Source: Alphaproteobacteria bacterium
Lineage (GTDB): Bacteria; Pseudomonadota; Alphaproteobacteria; Ferrovibrionales; Ferrovibrionaceae
Reading direction: 5' to 3'
DNA: 49,973 nucleotides
Assembly (NCBI GenBank): GCA_947473805.1
Contig: CANJGB010000026.1
Span: 1 to 49,973 of the forward strand
In this document: positions 1 through 49,973 of the stretch, piece by piece
Layout: every line of letters starts with the position of its first letter
Numbering within the stretch: position 1 is the stretch's first letter
Translations under genes and position numbers: made by a program
The notes under the pieces: generated by a model
Databases searched by the model: none
Seen by the model: only the letters and a program-made list of their open reading frames with translations
Told to the model about the DNA's origin: nothing

Positions 1-109
1 CCAGAACCTTCGTGATCGCTGCCGTCAGCGACGTCTTGCCATGATCGACGTGGCCGATCGTCCCGATGTTGCAGTGCGGCTTGTTCCGCTCAAACTTTGC
101 CTTGGACAT
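1..109 (-). CDS. tuf: Elongation factor Tu, N-terminal part (runs off the left edge)
   Basis: Read on the minus strand from an ATG at 107-109, the codons give [20 protein letters not shown] followed by [16 protein letters not shown]. This is the start of EF-Tu with its G1 P-loop (GHVDHGKTS). EF-Tu is the GTPase that delivers aminoacyl-tRNA to the ribosome. Only about 36 codons are in the window. It lies downstream of tRNA-Tyr and tRNA-Gly on the same strand, the tRNA-tuf order well known from proteobacteria, so it may be read through from the tRNA promoter. Identity is certain; the rest of the gene is outside the window. Confidence 0.97.
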
Positions 110-178
110 CTATCTCCAACCTTTTCCTGCGATCCGAATGTAACTGGCCTGGCCGGCCGACTTTCATCAACTTCAGTC

Positions 179-252
179 TGGAGCGGGTGGCGGGAATCGA
201 ACCCGCGTATCCAGCTTGGAAGGCTGGGGCTCTACCATTGAGCTACACCCGC
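179..252 (-). tRNA. tRNA-Gly (anticodon TCC)
   Basis: The minus strand folds into a full cloverleaf: acceptor GCGGGTG, D-loop AGCTCAATGGTAGAGC, anticodon arm CCAGC-CTTCCAA-GCTGG and T-arm GCGGGTTCGATTCCCGC. CCA is encoded at 179-181. It lies 69 bases upstream of tuf and 52 bases downstream of tRNA-Tyr. Confidence 0.97.
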
Positions 253-304
253 CGTTTCTCGTTCTTTCTTCCTGCCGTGTCGCGTCAACCGATCCTGTCG
301 ATGG

Positions 305-390
305 TGGTGGAGGGGGCTGGATTCGAACCAGCGTAGGCATAAGCCAACGGATTTACAGTCCGTCCCCTTTAGCCACTCGGGCACCCCTCC
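305..390 (-). tRNA. tRNA-Tyr (anticodon GTA)
   Basis: The minus strand gives a class II tRNA with a long variable arm: acceptor GGAGGGG, anticodon loop CTGTAAA (anticodon GTA) and T-arm GCTGGTTCGAATCCAGC, with CCA encoded at 305-307. Length is 86 bases including CCA. It precedes tRNA-Gly and tuf and is probably transcribed with them from the promoter at 428-455. Confidence 0.97.
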
Positions 391-427
391 GTATCACGAC
401 CGAACAAGCGCCGTAGAACGGTGCCGC

Positions 428-455
428 ACTATCGATTTCCGCTGCCACTTGTCAA
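428..455 (-). promoter_or_regulatory. Probable sigma-70 promoter of the tRNA-Tyr/tRNA-Gly/tuf unit
   Basis: On the minus strand a perfect -35 hexamer TTGACA (450-455) is followed after 16 bases by GATAGT (428-433), four of six matches to the -10 consensus. The predicted start near 421 would leave a leader of about 30 bases before the tRNA-Tyr 5' end at 390. This is a sequence match only. Confidence 0.6.
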
Positions 456-560
456 ACCAAAATGTCTCAAAAAGCGTCAACACCGCCGCGACGGGACTGT
501 GGGGCAGCCGCCGAGAGAGCGATGTTGTTGCTTTTCAAGCGCCATCATATAAGGGCAAGC

Positions 561-1466
561 ATGAACAGGCGCAAGCAAATCCGGCAGCCCCGCGCAACCT
601 CTGGCGCACCCCTGAAAAAAGGCAAATTTCCGGCGGATTCCCGCCCCCGGAAGGAGGCGCCAAAGGTCGATCCAACCCCATCGCCGGACCCGCGTCCGGT
701 GGCGGTGTCCGAGCGCGCACCGCGGCGCGGCGACCGTTCGGCCGGCGGGCCGTCCGGCGGGCACTGGATTTACGGCACCCACGCCGCCAAGGAAGCCCTG
801 CTGAACCCCGAGCGCCACGCCAAGCGGGTGCTCGCCGTGAAGGAAAGCGAATCCGGCAAGGGACTGAAGGATTCCCCCCTGCCGGTCGAGTGGGTCGACC
901 GCAACCGGCTGGACCAGATCCTGGGCCATCAGGCCGTTCACCAGGGTATTGCCGTCCTGGTCGATGCCCTGCCCGAACCCGATTTCGATGCCGTGTGCGA
1001 GCCGGTCGCCGGCCAGAAGAACGTCGTCCTCCTGCTGGACCGGATCACCGATCCGCACAATGTCGGCGCCATCCTGCGCTCGGCGGCGGCGTTCGGCGCC
1101 CGCGCCGTGATCATGACCGACCGCCACAGCCCCGAGGCCACCGCGACTTTGGCCAAGGCCGCCTCCGGCGCACTGGAAAAAGTGCCCCTGCTCCGGGTCA
1201 CCAACCTGGCCCGGGCGCTCGACGACATGGCCGACCTCGGATATTGGCGTATCGGGCTGGACGGCAAGGCCGAGATGACGCTCGACCAGGCAACACATGA
1301 CATCAACAATGTCGCCTTAGTCCTTGGTGCAGAAGGCGAAGGAATGCGCCGCCTGACCACTGACAAATGTGACCGGATGGCCCGTCTGCCGATCCGGTCT
1401 GCGGTGGAAAGCCTGAATGTGTCGAATGCCGCGGCCGTCGCGCTCTATGCGGTTTCGAGCAAATAA
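561..1466 (+). CDS. rlmB: 23S rRNA 2'-O-ribose methyltransferase of the RlmB/TrmH (SPOUT) family
   Basis: This family transfers a methyl group from S-adenosylmethionine to a ribose 2'-OH, in RlmB at G2251 of 23S rRNA. The N-terminal 50-60 residues are basic and proline-rich. Then come the substrate-binding domain (HWIYGTHAAKEALLNP onward) and the SPOUT knot with motif 1 (DRITDPHNVGAILRSA), motif 2 (VLGAEGEGM) and motif 3 (IRSAVESLNVSNAAAVALY). I chose the ATG at 561 (MNRRKQIRQ), which has an AAGG about 7 bases upstream; an in-frame ATG at 462 would add 33 residues that look non-coding. It ends 12 bases before a convergent gene. The exact methylated base is inferred from family membership. Confidence 0.9.
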   Translation: MNRRKQIRQPRATSGAPLKKGKFPADSRPRKEAPKVDPTPSPDPRPVAVSERAPRRGDRSAGGPSGGHWIYGTHAAKEALLNPERHAKRVLAVKESESGKGLKDSPLPVEWVDRNRLDQILGHQAVHQGIAVLVDALPEPDFDAVCEPVAGQKNVVLLLDRITDPHNVGAILRSAAAFGARAVIMTDRHSPEATATLAKAASGALEKVPLLRVTNLARALDDMADLGYWRIGLDGKAEMTLDQATHDINNVALVLGAEGEGMRRLTTDKCDRMARLPIRSAVESLNVSNAAAVALYAVSSK

Positions 1467-1478
1467 GTACTATTTAAA

Positions 1479-2663
1479 TCAGGCATTTACCTTGCCATCC
1501 TCGCGTCCGGCCATAACCCGGGCGTAGAGTTCCATATCCAGCTCGTTGGTGCCCCACGAGTGCAGTTCCCGGACCTGCTTGGCCCGAAACGCCATGCTGC
1601 CGTTCTCGTGCTTCACGCGGGTCAGCTCCTCGTCCACCTCCATGGGCGGCTTGGGCATATCGCGCATGATGCAGCCGATGGCGGCGATCTGCCCCTGCAG
1701 CCCGGCGCCCTGGCTCTGGATCCAGTTGGTCGCATGTTGCGCCCAGCCATCAAGGGCAAACGAGATGCGGATACGCTCCTCGGCGACGCCGCGCAGCAGC
1801 GTCTGATGTTCTAATTCACTGGTGTAGCTTTTCTCGTCAAGTACCTGACGACGAAGGATTTCTGCCCGGGCGTGCGCATACAGCATGAAGGTCATCGTAT
1901 TGGCGCACACCAGGTTGATGTCCTCCTGCAGCTCGATGGGCTGGTCGCGCCCGAAGAAGCGCAGTTCGTCGTGCAGGCCCTCGACCCGGCGGAACTGGCG
2001 GCTGAGATAGCCGACCGTGCCCATCTGGTCGCTGGTCACCAGCGAGCAGATCGGTGAGGCGAATTCCGCCGTCCGGTCCAGCCGCACCCGCAGTGTGTCG
2101 CCCGAAATTCCGGCATTGCGGGCCACGGCCGTGGCGATGATCCGCACCAGCTGGCGCAATTCGTCGGGCGATTTGTCAGCCAGCGTGAACAGGATATTGC
2201 CGGACAGATCGGCAAGCCCCGCCCGTTGTACCCGCTCGGCCACATGCCTGCCGAACAGGGCCACGACCTCAAGCAGGCTGCGCTGCAGATCGCGCTCGGC
2301 GGTCGCCAGTTCGAGCGTAGCCGCCTCGCGCTGGTTCGGGTCGCCATGCTCACGATCGGCGGACAGCCGAATTTCGTGCATCAGTATCGGATCGATATAG
2401 CCATCATAACGTTCAAACTGGGCCGTGATCAGATCGAACAAAACCCGGTCGTAACCTTCCAGGGGGCACCAGTTCGGCAGCGCCGTCCACGGCATGATCA
2501 TGTCGTTGTGGGACGACGCGCTCTCGCCGGCCCAGTTCGGTACCAGCGCTTCGAAGCGGGCCCCACCGTCGCGGGACTGCCGGCACCGGACAAAGGTCAT
2601 CCGCCGGTTCTTAAACCCGGCCAGGACTCCCCGTTCCTCGAAGGTGAGATAGCGGCGACGCAT
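1479..2663 (-). CDS. Unrecognised protein, 394 aa
   Basis: I do not recognise this family. The start MRRRYLTFEERG at 2661-2663 is favoured; an upstream in-frame ATG at 2726 would add 21 residues. The product is soluble-looking, with no signal peptide or membrane segment. Two long helical, charged stretches stand out (residues of about 110-200, rich in ATLELATAERDLQRSL-like heptads, and about 285-330). The segment between them contains DTLRVRLDRTAEFASP. The C-terminus is charged and ends near ELYARVMAGREDGK. Codon use and GC resemble the neighbours. It converges on rlmB and faces the small gene at 2810. No function is offered. Confidence 0.75.
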   Translation of the reverse strand: MRRRYLTFEERGVLAGFKNRRMTFVRCRQSRDGGARFEALVPNWAGESASSHNDMIMPWTALPNWCPLEGYDRVLFDLITAQFERYDGYIDPILMHEIRLSADREHGDPNQREAATLELATAERDLQRSLLEVVALFGRHVAERVQRAGLADLSGNILFTLADKSPDELRQLVRIIATAVARNAGISGDTLRVRLDRTAEFASPICSLVTSDQMGTVGYLSRQFRRVEGLHDELRFFGRDQPIELQEDINLVCANTMTFMLYAHARAEILRRQVLDEKSYTSELEHQTLLRGVAEERIRISFALDGWAQHATNWIQSQGAGLQGQIAAIGCIMRDMPKPPMEVDEELTRVKHENGSMAFRAKQVRELHSWGTNELDMELYARVMAGREDGKVNA

Positions 2664-2809
2664 TGATCCACTCTGGGCCAGGCGCCGTAAAATATGTGTT
2701 GAGAGATAGGCACGGAATGCGTGCATTCACGTTGAATGGCTCAGGGACTGGCACGCGCAATTTGAAATCTGCAGAAACCGTTTCCCCCGGGTCGAACCAG
2801 GAGCTTTGG

Positions 2810-3037
2810 ATGAGGGGCCGCACGTCACGACCAGGGCCGAACCGGCCGAAAGCAGGCGCCTGCCGGCGTATCGGTCGCGCCTTGACCCGGGCCCAGAACA
2901 CCCTGGAAGCCGCCTTCAACACGTGGGTCAACGCCACCACGCCAGGCGACGCCGACCGCGAACTGCTGGAACTCGATCTGCTCCGCCAGTGGCGTGACGA
3001 CCTGCGTCGCGGCGTGAACCTTCGCAAGGCGCACTGA
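2810..3037 (+). CDS. Small basic helical protein, 75 aa, unknown function
   Basis: The ATG at 2810 has a good AGGAG (2799-2803) about six bases upstream, which decides this start over a longer in-frame ORF from 2663. The product begins MRGRTSRPGPNRPKAG, a basic tail, followed by a predicted helical region (RALTRAQNTLEAAFNTWVNA, then ELLELDLLRQWRDDLRRG). It has no cysteine cluster, signal peptide or membrane segment. It lies alone between a divergent unknown gene and tRNA-Thr. I do not recognise the family. Confidence 0.6.
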   Translation: MRGRTSRPGPNRPKAGACRRIGRALTRAQNTLEAAFNTWVNATTPGDADRELLELDLLRQWRDDLRRGVNLRKAH

Positions 3038-3094
3038 CAAGCGCGCCATGCCGCTTGGCCACCCCGGCTGAATTTGGTACGTAGCGCGGCCCTT

Positions 3095-3169
3095 GCCGGG
3101 TTAGCTCAGCGGTAGAGCAGCGGTTTTGTAAACCGAAGGTCGGGGGTTCAATCCCCTCACCCGGCACCA
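3095..3169 (+). tRNA. tRNA-Thr (anticodon TGT)
   Basis: The plus strand gives acceptor GCCGGGT, D-arm AGCTCAGCGGTAGAGC, anticodon loop TTTGTAA (anticodon TGT) and T-arm GGGGGTTCAATCCCCTC, ending in an encoded CCA at 3167-3169. It is oriented away from the tRNA-Tyr/Gly pair and is followed by the convergent cupin gene. Confidence 0.95.
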
Positions 3170-3186
3170 GCCCCACCATCCGCGGA

Positions 3187-3672
3187 CTAGTACGGCCGGC
3201 CATCCTTGTGGCTGTACACGCGCTTGCCATCGGGTCCCGGCGCGGCAACCAGGTCATCGCGCGGATAAACCGCCTCATCCCCGGCCGTGCGGTCGCCAAT
3301 CTCCAGGTAGACGACGTCGCGGTCGCTCCGGTTGACCAATTGGTGCGCTGTGCCCTGCGCGGGAAACCCGGCGCACATGCCAGCCGTCAGCACGACCTCG
3401 GCGGTCTCCGTGACGAGCGTCGCCTCGCCTTCGAGGATAAAGACCATTTCGTCCTGCCGGCTGTGCCGGTGCATCAGCGCTGATTCGCTGCCCGGGGCCA
3501 GCCGGGTCAGGTTCACGCCGAAGTTCTTGATCCCGAACAGTTCGCCCAGCTGGCGCTTCTCCCGCTTCGCCATGCGGGTGAAGAACGGCTCAGGATATGT
3601 CGAGGGCTTGGTGCTCAGTGGCGCCGACAAGGCCACGACAGCAATCGGTTTTGGCGCTCTGCTTTCGCTCAT
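3187..3672 (-). CDS. Cupin-domain protein
   Basis: This is a single-domain cupin of about 161 aa starting MSESRAPKPIAVV at 3670-3672; an upstream in-frame start at 3726 is possible but its extra residues look non-coding. The metal-site motif is visible as HRHSRQDEMVFILEGEA, and motif 2 as GTAHQLVNRSDRDVVYLEIGDR. The C-terminus (YPRDDLVA...DGKRVYSHKDGRPY) resembles the many small cupins annotated as sugar- or ectoine-type binding proteins, often with a closing 'shkDG.py'. The substrate is unknown. It is convergent with tRNA-Thr (17 bases apart). Confidence 0.8.
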   Translation of the reverse strand: MSESRAPKPIAVVALSAPLSTKPSTYPEPFFTRMAKREKRQLGELFGIKNFGVNLTRLAPGSESALMHRHSRQDEMVFILEGEATLVTETAEVVLTAGMCAGFPAQGTAHQLVNRSDRDVVYLEIGDRTAGDEAVYPRDDLVAAPGPDGKRVYSHKDGRPY

Positions 3673-3777
3673 CGGTTCTGCCCGCTGGCTGCCTTGGGCG
3701 GCAAGCTTGCCATAGGACCGAAGCAACTCAAGCTGAAACGCGGCCTGGCGCCCCGCGCCACCGCCGGCAAGCGATGC

Positions 3778-3987
3778 TCAGCTTTCGATCAGCTTGAAGC
3801 GGGTCTTGTCGAGCAGGACTTCGGCCGACAGGGTTTTCGTGATGCTGGCGTCGCGTGCGTTGACCAGCTGGACGTGGGCGACATGCTCGCCGGGAAACCC
3901 GATCAGCCGCACAACCTGCCAGGTAAAGCCGCCGCGCTGGTCAAACTTCTGGCCGGGGACGATGTCGTTAACGGTAAATTTGGCCAT
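3778..3987 (-). CDS. Small conserved-looking hypothetical protein, 69 aa
   Basis: The start MAKFTVNDIVPGQ at 3985-3987 is the last sensible ATG; a longer in-frame ORF reaches 4098 but its first 37 residues overlap soeC and look non-coding. The product is a predicted beta-rich small domain (KFDQRGGFTWQVVRLIGFPGEHVAHVQLVN) with no signal or membrane segment. It lies 47 bases downstream of soeC on the same strand, so it could be co-transcribed with the sulfur operon, but nothing in the sequence ties it to sulfur metabolism. Confidence 0.6.
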   Translation of the reverse strand: MAKFTVNDIVPGQKFDQRGGFTWQVVRLIGFPGEHVAHVQLVNARDASITKTLSAEVLLDKTRFKLIES

Positions 3988-4034
3988 GTGAATCTTACTA
4001 TAAGGTCTCCGTGCGGGCGTCGCCGCGCGGCAAG

Positions 4035-4928
4035 TCATACAACATTCGTGCCGTAGTACAACATCACTGTATGACGCGCCTCGGCGAAGAACAGCCAACG
4101 CTCAACCAGAAGACCTATGAGCGCCGAAAGCGCCGCAATTATGGCGAATGGCGTGACCAGAAATGAGACAAGCAACAGCAGCCCCGGCACGATGGCCCCG
4201 AGCAAGAGGGCAAGCCGACGCAACCGTGCCGCATGCTTGCGCGCGATGCGGAACCCCATCTCGCGTTGCAGGTAGTTCTCCTCGGTGTGCGGCGGGTCCA
4301 GCGGCCGCACGGTGCCCAGCTTGCCAAGGCCCGTCGCGCTGCCGATATCGGGCCCGGTTTGCGGCCGGTCGATGGAGCGCCAGTAGAACAGCTTGACCGC
4401 TGCCCAGGCTGCGAGCGCGACCAGCGCAGCCACGCGTCCCGCAACACCGGCGTCAAGCGCCGCCCAGACCGCCGCTCCCGACGCGAATGCCCCCGCGAGA
4501 TAGCCGGGTACAACCCACGGATCGCGCCACTGCCGCACCGGTTTGATCGTGGCATAGATCATCGCGGTCGCCACGACCGTTGCGACGGCCAGCAGCAGCG
4601 CAACCACGGCGGCAAACATGGCCAGCACCCACTGCCAGTACAGCGCGGCGAAGAACCAAAGGCAGACCGGCACCGTGGCCGCGGCCAGTATCCCCTCACG
4701 CGACAGCCATGAGGAACGCCCCTGGCTGAACGCCCGCCATGCGCGCTCCGGCCGGCCGAGATGGAAGGTCGAGCTCAACGTGCCGCCGCCGATCAGCGCC
4801 AGCGCAAGTACGCCGGACAGAAGCGATGGCTCCGCCCCCAGCAGCAAGGCGATTGCAGCAATGCCGAGCAAGCCGAAACCCGCGCCGGAGGCGACCGTGA
4901 AAAAGATGACTGAATAGGCGGGATGCAC
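4035..4928 (-). CDS. soeC: DmsC-family membrane anchor, probable sulfite dehydrogenase subunit SoeC
   Basis: This is a 297-residue integral membrane protein with about eight hydrophobic segments, typical of the DmsC quinone-binding anchors of molybdoenzymes (SVIFFTVASGAGFGLLGI at the start, HLGRPERAWRAF after the second helix). It starts at a GTG (4926-4928), 15 bases after soeB. It would attach the SoeAB heterodimer to the cytoplasmic face of the membrane and pass electrons to quinone. The DmsC family assignment is firm. The substrate assignment rests on the operon: SoeA has no Tat signal and tusA is upstream. The alternative is another DMSO-reductase-type complex. Confidence 0.8.
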   Translation of the reverse strand: MHPAYSVIFFTVASGAGFGLLGIAAIALLLGAEPSLLSGVLALALIGGGTLSSTFHLGRPERAWRAFSQGRSSWLSREGILAAATVPVCLWFFAALYWQWVLAMFAAVVALLLAVATVVATAMIYATIKPVRQWRDPWVVPGYLAGAFASGAAVWAALDAGVAGRVAALVALAAWAAVKLFYWRSIDRPQTGPDIGSATGLGKLGTVRPLDPPHTEENYLQREMGFRIARKHAARLRRLALLLGAIVPGLLLLVSFLVTPFAIIAALSALIGLLVERWLFFAEARHTVMLYYGTNVV

Positions 4929-4943
4929 GATGGACCGGTCGGT

Positions 4944-5672
4944 TCAGCGGGTAAGCAGCCGGTCGACCCAGCGCAGGAAGAATCCGGCCTGGTCGATGGC
5001 GGCCGTTTCGGTCGCGAGGCTGGCCAGTTTCATCTGCCGTTTCGGCGGCAGGTACTTGTTGACCGGGCGGTAGCCCAGCTCCGGCATCAGGTCGAATCCC
5101 TCGCGCTCCTTCACCGTGCGGCTGACATGACTGTCAGGATCGCCCAGGTCGCCGAACAGGCGCGCACTGGTCGGACAGACCTGGACGCAGGCCGGCACGC
5201 GGTCGGCGGGCACCATGCTGTCGTTATAGATTCGATCAACGCACAGCGTGCATTTGCGCATGACGCCCTCGACGGCGTCGAACTCGCGCGCGCCATACGG
5301 GCACGCCCAGGAGCACAGCTTGCAGCCGATGCACAGATCCTCGTCGACCAGTACGATACCATCCTCGGCCCGCTTGTAGGACGCGCCGGTGGGGCAGACG
5401 GTGACGCAGGCCGGCTCGGCGCAATGCAGGCAGGATTTCGGGAAGTGAACCGTGCAGCCATCGGCGCCATCGCCGACCTCGTAGCTGTGCACGCGGTTGA
5501 ACCACACGCCGGACGGCTTCGCGCCATAGGGATCGGTATCGCTCAGCGGCCCTGACGCGCCGCCATCGTTCCACTCCTTGCACGCCGTCGCGCAGGCATG
5601 GCACCCGACGCAGCGGTCGAGATCAATGACGAGGCCGAGTTGCACCTTCGATGGCGGCGGCAGGCTGGTCAT
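4944..5672 (-). CDS. soeB: Four-cluster ferredoxin subunit, probable SoeB
   Basis: This 242-aa protein carries the cysteine patterns for four 4Fe-4S clusters: CVGCHACATAC at residues 21-31, CLHCAEPACVTVC, CIGCKLCSWAC, and the split CTLC...CVQVC. It has no Tat signal. It belongs to the DmsB/PsrB/SoeB family, the electron wire between the molybdenum subunit and the membrane anchor. Its ATG (5670-5672) overlaps the TGA of soeA as ATGA, so translation is coupled. The soeA-soeB-soeC order is that of the sulfite:quinone oxidoreductase operons known from Allochromatium and roseobacters. Confidence 0.85.
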   Translation of the reverse strand: MTSLPPPSKVQLGLVIDLDRCVGCHACATACKEWNDGGASGPLSDTDPYGAKPSGVWFNRVHSYEVGDGADGCTVHFPKSCLHCAEPACVTVCPTGASYKRAEDGIVLVDEDLCIGCKLCSWACPYGAREFDAVEGVMRKCTLCVDRIYNDSMVPADRVPACVQVCPTSARLFGDLGDPDSHVSRTVKEREGFDLMPELGYRPVNKYLPPKRQMKLASLATETAAIDQAGFFLRWVDRLLTR

Positions 5673-8464
5673 GCGCGCACCTTGGCCCGCCGGGGCAGGC
5701 CGGGCAGTGCTGGCAGCGCGGGCAGACGATCATCCGTCACTTCGTTGGCGCGGCACTTCACCAGCCGCACCCGCAAGTCGTACCAGGCCGCCTGCCCCGT
5801 CACCGGGTCGGCATTGGGCGCTCCATCGCGGTGCGTCGGAATCAGGTGGTTGAGCAGGAAGCCGTTGGTCGCCTCGGGCGCGTCGGGCGCCAGGTTCCAC
5901 GCGCCGGCCCGCTTGCCGACCGCGTTCCACGTCCACACCGTGTGGGTGTTGCAGCCTTCCATCAGGCGCAGCTGCGCACGCACGCGGCCGGTGGTGCTTT
6001 CGATCCACACCCAGTCGCCATCGGCCAGGCCCTGCATCTCGCCGGCGATGCGGCTCATGTACAGGAAATTGCGCGCGAGGATCTGCCGCTGCCAGGCGTT
6101 TTGCGAATCCCACGAGTGGTACATGATCATCGGCCGCTGGGTGATCGCGTGCAGCGGAAAGCCCTCGTCACCGTTTTCCGATCCCGGCGGCGCCCAGAAC
6201 GGCAGCGGGTCGAACGCGGCCGCAACACGATCACGTGCGTCTTGCGGCGGCACCACGTCGCCATGACCTTCGGCGGCCAAACGGAATTTCTGCAGCGGTT
6301 CGCTGTAGAGCTGGAAGACAATAGGATCGGCACGGTCGAGAAAACCCATGCGCACCGCCCAGTCGAGATAGGCCTTGTTGGCGTGCTTGAAGTATTGCTG
6401 CTCGGGCGCCAGTTCGTGCCGCCAGAAACAGCCATTGGCGATATAGGCGTCGAGCTGCGCCGGGTTCGGCGCGCCCCTGCCCTCACGGTCGCCACGCAGG
6501 CCGCGCCAGCCGGCCAGCATGCCGATGCCGGGCCTGCGCTCGTGCCGCACCATGTAGTCAGCAAAGTCAGCGTATAGCGGCGTGCCATTGGCCGCCGTCA
6601 TGCCGGGCAAGCCAAGCCGCGCGCCGAGGTCGAGCAGCACAGACTGGAACGGCCGCACGTCGCGGTCGAGATCGATCACCGGCTGGCGGATGGAATCCGC
6701 GACGCCATCGGCGTCGCTGATCGGCCGGTCCAGCAGCGAGATGCAATCGTGCCGTTCAAGATAAGTCGTGTCCGGCAGGACCAGGTCGGCATAGGCGACG
6801 GTCTCGGAGAAAAACGCGTCGGAATAGATAATGTGCGGGATGCGGTAGTCGCCGGTCGCCGGGTCGCGGTCAGTCAGCATTTTTGCCGTCGCCGGCACAT
6901 CCATGGACGAATTCCAGCCCATGTTCGCCATGTAGAGGAACAGCGTATCGACCGGATAGGGATCGCCCGCCCAGGCATTGGCGATCAGCATGTGCAACTG
7001 CCCATGCGCCGCCAGCGGCGCGTCCCACGAGAAGGCCTTGTCGATCCGCACCGGCGTACCATCGCCATCCAGCAGCAGGTCAGCCGGCCCTGTCGGGTAG
7101 CCGAGAGGCGGTCCGCCCTTCAGCGCGCGGTTCGGCGCGGTGTCGCCACCCGGCTTTACGGCTGGCGGCGCGGGCTTCGGATAGGGCGGCTTGAAGCGGA
7201 ATCCGCCCGGACAATCGATGGCGCCCAGCAGCATCTGCAACAGATGCAACGCACGGCAGGTGTGGAAGCCGTTGTCGTGCGCCGCGATGCCGCGCATGGC
7301 GTGGAAGCTGACCGGTCGGCCGGTGAACCGCTCGTGCCGGCGGCCGGTCCAGTCGACCCACGGCGTCTCGACCGTGATGGTCTGCTCGAACGCCACACTG
7401 GCCAGTTCGCGCGCCAGGCCGCGAATAGTCGCGGCGTCGATGTCGCAGCGCGGCGCGACCGCATCGGTGTCGTACTCCTCGCCGAGATAGCGGGCGGCCA
7501 TTAACTGGAAGGCCGGAACAACCCGGCGGCCATCCGGCAACGCGGCCTCGCCCGCCAGGCGCGGCGCAACATCGGGCAGCAGCGCGTCCGCCAACCGGCC
7601 ATTGGCGCCATCGAGGCACAGCGGCCGGCCTTCGGCATCGCGCGCGAACAGCCCATCGTCGGCCGCGCCGGGATCCTGGATCACCAGCCAGTGCGCGTTG
7701 GTGTAGCGCACGAGATATTCCGCATCGATCCTGTCGGCCAGCAGCAATTCGCGGATCAGCGCGCCGATCAGCAGGCCATCGGTACCGGGCCGGATGCCCA
7801 GCCACTGGTCGGCCACGGCGGAATAGCCGGTGCGGACCGGATTGACCGACACAAAGCGCGCGCCGTTTTTCTTCAGCTTGGCGATGCCCAGCTTTATGGG
7901 GTTCGAAGCATGGTCCTCGGCGACGCCGAACATGACGAACAATTTCGTCCGGTCAAAATCAGCCTCGCCGAACTCCCAGAACGAACCGCCGATGGAGTAC
8001 ATGCCGGCTGCGGCCATGTTGACCGAGCAGAAGCCGCCATGCGCTGCATAGTTCGGGGTGCCGAATTGTTCGGCCCACCAGCCGGTCAGCGCCTGGCTCT
8101 GGTCGCGGCCGCTGAAGAAGGCCAATCGTTTCGGATCGGTGCGGCGGATGTTCGCCAGCCAGCCGGTGGCGATCTCCAGCGCCTCGTCCCACTCGATCTC
8201 GCGGAACTGGTTGCTGCCGCGTTCGCCGGTGCGCAGCAGCGGCTTGTGCAGTTTGGCCGGCGACATCTGTTTCATGATGCCAGAGGCACCCTTGCCGCAC
8301 AGGACGCCCTTGTTCACCGGGTGGTCCGCATTGCCGGCGATGTAGCGCAGCTTGCCGTCCTTGAAATGGACGTCGATTCCGCAACGGCAGGCGCACATGT
8401 AGCAGGTGGTCTGCTTCACGCTGTCGGAAACGGGCGCGGAGAGGTTCAGGTCCCGGGGCGGCAT
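5669..8464 (-). CDS. soeA: Molybdopterin oxidoreductase, probable sulfite dehydrogenase catalytic subunit SoeA
   Basis: This 931-aa protein of the DMSO reductase family binds Mo/W-bis-MGD and one 4Fe-4S cluster through C21, C24, C28 (CYMCACRC) and C56 (GVLCGKG). The rest shows the normal family layout, including KLFVMFGVAEDHASNPIK and a C-terminal MGD-binding domain around HAITQRPMIMYHSWDSQNAW. There is no twin-arginine signal peptide, so the enzyme should stay in the cytoplasm. That separates it from exported DmsA and PsrA and fits SoeA, which oxidises sulfite to sulfate and feeds quinone. tusA lies 52 bases upstream. Substrate assignment is inference; family assignment is certain. Confidence 0.82.
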   Translation of the reverse strand: MPPRDLNLSAPVSDSVKQTTCYMCACRCGIDVHFKDGKLRYIAGNADHPVNKGVLCGKGASGIMKQMSPAKLHKPLLRTGERGSNQFREIEWDEALEIATGWLANIRRTDPKRLAFFSGRDQSQALTGWWAEQFGTPNYAAHGGFCSVNMAAAGMYSIGGSFWEFGEADFDRTKLFVMFGVAEDHASNPIKLGIAKLKKNGARFVSVNPVRTGYSAVADQWLGIRPGTDGLLIGALIRELLLADRIDAEYLVRYTNAHWLVIQDPGAADDGLFARDAEGRPLCLDGANGRLADALLPDVAPRLAGEAALPDGRRVVPAFQLMAARYLGEEYDTDAVAPRCDIDAATIRGLARELASVAFEQTITVETPWVDWTGRRHERFTGRPVSFHAMRGIAAHDNGFHTCRALHLLQMLLGAIDCPGGFRFKPPYPKPAPPAVKPGGDTAPNRALKGGPPLGYPTGPADLLLDGDGTPVRIDKAFSWDAPLAAHGQLHMLIANAWAGDPYPVDTLFLYMANMGWNSSMDVPATAKMLTDRDPATGDYRIPHIIYSDAFFSETVAYADLVLPDTTYLERHDCISLLDRPISDADGVADSIRQPVIDLDRDVRPFQSVLLDLGARLGLPGMTAANGTPLYADFADYMVRHERRPGIGMLAGWRGLRGDREGRGAPNPAQLDAYIANGCFWRHELAPEQQYFKHANKAYLDWAVRMGFLDRADPIVFQLYSEPLQKFRLAAEGHGDVVPPQDARDRVAAAFDPLPFWAPPGSENGDEGFPLHAITQRPMIMYHSWDSQNAWQRQILARNFLYMSRIAGEMQGLADGDWVWIESTTGRVRAQLRLMEGCNTHTVWTWNAVGKRAGAWNLAPDAPEATNGFLLNHLIPTHRDGAPNADPVTGQAAWYDLRVRLVKCRANEVTDDRLPALPALPGLPRRAKVRA

Positions 8465-8516
8465 CGGCGGCGATCATACCCAGCACGCGGGCAATTCCAC
8501 ACAAAATTATACGAAA

Positions 8517-8744
8517 TTAAAGCTTGCCTTTCCGCAGGCGGAACGTCAGGACGCCCCCGGCTTCGCTCGCCTCTTCCAGCACATGGCCGGCCTCGCTGCA
8601 GAAGCGCGGAAAATCGTCGCGCGCCGCCGGGTCGGTCGCCAGCACCACGATTACCTCGCCCGGGCCCAGCGCCAGCAACGCCTTGCGCGCGCGCAGGACA
8701 GGCAGCGGGCATTGCAGACCTTTGAGGTCGAGGATGCGGTCCAT
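8517..8744 (-). CDS. tusA: TusA-family sulfur carrier protein
   Basis: This is a 75-aa protein with the TusA signature CPLP inside LDLKGLQCPLPVLRARKAL, where the cysteine carries persulfide sulfur. The C-terminal beta strand ends in a basic tail (VLTFRLRKGKL). I chose the start at 8742-8744 (MDRILDLKG), preceded by AAGG about 12 bases upstream; a longer in-frame ORF from 8807 would overlap the divergent ccdA. As the first gene of the tusA-soeABC unit it probably serves cytoplasmic sulfur oxidation rather than, or as well as, tRNA thiolation. In sulfur oxidisers TusA passes sulfane sulfur towards the sulfite-forming steps. Confidence 0.88.
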   Translation of the reverse strand: MDRILDLKGLQCPLPVLRARKALLALGPGEVIVVLATDPAARDDFPRFCSEAGHVLEEASEAGGVLTFRLRKGKL

Positions 8745-8787
8745 CTTTGGGCTGGCCTTTGCAGGGGGTGAATCCTTATATCCGCCC

Positions 8788-9528
8788 ATGGCCATTGCCG
8801 ACATCACCTATCTGGCTGCCGCGGGCGCGGGCGTCGTCAGCTTTCTCAGCCCCTGTGTCCTGCCGCTGGTGCCGGCCTATCTGTGCTTCGTCGCCGGCGC
8901 GACGTTCGAGGAGCTGACCGCCGAGGGCGGCGAGAAGGTGCCGGTCGCGCGGGTCGCGGTGCCGGCTTTGGCCTTCATCCTGGGCTTTGCGACCGTGTTC
9001 ATGGTCATGGGCGCCTCCGCCTCGGCAATCAACCAACTCGTCTTCCGGCATCTCGACATCATCTCGAAAATCGCCGGCGCGGTGATCGTGCTGTTCGGCC
9101 TGAACTATATGGGCCTGTACCGCCTCGCTTTGCTGAACCGTGAGGCGCGCTTCCACCTGCCGGCGCTGGGCAGCGGTCCGGGCAGCGCTTACTTGGTCGG
9201 CCTCGCCTTCGCGTTCGGGTGGACGCCGTGCATTGGTCCGATCCTGGCCACCATCCTGACCGTCGCGGCGCGCAGCGATTCCCTTGGCTTCGGCGTTTCG
9301 CTGCTCGGCACCTACGCCCTCGGCCTAGGCATCCCGTTCCTTGCCGCAGCCCTGGCCATTCGCCCGTTCATGGCCTTCATGGCCCGCTATCGCCGGCACA
9401 TGCGCATGGTCGAGATTGCCACCGGCGCGCTTCTGGTGCTCACCGGCGCACTGATCTTTTTCAACGCCTTCAGCCAACTCGGCTTCTGGCTGCTGGAGCT
9501 GATGCCCGGACTCGCGACCCTCGGCTGA
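8788..9528 (+). CDS. ccdA: CcdA-type cytochrome c biogenesis / thiol-electron transport membrane protein
   Basis: This is a 246-aa polytopic protein with six hydrophobic segments. It has the two conserved redox cysteines of the CcdA/DsbD-beta family, one in FLSPCVLPLVPAY and one in FGWTPCIGPILATIL. CcdA carries reducing equivalents from cytoplasmic thioredoxin to periplasmic thiol proteins, as needed for cytochrome c maturation and for some sulfur-oxidation proteins. The ATG at 8788 was chosen because the protein then opens directly with the first membrane segment. It diverges from tusA across 43 bases, so the two genes must share a promoter region. Confidence 0.9.
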   Translation: MAIADITYLAAAGAGVVSFLSPCVLPLVPAYLCFVAGATFEELTAEGGEKVPVARVAVPALAFILGFATVFMVMGASASAINQLVFRHLDIISKIAGAVIVLFGLNYMGLYRLALLNREARFHLPALGSGPGSAYLVGLAFAFGWTPCIGPILATILTVAARSDSLGFGVSLLGTYALGLGIPFLAAALAIRPFMAFMARYRRHMRMVEIATGALLVLTGALIFFNAFSQLGFWLLELMPGLATLG

Positions 9529-9706
9529 GCGAAACACTGCCCTTCATTTAGGCAAATGGGCGGTCGTGCGGCGTTTCCCTGCCGCCGCCGGATGCACGAA
9601 TCGCTGGCGTTCCGGTGCGTTTCCGCTGGAACACCCTTTGCATACATCGCTCCGTGAACTTGATCCGCGGCGCGTGTGCCGCCGGATTGATCGAACGGGG
9701 GCAGGC

Positions 9707-10825
9707 ATGACTTTTGACAAGAAGATTTCCCGGCGTCTGGCGCTGGGCGGCATTGCGGCGGGTGCGCTGACAACGGCGCTGCCGATGCGCTCGGCCTTCG
9801 CGGCCAAGAAAGTCACCATCGGTTTCATCTATGTCGGCCCGCGCGACGACTACGGCTACAACCAGGCCCATGCGGAGGGCGCCGCCGCGCTCAAGAAAAT
9901 GGCCGATGTGAAAATCATCGAAGAGGAAAAGGTGCCCGAGACGCTGGCCGTCGAGAAATCGATGGAGAGCATGATCAATCTCGATGGCGCCAGCCTCATC
10001 TTCCCGACCTCGTTCGGCTATTTCGACCCGCACATGCTGAAGATGGCGCAGAAATATCCGAAGGTGCAGTTCCGCCACGCCGCCGGCATGTGGGACAAGG
10101 CCAAGCACCCGGCCAATGCCGGCTCCTATTTCGGCTATATCGACGAGTGCCAGTACCTCTCGGGCATCGTCGCCGGCCACACCAGCAAGAGCGGCAAGCT
10201 GGGCTTCGTCGCCGCCAAGCCGATCCCCCAGGTGGTGCGCAACATCAATGCCTTTGCGCTGGGCGCGCGCAGCGCCAATCCGAACGCCACCGTGCAGGTC
10301 GTCTTCACCGGCGACTGGTCGATGCCGGTCAAGGAGGCCGAGGCCACCAACAACATGATCGCGCAGGGTATCGACGTCATCACCTGCCACGTCGACAGCC
10401 CCAAGGTGGTGATCGAGACGGCCGAGCGCGGCGGCATCATGACCTGCGGCTACCACGCCAATCAGTCCAAGCTGGCGCCCAAGGGCTACCTCACCGGCGC
10501 CGAGTGGAACTGGTCGAAGGTCTATACCGACTTCGCCAACCAGTTGCAGGCCGACAAGCCGCTGCCGAACTTCGTGCGCGGCGGCCTGAAGGACGGCTTC
10601 GTCAAGACCTCGCCCTACGGCGCGCTGGTCGGCGCCGAAGCGCGCAAACATGCCGACGAGGTGAAGGCGAAAATGGCCTCGACCGGCGTCGTCATCTTCA
10701 AGGGCCCGCTGAAGGACAACAAGGGCAACGAGGTCATCGCGCCGGGCAAGGACTACGACCAGTTCGACCTGTGGCTCGAAGGCATGAACTGGCTGACCCA
10801 GGGTGTGATCGGGTCGATCTCCTAA
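9707..10825 (+). CDS. BMP-family ABC transporter substrate-binding protein
   Basis: This periplasmic binding protein of 372 aa starts at the ATG at 9707, behind GGGGGCAGG. Its signal peptide is Tat-like, with KKISRRLALGG followed by a hydrophobic stretch and cleavage near SAFAA. The mature part shows the basic membrane protein/PnrA fold: TIGFIYVGPRDDYGYNQAHAEG near the start, then FPTSFGYFDPHML and GSYFGYIDECQYLSG. BMP proteins usually bind nucleosides or other small nitrogen heterocycles. Here the operon also encodes a biuret-hydrolase-like enzyme, so biuret or a related urea-type compound is a reasonable but unproven ligand. The first permease follows immediately. Confidence 0.9.
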   Translation: MTFDKKISRRLALGGIAAGALTTALPMRSAFAAKKVTIGFIYVGPRDDYGYNQAHAEGAAALKKMADVKIIEEEKVPETLAVEKSMESMINLDGASLIFPTSFGYFDPHMLKMAQKYPKVQFRHAAGMWDKAKHPANAGSYFGYIDECQYLSGIVAGHTSKSGKLGFVAAKPIPQVVRNINAFALGARSANPNATVQVVFTGDWSMPVKEAEATNNMIAQGIDVITCHVDSPKVVIETAERGGIMTCGYHANQSKLAPKGYLTGAEWNWSKVYTDFANQLQADKPLPNFVRGGLKDGFVKTSPYGALVGAEARKHADEVKAKMASTGVVIFKGPLKDNKGNEVIAPGKDYDQFDLWLEGMNWLTQGVIGSIS

Positions 10826-10826
10826 C

Positions 10827-11921
10827 TTGGCCAGCGTCGAAACCGCTGCGGTTCCAGCCGGCGCCGGCCTGGGCGAAAGCCTGCGCCGCGCCGCCGAGGC
10901 GGCCAGCGTACCGCTCGGCTCGCTGGTCGTCGCCGGCCTCGTCTTCGCACTGTTCATCTGGGCGGTGGCGGGTGCCAATCCGCTCGAGGTGTACGAGCTG
11001 ATGTACACCGGCGGCTTCGGTTCGTGGTTCTCGCTGCAGAACACGCTGCAGCGCGCGGCACCTTTGATCCTCACCGCGCTCTGCACCGCCCTGCCCGCGC
11101 GGCTTGGCCTCGTCATCATCGGCGGTGAAGGCGCGCTGGTGCTGGGCGGCCTTGCCGCCGCGGCCATGGGCCTCGCGCTGCATGCGGCCTCGCCCCTGAT
11201 CGTGCAGCTCGGCATGGCGCTGGCTGGCATGGCGGTGGGTGCGATCTGGATCGCGCTGGCCGGCTGGCTGCGCCAGTATCGCGGCGTCAACGAGACGATC
11301 TCCAGCCTGTTGCTGACCTATATCGCCATCGCCATCCTGAACCAGCTGGTCGAGGGCGTGATGCGCGATCCGGCCAGCCTGAACAAGCCATCGACCTCGC
11401 ATATCGGCGACGCCAACATGATCGGCCTCATTCCCGGCACCGACGTGCACTGGGGCCTCGTCTTCGGCGTCGTCGCCTGCGTCGCCTCGTACGTGCTGAT
11501 GTCGCACACCACGTTCGGCTTCGCCGCGCGCATGGTCGGCGGCAATGTGCGGGCCGCCCGCATGTCGGGCCTGAACGTGGGCCTGTTGACCATCGTGGTC
11601 TGCGCGCTAGGCGGCGCGGCAGCGGGCCTGGCCGGCATGGTCGAGGTCGGCGCCGTGCATGGCCGCGCCAACGGCTCGCTCGCCATCGGCTATGGCTATA
11701 CCGGCATCCTGGTCGCCTTCCTCGCGCGGCAGAACCCGCTGGCAATCATTCCGGTCGCCATATTGCTCGGTGGCATCAACGCCTCCAGCGGCCTGCTGCA
11801 GCGCCGGCTCGATCTGCCCAACGCCTCGGTGCTGGTGCTGCAGGGCATCATCTTCGTGCTGATCCTGGCCGGCGAAACCTTCTACGGCCGCATCCGCCTG
11901 TTCCGCCGCAAGGAGGCCTAG
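10827..11921 (+). CDS. ABC transporter permease (BMP/ribose-type, first subunit)
   Basis: This 364-aa integral membrane protein has about ten hydrophobic segments and the BPD_transp_2 family motif GEGALVLGGLAAAAMGL. It contains a conserved cytoplasmic loop region with LRQYRGVNETISSLLLTYIA. The TTG at 10827, directly after the binding-protein stop, is the only in-frame start that keeps the N-terminus; no good ribosome site is seen, so translation is probably coupled. It pairs with the second permease downstream to form the membrane pore of the importer. Confidence 0.9.
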   Translation: MASVETAAVPAGAGLGESLRRAAEAASVPLGSLVVAGLVFALFIWAVAGANPLEVYELMYTGGFGSWFSLQNTLQRAAPLILTALCTALPARLGLVIIGGEGALVLGGLAAAAMGLALHAASPLIVQLGMALAGMAVGAIWIALAGWLRQYRGVNETISSLLLTYIAIAILNQLVEGVMRDPASLNKPSTSHIGDANMIGLIPGTDVHWGLVFGVVACVASYVLMSHTTFGFAARMVGGNVRAARMSGLNVGLLTIVVCALGGAAAGLAGMVEVGAVHGRANGSLAIGYGYTGILVAFLARQNPLAIIPVAILLGGINASSGLLQRRLDLPNASVLVLQGIIFVLILAGETFYGRIRLFRRKEA

Positions 11922-11924
11922 GCG

Positions 11925-12848
11925 ATGGAGGGCGAACTCGGCCTCTGGGGCATTCCGCTGGCGATCTTCGCCGGCGCGATCCGCGTCTCGACCCCGTTCC
12001 TGTTCGTCAGCCTCGGCGAATGCCTCACCGAGAAAAGCGGCCGCATCAATCTCGGCCTCGAAGGCACGCTGATCATGGGCGCCATGAGCGGCTATGCCAT
12101 CTCCTACCTCTCGGGGTCGCCGTGGCTGGGCGTGCTGGTGGCGGGCATGGCCGGCATGCTGCTGGGCGCGCTGCACGCCTGCATCTGCTCGCTGCCGCGC
12201 GTCAACGACATCGCGGTCGGCATCGCGCTGATGCTGTTCGGCACCGGCCTCGCCTTCTATCTCGGCAAGCCGTTCGTGCAGCCCAAGGCCGACATCCTGC
12301 CGGCAGTCGAATTCGGCTGGTGGAGTGACATTCCCCAGGTGCGCGCGGCGCTGCAGGTGAATGTGCTGTTCATCATCGGCGTGATACTCGCGCCGGTCAT
12401 CCTGTGGTTCCTGCGTTCGACCCGCTGGGGCCTGATCCTGCGCACCGTGGGCGACAGCGCCGACGCCGCGCGTGCCATGGGCTACGACGTGCTGTGGGTA
12501 CGGCTGGTTGCGACCGTGGCCGGCGGCTTCCTGGCCGGCATCGGTGGCGCCTTCCTGTCGCTGTTTTATCCCGGCAGCTGGAACGAAAGCCTGTCCAGCG
12601 GCCAGGGCCTGATGGCCATCGCTCTCGTTATTTTCGCCCGCTGGAACCCGATGCGCTGTCTCTGGGCCTCGTTGCTGTTCGGCGGCACTGCCGCCCTTGG
12701 CCCCGCGCTGCAATCGGTCGGCGTGACTCAAGGCTATTACATCTTCAACGCCGCGCCGTACGTGCTCACCCTCGCCATCATGATTGCCACCTGCTCGCCG
12801 CGCCGCAACCTGGCCGGCGCACCGGGCGAACTCAGCGTGACCAAATGA
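11925..12848 (+). CDS. ABC transporter permease (BMP/ribose-type, second subunit)
   Basis: This is a 307-aa membrane protein of the same family as its neighbour. It begins with a helix containing [20 protein letters not shown] and then [19 protein letters not shown], the usual pattern of the shorter permease in these importers. Its ATG has AAGGAGG nine bases upstream, lying within the last codons of the previous gene. Its stop overlaps the start of the hydrolase gene as ATGA. Together with its partner it should form the heterodimeric pore. Confidence 0.9.
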
Positions 12849-13522
12849 CGACTGTAAACGCCGACCCCTATCCCTGGCCGTTCGACGGCGCGCTGACGCC
12901 GGCGAACACCGCTTTGATCGTCATCGACATGCAGACCGACTTCTGCGGTGCCGGCGGCTATGTTGATAGCATGGGCTACGACATCGCCCTGACCCGCGCG
13001 CCGATCGAGCCGATCAGGCGCACCATGGCCGCGCTGCGCGCCAAGGGCTACACCGTCATCCATACCCGCGAGGGGCACCGGCCCGATTTGGCCGACCTGC
13101 CGGCGAACAAGCGCTGGCGCTCGCGGCGCATCGGCGTGGGCATCGGCGACGCTGGCCCGTGCGGCCGCATCCTGGTGCGCGGCGAGCCGGGCTGGGAGAT
13201 CATCCCCGAACTGGCGCCACTGCCGGGTGAGGTCATAATCGACAAGCCGGGCAAGGGCTCGTTCTGCGCCACCGACCTGGAACTGGTGCTGCACACCCGT
13301 GGCATCCGCAACCTGGTTCTGTCGGGCATCACCACCGACGTCTGCGTGCACACCACCATGCGCGAGGCGAATGACCGCGGCTTCGAGTGCCTGCTGCTGG
13401 AAGATTGCTGCGCCGCGACCGATCCGGGCAATCACGCTGCCGCGCTGAAGATGGTCAAGATGCAAGGCGGCGTGTTCGGCGCTGTTGCGACGAGTGACGC
13501 GTTCGTGGCGGCCCTGCCATGA
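12845..13522 (+). CDS. biuH: Isochorismatase-family cysteine hydrolase, probable biuret amidohydrolase
   Basis: This 225-aa cysteine hydrolase should cleave biuret to allophanate and ammonia. The family triad is visible as D28 (VIDMQTDF), K134 ([10 protein letters not shown]) and C167 (ITTDVCV). From memory, Rhizobium leguminosarum BiuH uses D36, K142, C175 and Q215. Subtracting eight from each gives exactly D28, K134, C167 and Q207 here (KMQGGVFG), and I recall much of the surrounding sequence ([19 protein letters not shown]) as shared. It overlaps the upstream permease and the downstream ATPase by 4 bases each. No cyanuric acid hydrolase or allophanate hydrolase gene is in the window. The alternative is a close paralogue acting on another ureide. 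Confidence 0.8.
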
Positions 13523-15030
13523 CCGGCCGCGCCCAGACCATCGAGGCCATCGGCATCACCAAGCGCTTCGGCGCCTTCACCGCCCTCGACAACGTGTCCG
13601 CGAAGATCGAGGCCGGCAGTTTCCATGCCCTGCTGGGCGAGAACGGCGCCGGCAAGAGCACGCTGGTCAAATGCATCATGGGCTACTACACGCCCGACGA
13701 CGGGTCCGTTCTGGTCGATGACCGCGAGCGCGAGATCGCCAATCCGCGCGACGCGCATGCGCTGGGCATCGGCATGGTCTATCAGCACTTCACGCTGGTG
13801 CCGGGCATGACCGTGCTGGAAAACCTGGTCATGGCCCGGGCCGACGTGCCGGCGATCATCGACTGGGCGAAGGAGCGCAAGGGTGTCGAGGCCTTCCTGC
13901 AGAAGATGCCGTTTCGTGTGCCGCTGAACCTGCCGGCCGCCCGGCTTGCCGCCGGCGAAAAGCAGAAGGTCGAAATCCTCAAGCAGCTCTATCTCGACCG
14001 CCGCTTCCTGATCCTCGACGAGCCGACCTCGGTGCTGACGCCGCAGGAGGCCGACGAGGTGCTGGGCCTGCTGCGCCAGATGACGCGCGACGGCCTGCTG
14101 ACCATCCTGATGATCACCCACAAGTTCCGCGAGGTCATGGCCTTTGCCGACGCCGTCACCGTCCTGCGCCGGGGCAAGCCCGCCGGCAGCGGCAAGGTCG
14201 CCGACCTGACGCCCACCGACATGGCGACGATGATGATCGGCGCCGAGCCGCCGGCCCACGGCAATGGCGACCGCACGGTGCATGACGGCAAGGTGGTGGT
14301 CGAAATCCGCAACCTGGTGGCCGAGAACGACGCCGGCGCCATCGCGGTGGAACAACTGAGTCTCAGCCTGCGCGCGGGTGAGATCGTCGGCATTGCCGGC
14401 GTGTCGGGCAACGGGCAGAGCCAGCTGGTCGAGGTGCTGGCCGGCCAGCGCGTGCCGGTTGGCGGCGGCGTGCTGGTGCACGGCGAGCCCTATGGCGCAC
14501 GCCGCGCCGAGAGCCAGCGCCTGCGTGTGTTCTGCCTGCCTGAGGAACCGCCGCGCAATGCCTGCGTGCCGAAGATGAGCGTGGCCGAAAACATCGCGTT
14601 CCGCCGCTTCGACCAGGCGCCGTTCGCCCGCCGCGCCTGGCTGAACCGCAAGCCGATGCGCACCTGGGCGCGTGAAATGATCAGCCGTTACCGCGTCAAG
14701 ACAGTTTCGGCTGATTCACCCATTGCGGATTTGTCCGGTGGCAACGTGCAGCGCGCCGTGCTGGCGCGCGAACTGTCGGGCGACGTCGACGTGCTGGTGG
14801 TGGCCAATCCGTGCTTCGGCCTCGACTTCGCGGCGGTGGCGGAAATCCGCGGCCAGATCCTCGCCGCCCGCAATCGCGGCGCCGCCGTGCTGCTGGTCAG
14901 CGAGGACCTGGACGAGATTTTCGAACTGGCCGACCGCGTCCTGGTCATGTTCCACGGCCATATCGTGCACGAAACACCGATTGGCAGCGCGGATATCGCT
15001 GTCATTGGCCGCGCCATGGCGGGTAACTAG
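13519..15030 (+). CDS. ABC transporter ATPase with two nucleotide-binding domains
   Basis: This 503-aa ATPase is of the RbsA/XylG type and energises the BMP-family importer. Domain 1 has Walker A at residues 40-47 (GENGAGKS), an unusual signature LAAGEKQ instead of LSGGE, and Walker [11 protein letters not shown]. Domain 2 has a degenerate P-loop (GVSGNGQSQ, no GKS/T), an intact signature [12 protein letters not shown] and a degenerate Walker B ([10 protein letters not shown]), as is common in this family. It starts inside the hydrolase gene (ATGA overlap), the last gene of the operon. Convergent with rpoH, one base apart. Confidence 0.92.
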
Positions 15031-15031
15031 A

Positions 15032-15928
15032 TCAGCAGCAGGCCGGCGTCGCGCCACTCGCGCCTGGGCCGCCGCTGGCATAGCGCAGCACCGCCTGCTT
15101 CAGCTTGCCCAGTGCCTTCTGCTCGATCTGGCGCACCCGCTCCTTGGTCACGCCCAGCGTCTGGCCGATCTCTTCCAGCGTAACCGCATCATCCTGCAGC
15201 TGACGCTGCTTGACGATCAGCAGTTCGCGCGGATTCAGTTCGTTCAGCGCGGCCTTGAGCCACGCACTGCGCCGCGTGCCTTCACGCCGGTTCAGCACGA
15301 TATCCTCAGGCGTCGGCCCCATGTCGGGCAGCAGATCGCCAATGGTTGTGTCGCCCTCCTCGCCGACCGGCAGGTCCAGCGACTGGTCCTTGCTGCCAAG
15401 GCGGGCCATCATGGTTTCGACATCCCGCGGCGATGCCTTCAGCGCGGCGGCGACTTCGTTGCGCACTTCCGTCGGCGACAGGTCGGGGTTCTTGCCCTCG
15501 ATGCGCGCGCGCAGCCAGCGCAGCTTGAAGAACATCGCCTTCTGCGTGGCGCTGGAGCCCGAGCGCACGATGGACCAGTTGCGCAGCACGTATTCCTGCA
15601 TGGCCGAGCGCACCCACCAGGTGGCGTAGGTCGAGAAGCGTACCTCGCGGCCCGTGTCGAAGCGCGACGCGGCCTGGAGGATGCCGAGCATGCCCTCCTG
15701 CACCAGGTCCGACAGAGGCAGGCCGTAGTTGCGGAAGCGGCCGGCCTGCTTGATGACCATGCGCAGGTACGCCTCGGTCAGCTGGTGCAGGGCCTTCTCG
15801 TCGGCCTTGTCGCGCCAGCGGTTGATCAGGTCGTATTCGGTGGCCTGTTCCAGGTAGGGGGCCTTCAGGGCCTTGCGCACCAGGGCGGGATCAACTTCCA
15901 GTTCACGGATTTCAGCGGCGTAAGCCAT
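15032..15928 (-). CDS. rpoH: RNA polymerase sigma-32 family factor RpoH
   Basis: This heat-shock-type sigma factor of 298 aa has region 2 with DLVQEGMLGILQAASRFD and RFSTYATWWVRSAMQEYVLR, an RpoH box (TQKAMFFKLRWLR), and region 4 with LEEIGQTLGVTKERVRQIEQKAL. Its start has GGAG at a proper distance. Many alphaproteobacteria carry two rpoH genes. The divergent RpoH box (K at the usual N position) and short C-tail ending in two cysteines would fit a second, oxidative-stress type RpoH2, but this is inference. It diverges from the MarR gene across 41 bases. Confidence 0.92.
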   Translation of the reverse strand: MAYAAEIRELEVDPALVRKALKAPYLEQATEYDLINRWRDKADEKALHQLTEAYLRMVIKQAGRFRNYGLPLSDLVQEGMLGILQAASRFDTGREVRFSTYATWWVRSAMQEYVLRNWSIVRSGSSATQKAMFFKLRWLRARIEGKNPDLSPTEVRNEVAAALKASPRDVETMMARLGSKDQSLDLPVGEEGDTTIGDLLPDMGPTPEDIVLNRREGTRRSAWLKAALNELNPRELLIVKQRQLQDDAVTLEEIGQTLGVTKERVRQIEQKALGKLKQAVLRYASGGPGASGATPACC

Positions 15929-15969
15929 TCGCTATACTCCTGCCCTCAGGCGCGCTATATGCGCTGGAG

Positions 15970-16626
15970 ATGTCATTTAGTATCGACCCGATGATAGTTA
16001 AACCCCGCCGGCTTGGCAAGAAAGATATCGACTCGCTACCAATGACCGTGGACCCAGGCGCCCTTGCTCACCGCACCGCCCAACTGATTGATCGGTTGGC
16101 CCGGGTGACCCGTGAACTGCAGTTCTGCGGCGGTCTCAACCCCGCCCAGTGGGAAGCCCTGCGGTTCGTGGCCCGCGCCAACCGCTACTCGTCAACACCA
16201 GGTGCCCTGTCCGAATTCCTCGGCACCACCAAGGGCACAGTGTCGCAGACCCTGATCGCGCTCGAGGCCAAGGGCTACGTCCTGCGCATCCGCGGCACCG
16301 AGGACCGCCGCCAGGTCGGCCTGACCCTGACCGATGCGGGCCGCACCCTGCTGGAACAGGACCCCATTTCCGACATCGAAAACGCCGCCGCCAAGATGCC
16401 CCCCGACCAGGGCGAGGTCCTGCTGCGCAGCCTGACCCGCCTGCTGCACGACGTGCAGGCGCGCCATGGCGTGAAAGAGTTTGGCGTCTGTGCCGAATGC
16501 ACCCTGTTCTGCGTCAACGAGCCGGAGGTAAAGGCCGCCGGTGGCGGCGTCTGCGGCATGACCGGCGACAACCTGAGCGAAGAGGAAAGCGGCAAGATCT
16601 GCATCAACCAGCAACGCGCCGGCTGA
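15970..16626 (+). CDS. MarR-family regulator with a cysteine-rich C-terminal tail
   Basis: This winged-helix regulator has about 218 aa. The DNA-binding part runs PAQWEALRFVARANR, then LSEFLGTTKGTVSQTLIALEAKGYVLR and the wing RGTEDRRQVGLTLTDAG. After the dimerisation helices comes a tail with five cysteines: FGVCAECTLFC, then GGGVCGMTG and GKICINQQ. The spacing (CxxCxxxC, then two more) looks like a metal or iron-sulfur site. Related MarR proteins with such a tail occur in alphaproteobacteria, but their ligand is unknown to me. The start is uncertain: ATGs at 15970, 15991 and 16042 are possible, none with a strong ribosome site. Its 3' end overlaps the convergent kinase gene by 23 bases. Confidence 0.88.
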   Translation: MSFSIDPMIVKPRRLGKKDIDSLPMTVDPGALAHRTAQLIDRLARVTRELQFCGGLNPAQWEALRFVARANRYSSTPGALSEFLGTTKGTVSQTLIALEAKGYVLRIRGTEDRRQVGLTLTDAGRTLLEQDPISDIENAAAKMPPDQGEVLLRSLTRLLHDVQARHGVKEFGVCAECTLFCVNEPEVKAAGGGVCGMTGDNLSEEESGKICINQQRAG

Positions 16627-17872
16627 TCTCCTCGCCCTCCGCCGCCAACACCCGGCACGCCGGGAATGTCACCACCACCGTCGTCCCCTGCCCCACTGCG
16701 CTGACGATGTTCAGCGTGGCGCCGTGCAGATCGGTCAGGGCGCGCACCAGCGGCAGGCCCAGGCCCGTGCCCTGGTACTTGCGCGCCAGCCGTGAATCGA
16801 TCTGCCCGAACGGCGCCAGCGCCTTGGGGATATCGGCCACGCTCATGCCGATGCCAGTGTCCGATACCTCGACCTGCATCGTCCCGTCGTCGTCGATCCG
16901 CGCGTCGACGGCAATTCGCCCGCCGGGGGGAGTGAATTTCACCGCGTTCGACAGCAGGTTCAGCAGGACCTGCTTCACCTTGCGCTCATCCGCGTGCAGG
17001 TCCGGCAGGTCCGGCGGAACATTGTTTTCCAGCCCCACACCGGCATTTGTCGCCCGCTCGCCCATTAGCCGCACGCAGGCGGTAACGGTTTCGACCACCG
17101 ACATGCGGTCCTCCTGCAGCTCCTGCTTGCCCGCCTCCGCCTTGGCCAGGTCCAGGATGTCATTGATGATCGACAGCAGGTGCGCGCCCGAGACGTGGAT
17201 GTCGTTGGCATAGTCGCGATAGCGCGCATTGCCGACAGGGCCGAACATCTCGTGCTGCATTATTTCCGAGAAGCCGAGGATCGCGTTCAGCGGGGTGCGC
17301 AGTTCGTGGCTCATCTGCGCCAGGAAATCGGACTTCGCGCGGTTGGCGCGGTCCGCCTCCTCGCGCGCGCGCTGCAACTCGATGCCGCGCGCATGGCTCA
17401 GCTCCACCTTGCCGCGCATCAGCGCCAGGCCCGTGCAGATTCCCATATATTGCCCGCCCTGGGTCACGATGATGCCGTCGAACAGGGCCTGCGGATGTTC
17501 CAGCGCGACCTGGGTGCCCAGGTCGTCGATCCCGGTCTCCGCATCGACGATGAGCGCCTTGCGATCCATCAGCATGGTGATCGGCCGCCGGTTGAACAGT
17601 TCCGGCACGTATTGCTGCGAGTAGCGCGTCATCAGGTTGACCCGGTTGACCAGGCCTACCGGCCGGTTTCCGCTGTCGACCACCGCCATGGCCAGGTAGT
17701 CCGGACGGTTGACCAGTGCAGCGTGCACGTCGGCACAGCGGGTCAGCTGCGAAACCGCTGGCAGGGGGGCGGTCAGCGCCCCAGCCCGCCAGCCGTGCGC
17801 GAAATCCAGCGAGGGCACGATCATGGAGGCATCCGGCAGGTTTCGGGGGCGCAACGAGATGATCGACATCAA
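16604..17872 (-). CDS. Soluble sensor histidine kinase with CBS-like N-terminus (orphan)
   Basis: This 422-aa kinase has no membrane segment. Residues about 45-165 look like a CBS/MglA-type sensor region (VNRPDYLAMAVVDSGNRPVGLVNR; FDGIIVTQGGQYMGICTG). A short coiled linker leads to the dimerisation domain with the phospho-acceptor H-box SHELRTPLNAILGFSE, then the ATPase domain with N-box NLLSNAVKFTPPG, DTGIGM and GTGLGLPLVRAL. No response regulator gene adjoins it. It is convergent with and overlaps the MarR gene. The sensed signal is unknown; the N-terminal domain suggests a cytosolic ligand. Confidence 0.88.
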   Translation of the reverse strand: MMSIISLRPRNLPDASMIVPSLDFAHGWRAGALTAPLPAVSQLTRCADVHAALVNRPDYLAMAVVDSGNRPVGLVNRVNLMTRYSQQYVPELFNRRPITMLMDRKALIVDAETGIDDLGTQVALEHPQALFDGIIVTQGGQYMGICTGLALMRGKVELSHARGIELQRAREEADRANRAKSDFLAQMSHELRTPLNAILGFSEIMQHEMFGPVGNARYRDYANDIHVSGAHLLSIINDILDLAKAEAGKQELQEDRMSVVETVTACVRLMGERATNAGVGLENNVPPDLPDLHADERKVKQVLLNLLSNAVKFTPPGGRIAVDARIDDDGTMQVEVSDTGIGMSVADIPKALAPFGQIDSRLARKYQGTGLGLPLVRALTDLHGATLNIVSAVGQGTTVVVTFPACRVLAAEGEEISRRVAG

Positions 17873-18079
17873 CTACTCTCCGGCGATACGCCCGTGGATT
17901 GTCGGCCCCGACTCGCAAACGAATTGTTCACCGTGTGCGAAGGTTCAATGAAATTGCCGTGGCGGTTCCATGACAGGCGGGCTGTCCAGCCCCCGCCCAA
18001 GGCGCTTGATCGGCTTTTCCGCCGGCACTAACGTGCCCGCTTCCGCGTCCCCTCCCCCTTGTTCCCCCCAGGATTGCCC

Positions 18080-18928
18080 ATGAAATTCACAGGTACCGAG
18101 TCCTATGTCGCCACGCCCGATCTCATGGTGGCGGTCAACGCCTCGGTTGCGCTGGAGCGGCCGCTGCTGATCAAGGGCGAGCCCGGCACCGGCAAGACGG
18201 TCCTGGCCTACGAGGTGGCGAAAGCGCTGAACCGCCCGATCCTGACCTGGCACATCAAGTCGACCACCAAGGCACAGCAGGGCCTGTACGAGTACGACGC
18301 CGTCTCGCGCCTGCGCGACAGCCAGCTGGGCGACGAGAAGGTCAAGGACATCCGCAACTACATCAACAAGGGCAAGCTGTGGGACGCCTTCACGGCGCCC
18401 GACCGCCCGGTCCTGCTGATCGACGAAATCGACAAGGCCGATATCGAGTTCCCGAACGATCTGCTGCTGGAACTCGACCGCATGGAGTTCTTCGTCTACG
18501 AGACGCGCGAGACGATCAAGGCCGTGCAGCGCCCGATCGTGATGATCACCTCGAACAACGAGAAGGAACTGCCCGACGCGTTCCTGCGCCGCTGCTTCTT
18601 CCACTACATCCGCTTCCCCGACAAGGAGACGATGGAGCAGATCGTCGACGTGCACTATCCCGACGTGCAGAAGGAGCTGGTGCGTGAAGCACTCAACATC
18701 TTCTACGACATCCGCGAGACGCCGGGCCTGAAGAAGAAGCCATCGACGTCGGAACTGCTCGACTGGCTGAAGCTGCTGATGACCGAGGATCTGTCGGCCG
18801 AAACGCTGCGCGAGCGTGACCCGAAGAAGCTGATTCCGCCGCTGCACGGCGCGCTGCTGAAGAACGAGCAGGATGTGCACCTGTTCGAACGGCTCGCCTT
18901 CCTGGCCAAGCGCGAGCGCGGCAACTGA
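18080..18928 (+). CDS. MoxR-type AAA+ ATPase
   Basis: This 282-aa AAA+ ATPase starts at the ATG at 18080 behind CCAGGA. Walker A is GEPGTGKT, Walker B is VLLIDEIDKAD, and sensor/arginine finger residues appear in ITSNNEKELPDAFLRRC. MoxR ATPases act with a von Willebrand factor A partner to assemble or activate metal enzymes. The partner gene begins 16 bases downstream. In carboxydotrophs the equivalent pair is CoxD/CoxE, which matures the Mo-Cu centre; here no such enzyme adjoins, so the client is unknown. Confidence 0.92.
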   Translation: MKFTGTESYVATPDLMVAVNASVALERPLLIKGEPGTGKTVLAYEVAKALNRPILTWHIKSTTKAQQGLYEYDAVSRLRDSQLGDEKVKDIRNYINKGKLWDAFTAPDRPVLLIDEIDKADIEFPNDLLLELDRMEFFVYETRETIKAVQRPIVMITSNNEKELPDAFLRRCFFHYIRFPDKETMEQIVDVHYPDVQKELVREALNIFYDIRETPGLKKKPSTSELLDWLKLLMTEDLSAETLRERDPKKLIPPLHGALLKNEQDVHLFERLAFLAKRERGN

Positions 18929-18944
18929 GCCGGCCGGCCCGGTC

Positions 18945-20123
18945 ATGTTCATCAACTTCTTTCTCGAACTGCGCAACGCCAAGGTCCCGGCGTCCTTGCG
19001 CGAGTACCTGACCCTCATCGAGGCGATGAAGGCCGGGGTGCCGTCGTGGCGCGTGGAGGATTTCTACTACCTTGCCCGCGCGACCCTGGTGAAGGACGAG
19101 AAGAACCTCGACAAGTTCGACCTCGTGTTCGGCAAGTGCTTCAACGGCCTGGAATTCACCGCCGAAGACCTCATGGCCCGCCTGCCCGAGGAATGGCTGC
19201 GCAAGCTGACCGAGAAGATGCTGACCGACGAGGAGAAAGCGCTCATCGAGAGCCTCGGCGGCTGGGAAAAGCTGATGGAGACGCTGAAGAAGCGGCTCGA
19301 GGAACAGAAGGAACGCCACCAGGGCGGCAACAAGTGGATCGGCACTGCCGGCACCTCGCCCTTCGGCGCGCAAGGGTACAACCCGGAGGGCGTGCGCATC
19401 GGCCAGGAAAAGTCGCGCCAGCGCCGCGGCGTGAAGGTCTGGGACAAGCGCGAGTACAAGAATCTCGACGACAGCATCGAACTGGGCATCCGCAACATCA
19501 AGGTGGCGCTGCGCCGCCTGCGCAAGTTCGCCCGCGACGGCGCCGACCTGGAACTGGACCTGCCCGACACCATCCGCTCGACCGCCAACAATGCCGGCTA
19601 CCTGGACCTGAAAATGGTGCCCGAGCGGCGCAACAAGGCCAAGGTCCTGGCGCTGTTCGACATCGGTGGGTCGATGGACGACCATATCCGGGTCTGCGAG
19701 GAACTGTTCTCGGCCGCCAAGACCGAGTTCAAGCACATGGAGTTCTTCTACTTCCACAACTGCATTTACGAGAAGCTGTGGAAAGACAACCGCCGCCGGC
19801 ACACCGAATTCATCCCGACCTGGGAAGTGTTGCACAAATATGGCCATGACTGGAAAGTCGTGATCGTCGGCGACGCCTCGATGAGCCCGTACGAGATCAC
19901 TTATCCGGGCGGCAGTGTCGAACACTGGAACGAGGAACCCGGCCAGGTCTGGATGCAGCGCTTTGCCAACATTTACCAGAAGATCGCCTGGCTGAACCCG
20001 GTACCGGAAAAACATTGGGCCCATGCCGAGTCGATCCAGATATTCAAACAGCTGGTCAACGACCGCATGTATCCGCTGACCCTCGGCGGTCTGGAACGGG
20101 CCATGCGGGACCTCAGCAAATAG
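18945..20123 (+). CDS. CoxE-like VWA-domain protein, partner of MoxR ATPase
   Basis: This 392-aa protein starts MFINFFLELRNAKVPASLRE. The first half is helical and charged (PSWRVEDFYYLARATLVKDEKN; EEWLRKLTEKMLTDEEKA). The second half carries a VWA domain: ALFDIGGSMDDH in the MIDAS position, then VVIVGDASMSPYEI. The canonical MIDAS is DxSxS; here the middle serine is glycine (DIGGS). It is in the same operon as the MoxR ATPase and should act with it as an adaptor for an unidentified client. Ends about 110 bases before the hydroxybutyrate dehydrogenase gene. Confidence 0.9.
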   Translation: MFINFFLELRNAKVPASLREYLTLIEAMKAGVPSWRVEDFYYLARATLVKDEKNLDKFDLVFGKCFNGLEFTAEDLMARLPEEWLRKLTEKMLTDEEKALIESLGGWEKLMETLKKRLEEQKERHQGGNKWIGTAGTSPFGAQGYNPEGVRIGQEKSRQRRGVKVWDKREYKNLDDSIELGIRNIKVALRRLRKFARDGADLELDLPDTIRSTANNAGYLDLKMVPERRNKAKVLALFDIGGSMDDHIRVCEELFSAAKTEFKHMEFFYFHNCIYEKLWKDNRRRHTEFIPTWEVLHKYGHDWKVVIVGDASMSPYEITYPGGSVEHWNEEPGQVWMQRFANIYQKIAWLNPVPEKHWAHAESIQIFKQLVNDRMYPLTLGGLERAMRDLSK

Positions 20124-20195
20124 CGCGTAAATAGGCCCTTCTCGCGGCACTTTGGCGCTGGACGCGGCATATCCGTTGCGGCAAAGTCCGGGGAC

Positions 20196-20213
20196 CGCGG
20201 CGGTTGCGCCGCG
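20196..20213. other. GC hairpin in the leader of the hydroxybutyrate dehydrogenase gene
   Basis: CGCGGCG (20196-20202), loop GTTG, CGCCGCG (20207-20213): a perfect 7-bp stem ending 13 bases before the ribosome site of the next gene. No T-run follows, so it is not a convincing intrinsic terminator for the VWA gene. It might mark an mRNA end or influence translation; role unproven. Confidence 0.4.
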
Positions 20214-20236
20214 CTCAAATTCCTGAGGGGGATATA

Positions 20237-21025
20237 ATGTTAAACGGCAAATCCGCGATCATCACCGGCTCGACCAGCGGCATCGGTCTGGGCGTCGCCA
20301 AGCGCATGGCCAAGGCCGGCGCCAACGTCATGCTCAACGGCTCGCGCGCGGCGTCCGAGGCGGAGAAGCTGATCGAGGAAATCAAGGCGCTGAGCGGCGG
20401 CAGGAGCAAGGTCGCGTACTGCGCCGCCGACATGACCAAGGAAGCCGACCGCATCAAGCTGGTCGAAGAGACCAACAAGGCCTTCGGCGCGATCGACATC
20501 CTGATCAACAATGCCGGCATCCAGTACGTCGCGAAGGTCGAAGACTTTCCGATGGACAAGTGGAACGAGGTGATCGCGGTCAACCTCTCCTCGATCTTCC
20601 ACCTGATCAAGCAGACCCTGCCGGCGATGAAGCAGCGCAAGTGGGGCCGCATCATCCAGGTCGCCTCGGTGCACGGCCTGATCGGCTCGACCAAGAAGGC
20701 CGCCTACACCGCCGCCAAGCACGGCCTGATCGGCCTGACCAAGGTTGTCGCGCTGGAAAACGCCACCCACGGCGTCACCTGCAACGCGATCTGCCCGGGC
20801 TGGGTCCTGACCCCGCTGGTCGAGAAGCAGATTGACGCGATCGCCAAGGAAAAGGGCATCAGCTTCGAGGACGCCAAGATCGACCTGCTGTCGGAAAAGC
20901 AGCCCTCGCTGCAGTTCGCGACGCCGGACCAGCTCGGCGGCCTCGCCGTGTTCCTGTCCAGCGACGACGCCGCGCAGATCACCGGCGTGCCGCTGCCGAT
21001 GGATGGCGGCTGGACCGCCCGCTAA
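20237..21025 (+). CDS. bdhA: 3-hydroxybutyrate dehydrogenase (short-chain dehydrogenase)
   Basis: This NAD-dependent enzyme interconverts D-3-hydroxybutyrate and acetoacetate in polyhydroxybutyrate and ketone body metabolism. The 262-aa SDR shows the cofactor motif TGSTSGIG, NNAGIQYV, and the catalytic S-Y-K set (VASVHGLIGS; YTAAKHG). It also has the substrate-specific region NAICPGWVLTPLVEKQI with a long loop to LSEKQPSLQFATPDQLGG, as in BdhA. A strong GAGGGGG lies just ahead of the ATG at 20237. It is followed by an intrinsic terminator. Confidence 0.93.
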   Translation: MLNGKSAIITGSTSGIGLGVAKRMAKAGANVMLNGSRAASEAEKLIEEIKALSGGRSKVAYCAADMTKEADRIKLVEETNKAFGAIDILINNAGIQYVAKVEDFPMDKWNEVIAVNLSSIFHLIKQTLPAMKQRKWGRIIQVASVHGLIGSTKKAAYTAAKHGLIGLTKVVALENATHGVTCNAICPGWVLTPLVEKQIDAIAKEKGISFEDAKIDLLSEKQPSLQFATPDQLGGLAVFLSSDDAAQITGVPLPMDGGWTAR

Positions 21026-21046
21026 GGCAGAGCGCCTGAAAAACGA

Positions 21047-21078
21047 AGGGCCGGGAGAAATCCCGGCCCTTTTTCTTT
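21047..21078 (+). terminator. Intrinsic terminator (works in both directions)
   Basis: AGGGCCGGGA, loop GAAA, TCCCGGCCCT (21047-21070) is a perfect 10-bp stem followed by TTTTCTTT. On the minus strand the hairpin is followed by TTCGTTTTT, so it can also end the RTX transcript that converges from the right. Confidence 0.9.
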
Positions 21079-21092
21079 GAAGGCGACTGACC

Positions 21093-24000
21093 TCAGACGA
21101 ACGCGAACTCGTCTGCCGTCAGGTCACCGTCGGTGACGCCCTGGAGCACGATCTGCGCGCCGCTGCCCAGCGTGATCACCGTGTCGCCGCCGACCCGCAT
21201 GTGCACGAGGCTGGCGAAATCGGCCACGCCGGCAGTCGAGAGGTCGATGCGGTCTCCGCCCAGGACTGCGAAGTCAACGATGATGTCCTTGTCGCCAGCC
21301 GTGCCCGTAGCGAAAACGAACCTGTCGTCGCCGGCGCCGCCCGAAAGGGTATCGATACCCGCGCCGCCATCCAGCAGGTCGTTGTCTTCAGCGCCGTAAA
21401 TGGCGTCATTGCCTGAACCGCCGTACAGAGAGTCGTCGCCGAGGCCGCCGTACAGGCCATCCCCGGCGCCATCGCCGCCGGTCAGGCTATCGCCACCCGC
21501 ACCGCCATACAGCCAGTCCGTGTCGGCGCCGCCATCCAGCGTGTCGCCGACGTTGGTGCCGCGCATATCCTGGCTGCCGGCGCCGGCGGTGATGTTCACG
21601 CCGCCCGCGGAGGTGCCATGAATCTCCCCGATATCGTTGGTGATGGTGACGGCGCTCGACGTGGCGACGTCCACCCGGTCGTGGCCCTCACTGGCCTGCT
21701 CGGTGACCACGTCCGCGGGATCGTCGATGACGTAAAGGTCATCGCCATCGCCGCCCACCAGGGTATCAACACCCGTGCCGCCGTGCAGATAGTCGCTGCC
21801 GTCGCCACCCGCCAGCGAGTCAGCGCCGGCCCCGCCATAAAGCCAGTCGGCATCGGCGCCGCTGCTCAAGGTATCAGCCGCATCACCGCCCCACATCGTC
21901 TGGCTGCCGATCCCGGCCGTGATGTTCACGCCGCCCACGGCCAGTCCGCGGACCAGTTCGATGTTGTCGGCGAGCGTGATTGCGCTCGACGTATAGACGT
22001 TGACCTGGTCGATGCCTTCATTGGCAAGCTCGACCACCACGTCCGCACTGTCATCGACCAGGTAGATGTCATCGCCATCGCCACCGACGAGGGAGTCGGC
22101 GCCCAGGCCTCCGCCGAGGGTGTCATTGCCCAGGCCTCCCTCCAGCGTATCGGCGCCGTCATCGCCGTACATGGCGTCATTGCCGCCGCCGCCGAACAAC
22201 TGGTCGTCGTCAGCCCCGCCGAACAGCGCGTCGCCGCCATTGTCGCCACCGGTCAACACGTCATTGCCGGCGCCGCCGAACAGCCAGTCCAGGTTGTCGC
22301 CGGCGCTCAGCGTGTCTGCCGCGGCGGTGCCCCGGATGTCCTGGCTGCCCGTGCCGGCGGTGATGTTCACGCCGCCCACGGCCGTGCCATGAATCTCCTC
22401 GATATTGTCCCCGATGGTGAGCGCGCCCGACGCAGAGACGTTGACGCGATCGAAACCTTCGGCCGCGTTCTCGACCACCGCGTCGCCGGCATTGTCGACG
22501 ATGTAGTAGTCATCGCCCGCGCCGCCGGTCAGGGTATCGACGCCGGCGCCGCCATCGAGGTAGTCGTTGCCCGAACCTCCGAACAGGCGGTCGTTTCCCC
22601 CGTTGCCAAAGAGCGAATCGTTGCCGGCCAGGCCGTAGACCGTGTTGGCAACGCCATCACCCAGGTAGCCGTCGTCGCCCGCACTCAGGATAACGGAGGA
22701 AGCAAGCGAAGCCAGATCGATGTCGGAATCGGCGAACCGCAAGCCCTCGATGCCGGTCAGGGTGTCCATGCCGTCGTCGCCGTCGAACGGATTGAGGTCC
22801 ACGACCACGACGGGGCCGCCATCGTCCAGGAACAATTGATAGTCGGAGAAATTGCCGGCGAAACTGGCGCGGTCGGCGCCGGCGCCGCCATCCAGGTAGT
22901 CGTTGCCGAGCCCGCCGGCCAGCACGTCGTTGCCCGCGCCGCCGAACAGCCGGTCGCTGTCGCCGCTGCCCGCCAGGACGTCATCGCCGCCGCCGCCCGA
23001 GATCGTGTCCGCCAGCCCGCCGCCGGTCAGCGTGTCGGACGACAGTCCGCCCGTGAGGCGCAGGAAACCGTCCACCTCGGCGCTGCCGTCGAAGCGCAGC
23101 GCACTCGCCGCACCGTCAAACCCGGTGTCGAAAGCGACATCGAGAGTTCCACCGGCCACGAGAGATGCATCCCCAAGGGCGAGGTCGAAGCCCGAAGTCG
23201 CGGCCTGCACGCGCACGTTCTCTATCTCGGACAGGAAGTCGAGGACGATGTGGCTTGATATGCCGGTGACGACGACGACATCGATGCCGGCCCCGCCGGT
23301 TGCGACCGACCCCGCGCCGGGAGCCACCGTACTGATGACGAACCGGTCGTCACCGTCGCCGCCGAACAGCGTATCGGGCGCCGCGCTCGTGGTGAGGGTA
23401 TCGTTGCCGGCCCCGCCGTCGAGAATGGCCCCGTCGCTGGCGGTGCCCTGGCCGGATAGGGAGTCGTTGCCGGCTCCGCCGTACAAGGCGTCGCCCCCGC
23501 CACCGCCCAGGATCAGGTCGTTTCCGTCACCGCCGAGTAGGGAATCATGGCCACCGCCACCTCTCAGCGTGTCGTTGCCGGCCGCGCCATCCAGCGTGTC
23601 GTCGCCGTCGCCGCCGACAAGGGAATCCGCTCCCGACGTGCCGGTGAGGGAAACACCACTGTCGTCGTCGACAATTGTGCCAACGCCGACGCCGTCGCCG
23701 ATCACACCGTTGGTTACGCCGGTGAGGTTCAGGGCGAAGGACTCGGTCGACTCCGTGACCAGGTCGTTCAGCACCACGACGTCGACGACCTTGCTGGTTT
23801 CCCCGGCGTTGAATGTTACCGAGCCGCTGGCAGCCGTAAAGTCTGAACCGGCTACCGCCGTACCGTCGGCGGTGGCGTAGTTCACTGTCACCGGCAGGAG
23901 CGGTGCGTAGGAGAGCGATACCGTGAAGCGGATAGTGTTGCCGGTCAGGGCGCCTTCGACGGCCTGCGCGTCCGACACGCTAGCGGCCAAGACCTGGAAG

Positions 24001-25067
24001 GAACTCAAGGCGAAGCTATCAAACACCACCGAATTACCGCCCGGTCCAGCTTGGTTCCGAGCGACGCGCAGGACTTCGATGCCTTGAACCGTATCGACGC
24101 CTTGACCGGTAACCCCGACGGCGATCAAACTTCCCGTGTTGTGAACGCTATAAGAAAAGCCGGCATTTGTGACTGAGATGTTTAGCGTGTCGTTTCCGTT
24201 GCCTCCGATGAACAGGTCGTCGGTGGTGGGCTGGAAAGGAAAAAAACGGGAAACGAAGGAATCGTCGCCTTCTCCTCCCTGAAGGGTGACCGGCCCTTGG
24301 CCAAAGATGCCCGACAGCGTGTCACCTCCGTCGCCGCCATCGACGAAACGGCCTTCCAGGGAGTCGTTTCCCGACCCGCCGTATACCGAATATCCTGAAG
24401 CAAGAGTGTCATTGCCGTTACCGCCAAACATTGTCTCGGCATCGGTCAGGAGGTCATCACCGTCACCGCCGGACAATTGCTGCCCGGAGGTGCCGTGCAA
24501 GGTGTCGCCAAAGGCCGAACCGACCAACGCCTCGACCGACGTCAACGTGTCACCGGCCGCCTCGCCACTGAATATGAAGCCGATGGAAATGCTCGCCAGC
24601 ACGGCCGACGATGCCGAGGAGTAGTCGGCGGTGTCGAACCCGACCCCACCGTCGAGCAGATCGCCCCCCAGACCGCCGACCAAGGTGTCGTCACCGGCCC
24701 CGCCGTAGAGCGTGTCGCTATCGTCCCCGCCGACAAGCCGGTCACCGATGGAGCCGCCGTACAGCGTGTCGGCTCCTGCGCCGCCCGCCAGCGTATTGAG
24801 TCCGGCGCCGCCGAAGAGGACATCCAGCCCGTCGCCGCCATCGAGGCTGTCATTCCCCGCGCCACCGAACAGCAGGTCGTCTCCCGCGTCGCCCGTAACG
24901 GTGTCGTTGCCATCACCGCCGTCGACGACGTCGTTGCCGTCGCCGCCGGTCAGGGAGTCGTTGCCGTCGCCGCCGTACAGCAGGTCGCCGCCCGCCAGAC
25001 CCTGGAGCACATCGTCCGAGGTTGAACCGGTCAGTGTATCGTTTTGGACCGTTCCTGGAATAAACAT
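21093..25067 (-). CDS. Large RTX (haemolysin-type calcium-binding) protein with a Calx-beta domain
   Basis: This 1324-aa acidic, glycine-rich protein has no cysteine-rich region or N-terminal signal peptide. Dense RTX nonapeptides (GGxGxDxLx) fill residues about 20-145, 195-295, 475-575 and 675-735. Residues about 362-468 form a Calx-beta domain (VNYATADGTAVAGSDF, ESFALNLTG). From about 800 on, larger modules recur: DDYYIVD/DDIYLVD/DDLYVID at 852, 999 and 1109, and NITAG at 901, 1048 and 1158. The end (ADEFAFV, preceded by FAVLGGDRIDLS) is typical of type I secretion substrates. It should be exported and bind calcium outside the cell. No ABC exporter, membrane fusion protein or enzyme domain was seen, so function is unknown. 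AGAGGGG precedes the start. Confidence 0.92.
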   Translation of the reverse strand: MFIPGTVQNDTLTGSTSDDVLQGLAGGDLLYGGDGNDSLTGGDGNDVVDGGDGNDTVTGDAGDDLLFGGAGNDSLDGGDGLDVLFGGAGLNTLAGGAGADTLYGGSIGDRLVGGDDSDTLYGGAGDDTLVGGLGGDLLDGGVGFDTADYSSASSAVLASISIGFIFSGEAAGDTLTSVEALVGSAFGDTLHGTSGQQLSGGDGDDLLTDAETMFGGNGNDTLASGYSVYGGSGNDSLEGRFVDGGDGGDTLSGIFGQGPVTLQGGEGDDSFVSRFFPFQPTTDDLFIGGNGNDTLNISVTNAGFSYSVHNTGSLIAVGVTGQGVDTVQGIEVLRVARNQAGPGGNSVVFDSFALSSFQVLAASVSDAQAVEGALTGNTIRFTVSLSYAPLLPVTVNYATADGTAVAGSDFTAASGSVTFNAGETSKVVDVVVLNDLVTESTESFALNLTGVTNGVIGDGVGVGTIVDDDSGVSLTGTSGADSLVGGDGDDTLDGAAGNDTLRGGGGHDSLLGGDGNDLILGGGGGDALYGGAGNDSLSGQGTASDGAILDGGAGNDTLTTSAAPDTLFGGDGDDRFVISTVAPGAGSVATGGAGIDVVVVTGISSHIVLDFLSEIENVRVQAATSGFDLALGDASLVAGGTLDVAFDTGFDGAASALRFDGSAEVDGFLRLTGGLSSDTLTGGGLADTISGGGGDDVLAGSGDSDRLFGGAGNDVLAGGLGNDYLDGGAGADRASFAGNFSDYQLFLDDGGPVVVVDLNPFDGDDGMDTLTGIEGLRFADSDIDLASLASSVILSAGDDGYLGDGVANTVYGLAGNDSLFGNGGNDRLFGGSGNDYLDGGAGVDTLTGGAGDDYYIVDNAGDAVVENAAEGFDRVNVSASGALTIGDNIEEIHGTAVGGVNITAGTGSQDIRGTAAADTLSAGDNLDWLFGGAGNDVLTGGDNGGDALFGGADDDQLFGGGGNDAMYGDDGADTLEGGLGNDTLGGGLGADSLVGGDGDDIYLVDDSADVVVELANEGIDQVNVYTSSAITLADNIELVRGLAVGGVNITAGIGSQTMWGGDAADTLSSGADADWLYGGAGADSLAGGDGSDYLHGGTGVDTLVGGDGDDLYVIDDPADVVTEQASEGHDRVDVATSSAVTITNDIGEIHGTSAGGVNITAGAGSQDMRGTNVGDTLDGGADTDWLYGGAGGDSLTGGDGAGDGLYGGLGDDSLYGGSGNDAIYGAEDNDLLDGGAGIDTLSGGAGDDRFVFATGTAGDKDIIVDFAVLGGDRIDLSTAGVADFASLVHMRVGGDTVITLGSGAQIVLQGVTDGDLTADEFAFV

Positions 25068-25125
25068 AGTAAAAAATCCCCTCTATTCGCCAAATAAGGG
25101 AGAATTAAGCATAAGTCGTGCCGCA

Positions 25126-25141
25126 TGTGATGGAGGTCACA
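25126..25141. promoter_or_regulatory. Perfect CRP/FNR-superfamily-like palindrome upstream of the RTX gene
   Basis: TGTGATGGAGGTCACA matches the classical CRP half-sites TGTGA-N6-TCACA at all ten positions. It lies 58 bases upstream of the RTX start codon, in a 234-base gap shared with ntrX. Candidate -10 boxes (TATGCT at 25108-25113 on the minus strand) are weak. No regulator gene is nearby, so it is a sequence match only. Confidence 0.5.
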
Positions 25142-25301
25142 GACGCCCGCGCAGCTCAGACTTTCGAAGACCCGGGAGCAGTTCGGCTGGCGACGCTGCT
25201 GAGAATGGCGGATACGCGCCTGATCGCCATGATCAGGATCAACACGAAGACCCGCGGAGCCAGCGCGACGGTGGCGCCGCCAAGCCTAGTGGTGAAGCAG
25301 A

Positions 25302-26696
25302 CTAGAGCGCCTCGCCGCCCCGGTCATTGCCGTGCACGCCCAGCAGCTTCAGCTTGCGGTGCAGGGCCGAGCGCTCCATCCCGACGAAGCTCGCGGTACG
25401 GGAAATATTGCCGCCGAAGCGGGTAATCTGGGCCAGCAGGTATTCGCGTTCGAAAATCTCGCGCGCGTCGCGCAGCGGCAGCGCCATGATCTCCTCGTTG
25501 CTGCCGCCGCGCAGCACCGGCGGCGTCGAGGCGACCAGGTCGGCCGGCAGCATGTCGGCGCCGATTGGTGTCTTGACGTCGCCCGGCGACAGGATCAGCA
25601 ACCGCGCCACCACATTGCGCAGCTCGCGCACATTGCCCGGCCACTCGGCGCCCTGCAGCACAGCGATGGCGTCTTCCGCAATCTCGCGCGGAACCAGGCC
25701 CTGGGCTTCGGCCTCGCGTTTCATGAAGTGCCGCGCCAGCAGCGGCACATCCTCGCGCCGCTCGCGCAAGGGGGGAACGCGCAGCGGCACCACGGCCAGC
25801 CGGTGGAACAGGTCTTCGCGGAAGCGCCCCTCGCTGATCTCGAACGGCAGGTCGCGCGCGGTCGCCGACATCACGCGCACATCCACCTGGACCTTGCTGC
25901 TGCCGCCAACACGCTCGAACGACTGCTCGACCAAGACACGCAGGATCTTCGCCTGCGTCTCGATTGGCATGTCGGCCACCTCGTCGATGAACAGCGTGCC
26001 GCCATGGGCCTGTTCGAACGTTCCGACCCGGCGGCCGCCCTCGCCGCTCTCCTCGGTGCCGAACAGTTCGACTTCCATCCGCTCCGGCGCCATGGACGCC
26101 GCATTGACCGAAATGAACGGCCCCGACGCGCGGCGCGAGCGTGCATGCAGCAGCCGCGCGACCGCCTCCTTGCCAGATCCCGGCGGGCCCGAAATCAGCA
26201 CCCGGCTGTTGGTCGCGGCGATACGGTCGATGGCCTGGCGCAGCACGCCCACCGCCGACGATACGCCGACCAGTTCCGCCGCGCCGCCGGCGCGCAGGCG
26301 CAATTCGTCGTTCTCGCGCCGCATGCGCGCCGCCTCGATGGCGCGCTCGACCTGCAGCAGCAGGCGCTCGGCCTTGAACGGCTTCTCGATGAAGTCGTGG
26401 GCGCCGCGCTTGATCGCCGAAACGGCAGTTTCGATATTGCCATGGCCCGAGATCATGATGACCGGCAGCGAGGGATGGTCGCGCTTGATGCGGTCCAGCA
26501 GTTCAAGTCCGTCCAGCCGGCTGCCCTGCAGCCAGATGTCGAGAATGGTCAGCGTCGGCCGGCGGCGCTCGATTTCCTTCAGCGCTGAATCGCTGTCGCC
26601 CGCGATGCGGGCCTCGTAGCCTTCGTCGGAAAGGATGCCGGCGATGAGTTCGCGGATATCGGCTTCGTCGTCAACAACAAGAATGTCCCGTGCCAT
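25302..26696 (-). CDS. ntrX: NtrX response regulator (AAA+ type)
   Basis: This 464-aa regulator has a receiver domain with phospho-acceptor D53 (TILDIWLQG) and switch lysine in FIEKPF. It is followed by an AAA+ domain with Walker A GPPGSGKE and Walker B GTLFIDEVAD, and a Fis-type HTH (ISRTASFVGMERSALHRKLKLLG). The GAFTGA loop that contacts sigma-54 is absent: the equivalent stretch reads FGTEESGEGGRRVGTFEQ. That is normal for alphaproteobacterial NtrX and argues it does not activate sigma-54 promoters. It follows ntrY by 3 bases and pairs with it. Confidence 0.94.
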   Translation of the reverse strand: MARDILVVDDEADIRELIAGILSDEGYEARIAGDSDSALKEIERRRPTLTILDIWLQGSRLDGLELLDRIKRDHPSLPVIMISGHGNIETAVSAIKRGAHDFIEKPFKAERLLLQVERAIEAARMRRENDELRLRAGGAAELVGVSSAVGVLRQAIDRIAATNSRVLISGPPGSGKEAVARLLHARSRRASGPFISVNAASMAPERMEVELFGTEESGEGGRRVGTFEQAHGGTLFIDEVADMPIETQAKILRVLVEQSFERVGGSSKVQVDVRVMSATARDLPFEISEGRFREDLFHRLAVVPLRVPPLRERREDVPLLARHFMKREAEAQGLVPREIAEDAIAVLQGAEWPGNVRELRNVVARLLILSPGDVKTPIGADMLPADLVASTPPVLRGGSNEEIMALPLRDAREIFEREYLLAQITRFGGNISRTASFVGMERSALHRKLKLLGVHGNDRGGEAL

Positions 26697-26699
26697 GTC

Positions 26700-28952
26700 C
26701 TAGCCCACCTTGGCCTGCGGCAGCGGCGAATCAGCCGCATCGACGCCCGGAAATACCAGCGAAATGCTGGCACCCGGCGCGCCGCCGTCGGTGTTTGCAT
26801 CGGCCAGAATCAGGGTGCCGCCATGTTCTTCCATGATCTTCTTCACGATTGCCAGTCCCAGCCCGGTCCCCTTGGTGCGTGTCGTAACGTACGGCTCGGT
26901 CAATCGCTCCCGGTTGTTTTCGGGCAGTCCCTTGCCGTTGTCGGTGACGGTCAGCACGATCTGGTTTGTCTGGTCGCGCCGCACCGAAACCGCGATGCGG
27001 CCCTTGAAGGGTTCGGCGGCGGGATCCGCGCGGCGGCCCTCGATGGCATCCGCTGCGTTCTGCAGCAGATTGGTCAGCGCCTGCGCCACCTGGCGGCTGT
27101 CGCAGCGAACGACAAGATCGTGTTCCGGCAGATCGACCACATAGTCGATGTCGCTGTTCGCAACCTGCTGCATGAAAATGCCCTGGCGCGCCAGTTCAAC
27201 CAGGTTCTCTTGCTTGAACGTCGGCGTCGGCATGCGCGCGAAGGCCGAGAACTCGTCCACCATGCGGCCGATATCGCCGACCTGGCGGATGATCGTGTCG
27301 GTGCACTTCAGGAAGACGTCCTTGTCCGACACGACTTCCTTCAGGTACTTGCGCTTCAGCCGCTCGGCGGAAAGCTGGATCGGCGTCAGCGGATTCTTGA
27401 TCTCGTGCGCGATGCGCCGAGCCACGTCCGCCCAGGCGGCGGTGCGCTGCGCCGAGACCAGGTCCGTCAGATCATCGAAGGTGACGACATAGCCATTGGT
27501 GTCGGCGCCGACTTTCTCGCTCGAGACCCGCACCGCAAGGTTGCGCGTCTTCCCCTTGCGCAGCACCGTCACCTGGCCCTGCGACTGGCGGTCCGGCCGC
27601 ACCATAGCTTCGGCGAAGAGCGCGGCCATTTCGGGCACGGCGTCAGGGAAGCGCCGCCCCACCAGGTCTTCGGCACCGATATCCAGCAGGTGCAGGGCCG
27701 ACCGGTTAAGCAGCGTCACATTGCCATCCGTCCCGATGGCGATGACGCCGGCGGACACGCCCGCCAGCACCGCCTCGGTAAACCGGCGGCGGTCGTCCAG
27801 CGTGCGGTTGGCATCGACCAGTTCCGAGCGCTGCGCCGAGAGCTGGCTGGTCATCCGGTTGAAGGCGCGGCCCAGCAGGCTCATCTCGTCGTCGGCCCGC
27901 CCTTCCACCGCGCGGGCCGAGAAGTCTCCTTCGCGCACCCGTTCGGCCGCTGCGATCAGACTGCCGATCGGCCGCACCAGCCGGGTCGCGATCCACAGAC
28001 CGAAGCCGACCGCGGCCAGCAGTACCAGCAGCGACACCACCACGAACAACGCGACGACGGTAATTTCGATGCCCGTCCGCCGTTGTTCCAGCTGGGCATA
28101 TTCGCGCGCCGCCTGCCGGGTACGCGACAGGTGGTCCAGCACGCGCGCATCCACATACCGGCCGACGAACAGATAGGTGTCGGGAAAGCCATCTAGCTTG
28201 ACCAGCGCGCGTACGCGGTCATCGGCTTCCGAGGTCTGCAGCACCACCTCGCCCTTGCTGGCCTGTTCCAGGGCGCGGGGCGACAGACGCTCGAACTCCA
28301 TCGAGAAGCTGAGGCTGGACCGCGCGATGACCCGGCCGCCAAGGTCGAACACGATGGCCTCGCCAAGATTGCGCACGCGCACCTGCGCGCTCAGCACCTG
28401 GCTCAGCAGGGCCGGGTTGCGCACGAGGCGCGCCGCGTCGCGGTTCAGGTCCGCCGCCATCGACAGCACGTCGGCGCGGATCAGGTTGATATGTTCCTGG
28501 ATATAGGCCTCGGCCACGGCCACGGATTCCCGCACCGCCGTATTGGCGCGGCTGCCGAACCAAGCTTCCAGCCCGTACTGGAAGAACAGCGTGGAAATGA
28601 CCGCCATGATGATCGCGGGCGTAATGGCGACCAGGCTGAACAGGGCGACCAGCCGGGTGTGGATTTTCGAGCCTGCCGCCCCCTGCCGCCGCTCCACCCA
28701 CAGGCGCACCAATTGCCAGCCGAGGACCGCCATCAACAGCAGCAGGACGATCAGGTCGACGACGACGAAGATCCGCGCGGCGCGCCCGCTCAGGCCGTTC
28801 GGCATGATTGTGAAATATGACGCGACGCCGCAGCCGAGCGCGACCACGGCCAGGATAATGGCGACGCGGCCGACTACGCGCTTGCTGCGCGTCCAAGCCA
28901 GCAGGCGCTCGATTATCGGCCGGCCAATAAAGGGTTCGGTATGAACCGCCAT
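26700..28952 (-). CDS. ntrY: NtrY sensor histidine kinase
   Basis: This 750-aa membrane sensor opens with two to three hydrophobic segments within residues 20-110 (VGRVAIILAVVALGCG; LIVLLLLMAVLGWQLV). A periplasmic domain and another membrane segment at about 295-320 follow. Then come a HAMP domain (RLVRPIGSLIAAAERVREG), a PAS domain, the H-box AHEIKNPLTPIQLSAERLK and the ATPase domain with GTGLGLAIVKKIMEEHGG. It phosphorylates NtrX in nitrogen, nitrate or redox control. The unusual N-terminal length is typical of NtrY. The 85-base gap to ntrC may hold its own promoter. Confidence 0.94.
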   Translation of the reverse strand: MAVHTEPFIGRPIIERLLAWTRSKRVVGRVAIILAVVALGCGVASYFTIMPNGLSGRAARIFVVVDLIVLLLLMAVLGWQLVRLWVERRQGAAGSKIHTRLVALFSLVAITPAIIMAVISTLFFQYGLEAWFGSRANTAVRESVAVAEAYIQEHINLIRADVLSMAADLNRDAARLVRNPALLSQVLSAQVRVRNLGEAIVFDLGGRVIARSSLSFSMEFERLSPRALEQASKGEVVLQTSEADDRVRALVKLDGFPDTYLFVGRYVDARVLDHLSRTRQAAREYAQLEQRRTGIEITVVALFVVVSLLVLLAAVGFGLWIATRLVRPIGSLIAAAERVREGDFSARAVEGRADDEMSLLGRAFNRMTSQLSAQRSELVDANRTLDDRRRFTEAVLAGVSAGVIAIGTDGNVTLLNRSALHLLDIGAEDLVGRRFPDAVPEMAALFAEAMVRPDRQSQGQVTVLRKGKTRNLAVRVSSEKVGADTNGYVVTFDDLTDLVSAQRTAAWADVARRIAHEIKNPLTPIQLSAERLKRKYLKEVVSDKDVFLKCTDTIIRQVGDIGRMVDEFSAFARMPTPTFKQENLVELARQGIFMQQVANSDIDYVVDLPEHDLVVRCDSRQVAQALTNLLQNAADAIEGRRADPAAEPFKGRIAVSVRRDQTNQIVLTVTDNGKGLPENNRERLTEPYVTTRTKGTGLGLAIVKKIMEEHGGTLILADANTDGGAPGASISLVFPGVDAADSPLPQAKVG

Positions 28953-29037
28953 CTCCCGTGCATCCTTATGGCACCGACTCGGCGCCGAGGTGTGGCCGGG
29001 AATCTACACTATGTGGCGGACCAGTTGCAAAACTACA

Positions 29038-30480
29038 TCACTTGAGGCCGCGCACAACCTGTATCTCGAGATCGCGGATCTTCTTGCGCAGCGTATTGCG
29101 GTTGAGGCCCAGCATCTGCGCAGCCTTGATCTGGTTGCCACGGGTGGCAATCAGGCTCAGCGACAGCAGCGGCTTTTCCACTTCGCGCAGGATGCGGTCG
29201 TACAGGCCCGGCGGCGGCGTGCCGTCGCCATGGGCGGCGAAATAGCGGCTGAGATGCCCCTCGATCGTGGTCGAGAGATTGTCCTCCGGCTTCGACTCAT
29301 CCGAGCGCATGGCCGGCACCGGTTCGGCCAGTTCGACCTCGATAACGTCGACGCCAATGACCTCGTCGGAATACAGCGCCGTCAGGCGGCGAACCATGTT
29401 CTCGAGCTCGCGCACGTTACCCGGCCAGTGGTAGCGCTTCATGCGCTCCATGGCCTCGGGCGCGATAATCTTTTGTGGCAGGCCCTGCTTGCCGGCCTCG
29501 GTCATGAAGTGGCGCACCAGGTCGGGCACGTCTTCGGTCCGCTCGCGCAGAGGCGGCAGGCGCACCGGCACCACGTTCAGGCGATAGAAAAGATCCTCGC
29601 GGAACAGGCCCTGGACGATCAGCTGGCGCAGGTCGCGGTTGGTCGCGGCGATGATGCGCACATCGGTGCGGATCGGCGTGCGGCCGCCGACGGTCGTGTA
29701 CTCACCCTGCTGCAGCACGCGCAGCAGGCGGGTCTGCGCCTCCAGCGGCATGTCGCCGATTTCGTCGAGGAACAGCGTGCCGCCATCGGCCTGTTCGAAC
29801 CGGCCGGATGAGCGGGTGGTCGCCCCGGTGAAGGCGCCCTTCTCGTGGCCGAACAACTCGCTTTCGATCAGCTCGCGCGGAATTGCCGCCATGTTGACCG
29901 CGACGAAGGCGCCATTGCGGCGCTTGCCGTAGTCGTGCAGCGCGCGCGCCACCAGTTCCTTGCCGGTACCGGATTCGCCGGAAATCATCACCGTCAGGTC
30001 GGTGCCCATGAGGCGCGCCAGGACGCGGTAGATGTCCTGCATCGCCGGCGAGCGGCCGATCAGCGGCAGTTTCTCTTCTTCCTCGGCCAGGGCCTCGCTG
30101 GCCGGGCCGCGGCGCGGCGCGTTGATGGCGCGGTCCACGACCGCGAGCACTTCCTTGAGGTCGAACGGCTTGGGCAGATATTCGTAGGCGCCGCGCTCGT
30201 TCGCCTTCACGGCGGTCAGCAGCGTGTTCTGCGCGCTCATCACGACGATGGGAAGATCGGGCCGCAGCTTCTTGATGCGCGGCAGCATGTCGAGGCCGTT
30301 CTCGTCGGGCATCACCACATCGGTGATGACCATGTCGCCCTCGCCGTCCTGGATCCAGCGCCACAACGTGGCGGCATTGCCCGTCGAACGCACGTCGTAG
30401 CCGACGCGCCCAAGCGCCTGATCGAGAACGGTGCGGATCGACCGGTCGTCGTCGGCGATAAGTATGGTTCCCTTGGCCAT
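29038..30480 (-). CDS. ntrC: NtrC nitrogen regulator
   Basis: This 480-aa sigma-54-dependent activator has a receiver domain with D54 ([12 protein letters not shown]), an AAA+ domain with Walker A GESGTGKE, the intact GAFTGA loop ([14 protein letters not shown]), [11 protein letters not shown], and a C-terminal Fis-type HTH ([24 protein letters not shown]). The start at 30478-30480 ([12 protein letters not shown]) fits the family; the longer ORF to 30555 overlaps ntrB. Phosphorylated by NtrB under nitrogen limitation, it activates glnA, amtB-type and similar genes. It lies 5 bases after ntrB. Confidence 0.96.
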
Positions 30481-30485
30481 GAATC

Positions 30486-31592
30486 TTATACCGGCTTGGC
30501 TGCCTGGACCGGTAGCCTGACGTGGAACACCGTACGCCGCTCCTTGCTCTCGCATTCGATCACGCCACCATGGTCGCCGATGATCTTGGCAACCAGTGCA
30601 AGTCCCAGGCCAGTGCCATTGGGCTTCGTTGTCACAAACGGATCGAACAGGTGCGGCATCAGGTCTTCTGGCACGCCAGAGCCATTATCCTGCACGCTTA
30701 CCTCAAGCGGCAGGTGCACGCGGTGCGCCGAACCGCCCACCGCGAGACGTACGCCGTGCCGGTAAGCGGTGGTCAAAACGATCTCGCCGCCCTGGGCAGG
30801 TGCGGCTTCTGCCGCATTTTTAATCAGATTAAGAAAAACCTGGATCAATTGGTCGCGGTCGCCCAGCACCGGCGGCAGGGACGGGTCATAGTTTTCGGCA
30901 AAGCGGATCTGCTTCGCAAAGCCCGCCTGCGCAACCTTGCGCACATGCTCCAGCACCTGGTGGATGTTGACGGGGCCACGCGGCACCGGCCGTTTGTCCG
31001 AGAACACTTCCATGCGGTCGACCAGGGCGCAGATACGGTCGGCCTCGTCGCAGATCAGCCGGGTCAGTTCACGATCCGCCTGCGAGGCATTCTGCTCCAG
31101 CAGCTGCGCCGCACCGCGGATGCCCGACAGCGGGTTCTTGACTTCATGCGCCAGGATCATGGCCATGCCGGTGACCGAGCGCGCCGCGCCGCGATGGGTA
31201 AGCTGGCGGTCGATTTTCGCCGCCACACTGCGCTCGTCGAGATGAATCACGATGAACCCCGGAGATTCGCTGATCGGTGAAACCTGGATGTCGACGGCAC
31301 GCAGGCCAGCCTTGGGCGTGCCCAGTTCGACCCCGTATTCGCTGACGCCGTAGCCGTTCTCACGGACCTGGTCGACCAGCGCCAGCAGCGGGCTGCCGAA
31401 CGGCGCGAGATCGTCCAGCCGCTGGCGACCCAGCAACAGCGCAGAGGTGTCGAAGAACTGCTCGGCCGCCGGGTTGGCGTAGGTGATGTCACCGTTCGCG
31501 GCCACGACGATAATGGGATCGCTCAGGGCGCTGATGACCGCCAGCGCATCGGGATGCGGATGGTAAAGCTTGGTGACCTTGGCATTTGCCAT
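30486..31592 (-). CDS. ntrB: NtrB nitrogen sensor kinase/phosphatase
   Basis: This 368-aa soluble kinase has a PAS domain at about 15-125 ([22 protein letters not shown]), H-box [21 protein letters not shown]-box NLIKNAAEA, and DNGSGVP plus [18 protein letters not shown]. It lacks membrane segments, as expected for NtrB. Controlled by PII, it phosphorylates or dephosphorylates NtrC. It overlaps the dusB stop by one base, so the two are translated together. Confidence 0.96.
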
Positions 31593-32578
31593 CAGGCGGC
31601 AGCCTTTTCCAGCAGTGGTTCATAGAACTCGTCGATGGCGCGACGCGCGCCCTCGACATCGTCGATCTGGTTGATGCGCGTGCGGAACTCGGCAGAACCG
31701 GGCAGGCCCTTCGAGTACCAGGAGATGTGCTTGCGCGCGATCTTGCGGCCGGTCTCGACGCCGTAATGCGTGAGCATGCCCTCGAAATGTTCCTGCACCG
31801 TGTCGCGCTGCTCGTGCAGCGACGGCGATGCCACGCGCCGTCCGTTCTTCAGGAATTCCATCACCTGGCGCAGGAACCAGGGGCGGCCATAGGCGCCGCG
31901 GCCAACCATCACGCCATCGGCATTCGACAGGCGCAGCGCTTCTTCCGCGGCCTCGACCGTCGTGATGTCGCCGTTCACGATGACCGGCAGCGACACCGCC
32001 GCCTTCACGTTGCGGATATAGGCCCAGTCGGCACTGCCTTCGTAAAACTGGCAGCGCGTGCGGCCGTGAACGGTGATCATCTTGATCCCGCAATCCTCGG
32101 CAATGCGCGCCAGTTCCGGCGCGTTGCGGGTGTTGTCGTCCCAGCCCATGCGCATCTTCAGCGTCACCGGCAGCTTCACCGCGCGCACGGTGGCCTCGAT
32201 CAGGCTGCGCGCATGCGCAAGGTCGCGCATGAGCGCAGAGCCGGCATGGCCGTTCACGACCTTCTTCACCGGACAGCCCATGTTGATGTCGATGATGGCC
32301 GCGCCGCGGTCCTCGTTCAGCTTCGCCGCCTCGGCCATGACGCCGGGCTCACAGCCGGCAAGCTGCACGGCCATGGGGAATTCTTCTGGCGTATTGGAAG
32401 CCATGCGCATCGTGGTGCGGTTCTCGCGCACCATCGCTTCGCTCGCGATCATCTCCGACACGACCAGTCCGGCACCGGACCGCTTCACCAGGCGGCGAAA
32501 CGGCAGATCCGTGACTCCGGACATGGGCGCGAGGATGACGGGACTCTCCAAAACAACGGGGCCAACGTGGATGACCAT
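31592..32578 (-). CDS. dusB: tRNA-dihydrouridine synthase of the DusB (NifR3) family
   Basis: This 328-aa flavoenzyme reduces uridine to dihydrouridine in the tRNA D-loop. It shows the FMN-barrel start [17 protein letters not shown], the catalytic-cysteine region [36 protein letters not shown] and VNGDI, then [12 protein letters not shown]. The gene heads the dusB-ntrB-ntrC cluster, the classical 'nifR3-ntrBC' order of alphaproteobacteria. Confidence 0.95.
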
Positions 32579-32632
32579 ATTTTAGGCACTTCCTTTCCAT
32601 GCCTACATAATGAGCATGCTAGCTTGCGCTTG

Positions 32633-32645
32633 GTTGCACTGCAAC
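32633..32645. promoter_or_regulatory. Small palindrome in the divergent dusB/ispDF promoter region
   Basis: GTTGCACTGCAAC is a perfect 6+1+6 palindrome in the 114-base gap between dusB (minus) and ispDF (plus). Its place between two divergent operons suits an operator, for example for autoregulation of the ntr unit, but it does not match the NtrC consensus TGCACC-N5-GGTGCA well. Function unproven. Confidence 0.3.
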
Positions 32646-32692
32646 ATCAAAAGACGAATCGGTTACTGCACTTCACAGTTCATAATGAGGCG

Positions 32693-33886
32693 ATGGAATC
32701 AGCCCTCGTTTCGCCACTTCGCGTCGCTGCCTTAATTGTAGCCGGCGGTCGCGGCACCCGTGCCGCCGGCCCGATCCCCAAGCAATACCGCCAGATTGCC
32801 GGGCGGCCCCTGCTCGGCTGGACCCTGGACAGTTTCGCCCGCCACCCGGCTGTCGGGCGCGTAATGACCGTCATTCATCCGGACGATATGGCGCATTACA
32901 CCCAGGCAAGCCAAGGGTTTTCCCTGTCTCCACCGGCCCTCGGCGGGGCATCCCGGCAACAGTCCGTGCTGAACGGGCTTGAGCGCCTGGCGGCAGACCC
33001 GCCGGACGTCGTGCTGATCCATGACGGCGCCCGGCCTCTGGTCTCCGCCGCCCTGATCGACCGCGTCCTGGCCGGCCTGGCCGAGGCCGACGGCGCCATT
33101 GCCGCCCTGCCCGTTACCGACACGCTGAAGGGTCACCGCGACGGTCTCGCCGCCACCGGACCCGACCGCACAGGCCTGTGGCGGGCGCAGACCCCGCAGG
33201 CCTTCCGGTTCGAGGCGATTCTGGCCGCCCACCGCAGTGCATCGGGTGCCGACCTCACCGACGACGCGGCGGTGGCGGAGCGCGCCGGTCTGCGGGTAAA
33301 GCTGGTCGCCGGCACGGAGGACAATTTCAAGGTGACGCAGCCGGAGGATTTCGAGCGCCTGGAGACCGCGTTGCTGGCGCGTCTCGGCGATGTGCGTACC
33401 GGCATGGGCTTTGATGTGCACGCCTTCGCCGACACGCCGCGCGATCTCATGCTGGGCGGCATCAAGGTGCCGCACGACCGCGGCATGGCAGGCCACAGCG
33501 ATGCCGACGTGGCGCTGCACGCCATTGTCGATGCCCTGCTCGGCGCCATTGCCGACGGCGATATCGGCCGCCACTTCCCGCCCAGCGATCCACGCTGGAA
33601 GGGTGAGGACTCCGCCACCTTCGCGCGCTTCGCCGCATCGCGCGTCGCGGCAAAGGGCGGCGTCATCGCCCACGTCGATCTCACCATCATCTGCGAGGCG
33701 CCCAAGGTCTCGCCGCACGCCGCCGCCATGCAGGCGCGCATCGCCGACCTGCTCGGCGTAAGCACGAACCGCGTCAGTGTGAAGGCGACCACCACCGAAA
33801 AACTCGGCTTCACCGGCCGCCGCGAAGGCATCGCCGCGCAAGCGGTCGCGACGGTGCGATTGCCCCTTGGCGACCATGCTGCCTGA
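32693..33886 (+). CDS. ispDF: Bifunctional IspD/IspF enzyme of the MEP isoprenoid pathway
   Basis: This 397-aa fusion carries two steps of the non-mevalonate pathway. Residues about 10-230 are IspD (2-C-methyl-D-erythritol 4-phosphate cytidylyltransferase): AALIVAGGRGTRAAGPIPKQY and later LIHDGARPLVS. Residues about 235-397 are IspF (cyclodiphosphate synthase): MGFDVHAFAD, HSDADVALHAIVDALLGA and IGRHFPPSD, with zinc ligands in DVHAF and HSD. The fused form is common in alphaproteobacteria. The ATG at 32693 has TGAGG upstream. It heads a plus-strand operon with the LysE-type gene, pgpA and cinA. Confidence 0.96.
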   Translation: MESALVSPLRVAALIVAGGRGTRAAGPIPKQYRQIAGRPLLGWTLDSFARHPAVGRVMTVIHPDDMAHYTQASQGFSLSPPALGGASRQQSVLNGLERLAADPPDVVLIHDGARPLVSAALIDRVLAGLAEADGAIAALPVTDTLKGHRDGLAATGPDRTGLWRAQTPQAFRFEAILAAHRSASGADLTDDAAVAERAGLRVKLVAGTEDNFKVTQPEDFERLETALLARLGDVRTGMGFDVHAFADTPRDLMLGGIKVPHDRGMAGHSDADVALHAIVDALLGAIADGDIGRHFPPSDPRWKGEDSATFARFAASRVAAKGGVIAHVDLTIICEAPKVSPHAAAMQARIADLLGVSTNRVSVKATTTEKLGFTGRREGIAAQAVATVRLPLGDHAA

Positions 33887-34511
33887 CCTGCCGCTGTTCC
33901 TGCCCTTCCTGCTCGCCGCCACGCTGCTCGTGGTGACGCCGGGACCGGACACGCTGTTCGTCGCCAGCCGCAGCCTGGCGCAGGGCCACACCGCCGGCTT
34001 CGTCGCCCTGCTCGGCATTTCCGCCGGTGCGGTGGTGCACAGCGCGGCGGCGGCACTCGGCCTCGCCAGCCTCTTTGCGGTTGCGCCCATGCTGTACGAA
34101 GTCGTGCGCTGGGTCGGCATCGCCTATCTGCTGTGGCTCGCCTGGGGCGCGCTGAAGCCCGGCATCAGCACAGGCCCCGCTGCGGCAAGGCCCGCGCCGC
34201 ACACGCTGAAGCGTATCTTCCGGCAGGCCATGCTGACCAACCTGCTGAACCCCAAGGTCATCCTGTTCATGGGCGCGTTCCTGCCGCAGTTCGCGAACCC
34301 CGCGCTTGGCCATGTCGGCGTGCAGCTGTTCTCGCTCGGCTGCGTCATCATTGCGATCAACACGCTGTGGATGCTGGGCGTCATCTACCTTGCCGGTTCG
34401 GTCGGCGCATGGCTCAGCCGCCGCCCCGGCCTGCAGCGCCTGCAGCAGATCATTCTCGGCGGCACGCTGGGCGGTGTCGCCGTCTGGCTCGCCTTCTCCG
34501 GCCGCCGCTGA
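33876..34511 (+). CDS. LysE/RhtB-family amino-acid exporter-like membrane protein
   Basis: This 211-aa protein has six hydrophobic segments and the family motif TPGPDTLFVASRSLAQGHTAG near residue 25, plus LNPKVILFMGAFLPQF in the second half. It probably exports a small amino acid or related metabolite. The ATG at 33876 (MLPDLPLF) was chosen; a TTG at 33867 would add three residues. It overlaps ispDF by 11 bases and pgpA by one base, so the four genes form one translationally linked operon. Confidence 0.9.
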   Translation: MLPDLPLFLPFLLAATLLVVTPGPDTLFVASRSLAQGHTAGFVALLGISAGAVVHSAAAALGLASLFAVAPMLYEVVRWVGIAYLLWLAWGALKPGISTGPAAARPAPHTLKRIFRQAMLTNLLNPKVILFMGAFLPQFANPALGHVGVQLFSLGCVIIAINTLWMLGVIYLAGSVGAWLSRRPGLQRLQQIILGGTLGGVAVWLAFSGRR

Positions 34512-34978
34512 TGACGACCGACAAGCTGCTCGCCACCTGGTTCGGCGCGGGACTGCTGCCCAAGGCGCCGGGCACCTGGGGTTCGCTCGCCGCCCTGCCG
34601 CTCGGCTGGGCCATCCAGTACTTCACCGGCTGGGCCGGCCTCGCCGTCGCCGCTCTCGTCGTGTTCCTCGTCGGCATCTGGGCCGCCGACGCTTACGCGA
34701 AGCGTGGCGCCGATCCTGACCCCGGCGAGATCGTCATCGACGAAGTGGCCGGGCAATGGCTGGCGCTGCTGCCGGCCATGGGCTCGCCGGTTTTTTATCT
34801 CGCCGGCTTCCTGCTGTTCCGCCTGTTCGACATCTGGAAGCCATGGCCGATCCGCACCGTGGAACGTCGCCTGAAAGGCGGCCTCGGCGTCATGGCCGAC
34901 GATATACTGGCCGGACTCATTGCCGCCGCTTTGCTGTGCGGCTTTCGTTATGTGTGGGGAGATTTCGATGTTCGATGA
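34511..34978 (+). CDS. pgpA: Phosphatidylglycerophosphatase A
   Basis: This 155-aa membrane phosphatase removes the phosphate from phosphatidylglycerol phosphate. It shows the PgpA pattern GAGLLPKAPGTWGSLAALPLG, then DPGEIVIDEVAGQWLALL and LLFRLFDIWKPWPI, with four hydrophobic segments. Its start overlaps the upstream stop (TGATG). It overlaps the following cinA-like gene by 11 bases. Confidence 0.94.
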   Translation: MTTDKLLATWFGAGLLPKAPGTWGSLAALPLGWAIQYFTGWAGLAVAALVVFLVGIWAADAYAKRGADPDPGEIVIDEVAGQWLALLPAMGSPVFYLAGFLLFRLFDIWKPWPIRTVERRLKGGLGVMADDILAGLIAAALLCGFRYVWGDFDVR

Positions 34979-35456
34979 GGCACTGCTCGACCAGGCCGCG
35001 GCCCTGATGCAACGCTGCCAGAAGGCCGGCATCAAGATCGCCACCGCCGAAAGCTGCACCGGCGGCCTGATCGGCGGCCTGTTCACCGAAATCCCCGGCT
35101 CGTCGGCGGTGTTCGAGCGTGGCTTCGTCACCTATTCGAATCACGCGAAGATCGAAGTGCTCGGCGTCTCGAAAGACATCGTGAAGACGCACGGCGCGGT
35201 CAGCGAGGAAGCCGTGCGCGCCATGGCCGAGGGTGCGATCACCCACAGCCGCGCGCAACTCTCGTGCGGTGTCAGCGGCGTGGCCGGCCCCGGCCCCGCG
35301 GGATCGAAGCCCGCCGGCCTCGTCCACATGGCCGCGTCGTTCAAGGACAAAGGCACCATCCACCGCAAGATGGAATACGGCGACATCGGCCGCACCGAAG
35401 TCCGCCTCGCCACTGTGCGCGACGCGCTGGCGCTGATGGAGAAGCTGCTCGACTAA
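34968..35456 (+). CDS. pncC: CinA C-terminal domain protein, probable nicotinamide-nucleotide amidase
   Basis: This 162-aa stand-alone CinA C-terminal domain has ATAESCTGGLIGGLFTEIPGSS near residue 25, the region holding the catalytic serine. It continues with GFVTYSNHAKIEVLGV, GAVSEEAVRAMAEGA and GVSGVAGPGPAG. The family deamidates nicotinamide mononucleotide. The ATG at 34968 is preceded by GGGGAG. It overlaps pgpA by 11 bases and is the last gene of the operon. The full-length CinA N-terminal domain is absent. Confidence 0.9.
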   Translation: MFDEALLDQAAALMQRCQKAGIKIATAESCTGGLIGGLFTEIPGSSAVFERGFVTYSNHAKIEVLGVSKDIVKTHGAVSEEAVRAMAEGAITHSRAQLSCGVSGVAGPGPAGSKPAGLVHMAASFKDKGTIHRKMEYGDIGRTEVRLATVRDALALMEKLLD

Positions 35457-35464
35457 CCCAGCAT

Positions 35465-35535
35465 CGTCATCGCCGGACTTGTTCCGGCGATCTCATGCCG
35501 CACAACGCATGCCCGTAAAAGATGCGGGTATGACG
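35465..35535. repeat. Palindromic intergenic repeat element
   Basis: The outer ends are inverted (CGTCAT at 35465-35470, ATGACG at 35530-35535). Inside is a 9-bp hairpin, ATCGCCGGA (35469-35477) with TCCGGCGAT (35483-35491). It fills the 83-base gap between cinA and a convergent gene. This 'CGTCATcgCCGG...ATGACG' layout is a familiar dispersed intergenic repeat of alphaproteobacteria; other copies would confirm it. Confidence 0.6.
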
Positions 35536-35539
35536 GGTC

Positions 35540-37690
35540 TTAGGCTGATGGATGGTTCGGCAGTCGGCGCAGGTTCACCGGAATGCCCGAAAGCCTTGCC
35601 ATGGAGTTGATCGGCTCGTGGTATTTCTCGCCGGTAATCAGCAGGCTGGTATTCGACCCGCCATTCTCGTAGGCCGCTTCGCTGTCGGGCAGGTCGCCCC
35701 AGGCGTGGGACATGGCGACGACGCCCGGCTTCATGCTCGCGTCGGCCTCGACAATGGCGGGAATGCGCCCGTGGTCTGACTCGATCTCGATCTTGTCGCC
35801 CGCGACGATGCCGAGGCGCTCGATATCGTCCGGGTGGACCCAGACCGGGTTGTAGGGATATTTCGCGCGTACCGTGACCATCTGGTGCACGCTGTTCCAC
35901 ACATTGCGCAAGCGCCGTACCGCCAGCAGGTGCGTGAATGCGCGTGGCGCCGAATGGACACGCACCGCCTCGCCCGCCACCTCGGCCAGTTCAGCCCTGA
36001 TGTCGTCCGGCATCACGTCGAACCGGCCCGTGGCTTCCGGCCGCGTCGGGTTAACTTTCACGCCGAGGTCGAACACCGTGCCGCCGGGATGCTTCTTGAT
36101 CTCGTCCAGCGACACCACGGCATCGCGGGTGATCAACTCGATCAGCTCGTCGGTTGTCGGCGTGCGCGTCATGTCCATGGCGCGGCCTTCGTAGGTGATG
36201 TTCAGGCCCAGGCGCTGCGCCAGGCCCCAATAGACCCGCCAGTCGTCCACCACCTCGGAGCCCGGCGGCGGCTTCAGCATTTCCGGCGTATAGGCGCCGA
36301 GCGATTCAGGCGTGAAGCAGAGCGTGAACACCGCAATCGGCAAATCGGCCCGTTCGTACTGCATCTTTGGCGGAATCACGTAGTGCGACAGCTTTGCCGT
36401 CGGCGTCATGAACGGATCGATCGTGACCAGAAGGTCCAGCTCGTTCAGCGCCCGCACCACCTTGCGCTGGTCCGGCAGGGCGGCGACCAGGTTGCAGCTG
36501 CCATTCAGCACCGCGCGGATCTGCCCCTCGCCGGGGGTGAGGATTTCGTCGGCGAAATTACACGCCATCATCTCGCCGAAAATGATCTTGGCGCCGCGGA
36601 TGCGGCTGGGCGCCGTCTTCTCCCAGGAACGCACCGGCGCGATGACCTCCTCGCGGAAGTCGCGCAAAGGGCGCCACGTCACCACGTCCCTGCACTCGTC
36701 GCCGGCGCGGCGATAGCGGCCGCACACCACGTTGATGCAGGTCAGCATATGGTCGGCCAGGTTCGAGCGCGCCGACATCGATGGGCCGGTGGCGAAGAAC
36801 ACCGAGCCGCGCTTGTTGCCGTTGGCGAACAACGTCGCCGCCTCGACCAGCTTCGCCGCCGCAATGCCCGCACGGCGGGCCACATATTCGGGCGTGAACG
36901 GTTCCACCGCCTGGCGCAGCCGCTCCACCCCGCCTGGCTCGACAAAGCGGGCGCAGAAATCCGCATCGTGCCAGTCGTTCGCCAGGATCACCCGCAGCAG
37001 GCCCGCCGCAATGGTCGGGTCCTCGCCCGGATAGGGCTGCAGGTGCACGTCGGCATAGTGCGCCGTCTCGGTCACGCGCGGATCGATGACGATCAGCTTC
37101 AGCCCGTTCGCCTTCGCCTTTTTCAGGCGCTTGGTCGGGTCCGACGTCAGGCAGCCGGTCAGGGAATGCGACACCAGCGGGTTCGAACCCACGATCATCG
37201 CGACATCGGACGTATCGATGCTGGGGCGCCCGCCGGCCCAGCCGCCCAGCCGTTCCAGCGTGATGTACTTGGCCGACTGGTCGACCGTGGTGGTCGAGAA
37301 ATAGGCCGTCGAGCCCAAGGCCTTCATGAACGCCGGAATCATCGTGCTGGCGGTCACGTTCATGATGGAGCCCGTGCCGTTGAACCCGGCAATGGCGTTG
37401 GCCCCATGACGCGCGCGGATCGCGTCGAGTTTCGCGGCGATTTCGTCCATCGCCTGTTCGAAGGGGATTTCCACGAACGAGCCATCGGGCATCCGCTTCA
37501 GCGGGTGCAACAGGCGCGCCCGGCCGTGATGGGCATCCTCCGCCTGCAGGCCCTTGAAGCAGGCATAGCCGCGGCTCATCGGATTGTCGCGGTCGCCGCG
37601 GATCGAGACGATGCGCTCGTCGTCGTCGATGGTCATCTTCACCGCGCAGGCGGCGGCGCAAATGCGGCAGAAGGACTTGGCCTCTCTCAT
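35540..37690 (-). CDS. Stand-alone molybdopterin oxidoreductase
   Basis: This protein of about 716 aa from the start at 37688-37690 (MREAKSFCRIC) has GGGGA eight bases upstream; in-frame ATGs at 37705 and 37723 are alternatives. From that start, C8, C11, C15 and C44 (CRICAAAC...YACFKG) bind a 4Fe-4S cluster. The body follows the bis-MGD formate dehydrogenase/anaerobic dehydrogenase pattern: GFNGTGSIMNV, VGSNPLVSHS, GLKLIVIDPRVTETA, then a C-terminal cofactor domain (YNPVWVHPDDIERLGI, SHAWGDLP). There is no Tat signal, no ferredoxin subunit and no membrane anchor nearby, so substrate and electron partner are unknown. Confidence 0.88.
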   Translation of the reverse strand: MREAKSFCRICAAACAVKMTIDDDERIVSIRGDRDNPMSRGYACFKGLQAEDAHHGRARLLHPLKRMPDGSFVEIPFEQAMDEIAAKLDAIRARHGANAIAGFNGTGSIMNVTASTMIPAFMKALGSTAYFSTTTVDQSAKYITLERLGGWAGGRPSIDTSDVAMIVGSNPLVSHSLTGCLTSDPTKRLKKAKANGLKLIVIDPRVTETAHYADVHLQPYPGEDPTIAAGLLRVILANDWHDADFCARFVEPGGVERLRQAVEPFTPEYVARRAGIAAAKLVEAATLFANGNKRGSVFFATGPSMSARSNLADHMLTCINVVCGRYRRAGDECRDVVTWRPLRDFREEVIAPVRSWEKTAPSRIRGAKIIFGEMMACNFADEILTPGEGQIRAVLNGSCNLVAALPDQRKVVRALNELDLLVTIDPFMTPTAKLSHYVIPPKMQYERADLPIAVFTLCFTPESLGAYTPEMLKPPPGSEVVDDWRVYWGLAQRLGLNITYEGRAMDMTRTPTTDELIELITRDAVVSLDEIKKHPGGTVFDLGVKVNPTRPEATGRFDVMPDDIRAELAEVAGEAVRVHSAPRAFTHLLAVRRLRNVWNSVHQMVTVRAKYPYNPVWVHPDDIERLGIVAGDKIEIESDHGRIPAIVEADASMKPGVVAMSHAWGDLPDSEAAYENGGSNTSLLITGEKYHEPINSMARLSGIPVNLRRLPNHPSA

Positions 37691-37782
37691 CGCGCGTTTC
37701 CCCATTGGCTTTGGAGAAACCATAGCCGGGTCGCGCGCCGGAGTCGAAACGGTCCCCGGAGGTCGTCCGGGGACGGCAGGGC

Positions 37783-38169
37783 CTAGCGCTTCTTCTGGCG
37801 GTCCTTGCGGGCGGCGTAGCGGGCGTCGCGGGCGGCCTTCTGCTCGGCCTCCAGCGCGATCAGCCGGTCGGCCTCCGCAATGCGCTCGATCTCGGCCAGG
37901 CGCGCGGCCTCGGCGGCCTCGGCGGCCAGGCGCTCCTGCTCGGCCTTGAGCTGGGCCTGGCGCTCGGCCTCCTCGCGGCCCTTGATCGCCTTGCGCTCGG
38001 CGGCGCGGGCATCACGTGCCTTGGCGATTTCCAGGCGCTTGGCCTCGCGCTCCTCGAACGTGGCGGCGCTTTCCGCCATCTTGGCCTTCAGCTTCTCGAG
38101 GGCGGCCTTCTTGGCATCTGCCGACGTGTCCCGCCGGTCACCGAAGGTCGCGCCTTTAAATTTGTCCAT
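37783..38169 (-). CDS. Small highly charged coiled-coil protein (DUF6481-like)
   Basis: This 128-aa protein starts MDKFKGATFGDRRDTSADAKK and is almost entirely alanine-, glutamate-, lysine- and arginine-rich coiled coil (EEREAKRLEIAKARDARAAE; RLAEIERIAEADRLIALE), ending KDRQKKR. The N-terminus resembles the DUF6481 family of alphaproteobacteria, with function unknown. It is on the same strand as its neighbours but separated by gaps of about 90 and 115 bases, so it is probably its own transcript. Confidence 0.75.
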   Translation of the reverse strand: MDKFKGATFGDRRDTSADAKKAALEKLKAKMAESAATFEEREAKRLEIAKARDARAAERKAIKGREEAERQAQLKAEQERLAAEAAEAARLAEIERIAEADRLIALEAEQKAARDARYAARKDRQKKR

Positions 38170-38285
38170 ACGCTCCGTCTCACAGAAGTATCAGCCAAGC
38201 CCCCGTCGAAAGGGGGAGCGGCCGTCGGCATCACCTGCCGGAAGTGGTCAGAATGGGCGCATAAAGCCCCCGGGCGGGGCCCAAG

Positions 38286-38753
38286 TCAAGCGCCGGGGAT
38301 TTTCGGTCCGTAAAGCCGCCGCGCCCGCGTCTCGAACGCCGAGACCATCCGCTTCACCGCCTCGGTGAACAGCAGTTCGATGGTCTTCTGCAGCAGGCGC
38401 GAGCGGAACTCAAAATCCACGAAAAAATCGACCTCGCACTGGCCCTCGCCGTGCGGCAGGAAGTGCCAGCGGTTGACCATGTGCTTCATCGGCCCGGTCA
38501 CATAAGCGACATGGATGGTGTGGGTGTCCGGCTCCAGCGTGACACGCGAGGTAAAGCGTTCGCGGAACATCTTGAAGCCGATCACCATGTCGGCCAGCAG
38601 CACCTCGCGCCCGGCATCGTCGCGCGATCGGCCGGTGATGCGCGCCGCGATGCACCAGGGCAGGAATTCAGGGTAGCGGTCGATGGCCGCGACCAGCGCG
38701 TACAATTGCGCGGGCGTGTAGTCCAGCACCCGCCGCTCGGCATGGGTCGGCAT
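38286..38753 (-). CDS. COQ10/RatA-family START-domain protein
   Basis: This 155-aa ubiquinone-binding START-like protein carries VLDYTPAQLYALVAAIDRYPEFLPWC near the start, then ADMVIGFKMFRERFTSRV and FFVDFEFRSRLLQKTIELLF. The COQ10 family carries or helps deliver ubiquinone to respiration. Its place directly downstream of lipA (6 bases) is conserved in alphaproteobacteria. RatA toxin annotation is an alternative name for the same family, but the coq10-type role is more likely here. Confidence 0.9.
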   Translation of the reverse strand: MPTHAERRVLDYTPAQLYALVAAIDRYPEFLPWCIAARITGRSRDDAGREVLLADMVIGFKMFRERFTSRVTLEPDTHTIHVAYVTGPMKHMVNRWHFLPHGEGQCEVDFFVDFEFRSRLLQKTIELLFTEAVKRMVSAFETRARRLYGPKIPGA

Positions 38754-38759
38754 TATGCT

Positions 38760-39713
38760 CTATCGGGTCTTGGCCAGTTCGGCTTCACGCGCCGCACGCA
38801 GGTTCGCGAAATCCTCGCCGGCATGGTGCGACGAGCGGGTCAGCGGCGAGCAGGCGGCCAGCAGGAAGCCCTTGCCCTGCGCCGTTCGCTTGTATTCCGC
38901 GAACTGGTCAGGCGGCACGAACTCGGCAATGGCGGCGTGCTTCGGCGTCGGCTGCAGGTACTGGCCGATGGTGATGAAATCGACGTCCGCCGCGCGCATG
39001 TCGTCCATCACCTGGTGGATTTCGCCAACCTGCTCGCCCAGGCCAACCATCAGGCCCGACTTGGTGAACATCGACGGGTCGATCTGCTTCACCCGCGCCA
39101 GCAATTGCAGCGAGGCGAAGTAGCGCGCGCCGGGCCGGATCGTCGGGTAGAGGCGCGGCACGGTTTCGAGATTGTGGTTGTAGACATCGGGCCGCGCCGC
39201 GACCACGGCCTCGATGGCGCCTGTCTTGCGCAGGAAGTCGGGCGTCAGCACCTCGATCGTGGTGTTCGGCGCCGCCGCGCGGATTGCCTTGATGGTGCGG
39301 ACGAAATGGTCGGCGCCACCGTCGTCCAGATCGTCGCGGTCAACGCTGGTGATCACGACATGGTGCAGGCCAAGCTTGCCCACCGCCGTCGCCACATGTT
39401 CGGGCTCGTGCGGGTCCAGCTTGTCGGGCTTGCCGGTCGCGACGTTGCAGAACGCGCAGGCGCGGGTGCAGGTCGCGCCGAGGATCATCACCGTGGCGTG
39501 CTTCTGCTTCCAGCACTCGCCGATGTTCGGGCAGGCCGCCTCCTCGCATACCGTGTTCAGCTTCAGCTCGCGCATCAGCGTGCGGGTAGCGAGATATTCC
39601 GGCGAACCGGGCGCCTTCACCCGGATCCAGTCCGGCTTGCGCTGGATCGGATTGTCCGGCCGGTGGGCCTTTTCCGGGTGCCGCAGGGCTGCGGACTTGG
39701 GAATGTCGTTCAC
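38760..39713 (-). CDS. lipA: Lipoyl synthase
   Basis: This 317-aa radical-SAM enzyme inserts two sulfurs into octanoyl-protein to form lipoate. The auxiliary cluster cysteines are in [18 protein letters not shown] and the radical-SAM motif is [13 protein letters not shown]. The rest shows [26 protein letters not shown] and [12 protein letters not shown]. It lies 3 bases after lpdA, linking lipoate formation to the pyruvate dehydrogenase complex that needs it. Confidence 0.97.
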
Positions 39714-39716
39714 GAT

Positions 39717-41123
39717 CTAGAAATGGAGCGTGCGCCCGTAGGCGTCAAGCACGCTCTCGTGCATCATTTCCGACAGCGTCGGGTGCGGGAACACCGTGTG
39801 CATCAGCTCGGCTTCCGTGCTTTCCAGTGTCCGGGCAATGACATAGCCCTGGATCAGCTCGGTCACCTCGGCGCCGATCATGTGCGCGCCCAGCAATTCG
39901 CCGGTTTTGGCGTCGAACACCGTCTTCACCAGGCCCTCGGGCTCGCCCAGCGCAATGGCCTTGCCGTTGCCGATGAACGGGAAGCGGCCGACCTTTACCG
40001 CGTGGCCCTTGGCCTTGGCGGCCGCCTCGGTCAGGCCGACGCTCGCCACCTGCGGCATGCAATAGGTGCAGCCGGGGATATTGCCGGTGTCCATCGGGTG
40101 CACGTCCTTCTGGCCGGCGATCTTCTCGACGCAGACCACGCCCTCGTGCATCGCCTTGTGGGCCAGCCAGGGCGGGCCGGTCAGGTCGCCGATGGCGTAC
40201 AGGCCCGGCTCCGCCGTGCGGCTGTATTCATCGACCACGACGTGGGTCTTCTCGACCCTAGCCTTGGTCTTTTCCAGGCCAATATTCTCGACATTGCCGA
40301 CAATGCCGACAGCCAGGATGACGCGGTCGACAGTAATGCTCTGCTCCTTGCCGGCCTTGTCCTTCAGCGTCGCGGTAACGCTGTCGGCGCCGCGGTCCAG
40401 CTTCGTCACCGTGGTGGCAAGGTGGATCTTCATGCCCTGCTTCTCGAACGCCTTCTTGGCGAGGGCGGAAATCTCCTCGTCCTCCACCGGCAGGACGCGG
40501 TCCATCACCTCGACCACCGTCACCTCGACGCCAAGTGTGCGGTAGAAGCTGGCGAACTCGATGCCGATGGCCCCGCTGCCGACGACCAGCAGCGATTTCG
40601 GCAAAGCCTGCGGCACCATCGCTTCCTTGTAGGTCCAGACCAGCTTGCCGTCCGGCTCCAGCCCCGGCAGTGAGCGCGCCCGCGCGCCGGTCGCGAGAAT
40701 AATGTGCTTGGCGCTGAGCTCCGCCACCGCCTGGCCATCCTTCGCCACGTTCAACTTGCCCGCGCCCGCCAGCGTCGCATGACCGTAGAATACGGTGATC
40801 TTGTGCTTCTTCATCAGCGACTTGACGCCGGAATTGAGCTGGCCCGCCACCTTGCGCGACCGCTCCACGATTTTCGGCAGGTCGATCTTCGCGCCTTCGA
40901 CCTTGAACCCATAGGCCTCCGCATGGCGGATCAGGTGCCACACCTCGGCCGAGCGCAGCAGCGCCTTGGTCGGGATGCAACCCCAGTTCAGGCAGATGCC
41001 GCCCAGCAGGTCGCGCTCGACGACCGCGGTCTTCAGCCCCAGCTGCGCCGCGCGAATGGCTGACACATAGCCGCCCGGCCCGCCGCCGACGACGACGAGA
41101 TCGAATTTTGCCGTTTCGGTCAT
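39717..41123 (-). CDS. lpdA: Dihydrolipoyl dehydrogenase (E3)
   Basis: This 468-aa FAD enzyme reoxidises dihydrolipoamide and reduces NAD. It has the FAD-binding GGGPGGY at residues 13-19, redox pair C44 and C49 (GGICLNWGC), NAD domain VVGSGAIGIEFASFYRTLG, GLYAIGDLTGPPWLAHKA and the C-terminal H-E pair region HTVFPHPTLSE. It is the E3 subunit of the pyruvate dehydrogenase complex encoded upstream. A repeat element of about 110 bases separates it from pdhC. Confidence 0.97.
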   Translation of the reverse strand: MTETAKFDLVVVGGGPGGYVSAIRAAQLGLKTAVVERDLLGGICLNWGCIPTKALLRSAEVWHLIRHAEAYGFKVEGAKIDLPKIVERSRKVAGQLNSGVKSLMKKHKITVFYGHATLAGAGKLNVAKDGQAVAELSAKHIILATGARARSLPGLEPDGKLVWTYKEAMVPQALPKSLLVVGSGAIGIEFASFYRTLGVEVTVVEVMDRVLPVEDEEISALAKKAFEKQGMKIHLATTVTKLDRGADSVTATLKDKAGKEQSITVDRVILAVGIVGNVENIGLEKTKARVEKTHVVVDEYSRTAEPGLYAIGDLTGPPWLAHKAMHEGVVCVEKIAGQKDVHPMDTGNIPGCTYCMPQVASVGLTEAAAKAKGHAVKVGRFPFIGNGKAIALGEPEGLVKTVFDAKTGELLGAHMIGAEVTELIQGYVIARTLESTEAELMHTVFPHPTLSEMMHESVLDAYGRTLHF

Positions 41124-41142
41124 GCGACTTGCTCCAAACAGC

Positions 41143-41254
41143 CCCTCTCCCCTTGCGGGAGAGGGAGGGGCCCGCGCAGCGGGAGGGTGAGGGGTGAGTC
41201 CACCACCCTCACCGGCTCGCTTCGCTCACCACCCTCTCCCCTCAGGGGAGAGGG
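41143..41254. repeat. Multi-hairpin intergenic repeat between lpdA and pdhC
   Basis: The element has CCCTCTCCC/GGGAGAGGG (41143-41165) as a left hairpin and CCCTCTCCCC-TCA-GGGGAGAGGG (41232-41254) as a right one. Between them GGGAGGGTGAGGGG pairs with CACCCTCACC. The outer arms are copies of each other. This is the widespread GAGAGGG-type palindromic repeat found between proteobacterial genes. It may stop or weaken read-through from pdhC into lpdA. Confidence 0.75.
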
Positions 41255-41274
41255 CTTAAAGTTTCGCGCGCCCA

Positions 41275-42528
41275 TCACAGCATCATCGTCAGCGGGTCTT
41301 CGATGAAGCCCTTGAACACCTTCAGCCAGCGCGCGCCCAGCGCGCCGTCCACCACGCGGTGGTCGCAGGACATCGTGCAGGTCATCACGTTGGCGATGGC
41401 CAGCGCGCCGTCCTTCACCACCGGGCGCTGCTCGCCCGCGCCGACCGCCAGGATGCAGGCCTGCGGCGGGTTGATCACGGCGGTGAAGTGCTTGATGCCG
41501 AACATGCCGAGGTTCGAGATCGAGAAGCCGCCGCCCTGATACTCTTCCGGCTTCAGCTTGCCGGCCTTCGCCTTCTGCCCCAGTTCGCGCATGTCGGACG
41601 AGATGGTGGCCAGGCCCTTGGTGTCGGCCTTGCGGATGATCGGCGTGATCAGCCCGGCCTCGATGGCCACCGCAATCGAGATATCGACATTGGTGAACTG
41701 CACGATGCGGTCGCCCGCCCAGCCGGCATTCACTTCCGGCATCTTGCGCAGCGCCAGCGCCGAGGCGCGGATGATGAAGTCGTTGACCGACAGCTTCACC
41801 CCCTCGCCCGCCTTCGAGTTCAACTGCTGGCGCAAGGCCAGCAGCGCATCGAGCTCGCAGTCGATGGTCAGGTAGTAGTGCGGAATATCGCGCTTCGAGT
41901 CCGTCAGCCGCCGCGCGATGGTCTTGCGCATCGAGGTCAGCGGCACGTCGGCATGCGGATCGAATATCTGCACCGCGCCCGGCGCGGCCGGCGCCGCAGC
42001 GGCTGCCAAAGGCGCGGCCGCCTTCGCGACAGGACCCTTGGCCAGAGCGGCCTCGACATCCACCTTCACGATGCGGCCATGAGGGCCACTGCCGGCAACA
42101 TTCTTCAGGTCCAACCCGGCGTCTCGCGCTATCCGCTTCGCCAGCGGCGAGGCCATGACGCGGTCACCGCTGGCAACCGCCGCCGCAGGCTTCGGTGCCT
42201 CGGCTTTCGGCGCGTCTGCCTTGGGCGCCTCGGCTTTCGCTGCAACGGGTGCAGCCGGCGCGGCCTTGATCGAACTGGCGCTCTCGCCCTCGCCCAGCAG
42301 CACCGCGATGGGTGCGTTCACCGCGACATTCTCGGTGCCGGCAGCAACCAGGATCTTGCCGACCTTGCCCTCGTCGGCGGCCTCGAACTCCATGCTGGCC
42401 TTGTCGGTCTCGATCTCGGCGATGACCTGACCGGCCTTCACCGCGTCGCCCTCTTTCACCAGCCACTTCGACAGCTTGCCCTCGGTCATCGTGGGCGACA
42501 GTGCCGGCATCAGGATTTCGGTTGGCAT
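41275..42528 (-). CDS. pdhC: Pyruvate dehydrogenase E2, dihydrolipoamide acetyltransferase
   Basis: This 417-aa E2 has one lipoyl domain at residues 1-80 with lipoyl lysine K43 (ETDKASMEF), then an Ala/Pro/Lys linker. A peripheral-subunit-binding domain ([28 protein letters not shown]) and the catalytic domain ending in [16 protein letters not shown] (active His in DHRVVDG) follow. It forms the core of the complex and transfers the acetyl group to CoA. The start at 42526-42528 ([11 protein letters not shown]) is supported by the conserved lipoyl domain. It lies 10 bases after pdhB. Confidence 0.97.
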
Positions 42529-42538
42529 CGCGCCCTCC

Positions 42539-43894
42539 TCAGCGGTAGCAGACCTGCCGCGCGGCGGCGACGACGTCGTCCACCTGCGGCAGAGCCAGCT
42601 TTTCGAGGTTGGCGGCATAGGGCATCGGCACATCCTTGCCGGTCACCCGCACCAGCGGCGCGTCGAGCAGGTCGAACCCCTGCTCCATGATCACCGCGGC
42701 GATCTCGGAGCCGATGCCGGCCACCGGCCAGCCCTCCTCCACCGTCACGATGCGGTTGGTCTTGGCGACCGACTTGATGATCGTCGCCGTGTCCATCGGT
42801 CGGATCGTGCGCAGGTCGATGACCTCCGCCTCGATGCCGAGCGCCGACAGTTTCTCCGCCGCCGCCAGCGCCATGCCGGTCGAGATCGAGAAGCCGACAA
42901 TGGTCACGTCGCGGCCCGGCCGCGCGACCTTGGCCTTGCCGATGGGCACCAGCCAGTCATCAATCTCGGGCACGTCGAAGGTGCGGCCGTAGAGGATCTC
43001 GTTCTCGAGGAAGATGATGGGGTTCGGGTCGCGGATCGCGCTCTTCAGCAAGCCCTTCGCATCAGCCGCCGAATAGGGCGCGACGACCTTCAGGCCCGGA
43101 ATATGCGCATACCACGAGGCGTAGCATTGCGAGTGCTGTGCCGCCACGCGCGCCGCCGCGCCGTTCGGACCGCGGAAAACAATCGGGCAGCCCATCTGGC
43201 CGCCCGACATGTACAGCGTCTTCGCCGCCGAGTTGACGATATGGTCGATGGCCTGCATCGAGAAGTTGAAGGTCATGAACTCGACAATGGGCTTCAGGCC
43301 GCCGAACGCCGCGCCGACGCCCAGGCCGGCAAAGCCGTGTTCGGTAATCGGCGTGTCGATGACGCGCTTGCCGCCGAATTCCTCCAGCAGGCCCTGGCTG
43401 ATCTTGTAGGCGCCCTGGTACTGGGCGACCTCCTCGCCCATCAGGAACACCTTGTCATCGCGCCGCATCTCCTCGGCCATGGCGTCGCGCAGCGCGTCGC
43501 GCACGGTCATGCTGCGCATCTTGGTGCCGGCGGGCACTTCTTCCTCGGCCGGCGCCGCCGGCGTCGGCGCGGCGGCGACCGCCGATTTCGCCTCGGCCGG
43601 TTTCGTCGCCTCGGCCTTTGCGGGCGATGCCGCGGCGGGCTTCGCCACCTCGCCCTCGCCGTCAAGCACCGCGATGGGCGTGTTCACCGCGACATTCTCG
43701 GTGCCGGCGGCGACCAGTATCTTCCCGACCTTGCCCTCGTCGGCGGCCTCGAACTCCATGCTGGCCTTGTCGGTCTCGATCTCGGCGATGACCTGGCCCG
43801 CCTTCACCTCGTCGCCCTCTTTCACCAGCCACTTGGCCAGCTTGCCCTCGGTCATGGTCGGCGACAGCGCCGGCATCAGGATTTCAATACCCAT
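42539..43894 (-). CDS. pdhB: Pyruvate dehydrogenase E1 beta with N-terminal lipoyl domain
   Basis: This 451-aa E1-beta carries its own lipoyl domain at residues 1-80 (K43 in ETDKASMEF), a linker rich in Ala/Pro/Glu, and the transketolase-like beta subunit from about residue 128 ([22 protein letters not shown]). The latter includes [15 protein letters not shown] and the C-terminal domain. The extra lipoyl domain is a known alphaproteobacterial trait. Its DNA is nearly identical to the lipoyl domain of pdhC (about 8 differences in 158 bases by eye), a sign of recent duplication or gene conversion. Confidence 0.97.
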
Positions 43895-43897
43895 GGC

Positions 43898-44890
<993 letters not shown>

Positions 44891-44978
44891 TCATCCTCCC
44901 AGCCCGGCCCGTACAGGGGCCGCACAATCACTATGGCCCCCGCAAACCCCGCCAGCAATGCCGCGAAAGGTGATTGCC

Positions 44979-45006
44979 ATAATTTCAGTTAATTAACTGA
45001 AATTAT
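44979..45006. promoter_or_regulatory. Perfect 28-bp palindrome over the pdhA promoter
   Basis: The two 14-base arms, ATAATTTCAGTTAA and TTAACTGAAATTAT, are exact reverse complements with no spacer. A consensus -10 box TATAAT (minus strand, 45002-45007) overlaps its right end, with a weak -35 (TTTCAA, 45026-45031) 18 bases upstream; the start site would fall inside the palindrome, 88 bases or more before the pdhA ATG. That is the usual place of a repressor operator. The alternative is a 5'-UTR hairpin. Confidence 0.7.
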
Positions 45007-45031
45007 ATTAATTCTTTGCAAGCGATTGAAA
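45002..45031 (-). promoter_or_regulatory. Probable pdhA promoter
   Basis: TATAAT (45002-45007, perfect -10) with TTTCAA (45026-45031, three of six -35 matches) at an 18-base spacing, on the minus strand ahead of pdhA. Sequence match only. Confidence 0.5.
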
Positions 45032-45035
45032 CAGC

Positions 45036-45061
45036 AACAAAAAGCGGCCCGAAAGGGCCGC
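45036..45061 (-). terminator. Intrinsic terminator of ftsB
   Basis: On the minus strand GCGGCCC, loop TTTC, GGGCCGC (45044-45061) is followed by TTTTTGTT. It lies 25 bases after the ftsB stop and separates that gene from the pdhA promoter. Confidence 0.85.
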
Positions 45062-45086
45062 CGAATCCGTAACCATAAATTTAAGC

Positions 45087-45428
45087 TTAGCGCGCCGGCG
45101 TCGTCTTTCCGGTCGGCGGCGCGTTGTAAATGACCACTTCGTCCGGCCGCATCAGGCCCAGCGAACCGCGTGCCAGCTCATCCAGCATGTCGGCGTCCAG
45201 CCCTTCGGTGCGCAGCAGCGCCACCTTCTGCTCCATGCGCCGGCGCTCGGCCGTGGTGTCGGCCAGGATCGCCTTGCTCTCGGCAATGGCCTGGTTCAGG
45301 CGGGTATAGGCGTTGAGGCCGCGCTCGCCTTCCATGGCGTGATAGCCGAAATAGCCGATCGCCCCCGTGCACAGCACCGGAATGATGGCTGGCAACGCGC
45401 GGCGGCGGATTTCGTGCATCAAGCTCAT
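45087..45428 (-). CDS. ftsB: FtsB/DivIC-family septum formation initiator
   Basis: This 113-aa bitopic membrane protein has one membrane segment at about residues 12-29 (ALPAIIPVLCTGAIGYFGYHA). A coiled coil (LNQAIAESKAILADTTAERRRMEQKVALLR) and the family-typical ELARGSLGLMRPDEVVIY follow. It belongs to the FtsB-FtsL-FtsQ division complex. Its place upstream of the pdh cluster is common in alphaproteobacteria. It ends in its own terminator. Confidence 0.9.
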   Translation of the reverse strand: MSLMHEIRRRALPAIIPVLCTGAIGYFGYHAMEGERGLNAYTRLNQAIAESKAILADTTAERRRMEQKVALLRTEGLDADMLDELARGSLGLMRPDEVVIYNAPPTGKTTPAR

Positions 45429-45602
45429 GTGGGAATCGAATCATTTCCCCGAGTCGGCGTCAAGCCCTCAATACCTGATTTGGCGGCTGAATCAGTTATT
45501 TATAACAAAATATACTCTAGGCATGATGTCGCAGCTCTGAATACAGCACCGCCCGGCAGATCGCGGTTGCCGCAGCTTCTATATTTTGATATTTCTGGAA
45601 TC

Positions 45603-45971
45603 ATGGAATCAAAGATCGCCATCGCCGCCCTGGGCGCCCTCGCCCACGACACAAGGCTGGGCCTGTACCGCCTGCTGGTCCAGGCGGGGCCCGAGGGCAT
45701 GGCCGCCGGCACGCTGGCCGAGACGCTGGGCGTCCCGCCCTCGTCGCTGTCGTTCCACCTCAACGACCTGATGCATGCCGGGCTGATCGAGCAGCGCCGC
45801 GCCGGCCGCCACCTGTTCTATGCGGCGGACTTCGCGCGCATGAACGCGCTGGTCGGTTTCCTGACCGAGAATTGCTGCGGCGGGCGTCCCGACCTGTGCC
45901 CGCCCACCGTCTGCGCTCCGGCGAAAGGAACGAAAAATGGCAAAGCGCTTTCACGTGAATCTGTCGGTTGA
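45603..45971 (+). CDS. arsR: ArsR-family arsenic-responsive repressor
   Basis: This 122-aa winged-helix repressor carries LAETLGVPPSSLSFHLNDLMHAGLIEQRRAGRHLFYA as its recognition helix and wing. C91, C92 and C99 (ENCCGGRPDLC) lie near the C-terminus. From memory, the Acidithiobacillus ferrooxidans ArsR uses a similarly placed C95-C96-C102 set to bind As(III). It should release the arsenic operon when trivalent arsenicals bind. The ATG at 45603 follows a CTGGAA. Its 3' end overlaps arsI by 35 bases. Confidence 0.92.
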   Translation: MESKIAIAALGALAHDTRLGLYRLLVQAGPEGMAAGTLAETLGVPPSSLSFHLNDLMHAGLIEQRRAGRHLFYAADFARMNALVGFLTENCCGGRPDLCPPTVCAPAKGTKNGKALSRESVG

Positions 45972-46401
45972 GAAAATCGACGCCTCAATTGCGTTCTACT
46001 CCAATCTGTTCGGCACGCCGCCGGCGGTGGTGAAGCCGGACTACGCCAAGTGGATGCTGGACGATCCGCGGGTCAACTTCGCGATATCGACGCGGGGCGG
46101 CAAACCGGGCGTCGATCACCTCGGCATCCAGGTCGATGACGCCGATGAGCTGAATGACCTCGCGGCGCGTCTGCACGCGGCGGGCGAAGCGACGCTGGAG
46201 CAGGTTGGCACCACCTGCTGCTATGCGAAATCGGACAAGAACTGGGTCCACGACCCCCAGGGGCTCGCGTGGGAAACCTTCCGCACACTGGGCAGCGCCA
46301 CCACCTATGGCGATCCCGAGGCGGCCCCGACCGGCACTGCCTGCTGCACCCCGGCCGCAAAGGCCGCGCCGTCTGCTTCTTCTTCCTGCTGCGCAGCCTG
46401 A
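45937..46401 (+). CDS. arsI: ArsI-type C-As lyase (glyoxalase/VOC fold)
   Basis: This 154-aa vicinal-oxygen-chelate protein demethylates trivalent methylarsenicals to As(III) using Fe(II) and oxygen. The metal ligands of ArsI are matched by H6 (KRFHVNLSV), H61 (GVDHLGIQV) and E113 (LAWETFRTL), and the paired substrate cysteines by C94-C95 (TTCCYAKSDKNWVHDP). The C-terminus adds two more Cys-Cys pairs (TACCTP; SSCCAA), seemingly an extra arsenic-binding tail. CadI-like cadmium-induced proteins share the fold; the operon favours ArsI. Confidence 0.85.
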   Translation: MAKRFHVNLSVEKIDASIAFYSNLFGTPPAVVKPDYAKWMLDDPRVNFAISTRGGKPGVDHLGIQVDDADELNDLAARLHAAGEATLEQVGTTCCYAKSDKNWVHDPQGLAWETFRTLGSATTYGDPEAAPTGTACCTPAAKAAPSASSSCCAA

Positions 46402-46408
46402 GGCCGAC

Positions 46409-46924
46409 ATGACCCAACCCCTCAACGTCCTGTTTCTCTGCACCGGCAATTCCGCCCGCTCGATCCTGGCCGAGGCGATCCTGAACTTTCGCGGCCAGGG
46501 AAAATTCCGCGCCTTCAGCGCCGGCAGCCACCCGAAGGGCGAGGTGCATCCCATGGCGCTCGACCTCATCCGCGCGATGAAGATGCCCACCGAGGGCCTC
46601 GGCTCGAAGTCGTGGGACGAGTTCGCCAGGCCCGGCGCGCCGCAAATGCACTTCATCATCACCGTCTGCGACAACGCCAAGGGCGAGGTCTGCCCGATCT
46701 GGCCCGGCATGCCGATGACCGCCCACTGGGGCGTGCCCGACCCCGCCGCCGCCGAGGGCAATGCCGCCGAGCGCGCCCTCGCCTTCCGCGACGCCTTCGC
46801 GATGCTGGCGCGGCGCATCGACCTGTTCACCAGCCTGCCGTTCGAGACGCTGTCGAAAATGGCGCTGCAGAAGCGGGTCGACCGCATCGGCACGCTGGAC
46901 GTCGACAGCACCGACGCCGCCTAG
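46409..46924 (+). CDS. arsC: Arsenate reductase, thioredoxin-linked type
   Basis: This 171-aa low-molecular-weight phosphatase-fold enzyme reduces arsenate to arsenite. It has the P-loop CTGNSARS near the start (nucleophile cysteine at residue 11). A second cysteine pair lies in TVCDNAKGEVCPIWPG, and the general acid lies in GVPDPAAA. It lies 7 bases after arsI. The C-terminus has a longer tail (ALQKRVDRIGTLDVD) than minimal family members. Confidence 0.93.
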   Translation: MTQPLNVLFLCTGNSARSILAEAILNFRGQGKFRAFSAGSHPKGEVHPMALDLIRAMKMPTEGLGSKSWDEFARPGAPQMHFIITVCDNAKGEVCPIWPGMPMTAHWGVPDPAAAEGNAAERALAFRDAFAMLARRIDLFTSLPFETLSKMALQKRVDRIGTLDVDSTDAA

Positions 46925-46933
46925 GCGCTCCAC

Positions 46934-47602
46934 GTGGACAATCTGCGCCGACGTGTCGCGGCCGAGGCGCTGGGCACCGCGCTGCTGCTGGTGGCCGTCG
47001 TCGGCTCGGGCATCATGGCCGAGCGGCTGAGCGGTGGAAACGTGGCCTTGGCCCTGCTGGCCAATGCCATCGCCACCGGCGCGGCGCTGTATGCGCTGAT
47101 CACCCTGTTCGTCCCGCTGTCGGGCGCGCAGTTCAACCCCGTCGTCACGCTGGTCCTGGCGGTGCAGGGCGCCGAACGGCGCGGCGCCATCGTGCCGCTG
47201 ATCGCGGCGCAAGTGGTGGGCGCCATTGCCGGCGTCGCCGTGGCGCACCTGATGTTCGACCTGCCGCTGCTGCAGGCCGGCCTCAAGGCGCGCACAGGAC
47301 TCGGCCAGTGGGCCGGCGAGTTCGTCGCCACGTTCGGCCTGGTCATGGTGGTGGAACTGGGCCGGCGGCAGACGCCCGCCGCCCTGCCCGCCCTCGTCGC
47401 CGCCTATATCACCGGCGCGTACTGGTTCACCTCGTCCACGTCGTTCGCCAACCCGGCAGTCACCATCGCCCGCAGCCTGACGCAAAGCTTCGCCGGCATC
47501 GCCCCCGCCGACGCGCCCGCCTTCATCGCGGCGCAGCTCCTCGGGGCCTTCGCCGCCATGCTGGTCTGCCGCTGGCTGGTGCGTGCGAAGGACCCTGTTT
47601 GA
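46934..47602 (+). CDS. aqpS: Aquaglyceroporin, probable arsenite channel AqpS
   Basis: This 222-aa MIP-family channel starts at a GTG (46934). It has six membrane segments and two half-helix loops: the first reads FNPVVT (NPV instead of NPA), the second ANPAVT. In Sinorhizobium meliloti the ars operon contains AqpS, which lets As(III) leave the cell down its gradient after ArsC reduction. The position between arsC and the transporter supports that role here. The altered first NPA motif may change selectivity. Confidence 0.88.
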   Translation: MDNLRRRVAAEALGTALLLVAVVGSGIMAERLSGGNVALALLANAIATGAALYALITLFVPLSGAQFNPVVTLVLAVQGAERRGAIVPLIAAQVVGAIAGVAVAHLMFDLPLLQAGLKARTGLGQWAGEFVATFGLVMVVELGRRQTPAALPALVAAYITGAYWFTSSTSFANPAVTIARSLTQSFAGIAPADAPAFIAAQLLGAFAAMLVCRWLVRAKDPV

Positions 47603-48807
47603 GTGCAGTCACCGAACATGTCGAGGCACCCGGCGGCTGGGCCGGTGTCGCCGGAATCGCCGTGGCCCAGGTCGTGTCCTGGGGCAGCATCTATTACACC
47701 TTCTCGCTGTTCGTCGGCCCGATGGAACAGGACCTGGGCTGGAGCCGCGCGACGCTGAACGGCGCGCTGTCCCTCGGCCTGTTCGCGGCCGGCGTCGCCG
47801 CCCTGCCCGTCGGCGCCCATATCGACCGCCACGGCGGCCGCGCGCTGATGTCGCTCGGCTCGCTCGCCGCGGCGCTGCTGTTCGCCGCCTGGTCCGGCGT
47901 GGACTCCGTCATCGCCTTCTACCTGCTGTGGCTCGGCCTCGGCATTACCATGGCGGCCACGTTGTACGAGCCCGCCTTCGCCGTGCTGACGCGGAAATTC
48001 CCGCGCAGCTTCCGCACCCGCATCGCGGTCGTGACTCTCGCCGGCGGTTTCGCCAGCACGGTGTTCATCCCGCTGGGCCAGGGACTGATCGAGACATTGG
48101 GCTGGCGCGACGCGCTGATGGCGCTGGGCCTCATCAACCTCGCCCTCGGCCTGCCGCTGCATTTTCTGGCGTTGCGCGAGCCGCCGCGCCACGCCGGGCG
48201 CACCGCCGCGAAAACATCGACCGGTGCGCTGCGCCGCGCGCTGCACCGCCCCGCCTTCTGGGGCCTGGCGCTCGCCTATGTGATCTACTCGGCGGCCTTC
48301 TCGGCGGTGACGTTCCACCTCGTCCTGCTGCTGTCGGAGCGTGAGCTCGCCATGGCGACGGTGGTCGGCATCTTCGCCCTTGTCGGCCCGGCCCAGGTCG
48401 GCGGCCGGATCGCGCTGATGGCCTTGGGGCGCCGGCTGACCACGTCGCTCGCCGGCCGCATCGTCTTCGTGCTGTTCCCGCTGTCGATCCTGCCGCTGCT
48501 CGCGCACGGCCCGCTGTGGAGCCTGGTCGCCTTCGCGCTGCTGTACGGCGCCGCCAATGGCGTGATGACCATCGTGCGCGGCGCCATCCTGCCCGACCTG
48601 TTCGGCCATGCCGGCTATGGCGCGATCAGCGGCGCCATCACCATGCCCTCGATGATCGCCAAGGCGGCCGCCCCGCTCGGCGCCGCGCTGCTGTGGCAGG
48701 CCGGCGGCTACGATGCGGTGTTGTGGACGGTGTTCGCCGGCGGCGTGATCGCGGCGGCGGGCTTCTGGTTCGCCGTCTCGCGCCCGGTGGCGGGCAGCGC
48801 CGGCTAG
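47599..48807 (+). CDS. Major facilitator transporter of the arsenic operon
   Basis: This 402-aa MFS protein has about twelve membrane segments (AVAQVVSWGSIYYTFSLFVGP at the start; GAHIDRHGGRALMSLG in the first cytoplasmic loop). The TTG at 47599 overlaps the aqpS stop (TTGA) and has AAGGA six bases upstream, which supports it. It shares the operon with arsR, arsI, arsC and aqpS, so it should export an arsenical or a related organic anion. The usual partner genes of ArsJ are absent, so the substrate is unknown. Confidence 0.82.
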   Translation: MSAVTEHVEAPGGWAGVAGIAVAQVVSWGSIYYTFSLFVGPMEQDLGWSRATLNGALSLGLFAAGVAALPVGAHIDRHGGRALMSLGSLAAALLFAAWSGVDSVIAFYLLWLGLGITMAATLYEPAFAVLTRKFPRSFRTRIAVVTLAGGFASTVFIPLGQGLIETLGWRDALMALGLINLALGLPLHFLALREPPRHAGRTAAKTSTGALRRALHRPAFWGLALAYVIYSAAFSAVTFHLVLLLSERELAMATVVGIFALVGPAQVGGRIALMALGRRLTTSLAGRIVFVLFPLSILPLLAHGPLWSLVAFALLYGAANGVMTIVRGAILPDLFGHAGYGAISGAITMPSMIAKAAAPLGAALLWQAGGYDAVLWTVFAGGVIAAAGFWFAVSRPVAGSAG

Positions 48808-49007
48808 ACCTCGGCGGGACGCAACGGCTCAAGCTCGGCCAGGGCCAGGCGCAGCGCCGCCTCGGCCGCGCGCCGCGCGTCCTCGCGCCGGACGGCGTCG
48901 TCCACCGGCAGCACGTCCAGCGCGCGGGCATATTGCGCGCGCGCCGCATCGATCCGGCTGAACAGCTGCTGCCGCGCGGTCGACATGTTGTCCTGCGATC
49001 CGTCCAT
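48804..49007 (-). CDS. Small helical protein, 67 aa
   Basis: The start at 49005-49007 (MDGSQDNMST) is preceded by a strong AGGAGGT. The product is alanine-, arginine- and glutamate-rich and helical (RQQLFSRIDAARAQYARALD; EDARRAAEAALRLALAELEPL), with no signal or membrane segment. Its stop overlaps the convergent transporter gene by 4 bases. Family not recognised; the ribosome site is the best evidence that it is real. Confidence 0.55.
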   Translation of the reverse strand: MDGSQDNMSTARQQLFSRIDAARAQYARALDVLPVDDAVRREDARRAAEAALRLALAELEPLRPAEV

Positions 49008-49310
49008 GGATTACCTCCTGCCGTGGCGCGCCGCCGGGCCAGGCCTCTCCCCAAGCCTTGAACATCGGATGCCGTCGTCCGCGGCCGGTTGCCCCGGCGC
49101 TCGTCGGACCTCGAAACCTGGCGCTGACCCTAGCCGGGGCGCACCCGCCGCACTGTGCCGGCGGTCACACTTCCGCGTGGCAGCGCGCCGGCCACACAAC
49201 CGGGCGCCTCGCCTTGCGTCAAATCAGCCGCAGCGATGGTCAAACGGGCGCAGCGCGCTATGTGAACAGAAGCCGCGACTGTACGGCTCAATTTGCGCCA
49301 GGAGGGCCGC
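49008..49310. other. Intergenic region between two divergent small genes
   Basis: These 303 bases separate the minus-strand gene at 48804 and the plus-strand gene at 49311, so promoters for both should lie here. I see no convincing -35/-10 pair, tRNA, repeat or terminator. Apart from the ribosome sites at both ends (AGGAGGT near 49010 on the minus strand, AGGAGG at 49300-49305 on the plus strand) nothing stands out. Confidence 0.6.
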
Positions 49311-49484
49311 GTGGCTTTATTCAAGGGTTGGAACGGTCTGATGGCGCTGTCGGCGCTGGTATTCCTGGTGGTCGCCGGCGCGGCCATCGCGGCGACGCAC
49401 CAGGTCTGGGGGCCCGGCCAAGGCCTGATGCTTGGCTGCGCGGCGATCTGCCTGATCGCCAGCTGGGTCGACAGCCGGTCGTAA
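49311..49484 (+). CDS. Small two-helix membrane protein, 57 aa
   Basis: The GTG at 49311 has AGGAGG (49300-49305) at an ideal distance, which decides the start over an in-frame ATG at 49293. The product has two hydrophobic segments, LMALSALVFLVVAGAAIAA and GLMLGCAAICLIASW, joined by a short loop (THQVWGPGQ). It is probably an inner-membrane protein of unknown role. Confidence 0.6.
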   Translation: MALFKGWNGLMALSALVFLVVAGAAIAATHQVWGPGQGLMLGCAAICLIASWVDSRS

Positions 49485-49534
49485 TCCGCCGGCCCTGATT
49501 GATGGGCCGCGCAGCGAGCGAACACACCTCGGAG

Positions 49535-49828
49535 CCGCCGTCATGGTGGCTAGGACCGGCGCGTGCGTTCCTGACCGATCTCAGCGAGCGGCTGGCCAAT
49601 CGTATCCAGCTAACGACGGACGGCCATGGCGTGTACCTGGAGGCAGCCGATCATGTATTCGACGGGCAGATCGTCTACGCCATGCTAATCAAGATTTACG
49701 GCCCCACGCCCAAGGGTGCAGAAGGCAAATACAGCCCTTCAGACTGCATCGGTAGGCGGGTTAAGGAAATCTCGGGCAACCCGAACCCAAAGCACGTCAA
49801 CACGTCGTTCGTAGAGCGTCAGAACCTT
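49535..49828 (+). pseudogene. Fragment of an IS1-family-like transposase
   Basis: The reading frame holds FLTDLSERLANRIQLTTDGH, then YAMLIKIYGPTPKGAEGKYS, CIGRRVKEISGNPNPKHVN and ends TSFVERQNL. This matches the middle of the IS1-family-like DDE transposases common in alphaproteobacteria, with the catalytic aspartate in TTDGH. The N-terminal third is missing and the frame breaks after VERQNL, exactly where a second insertion element begins. It is a remnant, not a working gene. Confidence 0.8.
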
Positions 49829-49973
49829 AGAGCCGTTCCGGAAAGTTGTTGAGTCGGAGGAATCAGTTGTGATTCGCTTACGGGCATCCGAATCGGATGT
49901 GGGAGATGCCCGATGTGGACGCCCGAACACCGCCGCGCAGCTGACCGGCGCGGCCTGCGTTACCCGAGCGACC
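49829..49973 (+). mobile_element. Left end of an IS5-family-like element (runs off the right edge)
   Basis: Homology to the IS1-like transposase stops at 49828 and a new sequence starts about 49829-49831 (GAGCCGTTCCGGAAAGTTG), the likely terminal inverted repeat. It is followed 84 bases in by a transposase start. The right end lies beyond the window, so the inverted repeat and target duplication cannot be checked here. Confidence 0.65.
49913..49973 (+). CDS. IS5-family-like transposase, N-terminus only
   Basis: The ATG at 49913 opens MWTPEHRRAADRRGLRYPSD, which I recognise as the usual start of a common IS5-family transposase (a small DUF4096-type head before the DDE domain). Only 20 codons are in the window. 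GGGAGATG-type sequence precedes the start. Confidence 0.7.
   Translation, partial: MWTPEHRRAADRRGLRYPSD

Follow-up and report, generated by a model that had tools for sequence, protein, structure and literature searches.

A conserved 21-bp inverted repeat upstream of pdhA, doubled in one alphaproteobacterial genome, is probably a protein-bound operator

The region upstream of pdhA in this alphaproteobacterial genome carries a 21-bp inverted repeat, ATTAAC-N9-GTTAAT, in two overlapping copies; its sequence and spacing are conserved among relatives, and its place is almost exclusively at pdhA. Judged by comparison of sequences, the element is a real and conserved unit, probably a protein-bound operator, that is doubled in this genome. 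We think it likely that the two copies are paired, overlapping operators at which a dedicated regulator of pyruvate dehydrogenase (PDH), encoded at an unlinked locus, would control pdhABC and possibly lpd with them. The perfect 28-bp palindrome that the earlier note had placed on the pdhA promoter is a by-product of the operator doubling and represents two overlapping sites, not one. Pyruvate dehydrogenase gates the entry of carbon into the TCA cycle, and a 21-bp site that occurs almost only once per genome would offer a direct bait for the regulator.

The palindrome, ATAATTTCAGTTAATTAACTGAAATTAT, occupies positions 44979 to 45006 of the window (the whole stretch of 49,973 bp that was analysed) and consists of two 14-base arms that are 100% complementary and have no spacer, exactly as the earlier note had read it from the same first base, although the end given there, 45007, was one base too far. 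The G+C content of the window is 65.9%, and its second-longest spacer-free perfect palindrome measures 14 bp. The longest palindromes in 60 dinucleotide shuffles of the window ranged from 14 to 24 bp, with 28 bp reached in none of the 60, and when the 200 bp around the palindrome were shuffled 20,000 times the maximum was 26 bp. A distal operator, ATTAATATAATTTCAGTTAAT (44992 to 45012, minus strand), departs from ATTAAC-N9-GTTAAT by one mismatch, and a promoter-proximal operator, ATTAACTGAAATTATGGCAAT (44973 to 44993, minus strand), by two, its left arm being perfect and its right arm degenerate. The centres of the copies lie 19 bp apart; because the copies overlap by two bases, the distal copy's right half meets the left half of its proximal neighbour head to head at the junction, and the two are read as a 28-bp palindrome. 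A second site as good as the proximal copy, within 5–40 nt, was obtained in 14 of 5000 shuffles.

The 28-bp palindrome was ruled out as the conserved unit. Allowing up to three mismatches, its central 20-mer matched in six of 61 genomes; just two of these have the match at pdhA, its own genome (G000) and G012, and in G012 the match overlaps that genome's own 21-bp operator; an exact search with the 20-mer of the genome_contigs collection, from which our genome is possibly omitted, gave a single match in an unrelated Pontibacter. As a 28-mer the palindrome is private to this genome, so that the expectation of finding it upstream of pdhA in relatives failed for the 28-mer itself and held for its component element, ATTAAC-N9-GTTAAT.

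That element, with ATTAACYGAAATTCAGTTAAT as its best form and consensus, is the unit conserved upstream of pdhA in relatives. The sample comprised the 45 of 61 genomes in which pdhA is matched over nearly its full length at 65% identity or more; the 16 genomes without such a match fell outside it, and G047 was left out because its pdhA match was split. A consensus was first read by eye from the upstream regions of 30 of these genomes and then tested on all 45; in 25 of the 45, the 350 bp upstream of pdhA contain the element with at most two mismatches. Over all 45 regions, the mismatches to ATTAAC-N9-GTTAAT numbered none in 11, one in six, two in eight, three in four and more in 16. None of the 45 control segments, taken from the first 350 bp inside pdhA, reached this threshold, and in 100 sets of dinucleotide-shuffled upstream regions the element appeared on average in 0.51 of 45 regions (maximum 3). 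When spacers of 3 to 20 were tested with at most one mismatch, a spacer of 9 was found in 17 of 45 regions and a spacer of 18 in two, while every other length gave zero. The element is not universal, being absent at up to two mismatches from 20 of the 45 genomes that have a pdhA ortholog; it is present in 16 of 17 genomes of the bacterium's own family versus 9 of 28 genomes of other families. Across the 25 sites, the six outer positions on each side are nearly fixed except for the terminal base. The inner arm pairs are symmetric in 22–25 of the 25 sites and the outermost pair in 17, and at three sites both terminal bases have changed together (to C..G once and G..C twice). Two operator copies upstream of pdhA, with starts 49 bp apart, were also seen in a second genome (G353, L162 positions 4871–4940).

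Searches beyond pdhA pointed to near single-target use. Among 23 operator-bearing genomes, 40 places matched with arms of at most one mismatch, 20 of them perfect and 20 with one mismatch; because these genomes were chosen for having the operator, their pdhA matches are there by construction, and the result lies in how few other sites there are. Nineteen of the perfect-arm places were at pdhA and one was at maeB of G068, and those with one mismatch comprised two at pdhA, one at maeB of G423 and 17 elsewhere, the last group not exceeding a reversed-pattern control (33 places). In 386 genomes of the class, the perfect-arm site ATTAACY..RGTTAAT occurred in 44, at pdhA in 27 and elsewhere in 17, and the reversed control matched in 15 of 386; 15 of the 17 non-pdhA loci have a G+C fraction of at most 0.46, where chance matches are expected, the exceptions being G350 (0.52) and G131 (0.55). 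Additional motif matches in L055 and L056 fall within a coding ORF and were discounted as chance matches.

The two maeB sites come from two species of a single genus, and both stop 16 bp short of the ATG start codon, a position that fits a repressor better than an activator. These operator copies were located at L084 1987–2023 and L176 2067–2103. The G068 protein combines a malic enzyme domain with a phosphotransacetylase domain and scores below the cut-off of the NCBIfam subfamily for NADP-dependent malic enzyme (944 versus 1178). As a second target in one genus, maeB would fit a regulator of pyruvate supply that possibly acts there as a repressor.

In the window, pdhA is the next gene downstream of the palindrome. 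It lies on the minus strand at 43898–44890, with its ATG at 44890, and encodes pyruvate dehydrogenase E1 alpha (NCBIfam TIGR03182, above cut-off). Following it on the same strand are pdhB, for an E1 beta subunit with a lipoyl domain (42539–43894; NF008854, above cut-off), an ORF holding pdhC, for dihydrolipoyl acetyltransferase (41275–42633), whose real start is inside the listed ORF, and lpd, for dihydrolipoyl dehydrogenase (39717–41123), the last two being named by eye. An intrinsic terminator at 45043–45062 on the minus strand ends ftsB and separates it from the pdhA transcription unit, and pdhA therefore probably has its own promoter. No regulator gene stands between ftsB and pdhA, in agreement with the earlier note. 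The closest regulator-like gene is an ORF with an ArsR-type helix-turn-helix (HTH) domain at 45339–45971, on the opposite strand and beyond ftsB. It belongs to an arsenic-type cluster on the plus strand (45339–48807) with ArsR-type HTH, glyoxalase-fold, low-molecular-weight phosphatase (ArsC-type), MIP channel and MFS domains, and an imperfect inverted repeat, AATACCTGATT / AATCAGTTATT, at 45470–45500 just upstream of the ArsR-type gene may be an ArsR operator. Further along, after the pdh-lpd-lipA region, translations examined by eye revealed a cluster of ntrY, ntrX/ntrC, ntrB, dusB and ispDF-like genes (26700–33886).

The direction of control was approached through the promoter. A TTG-N16-18-NANNNT pair follows the operator by 9–22 nt in 16 of 25 genomes, against a mean of 2.5 and a maximum of 6 in shuffles, under a criterion chosen after looking at the data; ten of these 16 placements come from one genus and the remainder from five genera, and the window is counted through its proximal copy, the distal copy being 33 nt away and by itself a miss. 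In most genomes 13–15 nt separate operator and pair; the exceptions are G006 and G009, each with 9 nt, and G058, with 22 nt, or 13 nt by an alternative match of equal quality. The candidate −35 element of the window, TTGCTG (44953–44958, minus strand), is weak, with three of six positions matching TTGACA, and is followed after a 17-bp spacer by the putative −10 element CATAGT (44930–44935, minus strand; four of six to TATAAT). Together they match the consensus at 7 of 12 positions and begin 14 nt past the proximal and 33 nt past the distal copy; a strict promoter scan of 44850–45200 reported no promoter and also missed this pair. From these elements we infer a pdhA transcript start near 44923, from which the proximal and distal copies are centred near −60 and −79, respectively. 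The centre of the proximal copy is about 24 bp from the −35-like element, the same geometry as in relatives. Operator sites at −60 are typical of activators, and because the operator is centred near this position the regulator would activate pdhA rather than repress it. The overlapping pair would be bound by a protein devoted to the control of pdhABC(-lpd), which probably binds DNA as a symmetric dimer. The distal copy, 19 bp further up, would lie on roughly the same face of the helix, so that two dimers could bind side by side; if this is true, the two overlapping sites would give this genome a cooperative response.

This placement bears directly on the model of the earlier note, in which a repressor binds the 28-bp palindrome itself and blocks a promoter whose TATAAT overlaps the palindrome. 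The exactness of the palindrome is far beyond chance, a consensus TATAAT does overlap its end (minus strand, 45007–45002), and the maeB sites near the start codon in two species are repressor-like. The model is nevertheless unlikely, since the 28-mer was not found at pdhA in relatives save as the G012 operator, and the promoter-like pair lies downstream of the element in the 16 genomes in which it was recognised. The TATAAT is situated within the spacer of the distal operator and is not a conserved feature, being present in two of 25 operators; the scan gave it no −35 partner, and we judged it incidental. A transcript start within the palindrome, as formerly proposed, is likewise unsupported. 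What survives of that proposal is an operator-type element for pdhA; its place upstream of the promoter-like pair, where one could be recognised, favours an activator over a classic repressor.

Among the gene clusters listed for 20 neighbourhoods of 10–20 kb around pdh, as judged from all-against-all BLAST clusters and translation starts, none of a regulator-like kind recurred. The LysR genes found near pdhA in G050, G178 and G275 and in G003 and G012 are different, lineage-specific proteins.

One candidate for the regulator, with low probability, is VtlR/LsrB, a LysR protein conserved in alphaproteobacteria whose gene neighbours one resembling thioredoxin reductase. A site of the AAC-N9-GTT type and a position near −60 suit LysR proteins. 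In G079, a 1.2-Mb genome with the operator at pdhA, the only LysR found has relatives in G000, G033, G093, G113 and G129, all of them operator-bearing, at pairwise identities of 35–61%, and the operator-less genomes G027, G023 and G037 have no full-length match above 30% to it. The group is thus present in six of seven small or reference genomes with the operator and none of three operator-less genomes, in a comparison that covered 10 genomes and 20 of the 22 LysR genes of G000; the family may simply be universal. In G000 and G033 this LysR gene follows an ORF for a pyridine-nucleotide-disulphide oxidoreductase; we took this neighbour for trxB, the published neighbour of VtlR/LsrB, and therefore took the LysR for VtlR/LsrB. 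Against it, the box GCAT-N3-TG-N3-T given for VtlR/LsrB in passages of PMC7486931 and PMC8844928 does not occur in the operator consensus, and G221 has the operator, yet its single LysR falls in another group.

That the element acts in the leader RNA of pdhA, as a hairpin or attenuator, is slightly less probable again, in keeping with its standing as a lesser alternative in the earlier note. The palindrome RNA folds at −10.1 kcal/mol, and a stem would likewise account for the symmetric changes of the outer arm pair, but the sites of four relatives fold at only −0.5 to −6.6 kcal/mol, an Rfam search of 44800–45150 gave no match up to E = 1, no T run follows the palindrome, and the element would lie outside the transcript if the proposed promoters are right. 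ScfR proteins, of the RamB type, sense acyl-CoA esters, a natural signal for PDH, and in G050, G178 and G275 the operator is reached by the end of a LysR gene, which is confined to their genus as far as searched. That either is the regulator is very improbable: PF09856 (ScfR) was not found in the bacterium's own genome and is present in 7 of 25 operator-bearing versus 6 of 20 other genomes, with no link to the operator. A search with the G050 LysR at E 1e-25 gave no match in the bacterium's own genome, and beyond G050 nothing in 44 other genomes exceeded 38% identity to it.

On balance, we lean somewhat towards the reading that a transcription factor not yet described is common to many alphaproteobacteria, with its gene apart from its target and its main or only genomic site before the pyruvate dehydrogenase genes (and, in one genus, before a malic enzyme gene as well); it would be a counterpart of PdhR with an operator of its own and probably an activator. 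A search of the open-licence PMC literature found no dedicated alphaproteobacterial PDH operator.

Two regulators known from alphaproteobacteria resemble the proposed one in part. The VtlR/LsrB box is an operator located upstream of a −35 element in alphaproteobacteria, reported between −61 and −49 in the Sinorhizobium meliloti abcR1 promoter, and differs from the operator here in both sequence and targets. PhaR/AniA, which passages of PMC12542648 describe as affecting pyruvate dehydrogenase proteins positively in S. meliloti, has the published alphaproteobacterial site YGCRNYGCR, a sequence unrelated to the operator. Upstream of pdhA in the operator-less genomes G032 and G028 (L027, L029) we observed TTGCGGTGCA, which fits this PhaR motif, and a similar sequence, TTGCGCCGCAGCA, is found just after the operator in G050.

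The closest parallel is with PdhR, which also has a palindromic operator before the pyruvate dehydrogenase genes and PDH as its core target. The PdhR box is AATTGGT-N3-ACCAATT, whereas the conserved site here is ATTAAC-N9-GTTAAT; the PdhR site lies over the promoter and the operator here upstream of the candidate −35 element; and there is no linked regulator gene, pdhA in the window being preceded by ftsB and not by pdhR. As site, position and gene linkage all differ, we did not assign the operator to the PdhR regulon. PdhR is a GntR-family protein with its operator at pdhR-aceEF-lpd in gammaproteobacteria; according to a passage of PMC5343134, that operon is its main or sole target in many lineages. 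The best reading of the operator pair upstream of pdhA is that it would be like PdhR in logic and not in site.
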